DNA of 64,000 nucleotides from Prochilodus magdalenae (taxonomy: Eukaryota; Chordata; Actinopteri; Characiformes; Prochilodontidae): NCBI GenBank assembly GCA_024036415.1, contig JAMWET010007194.1, positions 1 through 64,000 of the forward strand, read 5' to 3'. Below, in pieces: positions 1 to 64,000 of this stretch. The stretch's first letter is position 1, and each line of letters starts with the position of its first letter. A model generated the notes under the pieces. That model saw nothing but the letters and a program-made list of their open reading frames with translations. It made no database searches and was not told the origin of the DNA. Made by a program: the position numbers and the translations under genes.

Positions 1-23
1 GCTGGCAAAGTAGGGAAGCAAGA

Positions 24-106
24 TGCCCATGAAACTACCCCAAAGAGAAGCACTTATTCTGTGTATTAAATAATCTATGCTCCACTTCGTGGTGGTCTCA
101 AAAGGC
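24..106 (-). ncRNA. mir430c: pre-miR-430c hairpin, unit 1
   Basis: The mature 3p arm at 35-56 reads, on the minus strand, U followed by AAGUGCUUCUCUUUGGGGUA and G. This matches zebrafish miR-430c as I recall it. The star arm at 74-95 pairs over 22 nt with a few mismatches and G-U pairs, and a lower stem continues between 24-34 and 96-106. The seed is AAGUGC. miR-430 directs deadenylation and decay of maternal mRNAs in the early fish embryo. It is the last hairpin of its unit in transcription order. Precursor ends are estimated by hand pairing. Confidence 0.95.
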
Positions 107-154
107 AATCACACTTGTGTAAACTGAGAAGCAAAACAAGCATCACATCTCTGC

Positions 155-233
155 TCAAATATATACCCCAACTTAATAGCACTTTCTTGCACACTGAAAG
201 AGAAAGATGCCAAAGTTGAAGCAGATTTCTGAC
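155..233 (-). ncRNA. mir430b: pre-miR-430b-like hairpin, unit 1
   Basis: The mature 3p arm at 164-185 begins AAAGUGCUAUUAAGUUGGGG, with seed AAGUGC at positions 2-7. It resembles zebrafish miR-430b but has UUAAG where I recall UCAAG. The star arm at 203-224 pairs almost without interruption, with one small bulge opposite the centre of the mature strand. Third hairpin of the unit in transcription order. Confidence 0.93.
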
Positions 234-317
234 AGATTCTTCACTATTCTTCTGTGACACATTGTGAAAAATGTCTTTTTTTTCAGCAACAATGATAAAA
301 TCCTTGATGGTAAAACA

Positions 318-394
318 CTCCAAGTGTTGCCCCAACTTGTTAGCACTTACAATGCAATTTAGGTAAGAGAGCTACAGTTAGGGTCACATTCAGA
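318..394 (-). ncRNA. mir430: pre-miR-430 hairpin (GCUAACAAG variant), unit 1
   Basis: The mature 3p arm at 328-349 begins UAAGUGCUAACAAGUUGGGG. The star arm at 362-383 pairs with it apart from small bulges. This member differs from the others in the AACAAG centre, but it keeps the AAGUGC seed and the UUGGGG 3' block of the family. Second hairpin of the unit in transcription order. Confidence 0.92.
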
Positions 395-451
395 GCTACA
401 CTTAAAATATCCAAGGAGAAATAGTAATCAAAACTTCTCTGGTTGCTTTTG

Positions 452-530
452 TCACTTAAAACTACCCCAACAAATAGCACTTACCAAATAGAAATGAAAG
501 GTCAGAGCCATTGTTAGAGTATCAATTGTG
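452..530 (-). ncRNA. mir430: pre-miR-430 hairpin (GCUAUUUG variant), unit 1
   Basis: The mature 3p arm at 462-483 begins UAAGUGCUAUUUGUUGGGGU. The star arm at 501-520 (minus strand ACUCUAACAAUGGCUCUGAC) pairs along the whole mature strand with one bulged U. That star resembles the 5p arms of the related miR-302/427 hairpins. It is the first hairpin of the unit in transcription order, next to the spacer that should hold the promoter. Confidence 0.93.
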
Positions 531-958
531 ACTGGGATTCCAGCAATCTTTCAAATATTCCATTCAAAGGTAAAGTTAAACTTTTTCATTGTTCTATACC
601 TCATATGCTGTTGAGACAGAAGATAGTCCTGGCAGAGATGATCATACTGAAGTATATGATCTGAGCTGCCCTGATTTTAAATGTCCAGAAACCTTTACAT
701 ATATTGAGGTCATTCACAGCTCCTCCTCCTTCAGAAGCCATTGTGACATCATAAATGATAATTGTCCCAACCATTTCTTCTGAATGTGTGAAAGTTTATC
801 ACTTAGACAGAGAAGTTCTATGCTAATTACTAACTATGTCTTCTTCTGAGCTGGAATGTTGAAATTATTTTACTTTGGTTCACATATTAAAGTATTGTAA
901 AATAGTTGGTTGTATTGTACAGCAGCTACTCCTGCTGGCTACACATGATATATTCTGA
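531..958 (-). promoter_or_regulatory. Repeat-unit spacer, probable site of a per-unit miR-430 promoter
   Basis: This ~430-bp spacer lies upstream of the four hairpins in minus-strand orientation and recurs in every full unit. It holds a perfect POU/octamer-type ATGCTAAT at 820-827, next to a TAATTAC homeodomain-type site, and a CATTGTT Sox-type site near 586-592. TATA-like minus-strand stretches lie at 944-955 and 884-893. Pou5f3, SoxB1 and Nanog are the known activators of zygotic miR-430 in zebrafish. No start site can be fixed from sequence. A 64-codon plus-strand ORF at 589-783 is not accepted as a gene. Confidence 0.45.
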
Positions 959-981
959 GCTGGCAAAGTAGGGAAGCAAGA

Positions 982-1064
982 TGCCCATGAAACTACCCCA
1001 AAGAGAAGCACTTATTCTGTGTATTAAATAATCTATGCTCCACTTCGTGGTGGTCTCAAAAGGC
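982..1064 (-). ncRNA. mir430c: pre-miR-430c hairpin, unit 2
   Basis: Mature arm at 993-1014, identical to unit 1. Confidence 0.94.
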
Positions 1065-1112
1065 AATCACACTTGTGTAAACTGAGAAGCAAAACAAGCA
1101 TCACATCTCTGC

Positions 1113-1191
1113 TCAAATATATACCCCAACTTAATAGCACTTTCTTGCACACTGAAAGAGAAAGATGCCAAAGTTGAAGCAGATTTCTGAC
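1113..1191 (-). ncRNA. mir430b: pre-miR-430b-like hairpin, unit 2
   Basis: Mature arm at 1122-1143, identical to unit 1; star arm unchanged. Confidence 0.92.
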
Positions 1192-1274
1192 AGATTCTTC
1201 ACTATTCTTCTGTGACACATTGTGAAAAATGTCTTTTTTTCAGCAACAATGATAAAATCCTTGATGGTAAAACA

Positions 1275-1351
1275 CTCCAAGTGTTGCCCCAACTTGTTAG
1301 CACTTACAATGCAATTTAGGTAAGAGAGCTACAGTTAGGGTCACATTCAGA
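1275..1351 (-). ncRNA. mir430: pre-miR-430 (GCUAACAAG variant), unit 2
   Basis: Mature arm at 1285-1306, identical to unit 1. Confidence 0.91.
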
Positions 1352-1408
1352 GCTACACTTAAAATATCCAAGGAGAAATAGTAATCAAAACTTCTCTGGT
1401 TGCTTTTG

Positions 1409-1487
1409 TCACTTAAAACTACCCCAACAAATAGCACTTACCAAATAGAAATGAAAGGTCAGAGCCATTGTTAGAGTATCAATTGTG
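1409..1487 (-). ncRNA. mir430: pre-miR-430 (GCUAUUUG variant), unit 2
   Basis: Mature arm at 1419-1440, identical to unit 1. The spacer to the right is the most divergent in the array, with several changes between 1530 and 1725. Confidence 0.92.
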
Positions 1488-1937
1488 ACTGGGATTCCAG
1501 CAATCTTTCAAATATTCCATTCAAAGGTAAAGTTAGACTTTTCAGTGTTCCATACCTCATATGCTGTTGAGACAGAAGATAGTCCTGGCAGAGACGATCA
1601 TACTGAAGTATATGATCTGTGCTGCCCTGATTTTAAATGTCCAGAAACCTTTACATATATCGAGGTCATTCACAGCTCCTCCTCCTTCAGAAGACATTGT
1701 GACATCATAAATGATAATTGTTCCAACCATTTCTTCTGAATGTGTGAAAGTTTATCACTTAGACAGAGAAGTTCTATGCTAATTACTAACTATGCCTTCT
1801 TCTGAGCTGGAATGTTGAAATTATTTTACTTTGGTTCACATATTAAGGTATTGTAAAATAGTTGGTTGTATTGTACAGCAGCTACTCCTGCTGGCTACAC
1901 ATGATATATTCTGAGCTGGCAAAGTAGGGAAGCAAGA

Positions 1938-2020
1938 TGCCCATGAAACTACCCCAAAGAGAAGCACTTATTCTGTGTATTAAATAATCTATGCTCCACT
2001 TCGTGGTGGTCTCAAAAGGC
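1938..2020 (-). ncRNA. mir430c: pre-miR-430c hairpin, unit 3
   Basis: Mature arm at 1949-1970, identical to unit 1. Confidence 0.94.
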
Positions 2021-2068
2021 AATCACACTTGTGTAAACTGAGAAGCAAAACAAGCATCACATCTCTGC

Positions 2069-2146
2069 TCAAATATATACCCCAACTTAATAGCACTTTC
2101 TTGCACAGTGACAGAGAAAGATGCCACGTTGAAGCAGATTTCTGAC
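2069..2146 (-). ncRNA. mir430b: pre-miR-430b-like hairpin with variant star arm, unit 3
   Basis: The mature arm at 2078-2099 is unchanged. The loop and star side differs from all other units: CAGTGACAG replaces CACTGAAAG, and the star has CCACGTTG instead of CCAAAGTTG, one base shorter. The stem should still form, with altered central pairing. Confidence 0.9.
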
Positions 2147-2229
2147 AGATTTTTCACTATTCTTCTGTGACACATTGTAAAAAATGTCTTTTTTTCAGCA
2201 ACAATGATAAAATCCTTGATGGTAAAACA

Positions 2230-2306
2230 CTCCAAGTGTTGCCCCAACTTGTTAGCACTTACAATGCAATTTAGGTAAGAGAGCTACAGTTAGGGTCACA
2301 TTCAGA
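2230..2306 (-). ncRNA. mir430: pre-miR-430 (GCUAACAAG variant), unit 3
   Basis: Mature arm at 2240-2261, identical to unit 1. Confidence 0.91.
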
Positions 2307-2363
2307 GCTACACTTAAAATATCCAAGGAGAAATAGTAATCAAAACTTCTCTGGTTGCTTTTG

Positions 2364-2442
2364 TCACTTAAAACTACCCCAACAAATAGCACTTACCAAA
2401 TAGAAATGAAAGGTCAGAGCCATTGTTAGAGTATCAATTGTG
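2364..2442 (-). ncRNA. mir430: pre-miR-430 (GCUAUUUG variant), unit 3
   Basis: Mature arm at 2374-2395, identical to unit 1. Confidence 0.92.
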
Positions 2443-2893
2443 ACTGGGATTCCAGCAATCTTTCAAATATTCCATTCAAAGGTAAAGTTAAACTTTTTCA
2501 TTGTTCTATACCTCATATGCTGTTGAGACAGAAGATAGTCCTGGCAGAGATGATCATACTGAAGTATATGATCTGAGCTGCCCTGATTTTAAATGTCCAG
2601 AAACCTTTACATATATTGAGGTCATTCACAGCTCCTCCTCCTTCAGAAGCCATTGTGACATCATAAATGATAATTGTTCCAACCATTTCTTCTGAATGTG
2701 TGAAAGTTTATCACTTAGACAGAGAAGTTCTATGCTAATTACTAACTATGCCTTCTTCTGAGCTGGAATGTTGAAATTATTTTACTTTGGTTCACATATT
2801 AAGGTATTGTAAAATAGTTGGTTGTATTGTACAGCAGCTACTCCTGCTGGCTACACATGATATATTCTGAGCTGGCAAAGTAGGGAAGCAAGA

Positions 2894-2976
2894 TGCCCAT
2901 GAAACTACCCCAAAGAGAAGCACTTATTCTGTGTATTAAATAATCTATGCTCCACTTCGTGGTGGTCTCAAAAGGC
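2894..2976 (-). ncRNA. mir430c: pre-miR-430c hairpin, unit 4
   Basis: Mature arm at 2905-2926, identical to unit 1. Confidence 0.94.
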
Positions 2977-3024
2977 AATCACACTTGTGTAAACTGAGAA
3001 GCAAAACAAGCATCACATCTCTGC

Positions 3025-3103
3025 TCAAATATATACCCCAACTTAATAGCACTTTCTTGCACACTGAAAGAGAAAGATGCCAAAGTTGAAGCAGATTTCT
3101 GAC
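3025..3103 (-). ncRNA. mir430b: pre-miR-430b-like hairpin, unit 4
   Basis: Mature arm at 3034-3055, identical to unit 1. Confidence 0.92.
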
Positions 3104-3186
3104 AGATTCTTCACTATTCTTCTGTGACACATTGTGAAAAATGTCTTTTTTTCAGCAACAATGATAAAATCCTTGATGGTAAAACA

Positions 3187-3263
3187 CTCCAAGTGTTGCC
3201 CCAACTTGTTAGCACTTACAATGCAATTTAGGTAAGAGAGCTACAGTTAGGGTCACATTCAGA
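3187..3263 (-). ncRNA. mir430: pre-miR-430 (GCUAACAAG variant), unit 4
   Basis: Mature arm at 3197-3218, identical to unit 1. Confidence 0.91.
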
Positions 3264-3320
3264 GCTACACTTAAAATATCCAAGGAGAAATAGTAATCAA
3301 AACTTCTCTGGTTGCTTTTG

Positions 3321-3399
3321 TCACTTAAAACTACCCCAACAAATAGCACTTACCAAATAGAAATGAAAGGTCAGAGCCATTGTTAGAGTATCAATTGTG
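3321..3399 (-). ncRNA. mir430: pre-miR-430 (GCUAUUUG variant), unit 4
   Basis: Mature arm at 3331-3352, identical to unit 1. Confidence 0.92.
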
Positions 3400-3850
3400 A
3401 CTGGGATTCCAGCAATCTTTCAAATATTCCATTCAAAGGTAAAGTTAAACTTTTTCATTGTTCTATACCTCATATGCTGTTGAGACAGAAGATAGTCCTG
3501 GCAGAGATGATCATACTGAAGTATATGATCTGAGCTGCCCTGATTTTAAATGTCCAGAAACCTTTACATATATTGAGGTCATTCACAGCTCCTCCTCCTT
3601 CAGAAGCCATTGTGACATCATAAATGATAATTGTTCCAACCATTTCTTCTGAATGTGTGAAAGTTTATCACTTAGACAGAGAAGTTCTATGCTAATTACT
3701 AACTATGTTCTCTTCTGAGCTGGAATGTTGAAATAATTTTACTTTGGTTCACATATTAAAGTATTGTAAAATAGTTGGTTGTATTGTACAGCAGCTACTC
3801 CTGCTGGCTACACATGATATATTCTGAGCTGGCAAAGTAGGGAAGCAAGA

Positions 3851-3933
3851 TGCCCATGAAACTACCCCAAAGAGAAGCACTTATTCTGTGTATTAAATAA
3901 TCTATGCTCCACTTCGTGGTGGTCTCAAAAGGC
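3851..3933 (-). ncRNA. mir430c: pre-miR-430c hairpin, unit 5
   Basis: Mature arm at 3862-3883, identical to unit 1. Confidence 0.94.
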
Positions 3934-3981
3934 AATCACACTTGTGTAAACTGAGAAGCAAAACAAGCATCACATCTCTGC

Positions 3982-4060
3982 TCAAATATATACCCCAACT
4001 TAATAGCACTTTCTTGCACACTGAAAGAGAAAGATGCCAAAGTTGAAGCAGATTTCTGAC
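3982..4060 (-). ncRNA. mir430b: pre-miR-430b-like hairpin, unit 5
   Basis: Mature arm at 3991-4012, identical to unit 1. Confidence 0.92.
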
Positions 4061-4143
4061 AGATTCTTCACTATTCTTCTGTGACACATTGTGAAAAATG
4101 TCTTTTTTTCAGCAACAATGATAAAATCCTTGATGGTAAAACA

Positions 4144-4220
4144 CTCCAAGTGTTGCCCCAACTTGTTAGCACTTACAATGCAATTTAGGTAAGAGAGCTA
4201 CAGTTAGGGTCACATTCAGA
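4144..4220 (-). ncRNA. mir430: pre-miR-430 (GCUAACAAG variant), unit 5
   Basis: Mature arm at 4154-4175, identical to unit 1. Confidence 0.91.
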
Positions 4221-4277
4221 GCTACACTTAAAATATCCAAGGAGAAATAGTAATCAAAACTTCTCTGGTTGCTTTTG

Positions 4278-4356
4278 TCACTTAAAACTACCCCAACAAA
4301 TAGCACTTACCAAATAGAAATGAAAGGTCAGAGCCATTGTTAGAGTATCAATTGTG
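4278..4356 (-). ncRNA. mir430: pre-miR-430 (GCUAUUUG variant), unit 5
   Basis: Mature arm at 4288-4309, identical to unit 1. Confidence 0.92.
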
Positions 4357-4807
4357 ACTGGGATTCCAGCAATCTTTCAAATATTCCATTCAAAGGTAAA
4401 GTTAAACTTTTTCATTGTTCTATACCTCATATGCTGTTGAGACAGAAGATAGTCCTGGCAGAGATGATCATACTGAAGTATATGATCTGTGCTGCCCTGA
4501 TTTTAAATGTCCAGAAACCTTAACATATATTGAGGTCATTCACAGCTCCTCCTCCTTCAGAAGACATTGTGACATCATAAATGATAATTGTCCCAACCAT
4601 TTCTTCTGAATGTGTGAAAGTTTATCACTTAGACAGAGAAGTTCTATGCTAATTACTAACTATGTCTTCTTCTGAGCTGGAATGTTGAAATTATTTTACT
4701 TTGGTTCACATATTAAAGTATTGTAAAATAGTTGGTTGTATTGTACAGCAGCTACTCCTGCTGGCTACACATGATATATTCTGAGCTGGCAAAGTAGGGA
4801 AGCAAGA

Positions 4808-4890
4808 TGCCCATGAAACTACCCCAAAGAGAAGCACTTATTCTGTGTATTAAATAATCTATGCTCCACTTCGTGGTGGTCTCAAAAGGC
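4808..4890 (-). ncRNA. mir430c: pre-miR-430c hairpin, unit 6
   Basis: Mature arm at 4819-4840, identical to unit 1. Confidence 0.94.
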
Positions 4891-4938
4891 AATCACACTT
4901 GTGTAAACTGAGAAGCAAAACAAGCATCACATCTCTGC

Positions 4939-5017
4939 TCAAATATATACCCCAACTTAATAGCACTTTCTTGCACACTGAAAGAGAAAGATGCCAAAGT
5001 TGAAGCAGATTTCTGAC
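4939..5017 (-). ncRNA. mir430b: pre-miR-430b-like hairpin, unit 6
   Basis: Mature arm at 4948-4969, identical to unit 1. Confidence 0.92.
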
Positions 5018-5101
5018 AGATTCTTCACTATTCTTCTGTGACACATTGTGAAAAATGTCTTTTTTTTCAGCAACAATGATAAAATCCTTGATGGTAAAAC
5101 A

Positions 5102-5178
5102 CTCCAAGTGTTGCCCCAACTTGTTAGCACTTACAATGCAATTTAGGTAAGAGAGCTACAGTTAGGGTCACATTCAGA
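5102..5178 (-). ncRNA. mir430: pre-miR-430 (GCUAACAAG variant), unit 6
   Basis: Mature arm at 5112-5133, identical to unit 1. Confidence 0.91.
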
Positions 5179-5235
5179 GCTACACTTAAAATATCCAAGG
5201 AGAAATAGTAATCAAAACTTCTCTGGTTGCTTTTG

Positions 5236-5314
5236 TCACTTAAAACTACCCCAACAAATAGCACTTACCAAATAGAAATGAAAGGTCAGAGCCATTGTTA
5301 GAGTATCAATTGTG
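5236..5314 (-). ncRNA. mir430: pre-miR-430 (GCUAUUUG variant), unit 6
   Basis: Mature arm at 5246-5267, identical to unit 1. Confidence 0.92.
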
Positions 5315-5765
5315 ACTGGGATTCCAGCAATCTTTCAAATATTCCATTCAAAGGTAAAGTTAAACTTTTTCATTGTTCTATACCTCATATGCTGTTGAGA
5401 CAGAAGATAGTCCTGGCAGAGATGATCATACTGAAGTATATGATCTGAGCTGCCCTGATTTTAAATGTCCAGAAACCTTAACATATATTGAGGTCATTCA
5501 CAGCTCCTCCTCCTTCAGAAGCCATTGTGACATCATAAATGATAATTGTTCCAACCATTTCTTCTGAATGTGTGAAAGTTTATCACTTAGACAGAGAAGT
5601 TCTATGCTAATTACTAACTATGTCTTCTTCTGAGCTGGAATGTTGAAATTATTTTACTTTGGTTCACATATTAAAGTATTGTAAAATAGTTGGTTGTATT
5701 GTACAGCAGCTACTCCTGCTGGCTACACATGATATATTCTGAGCTGGCAAAGTAGGGAAGCAAGA

Positions 5766-5848
5766 TGCCCATGAAACTACCCCAAAGAGAAGCACTTATT
5801 CTGTGTATTAAATAATCTATGCTCCACTTCGTGGTGGTCTCAAAAGGC
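5766..5848 (-). ncRNA. mir430c: pre-miR-430c hairpin, unit 7
   Basis: Mature arm at 5777-5798, identical to unit 1. Confidence 0.94.
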
Positions 5849-5896
5849 AATCACACTTGTGTAAACTGAGAAGCAAAACAAGCATCACATCTCTGC

Positions 5897-5975
5897 TCAA
5901 ATATATACCCCAACTTAATAGCACTTTCTTGCACACTGAAAGAGAAAGATGCCAAAGTTGAAGCAGATTTCTGAC
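5897..5975 (-). ncRNA. mir430b: pre-miR-430b-like hairpin, unit 7
   Basis: Mature arm at 5906-5927, identical to unit 1. Confidence 0.92.
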
Positions 5976-6059
5976 AGATTCTTCACTATTCTTCTGTGAC
6001 ACATTGTGAAAAATGTTTTTTTTTTCAGCAACAATGATAAAATCCTTGATGGTAAAACA

Positions 6060-6136
6060 CTCCAAGTGTTGCCCCAACTTGTTAGCACTTACAATGCAAT
6101 TTAGGTAAGAGAGCTACAGTTAGGGTCACATTCAGA
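6060..6136 (-). ncRNA. mir430: pre-miR-430 (GCUAACAAG variant), unit 7
   Basis: Mature arm at 6070-6091, identical to unit 1. Confidence 0.91.
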
Positions 6137-6193
6137 GCTACACTTAAAATATCCAAGGAGAAATAGTAATCAAAACTTCTCTGGTTGCTTTTG

Positions 6194-6272
6194 TCACTTA
6201 AAACTACCCCAACAAATAGCACTTACCAAATAGAAATGAAAGGTCAGAGCCATTGTTAGAGTATCAATTGTG
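6194..6272 (-). ncRNA. mir430: pre-miR-430 (GCUAUUUG variant), unit 7
   Basis: Mature arm at 6204-6225, identical to unit 1. Confidence 0.92.
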
Positions 6273-6723
6273 ACTGGGATTCCAGCAATCTTTCAAATAT
6301 TCCATTCAAAGGTAAAGTTAAACTTTTTCATTGTTCTATACCTCATATGCTGTTGAGACAGAAGATAGTCCTGGCAGAGATGATCATACTGAAGTATATG
6401 ATCTGAGCTGCCCTGATTTTAAATGTCCAGAAACCTTTACATATATTGAGGTCATTCACAGCTCCTCCTCCTTCAGAAGCCATTGTGACATCATAAATGA
6501 TAATTGTTCCAACCATTTCTTCTGAATGTGTGAAAGTTTATCACTTAGAAAGAGAAGTTCTATGCTAATTACTAACTATGCCTTCTTCTGAGCTGGAATG
6601 TTGAAATTATTTTACTTTGGTTCACATATTAAGGTATTGTAAAATAGTTGGTTGTATTGTACAGCAGCTACTCCTGCTGGCTACACATGATATATTCTGA
6701 GCTGGCAAAGTAGGGAAGCAAGA

Positions 6724-6806
6724 TGCCCATGAAACTACCCCAAAGAGAAGCACTTATTCTGTGTATTAAATAATCTATGCTCCACTTCGTGGTGGTCTCA
6801 AAAGGC
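6724..6806 (-). ncRNA. mir430c: pre-miR-430c hairpin, unit 8
   Basis: Mature arm at 6735-6756, identical to unit 1. Confidence 0.94.
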
Positions 6807-6854
6807 AATCACACTTGTGTAAACTGAGAAGCAAAACAAGCATCACATCTCTGC

Positions 6855-6933
6855 TCAAATATATACCCCAACTTAATAGCACTTTCTTGCACACTGAAAG
6901 AGAAAGATGCCAAAGTTGAAGCAGATTTCTGAC
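6855..6933 (-). ncRNA. mir430b: pre-miR-430b-like hairpin, unit 8
   Basis: Mature arm at 6864-6885, identical to unit 1. The neighbouring T-run near 6974 has lost the C that the other units carry. Confidence 0.92.
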
Positions 6934-7016
6934 AGATTCTTCACTATTCTTCTGTGACACATTGTGAAAAATGTTTTTTTTTTAGCAACAATGATAAAAT
7001 CCTTGATGGTAAAACA

Positions 7017-7093
7017 CTCCAAGTGTTGCCCCAACTTGTTAGCACTTACAATGCAATTTAGGTAAGAGAGCTACAGTTAGGGTCACATTCAGA
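7017..7093 (-). ncRNA. mir430: pre-miR-430 (GCUAACAAG variant), unit 8
   Basis: Mature arm at 7027-7048, identical to unit 1. Confidence 0.91.
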
Positions 7094-7150
7094 GCTACAC
7101 TTAAAATATCCAAGGAGAAATAGTAATCAAAACTTCTCTGGTTGCTTTTG

Positions 7151-7229
7151 TCACTTAAAACTACCCCAACAAATAGCACTTACCAAATAGAAATGAAAGG
7201 TCAGAGCCATTGTTAGAGTATCAATTGTG
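7151..7229 (-). ncRNA. mir430: pre-miR-430 (GCUAUUUG variant), unit 8
   Basis: Mature arm at 7161-7182, identical to unit 1. Confidence 0.92.
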
Positions 7230-7680
7230 ACTGGGATTCCAGCAATCTTTCAAATATTCCATTCAAAGGTAAAGTTAAACTTTTTCATTGTTCTATACCT
7301 CATATGCTGTTGAGACAGAAGATAGTCCTGGCAGAGATGATCATACTGAAGTATATGATCTGAGCTGCCCTGATTTTAAATGTCCAGAAACCTTAACATA
7401 TATTGAGGTCATTCACAGCTCCTCCTCCTTCAGAAGCCATTGTGACATCATAAATGATAATTGTTCCAACCATTTCTTCTGAATGTGTGAAAGTTTATCA
7501 CTTAGACAGAGAAGTTCTATGCTAATTACTAACTATGTCTTCTTCTGAGCTGGAATGTTGAAATTATTTTACTTTGGTTCACATATTAAAGTATTGTAAA
7601 ATAGTTGGTTGTATTGTACAGCAGCTACTCCTGCTGGCTACACATGATATATTCTGAGCTGGCAAAGTAGGGAAGCAAGA

Positions 7681-7763
7681 TGCCCATGAAACTACCCCAA
7701 AGAGAAGCACTTATTCTGTGTATTAAATAATCTATGCTCCACTTCGTGGTGGTCTCAAAAGGC
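7681..7763 (-). ncRNA. mir430c: pre-miR-430c hairpin, unit 9
   Basis: Mature arm at 7692-7713, identical to unit 1. Confidence 0.94.
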
Positions 7764-7811
7764 AATCACACTTGTGTAAACTGAGAAGCAAAACAAGCAT
7801 CACATCTCTGC

Positions 7812-7890
7812 TCAAATATATACCCCAACTTAATAGCACTTTCTTGCACACTGAAAGAGAAAGATGCCAAAGTTGAAGCAGATTTCTGAC
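7812..7890 (-). ncRNA. mir430b: pre-miR-430b-like hairpin, unit 9
   Basis: Mature arm at 7821-7842, identical to unit 1. Confidence 0.92.
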
Positions 7891-7973
7891 AGATTCTTCA
7901 CTATTCTTCTGTGACACATTGTGAAAAATGTCTTTTTTTCAGCAACAATGATAAAATCCTTGATGGTAAAAGA

Positions 7974-8050
7974 CTCCAAGTGTTGCCCCAACTTGTTAGC
8001 ACTTACAATGCAATTTAGGTAAGAGAGCTACAGTTAGGGTCACATTCAGA
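7974..8050 (-). ncRNA. mir430: pre-miR-430 (GCUAACAAG variant), unit 9
   Basis: Mature arm at 7984-8005, identical to unit 1. A private base change (AAAGACTCC for AAACACTCC) lies just outside the mature sequence. Confidence 0.91.
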
Positions 8051-8107
8051 GCTACACTTAAAATATCCAAGGAGAAATAGTAATCAAAACTTCTCTGGTT
8101 GCTTTTG

Positions 8108-8186
8108 TCACTTAAAACTACCCCAACAAATAGCACTTACCAAATAGAAATGAAAGGTCAGAGCCATTGTTAGAGTATCAATTGTG
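8108..8186 (-). ncRNA. mir430: pre-miR-430 (GCUAUUUG variant), unit 9
   Basis: Mature arm at 8118-8139, identical to unit 1. Confidence 0.92.
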
Positions 8187-8637
8187 ACTGGGATTCCAGC
8201 AATCTTTCAAATATTCCATTCAAAGGTAAAGTTAAACTTTTTCATTGTTCTATACCTCATATGCTGTTGAGACAGAAGATAGTCCTGGCAGAGATGATCA
8301 TACTGAAGTATATGATCTGAGCTGCCCTGATTTTAAATGTCCAGAAACCTTTACATATATTGAGGTCATTCACAGCTCCTCCTCCTTCAGAAGACATTGT
8401 GACATCATAAATGATAATTGTTCCAACCATTTCTTCTGAATGTGTGAAAGTTTATCACTTAGACAGAGAAGTTCTATGCTAATTACTAACTATGTCTTCT
8501 TCTGAGCTGGAATGTTGAAATTATTTTACTTTGGTTCACATATTAAAGTATTGTAAAATAGTTGGTTGTATTGTACAGCAGCTACTCCTGCTGGCTACAC
8601 ATGATATATTCTGAGCTGGCAAAGTAGGGAAGCAAGA

Positions 8638-8720
8638 TGCCCATGAAACTACCCCAAAGAGAAGCACTTATTCTGTGTATTAAATAATCTATGCTCCACT
8701 TCGTGGTGGTCTCAAAAGGC
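8638..8720 (-). ncRNA. mir430c: pre-miR-430c hairpin, unit 10
   Basis: Mature arm at 8649-8670, identical to unit 1. Confidence 0.94.
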
Positions 8721-8768
8721 AATCACACTTGTGTAAACTGAGAAGCAAAACAAGCATCACATCTCTGC

Positions 8769-8847
8769 TCAAATATATACCCCAACTTAATAGCACTTTC
8801 TTGCACACTGAAAGAGAAAGATGCCAAAGTTGAAGCAGATTTCTGAC
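8769..8847 (-). ncRNA. mir430b: pre-miR-430b-like hairpin, unit 10
   Basis: Mature arm at 8778-8799, identical to unit 1. Confidence 0.92.
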
Positions 8848-8930
8848 AGATTCTTCACTATTCTTCTGTGACACATTGTGAAAAATGTCTTTTTTTCAGC
8901 AACAATGATAAAATCCTTGATGGTAAAACA

Positions 8931-9007
8931 CTCCAAGTGTTGCCCCAACTTGTTAGCACTTACAATGCAATTTAGGTAAGAGAGCTACAGTTAGGGTCAC
9001 ATTCAGA
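8931..9007 (-). ncRNA. mir430: pre-miR-430 (GCUAACAAG variant), unit 10
   Basis: Mature arm at 8941-8962, identical to unit 1. Confidence 0.91.
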
Positions 9008-9064
9008 GCTACACTTAAAATATCCAAGGAGAAATAGTAATCAAAACTTCTCTGGTTGCTTTTG

Positions 9065-9143
9065 TCACTTAAAACTACCCCAACAAATAGCACTTACCAA
9101 ATAGAAATGAAAGGTCAGAGCCATTGTTAGAGTATCAATTGTG
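9065..9143 (-). ncRNA. mir430: pre-miR-430 (GCUAUUUG variant), unit 10
   Basis: Mature arm at 9075-9096, identical to unit 1. Upstream-most complete four-hairpin block in transcription order. Its spacer has private changes (9238, 9455, 9510, 9531). Confidence 0.92.
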
Positions 9144-9594
9144 ACTGGGATTCCAGCAATCTTTCAAATATTCCATTCAAAGGTAAAGTTAAACTTTTTC
9201 ATTGTTCTATACCTCATATGCTGTTGAGACAGAAGATACTCCTGGCAGAGATGATCATACTGAAGTATATGATCTGAGCTGCCCTGATTTTAAATGTCCA
9301 GAAACCTTAACATATATTGAGGTCATTCACAGCTCCTCCTCCTTCAGAAGCCATTGTGACATCATAAATGATAATTGTCCCAACCATTTCTTCTGAATGT
9401 GTGAAAGTTTATCACTTAGACAGAGAAGTTCTATGCTAATTACTAACTATGTCTTTTTCTGAGCTGGAATGTTGAAATAATTTTACTTTGGTTCACATAT
9501 TAAAGTATTATAAAATAGTTGGTTGTATTGAACAGCAGCTACTCCTGCTGGCTACACATGATATATTCTGAGCTGGCAAAGTAGGGAAGCAAGA

Positions 9595-9664
9595 TGCCCA
9601 TGAAACTACCCCAAAGAGAAGCACTTATTCTGTGTATTAAATAATCTATGCTCCACTTCGTGGT
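9595..9664 (-). pseudogene. mir430c: Truncated eleventh miR-430c hairpin at the array edge
   Basis: The mature arm at 9606-9627 and nearly all of the star arm are intact. The repeat ends at 9664 inside the base of the star, so the last two star bases and the 5' half of the lower stem are missing. No repeat spacer lies upstream. It would need another promoter, and a shortened basal stem should impair Drosha cleavage. It marks the breakpoint of the amplification. Confidence 0.75.
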
Positions 9665-10053
9665 AAAAACTGATCTTCATCTGGAAAAAAATATGAATTT
9701 GTTAAAAAGAATTATTTACAAAACAACATTATTGAACTTAAGAATGCAACACAGTCAAATTAGTAGTTCTTCTAAAAACCCCTTTCCAATTTCACTCTTC
9801 AGACCCTGCTAAGAAGGAGCATGGCAATTAGTTGATGAGCTAAATAGGAAGCTTTAGCCGGGAATAGGAATAGACATGTGGTGGAGATCCCATAAACATG
9901 GAACTCTTGATCTCGACTTTAGGAGGCACTGCATGCACCAGCCGCTAGATGTTGCCAAAGCAACGTAGAAAAGTCCCCAGCATCCCGAGTGCGACCACCG
10001 TTGCAACGTGGCAAAAGTTCCTTTACAGTTTAGTCAACGTATATTTCTAGGTA
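9665..10053. other. Unique flank between the miR-430 array and the tRNA gene
   Basis: No gene is seen here. The left part is AT-rich. The part from about 9840 is more GC-rich, with several CpGs, an X-box-like palindrome at 9951-9964 and a related GTTGCAACGTGGCA stretch near 10000. In minus-strand sense this is the 5' flank of the array, so regulatory sites for the cluster could lie here. Confidence 0.5.
9951..9964. promoter_or_regulatory. RFX X-box-like palindrome
   Basis: GTTGCCAAAGCAAC is an inverted repeat with a short spacer and fits the RFX-family consensus (GTNRCC, 0-3 nt, RGYAAC). It lies 288 bp from the last miR-430 repeat and 90 bp from the tRNA gene. Binding is inferred from the motif only. 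Confidence 0.4.
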
Positions 10054-10125
10054 GGCTCGTTGGTCTAGGGGTATGATTCTCGCTTAGGGTGCGAGAGGTC
10101 CCGGGTTCAAATCCCGGACGAGCCC
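10054..10125 (+). tRNA. tRNA-Pro (AGG)
   Basis: This is a 72-nt cloverleaf. The acceptor arm GGCTCGT pairs with ACGAGCC. The anticodon stem CTCGC/GCGAG holds the loop TTAGGGT, giving anticodon AGG. The A box (TGGTCTAGGGG) and B box (GGTTCAAATCC) are intact, so Pol III should transcribe it. A TTTTT run just downstream (about 10129-10134) can serve as terminator. There is no intron and no encoded CCA, as expected for a nuclear eukaryotic tRNA. Its direction is opposite to the miR-430 array and grb10. Confidence 0.95.
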
Positions 10126-13100
10126 ACTGTTTTTGCTATGCAAGTGCCATATTAAAAAGCTTTGAACAGTCTCTCAACCTGACGTAGGGAGGTCCACAGT
10201 CATCTGTTTTTATCTGGATGGTACTTCTCTTCCCACTTAGCGATCACCTGATTTAATACACAGTGAATTTTCCCACATGAGCGGGTCATAAACACAAAAA
10301 GTCCACACAAACAAGTTCAGCTTAATATACTCTTTATAAAAAGACATTTGAGACATACAAATGAAAACAGATGATATAGTTATAATATGCACACTGGTAC
10401 AAATCACTGAGAGGGAGTATGCAAAATACACACCGCATGTGTAATAATCCAATCTTCATTTTGTGTGGGGAGCCCAACCCTTTTACATGGTTATAGATAA
10501 GATAGCATAGATACAGTGTTAGATCTAGACCTTAAGCTTCACGTACTTAGAAAAAGAAAAAAAAACAAAACAAAAAAAAGATATTGCTGCTGAAGCTAAC
10601 TGTGTTTGCATTAGATACGGCTGCACAAGAGTTGCATGTTAAGAGAGACACCTTGCCCCATCCTACAGACTAGTGCACCAAGAACATGTTGCATATTATA
10701 CTTGACTTAGTTAATGTACTTTCCCTCTCTTTCCTGCTGTTGGTTATGTTAAGCTCCTGTTGTAGCCACCCGCCCAAGCACATCTGTCTAGCACTGCTGT
10801 ATTTTCAAAAGAGATTGGGATTACGGAAGCTTGACTAGAGGATGCTCTACACAGACCATGCCTTACATGCATGACAAGCTACTATACTTCCTGTACACTT
10901 CTTGAAATGGACAGAGTAGGAGAGGTGCTCAAAAAGAATAAAATGTTAAGGTGCAACTCAAAACAGCCAATGCCAAGATGCTGCTAGTTAAGATGTGAAA
11001 TAAGCCCCTATGTCCATCCCAGAGTGGGTTCTAAACATATTTCTTAGAAAAAATGTAGGCCCCCACACAGACATACATTAAGCCTAGGCATGGCCTGTAT
11101 TACACTACTGGATAAAGAAATAGAGATGTTTGTTTGGTGTAGCCCCTGTATCTGAAAACCAGGACAACAGATTCCTTGAGTAAATATATTAAAAGGGAGA
11201 TCAAGTCCCATCACAGAGAATCTCCCAATTGTTGCATCCATTTTGTGCTCTCTCTCGTGCATTAGATATGTGTACTTCGGCATCAGCAGTTTTAACAGTC
11301 AGCTGTCGGAGTTTAGCATATCGAACTGTGAGAGGTTGTCATAGCTTAGTCTTGCTGGGCCCAGTGTAGGGAGGGTGTCAGAATTGACTTAAAACATGGA
11401 CGAGGCAGTCACAGTGCTGCGGGGGGTTTGCACTCACACGGTAGCGCACCTATAAGCTGAGGCTTGTGCCGCTAACCTTCTCGAATGAGGCGAGGTGCGG
11501 GAGCAAATCTCCTAAGTGCATGATGTCACAGCCCTAGAGGATTTGCAGTCACACCAAGGAGTCCTGACACTGCGAATGCTCCACCTCTCCAGAGTGAGTA
11601 TGTGTGTGTGTGTCTGTGGGTGTGCAGATGTTCTTTTGCTCCTGCTCTGCCACTGTTCCGATGTTGCAGTGGCTCAAGAACTGCACAGTGATGTAAAGCC
11701 ATTCTTAATTATAGTTATTTCTAAATGTTTTCCAACTCCAGTCCTGTAGAAACCCCAGCACTGCACCAGTTGTTCCTCAAACCTAAATTGTAGTCTGGCT
11801 TCGAGTGCTACTCGATCGAGTGCTACTAGGCCCTAACATAGATGAAAAAAATACAAAACAAAGAAGGAAAAAAAGAAGAAAAAAAAACCCAAGAATATAT
11901 TGCTGGTTGCGGTGTTATAGTTTATGTATCAGTAACACATTAATGTGATGAATTACCACCTCTAATTCTTTTGAATGCATTTTGAATAATCTACACACAG
12001 CTGGTATGACTCCAAGACTGCAGTTCTCCAACTTTTAAAGGGCACCAAAATCCACAGATGGTGTTCCTTAAAAAACAAGTTTCCTTAGTTTCATTGGATG
12101 GTACTTGTTGGGAGACCTGTGGATAAGCAGCAAATTTTAAAAAAAGCAACAACAAATTGGAAAGCTGCAGTTCCACTCCAAACAAGACGCAGCATAGTAG
12201 TGCATTCGTGAGAGGTCTGTAAAAGGCTTGAAACTGTCAAATGTGTAGGGTGTATGATACATATGACATACGCCCCCTTTTTGGAATATGCAGCCTGCAT
12301 TGCTTTCACTTAACACTGGTAATAAAAATCAGAAATTGCATACGCTCACATGCCGAAAATAAAATTTGTGAAGGCAACAAATACATTCTGATAACCCTCA
12401 TTTAGTCCAATGGTATAGCTCTGCAAAATGCACTGACTTACACATTTGAAAAAATCTGTCTTTGGGGTCAAATTTGAGCAAAAATAAATATGATTACTAT
12501 GGGCTTATGTGTACTATGTGTATAATTGAGATTACTTTGTTAAATCCTTAATCACTAGATACTGAAATTAATCTCAGTCAACTGAATTCTTTAGTGCTTG
12601 TTTTTTTATGTTCGGAAGCTTAATCTTTTTTAAAGCCACAAGCCACAAGTACATTTCACCAGCAAAGGCCTTGTGGACTGGTGGGTTTCCAGGACTGTAG
12701 TTGGAAAACACTGATTATCCAGGATCCTACAGGAATTAAATAAAGACTGCTACATATTTAGGGGTTAAATCATTCATCTCAGTGATTGTGCTCTGGGCAG
12801 CCAACCTCGAGAAGTTGAGCAAAGGTCAAGTTTTTTTTTGTGGCCACATATGGCCTGGGTCAAGTTTCTATGGCTCCCTATAGGCTATCCTTAAACAATA
12901 TTGCACTTTTAATTCAAAGTAAACCATTTTGTCCCCCTGACATCACTGATTTGAAGTGTTTTAACAGAAACTCCATTGAGCAGTTGCTGCCTTCAGACTG
13001 AAAGGACTGATCAGAGCCAAGTTACTGCAGCCTTTGCCCAATGCCCTCAGATCTCCATTCTCTCTTAAGGCAAAGAGAACTGGGCAAAGAACTACTTGCA

Positions 13101-13798
13101 CTCAGCACAAAGAAACAGATGAGACGTGTCAGTTTGCTGATCCATAATTTTGCTAACGTGTCATCAGGTATAACCTTGGCAATAGAAAGCTCTCTCTCAT
13201 GGCTCTGTGGATGTCCTGTGCTGTAATCCAATCAACATGCAAGGATTCCCCGTAGAGAGCTTACCAAGGGACATGGAGAAACAGAGTGGACGGCAAGAGT
13301 GCAGGGACGAACAAAGAGGGTCATTTTAACACTTAAAAAGTGGGGCACGTTTTCATCTCGAGAGTGCAAAATGTTTAGGTATGAAAACATCAACACCACA
13401 ACTACAAACCAAATATAATCAAGTAACTTTACAAGACTTTTTTTTGCAACTGTAGAAGGGTGTCCTGGATAGTCCTTAATAATGGCATCTCTGATGTCTT
13501 TGATCGCACAAAATATTGAGGTGACTGACACTGTCTCGGAAAAACGAGGACCAAAGTGGCAACGTCACAGAAACTGGATAGAAACCGGAAGAAGAGTGGC
13601 TTCCAGAAACTGTGCTTGTCAGAGGACCATTCCCAACATGATAGAAACAGAAAGCGTCCTCCAGGTCTGAGGTATGAGTCAGCTTATCATGGATGTGGGA
13701 CAGGGCCAAAAAATATCCAGTTTTTTAGCCATGTGTATATAGAGATGTGTTTGTGTGTAGCGTGAGTTAATTTGTTGGATCATGAGTGGGTGAGGGGG
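10126..13798 (-). other. Probable grb10 3' UTR and downstream flank
   Basis: No coding sequence is supported here. This is the DNA downstream of the grb10 stop codon in minus-strand sense. A minus-strand ATTAAA (plus-strand 10251-10256) is a possible poly(A) signal; an untranslated region of about 3.5 kb would be long but possible, and a nearer cryptic signal cannot be excluded. Minus-strand GCACTT hexamers, which match the miR-430 seed, occur at 10142-10147 and 11514-11519; the second is followed by A, as in a 7mer-A1 site. Confidence 0.4.
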
Positions 13799-57834
<44,036 letters not shown>

Positions 57835-58039
57835 CTGCAGTGGGGGAAAATGGGAGACAGTAAGCACAAACAACTCATTTCTTTCATCACCTGGCAGAGC
57901 TTCACCTGTTTAGAGAATCAAGGACGGTGGATTAGAGCAAGTACCAAAGGGATAATACAAGGTGAAATGAACTGACCATCAGTTCATAGTGATGCGCATT
58001 CAAGCGGATATGAACCCATTAGAGGAAACTTAGACAACT

Positions 58040-58660
58040 AATACACATGGCACCTGATATGCATGCTAATTCTGAACACCCTCGTATTGGTCTATCTTAC
58101 AGTAGGAAATCAAGCTTAATGGGAACTTTGAGCCAACTTTCAGCTATAACAGCTTTAGATCTTCTGGGAAGACTTTCCACAAGGTTTAGAATGTGTTTAT
58201 GGGAATTTATAACCATTCTTCCAAAAGCACATTTGGGAGGTCCGACAATGATGGTAGGACGAGAAGATCTGGCTTACAGTCTCCGCTCTAATTCATCCCA
58301 AAGGTTTTCTGTTGGGTTGAGGTCAGGACTCTGTGCAGGCCAGTCATGTTCTTCCACACCAAACTCGCTAATCCATGTCTTTATAGACCTCGCTTTTTGC
58401 ACTGGTGCACAGTCATGTTGGAACAGGAAGAGGCCATCCCCAAACTGTTTCCACAAAGTTGGGAGCATGAAATTGTCCATAATCTCTTGGTCTGCTGAAA
58501 CATTATGATTTCCTTTCACTGGAACTAAGGGGGCGAGCTGAACTCCTGAAATACAAAGCCACACCATAATCTCCCCTTCAGCAAACTTTACACTTGGCAC
58601 AATACAGTCAGACAATGAGTTGGATGGGTGAGTGAATACTTTTGGCTATGTAGTGTATAT
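58040..58660 (-). pseudogene. Tc1-like transposon fragment with partial transposase
   Basis: The minus-strand frame 58274-58615 includes FAEGEIMVWLCISGVQLAPL, FLFQHDCAPVQKARSIKTW and DWPAQSPDLNPTENLWDELE, the DDE half of a Tc1-like transposase. The HD and the NPTE glutamate are kept. It continues, degraded, to about 58040 on the plus-strand left side. The HTH domain and one inverted repeat are missing, so it is inactive. Confidence 0.88.
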
Positions 58661-59947
58661 ATGCTGTACAGATTGTAAAGGCTGTAAAGAATTCCTTCAA
58701 CCTCTGTGAAAAGGAATTGATTTTATATTAATTAAACAAGTGACACCAAACACCAAAGGAGTAATGCATCTTTGAATGGCTTTACATAGTTTGTTACTGT
58801 TTAATTAAGTCCATCTATTGTTTGTTAATCATCAAAATAATTGGTAGATTTCTGGTTTAGTCACATAACCAACAGCAACAGCCCCTATCTAGAGTATCTC
58901 CTGAATCATTCAGTACAACTAATTTGCTTAGAAACTCTTAAAACTCCAGACAAACATATCTTAAAGAGCATGTACATTAAATATTGCCAATGGAAACTGG
59001 TAGTCACTCGTTAGCATTGTATATTTGTTAATTTATTTGGTCATTTATATGGTAACATATACAGCAACCAGTCACTTTTTTTTTTTCCAATTGTTACAAA
59101 TGTTAGCAGTGTTGAAGAAGACATATCCCTCATCTATGTATAAAAAATATAGACTTTTGTCATATGCACAGTTTTTCTTCCATACAACACATTCATGCAC
59201 CCATATTTACTGCGTAATTGGACAGCTACAAAGTTTGAAATTCAGTGAAGACCTAATTTGTATTCAGCTTTCACCACTAGGTGTCAGTAAGTGACAGAAA
59301 AACAATTAATCAAGTACATGGAATTTATTCACTTTATAAGCTACTTTCCGTGCACTAATGCAACGGTCTTTACACGTCCTACAGTTTGCTTTTGTACAAG
59401 CAGCTCATTTCCTAGGGAAAAAAAAGGCATGACTTATTTATTTCCTTTTATCTATGTTTCAACTGACAGCTTTTGCTCTAGAGAGCGTTTGTCTCTTATA
59501 AGTGTCATCTCGATACAGTTTGCTGGGTTTGGAAATCATAGCATGGGTTTACTCTTTGGATTAACGGTTGTGGAATTAATTATGTGCTTCTTGATACATA
59601 CTTCTTAATTAATATTGTGGAATTATTGATGTGCTTCTTAAGATCTGTAACGCTCGCTCTAGGGGGTCGTCTCCACTGATGCATACTTTAACAAGACAGC
59701 TGCCAGAAATTGCATTCCTTTTGGTCACTCTGCAGAACATTTAGACAGATCTAAATCCTTTAGTTCATTCTGCTGTGTTGTCTCAGTGCGTGTCTTGTGT
59801 CCACCACTTGGCCCAATCAGTGACCACAGATGAACTATGGAGACGGTCCACTGTAACAGGTTTGAAAAAAATAAAAAAATAAAAAATTTAATAAATGAGA
59901 AGTACTCTGTGCGACCTCAAATGATGAAGTAATGGCCATATATGGTA

Positions 59948-60550
59948 CTGTGCTAAAGTCAGAGACCCCCAGATGTATTTAAACTACAGTCAAAATGGCC
60001 ATCAGAAGTAATGTATTTTTCAGGATCAGATTAGATTTTTAAAAAACAAACAAACAAACAAGACACAGGCCTTCAAAACATCAAATAATTATTGAAAGAT
60101 TCATATAAAATGGAACACCTACCACCCATGCAGAATCAGGTGGACCACCAACACGGTCACCGTCAGGTAAACAGTACAGTACATTAATTTTTGAGAGATT
60201 GGAAAAGTCAAGCCCCCCAAAAAATACCCCAGGTGGTTCTGTCCATCATCAAACATCAAGAATACAACTCAATGCTATAGGTTTAGCTGTCAAGCAGAAC
60301 TGTGGCCTTGTCTGCTCCTCGCTCACAGCTTTACTGTAATCACTCTACTCCAGCTCTGGGTTTTCCATTTCCAAATCTGCACTTGCTCCTTGATAACTGT
60401 GCAGAGAAGCAACTCCACTCTGTATCCCCTCGTAGTTACAGTATTTATGGTCATTATAACCACTTCAGAGCCCAGACCTCAACATCACTGAATGTGGTTG
60501 GGAATACCTGGATTGTGAGAAGAGGAAAGAGAAAGAAAAACTTCTAAGAC
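59948..60550 (+). pseudogene. Degenerate Tc1-type element
   Basis: It starts near GTACTGTGCTAAAGTCAGAG, which resembles a Tc1-type terminal repeat seen in fish. It ends in a plus-strand segment at about 60470-60545 reading SPDLNITECGWEYLDCEKRK, the third-acidic-residue region of a transposase. The reading frame between is broken by stops. Confidence 0.6.
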
Positions 60551-61204
60551 TGAACTTGTCTTGAATGCAAGCTGTAGTACAAACTAAATCCCAAAATGAC
60601 TGAGTGTTATGTTCTGTTAAATATACACATATTCTTCTTCTCCTGACGTGTCTCCTTTACTTAAAGGCTGTTTTGTCTGAAAGGTAAATAAATGGGTCAC
60701 CTCTAAACACAGCACAATACTTCATAAAATAATTGACCTACTTTTGTTTTTAAGCAACACCCAATTACAGTAAAACCCTGCTCTGAAATAGTGAATGGAC
60801 AGACAGCTACACTTCCTTCTTCACAGCAGGTGACTGGAACCGAGCATGACTCAGAATCCATTCAATACACAGCAGTCTGTAGGCTTTTATTCAGTAAGTG
60901 GGTCCCTATATGCTCACATGCGCACACACACCCACACACACCCACACACACACCTTTTCCCTACCCATTACAGTCATACAAAGCAAATATAGAACAAGAG
61001 CCAAGAGAAGAGAACAGAGAAAGAATAACAAAAGAACAACAGACTTTCCTTTATTTACTATGTTTATGTAACTGAGAAATCATTCTTAGATCAGTTAATT
61101 GAAAACTTTTAAAACAACCTCCCTTTGTACCATGTACAGCATGCCCATGCACAAAGCATGCTCTTTCAAAGTGCTCATGGAAGACAGGCAGACCAGTCAC
61201 TTCA

Positions 61205-61950
61205 AGTAAACCTCCTTGTCTGCTTTATTAGCTCCACTTTTCCTCCACTATAGATTCACTTTTTCTTTTGTCTTTGTAGTTCTACAATTACAGACTGTAG
61301 TCCATCTATTTCTTTGTACTTTAATAATCCCCTTGCACATAGTTTTTCAATGACCAGGACCCCTAAAGGACCACCACAGAGCAGATCTTATATGCGGCAG
61401 TGGATCTGATCCACTCACACCAGCACAACACACACTACCACACCACTGTGCTGCCATGTAGCAGTGACATTGACATGGCAATGGTGCTGGTCTGTTACGG
61501 TGTATTGTGCTGGTGTGAGTGGATCAGACACAGCAGTGCTGCTGGACTGACAATCGTCCAACAACCAAATCTATCCAGCCACCTGCGTTCTGTGGGCAGC
61601 AACCTGTGAGCAGCACAACTCTGCAGCAGCAGATGAGCCATCATCTCACATCTACAAGGTGGAGAGTCTTACAGAGTGGACAGTGATTGGACACAGTATT
61701 TAAAAATCTGATAACACACCACCACCAGCTCAGTGTCACTGCAGTGCTGAGAATGGTCCACCACCCAGATAATACATGCTCTGTGGGGGTTCTCTGGGAG
61801 CCGTGACCTGTGATAAACAGGCTAACAAGTATACAGAGAATACAGAGAAACAGATTGAAAACACACTGTAAAACTACAAACGGTTCCTGTTAGGCAAGCG
61901 GAACTAATTAAATGGAGAAAGAATGCAGATATAAGCAGGTGTACCTAAAA
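61205..61950. mobile_element. MITE-like element, rearranged copy
   Basis: 'cctccttgtctgctttatta', AGGACCACCACAGAGCAG, 'cacagcagtgctgctggact' and GTCCACCACCCAGATAATAC match the 56705-57499 element, but the order and sense of internal blocks are altered. Confidence 0.75.
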
Positions 61951-62380
61951 AAAAAGACTCTGGTCGGTGAGTATAGCATATTAATACTATTTCTATCATG
62001 TTCTATAGTACATTATACCCCTCCACTATTTATACATTTTATTATGCCTCACGTCTTTGAAACATTAGCACAAAGGCTAATATCTGTGTACAATAGGTCC
62101 ACGCTGGCCATTTCATCTAAAGCAACCATCTGTGTATATAAATGTCAGGTCCTTTTTTAAATAATTCATTTTCTACGACTGTCATGTCAAGATTGGACAA
62201 ATTCTGAAGAGAGCAGTACTTAAATGAGGAAGCTGTTTTAAAAAAATTAGTCCTTTTAGGCAAAAAGTCACAGACATGGGTCGATGTCTGCCGAATGTCT
62301 GGGTTGGCGATTGTGGGCTGGATACATAACAATGTCAACGTATTAGTTGTTTTAAATATTACTGCTATTACTGATGCCAT

Positions 62381-62490
62381 ACTCCTACTACTACTCCCAC
62401 TCTTACTCCTACTCTTATTACTACTCCTACTACTCCTACTCCTACTACTACTACTACTACTCCTACTCTTATTACTACTCCTACTACTCA
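62381..62490. repeat. (CTA/CTC)n trinucleotide repeat
   Basis: About 37 triplets of TAC/TCC/TTA type. The poly-Leu, Ser/Tyr and Arg/Ser frames across it are artefacts. Confidence 0.95.
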
Positions 62491-62693
62491 AAACTGTATT
62501 CTGTTCCAGTGGGTTTTGTTTTCTCAGAACTGTGTTTGGGCTTATGCTTCATCATCCTGTACATGCGAAACACATGTTTGGATATGGTTTGCCTTTACAG
62601 GACAGGGGCACCCCCTCATTCATTGCCCCATGATACATATAGTACATGTCACTGCAAAACCCTGGTTTGTTTAATGACTGATTACACAAAATA

Positions 62694-63535
62694 CTGTTAG
62701 GTCCAGAAATATTTGGGCAGTAACACAAGTATTGGCATTTTAGATGTTTACCAAAACATAGTCAAAATACAGTTCTATACTCAACATGTGCTTGAAGTGC
62801 ACACTCTCGGAACACCCACGGAAGACAACAGTGGTGGATAATCGCAGAATCCTTTCCATGGTGAAAAAAAAAAAAAAACTGCAGGAAGTAGATGCATCAG
62901 TATTCCAGTCTACCATAAGGAGAAGACTTCATGACAGCAAATACAGAGGGTTCACCACAAGGCGGAAATCAGTAATCAGCCTCAAAAACAGAAAGGTCAG
63001 ATTAGACTTTGCCAAAAAACATCTAATGAAGCCAGTCCAGTTCTGGAACAGCATTCTTTGGACAGATTAAACTAAGATCAGCCTGTACCAGAATGATGGG
63101 AAGAAGAAAGTATGGAGAAGGCTTGGAATGGCTCATGATCCAAAGCACACCACATCCTCTGTAAAACATGGTTGTAGCTGTGTGATAGCAGGGGCAAGCA
63201 AACCAGGAGCTTTTTAAGGCAAAGAAGTGGAATATTCTGCAATGGCCAAGTCAATCACCAGATCTAAACATGATCGAGCATGCATTTCACTTGCTTAAGA
63301 CAACTTAAAGCAGAAAGACCCACAAACAAGCAGCAACTTCAGTGTAGGCCTGGGGCAGCATCAGAAAGGAGGAAACTCAGAGTTTGGTGATATCTATGAG
63401 TTCTAAACTTCAGGCAGTCATTGCCTGCAAAAATTCTCAACAAAGAACTAAAAATAAACATTTAATTTACGGTAAAGTTAATTTGCCCAATTACTTTTAA
63501 GCCCCTTAATGAGGAGGTTTTGTAGAAAAATCACT

Positions 63536-63578
<43 letters not shown>

Positions 63579-63705
63579 TTTGAATCAAACCTGAATCTAC
63601 ACTTTAATTGCATCTCAGTTGTTTCATTTCAAATCCAACATGGTGGTATGCAGAGCCCAAATCATGAAGATTGTGTCACTGTCCAAATATTTCTGGGTCT
63701 AACTG
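62694..63705 (+). mobile_element. Tc1/mariner-type transposon with broken transposase
   Basis: Inverted ends CTGTTAGGTCCAGAAATATT and AATATTTCTGGGTCTAACTG lie between TA dinucleotides (62692-62693 and 63706-63707). The plus frame 62786-63070 encodes a Tc1-like part with KYRGFTTRRKSVISLKNRKV, LDFAKKHLMKPVQFWNSILW and TD, then a TAA stop. Degraded coding sequence continues (about 63080-63330). The region between the first and last catalytic residues has lost several hundred bases. Inactive. Confidence 0.9.
63545..63573. repeat. (AT)n microsatellite inside the transposon
   Basis: A pure AT run near the right end of the Tc1-type element. Confidence 0.9.
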
Positions 63706-63872
63706 TAGCTCAACCAGAGTCAATAAAAGTTAAACATCTTAAGTAAGGAGTTATAGTACAGTTTAGCACAGCACCAGTAGGAGAGAGGAGTGCTTGGCTA
63801 ATGCAGGTAGACTAACCAGGTCTCTCCTAGCACTCAGTTCCCCCACTGTGCAGCTCTATCAGTTTCTATCAG

Positions 63873-63874
<2 letters not shown>

Positions 63875-63966
<92 letters not shown>
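63875..63966. repeat. (AT)n-(GT)n microsatellite
   Basis: About 44 bp of AT then about 48 bp of GT at the right edge of the window. Confidence 0.97.
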
Positions 63967-63970
<4 letters not shown>

Positions 63971-64000
63971 ATGTACCCACACCCCACAGGTTACCAGATC

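Follow-up and report, generated by a model that had tools for sequence, protein, structure and literature searches.

A tandem array of four-hairpin miR-430 units at a contig end of Prochilodus magdalenae

The window, by which we mean the whole stretch of 64,000 nucleotides analysed here, opens with a tandem array of miR-430 hairpins. Positions 1-9664 consist of ten full copies of one unit, which follow each other with periods of 956-958 bp, and a partial copy of 93 bp. All 41 hairpins (four in each of the ten full units, plus a single c hairpin in the partial one) are clustered in tandem on the minus strand, at a density of about 4.2 hairpins per kb. The order within a unit, read along the transcript, is a, GCUAACAAG (b-like), b and c. 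These labels are our own; the a-type is GCUAUUUG, and GCUAACAAG is called b-like.

1..958, minus strand: unit 1; a 526-457, GCUAACAAG 390-322, b 228-158, c 99-30
959..1914, minus strand: unit 2; a 1483-1414, GCUAACAAG 1347-1279, b 1186-1116, c 1057-988
1915..2870, minus strand: unit 3; a 2438-2369, GCUAACAAG 2302-2234, variant b 2141-2072, c 2013-1944
2871..3827, minus strand: unit 4; a 3395-3326, GCUAACAAG 3259-3191, b 3098-3028, c 2969-2900
3828..4784, minus strand: unit 5; a 4352-4283, GCUAACAAG 4216-4148, b 4055-3985, c 3926-3857
4785..5742, minus strand: unit 6; a 5310-5241, GCUAACAAG 5174-5106, b 5012-4942, c 4883-4814
5743..6700, minus strand: unit 7; a 6268-6199, GCUAACAAG 6132-6064, b 5970-5900, c 5841-5772
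6701..7657, minus strand: unit 8; a 7225-7156, GCUAACAAG 7089-7021, b 6928-6858, c 6799-6730
7658..8614, minus strand: unit 9; a 8182-8113, GCUAACAAG 8046-7978, b 7885-7815, c 7756-7687
8615..9571, minus strand: unit 10; a 9139-9070, GCUAACAAG 9003-8935, b 8842-8772, c 8713-8644
9572..9664, minus strand: partial unit at the 5' (upstream) edge of the transcript; c hairpin only, 9670-9601, stem base altered

Position 1 is the end of contig C7132; the left edge of the array is therefore an assembly break and the array is cut short, in line with a preliminary description of this DNA in which the array ran off the left edge. The miR-430 identity, minus strand, hairpin order and unit of about 957 bp given there are borne out by Rfam matches, seeds and periods, and its right end at 9664 is exact, as the partial copy matches the corresponding stretch of the unit with 100% identity. 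Its 40 intact hairpins stand as an array but not as a count, which is 41 with a damaged stem base in the last c hairpin.

The remainder of the window contains a grb10-like gene, which lies upstream of the array with about 4.1 kb between the array and its coding end.

13802..57874, minus strand: grb10-like gene, outside the array and on its strand
57584..57874, minus strand: exon which we take, by eye, to be part of the grb10-like gene; without Pfam match
in 28507-28833, minus strand: RA exon of the grb10-like gene
in 17765-18061, minus strand: PH-end exon of the grb10-like gene
in 14310-14408 and 13802-13960, minus strand: SH2 pieces of the grb10-like gene
10054..10125, plus strand: tRNA-Pro (AGG), between the grb10-like gene and the array

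Positions 9572-17571 gave no match to phages. An FYRC exon has 33 related proteins, none of which is named.

The hairpins were compared with the Rfam family RF01413 (gathering cutoff 47.3 bits) using cmscan at permissive settings, which returned 41 matches in the window. This comparison, proposed in the preliminary description, gave a divided result: 10 of the 41 matches lie above the cutoff and 31 below it. The ten above are the a-type hairpins (GCUAUUUG), each with 65.6 bits. The others score between 27.8 and 40.8 bits (E 7e-5 to 0.12), namely ten b hairpins (nine at 40.8 bits and one at 33.5), ten GCUAACAAG hairpins at 31.9 bits and eleven c hairpins (ten at 30.5 bits and one at 27.8). Only the a-type passes, and the Rfam cutoff thus certifies one of the four hairpin types. 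For b, GCUAACAAG and c, the assignment to miR-430 depends on their seed and fold, their order in the unit and their conservation.

The seed AAGUGCU was found in the 3p arm of all 41 hairpins. The plus strand of the window has 46 occurrences of its complement, AGCACTT, 41 of these inside the array, and two of AAGTGCT, both outside it. In the four types tested the seed arm forms the 3p side of a stable hairpin. Minimum free energies are -29.1 for c, -24.8 for b, -28.6 for GCUAACAAG and -26.9 for a, corresponding in one copy per type to z-scores of -5.0, -3.3, -4.0 and -4.5; among 1000 dinucleotide shuffles 0, 3, 1 and 1, respectively, were equally stable. The earlier statement, based on pairing by hand, that all four types fold was thus confirmed (z -3.3 to -5.0). 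The variant b of unit 3 has an altered loop and star arm and keeps its fold (-26.2), and the last c hairpin (9601-9670), whose stem base is partly lost, reaches -21.8. All ten units also contain a short spacer hairpin at about unit positions 608-687, which folds on both strands (sense strand z -3.2, 5 of 1000 shuffles equally stable; other strand z -3.4, 2 of 500). We do not count it as a fifth miRNA, as its length seems insufficient for a typical pre-miRNA and it contains variable columns and has no Rfam match.

Pairwise, the ten units differ at 2-17 positions, none of them in the 3p arms; since every pair differs, these are ten distinct copies. None of the 92 columns in the four 3p arms is variable, compared with 4 of 284 across the hairpins and 26 of 673 outside them; Fisher's test for a deficit of variable columns in the hairpins gives only p = 0.065. 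The variable sites are clustered. The longest stretch free of variation measures 263 nt, and 52 of 20000 random placements produced one as long; the two longest together measure 497 nt, which none of 20000 placements attained. Within these two lie the complete hairpins c, GCUAACAAG and a, together with roughly half of b. Variation is highest in the spacer, where 20 of 381 columns are variable, versus 2 of 300 at 277-576.

Two further miR-430 places were found in the genome. Contig C4420 also ends within a miR-430 array, here built of a 1.6-kb compound unit in which the star arm of b is lost. Its GCUAACAAG hairpin is broken in three of five units and sound in one, its a hairpins are above the Rfam cutoff in 5/5 cases, with a 3p arm that differs at one base in four of five (one of which has an inserted base as well), and one c form has an identical 23-nt 3p arm in five of six places. 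Between C7132 and C4420 the mature arms of a and GCUAACAAG (5 of 46 positions changed) are no better conserved than the spacer (47 of 515), mainly because GCUAACAAG is decaying on C4420. Contig C6946 holds a single-copy relic of the unit, 67% identical, in which the a seed is lost. C7132 is the best kept of the three places. Ten pieces with 71-87% identity match between the flanks of C4420 (59 kb) and C7132 (94 kb); we rejected the idea that the flanks are copies of each other, as eight of these pieces fall on one short, repeat-like stretch of C4420.

Clusters of miR-430 are well-known fish loci that help early embryos to clear maternal messages. Positions 1-9664 are very probably one end of such a tandem locus of a bony fish, with minus-strand quartets that would give 3p microRNAs with an AAGUGCU seed for the clearance of maternal mRNA. 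This reading draws on the array itself, its strand, the seeds, the folds and the invariant mature arms. By analogy with the known family, the minus-strand RNA would carry repeated quartets of a, GCUAACAAG, b and c, transcribed at zygotic genome activation, and Drosha and Dicer would process each hairpin into a 3p microRNA bearing the common seed. These microRNAs would then bind maternal mRNAs and lead to their deadenylation and decay. The many copies may provide a high dose quickly within the short early cell cycles, and concerted evolution would keep the copies alike while selection holds the hairpins.

How such an array is transcribed can be pictured in several ways. With somewhat less than an even chance, each unit has its own promoter in the spacer of about 430 nt upstream of hairpin a, and this promoter-dense locus nucleates a transcription body as in zebrafish; by analogy, such a body may form here. 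According to PMC10417697, zebrafish has a promoter for every two or three triplets; PMC6370886 gives several CAGE start sites, and PMC11021188 describes mir430 bodies enriched in Nanog and Sox19b. The SOX-type word ACAAT[GA] occurs 8 times in the unit (6-8 in single units) compared with a shuffle mean of 1.9, and only 1 of 2000 shuffles and none of 267 overlapping flank stretches has as many, but this excess is post hoc and definition-dependent, SOX being one of seven motifs that were counted, four of them retested. ACAATG alone is present 6 times versus 1.0 in shuffles (0 of 2000 with as many). Among seven SOX-like words, however, fewer than 40 of 2000 shuffles equal the unit for only three (ACAAT 17, ACAATG 0, ACAAWG 35), the other four being unremarkable (AACAAT 88, WWCAAWG 238, AACAAW 339, ACAATA 501), and octamer, Nanog and TATA patterns show no excess over shuffles in the unit. 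The motif counts thus identified no promoter there. On C4420 ACAATG reaches 3.3 per kb versus 0.65 per kb in its flank, which is not independent of the excess on C7132 because the arrays are homologous. Moreover, the putative promoter site coincides with the variable spacer, and according to a published comparison the zebrafish promoter is not found outside Danio.

A single long polycistronic transcript, started by one promoter upstream of the array or by read-through from the grb10-like gene, is possible but on balance doubtful. The gene lies on the same strand with its coding end about 4.1 kb away, and the outermost copy at 9572-9664 has an unchanged c 3p arm although it has no unit spacer upstream; this partial copy may, however, simply be young. 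The tRNA gene on the opposite strand and 4 kb of DNA separate the gene from the array, and zebrafish has several internal promoters (PMC6370886). C7132 and C4420 may represent one locus with a gap or two loci. A fuller reading, which is rather unlikely, is that they form opposite ends of a locus that the assembly has split, with an intact homogeneous half near grb10, where transcription would start, a downstream half of rearranged 1.6-kb units, where b and GCUAACAAG would be dying while a and c persist, and SOX-site-rich spacers acting as promoters in every unit. If true, copies along one and the same transcript would grade from well maintained to decaying.

That the C7132 array is an inactive satellite, with working miR-430 copies elsewhere, appears highly improbable. 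Homogenisation across the array alone could yield identity without function, but seeds and folds hold throughout C7132, whereas C4420 has its damaged b and GCUAACAAG hairpins, and the C6946 relic without its a seed is not better kept. An assembly artefact in copy number is hardly credible, as all ten units differ mutually by a minimum of 2 positions and, although the contig ends within the array, missing copies would be the likelier error.

Published fish arrays have 1-4 hairpins per unit of 215-1481 bp (PMC10417697). The tables of that paper give 8.0 hairpins per kb for Gadus morhua, 6.7 for Micropterus salmoides and 2.7 for zebrafish, and arrays denser than that of C7132 appear in 2 of the 17 rows in its Table 1 and in 7 of the 28 in its Table 2. 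Against these values the array, first described as dense, is ordinary. Nor is its four-hairpin unit simpler than that of zebrafish, as had been suggested, since the zebrafish unit has three hairpins in 1129 bp, compared with four in 957 bp here (PMC10417697). With zebrafish miR-430 (chr4, a-c-b triplets) the array shares family, seed and tandem organisation, and by eye 2 of 25 bases differ between its b 3p stretch and the target of the zebrafish anti-miR-430 morpholino (PMC12255298). The sense order a-b-b-c in our labels and the grb10-like flank are unlike zebrafish.

Four-hairpin units are known from Acipenser, Amia, Atractosteus and two Salmo species, and loss of b is the commonest variant loss among the fishes compared (PMC10417697). 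S. salar and S. trutta, with clusters on two chromosomes, have four hairpins per 1028- or 1066-bp unit in the order a-b-a-c (PMC10417697), which differs from C7132 in one label (a versus b-like) when labels rather than Salmo sequences are compared. Amia calva likewise has four hairpins with two b forms, b-b-a-c (PMC10417697), in a unit of 1481 bp whose cyclic order is unlike that of C7132 unless one of them is read from the opposite strand.

In the search for copies elsewhere, an exact 20-base pattern found nothing in viral contigs. An exact 18-base pattern gave four matches in prokaryote contigs, from bacteria and archaea, which we take as chance. Within the portions of the literature covered by our search we found no published account of a mir-430 locus beside grb10, and in the accessible part of the swamp eel genome paper miR-430 is only cited.

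The assignment to miR-430 is sound, though it is no novelty, and the cluster itself is ordinary. It adds one more fish with a clean four-hairpin array and leaves the existing knowledge of miR-430 unchanged. What is newly seen is a second, partly decayed array and a single-copy relic beside the intact array in one genome. Having the unit in one genome as intact array, as decaying compound array and as old relic makes it possible to study directly how miR-430 variants arise, become homogenised and are lost.

The first 9664 bases of the window form a head-to-tail array of ten units of 956-958 bp each, followed by a 93-bp partial copy at 9572-9664, in agreement with the ten units of about 957 bp named in the preliminary description. 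The assembly splits a 1.18-Gb genome into 7790 contigs, and because the window (bases 1-64000 of C7132, i.e. JAMWET010007194.1) starts at base 1 of its contig, the left edge, off which the array was rightly said to run, is the contig end, where the array is cut by the assembly. The miR-430 unit has no continuation beyond 9664.

Each unit holds four hairpin types, in transcript order a, GCUAACAAG (b-like), b and c. The names a, b and c are our own labels, chosen by likeness to the zebrafish forms. They also rest on resemblance to the morpholino target printed in an excerpt of PMC12255298. Using cmscan with permissive settings, 41 matches to the Rfam miR-430 model (RF01413) were found in the window, all on the minus strand; strand and hairpin type are as first described, and the count is 41 rather than 40. 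The proposed comparison with Rfam supports the ten type a matches (65.6 bits, gathering cutoff 47.3), but the other 31 of the 41 stay below the cutoff (b 40.8 or 33.5, GCUAACAAG 31.9, c 30.5 or 27.8 bits), and the curated cutoff reports just the ten type a hairpins. That all four types fold was confirmed: z is -5.0 for c, -3.3 for b, -4.0 for GCUAACAAG and -4.5 for a, with 0, 3, 1 and 1 equally stable dinucleotide shuffles per 1000, respectively, and the seed arm lies on the 3p side in each type. The seed complement AGCACTT occurs 46 times on the plus strand of the 64 kb, 41 of them inside the array. The spacer of all ten units also carries a short hairpin at unit positions of about 608-687, which folds stably on either strand, with z of about -3.2 and -3.4.

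Any two of the ten units differ at 2-17 of their roughly 957 positions. There are 30 variable columns in all: none within the four 3p arms (92 positions), four in the 284 hairpin positions (all in the b loop and star arm of unit 3) and 26 in the 673 positions elsewhere (Fisher p = 0.065, hairpins against other positions). These columns are not evenly distributed along the unit: the two longest stretches free of variation add up to 497 nt, which 0 of 20000 random placements reach, and the most variable part lies upstream of hairpin a (20 of 381 columns). This pattern fits homogenised copies and selection on the hairpins, though it is weak as sole proof.

Searching the genome with window positions 1-276 and 277-576 gave matches on at least three contigs, all counts being lower bounds. 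On contig C4420 a second miR-430 array (454277-463586), oriented as the first, extends to the last base of the contig. Its five full units (v1-v5) measure 1586-1623 bp; v1, v3 and v5 are mutually 98.2-99.7% alike, and v2 and v4 reach 92.4-93.8% with the rest. Each unit is a compound of positions 301-957 of the C7132 unit, a 38-185 piece (once 38-170) and a 1-346 piece, with 86-92% identity; positions 186-300, including the b star arm, are absent between the first two pieces. The array retains 27 seed words, each of which was folded with its flank. Hairpin a is sound in five of five cases (-19.2 to -20.6). Within the 1-346 piece, hairpin c is sound in five of six (-23.4 to -23.7), and the sixth lacks a c seed. 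GCUAACAAG is sound once (-21.5), weakened once (-11.5) and broken in three of five (-11.8), the five b seeds left all stand in a piece ending ahead of the star arm, and a second c form gives -17.8 or -13.7 at six places. Rfam matches agree with these folds: a lies above the cutoff in five of five, five c matches and one GCUAACAAG match fall short of it, and b and the second c form have no match at E up to 1. Compared with the C7132 consensus over 301-957, changes affect 47 of 515 spacer positions, 6 of 97 other hairpin positions and 5 of 46 positions of the two mature arms; thus the a and GCUAACAAG arms show no extra conservation in C4420.

A single unit copy with 67% identity over 507 nt lies on the plus strand of a further contig (C6946:207601-208100). 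Its counterparts of a, b and c follow the C7132 order in the alignment; the b seed is kept, the a seed lost and the c seed altered, and between a and b no more of GCUAACAAG than its 5p side can be recognised. From this order and the GCUAACAAG remnant, the one relic suggests that the four-hairpin order predates its divergence, the compound 1.6-kb unit being the derived form. About 0.9 kb from the relic there is a UnaL2 LINE 3' element.

The neighbourhood of the array on C7132 contains the following features.

10054-10125, plus strand (opposite to the array): tRNA-Pro, outside the array's 9664 end
13802-57874, minus strand (same as the array): exons of a grb10-like gene, upstream of the array, coding end about 4.1 kb away
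in 13802-13960, minus strand: its C-terminal piece, without Pfam match; GRB10 (E 2.7e-21) ahead of GRB7 (3.8e-19)
in 14310-14408, minus strand: its SH2 piece (Pfam SH2)
in 17765-18061, minus strand: its PH-end exon, without Pfam match; GRB10 (E 1.1e-9) ahead of GRB14 (4.1e-7)
in 28507-28833, minus strand: its RA exon (Pfam RA_2)
57584-57874, minus strand: exon without match in the Pfam search, which by eye we take to belong to this gene

The best solved match of the RA exon is GRB10 (E 9.4e-25), then GRB14 (1.4e-16) and GRB7 (1.5e-12). Six of its 58 relatives are species-named (Danionella, Xenoophorus, Goodea, Coryphaenoides, Liparis, Oncorhynchus), all of them bony fishes, from which the host is taken to be a bony fish too. 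Three open frames, at 18456-18842, 58274-58645 and 62762-63070, have Pfam matches (HTH and DDE_3) to transposases of Tc1/mariner type. The C4420 array is flanked by an HCN-channel exon and a FYRC-domain exon, the latter presumably KMT2-like, and no tie of these two exons to grb10 was found.

The two arrays may be one locus with an assembly gap, as the C4420 array is cut by the right contig end and the C7132 array by the left one, both in equal orientation, and the same genome searches gave no third contig edge with array; the different unit types speak against this. Alternatively they may be two separate loci, paralleling the two miR-430 loci of Salmo (PMC10417697). Two further contig edges would then be expected, though it is common for assemblers to lose such edges.

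Published units carry 1-4 hairpins in 251-1481 bp among 17 species (Table 1 of PMC10417697), and those of 28 cichlid clusters start at 215 bp (Table 2). With four hairpins per 957 bp the C7132 unit lies within this range, 2 of the 17 and 7 of the 28 rows being denser in hairpins, and the array is a further example of an already published type of fish miR-430 array.

Reading the array as the site of a transcription body would require it to be promoter-dense, and motif counts found no promoter in the C7132 array. SOX-type ACAATG words are in excess (a 957-bp unit has 6, shuffles have 1.0), also in the C4420 array; as a promoter clue, the excess of some SOX-type words is a lead only. In published work miR-430 is produced when the zygotic genome is activated and promotes maternal mRNA clearance (PMC10417697; also excerpts of PMC6370886, PMC12255298 and PMC11021188); by homology, the array would serve in this clearance at the same stage in P. 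magdalenae.
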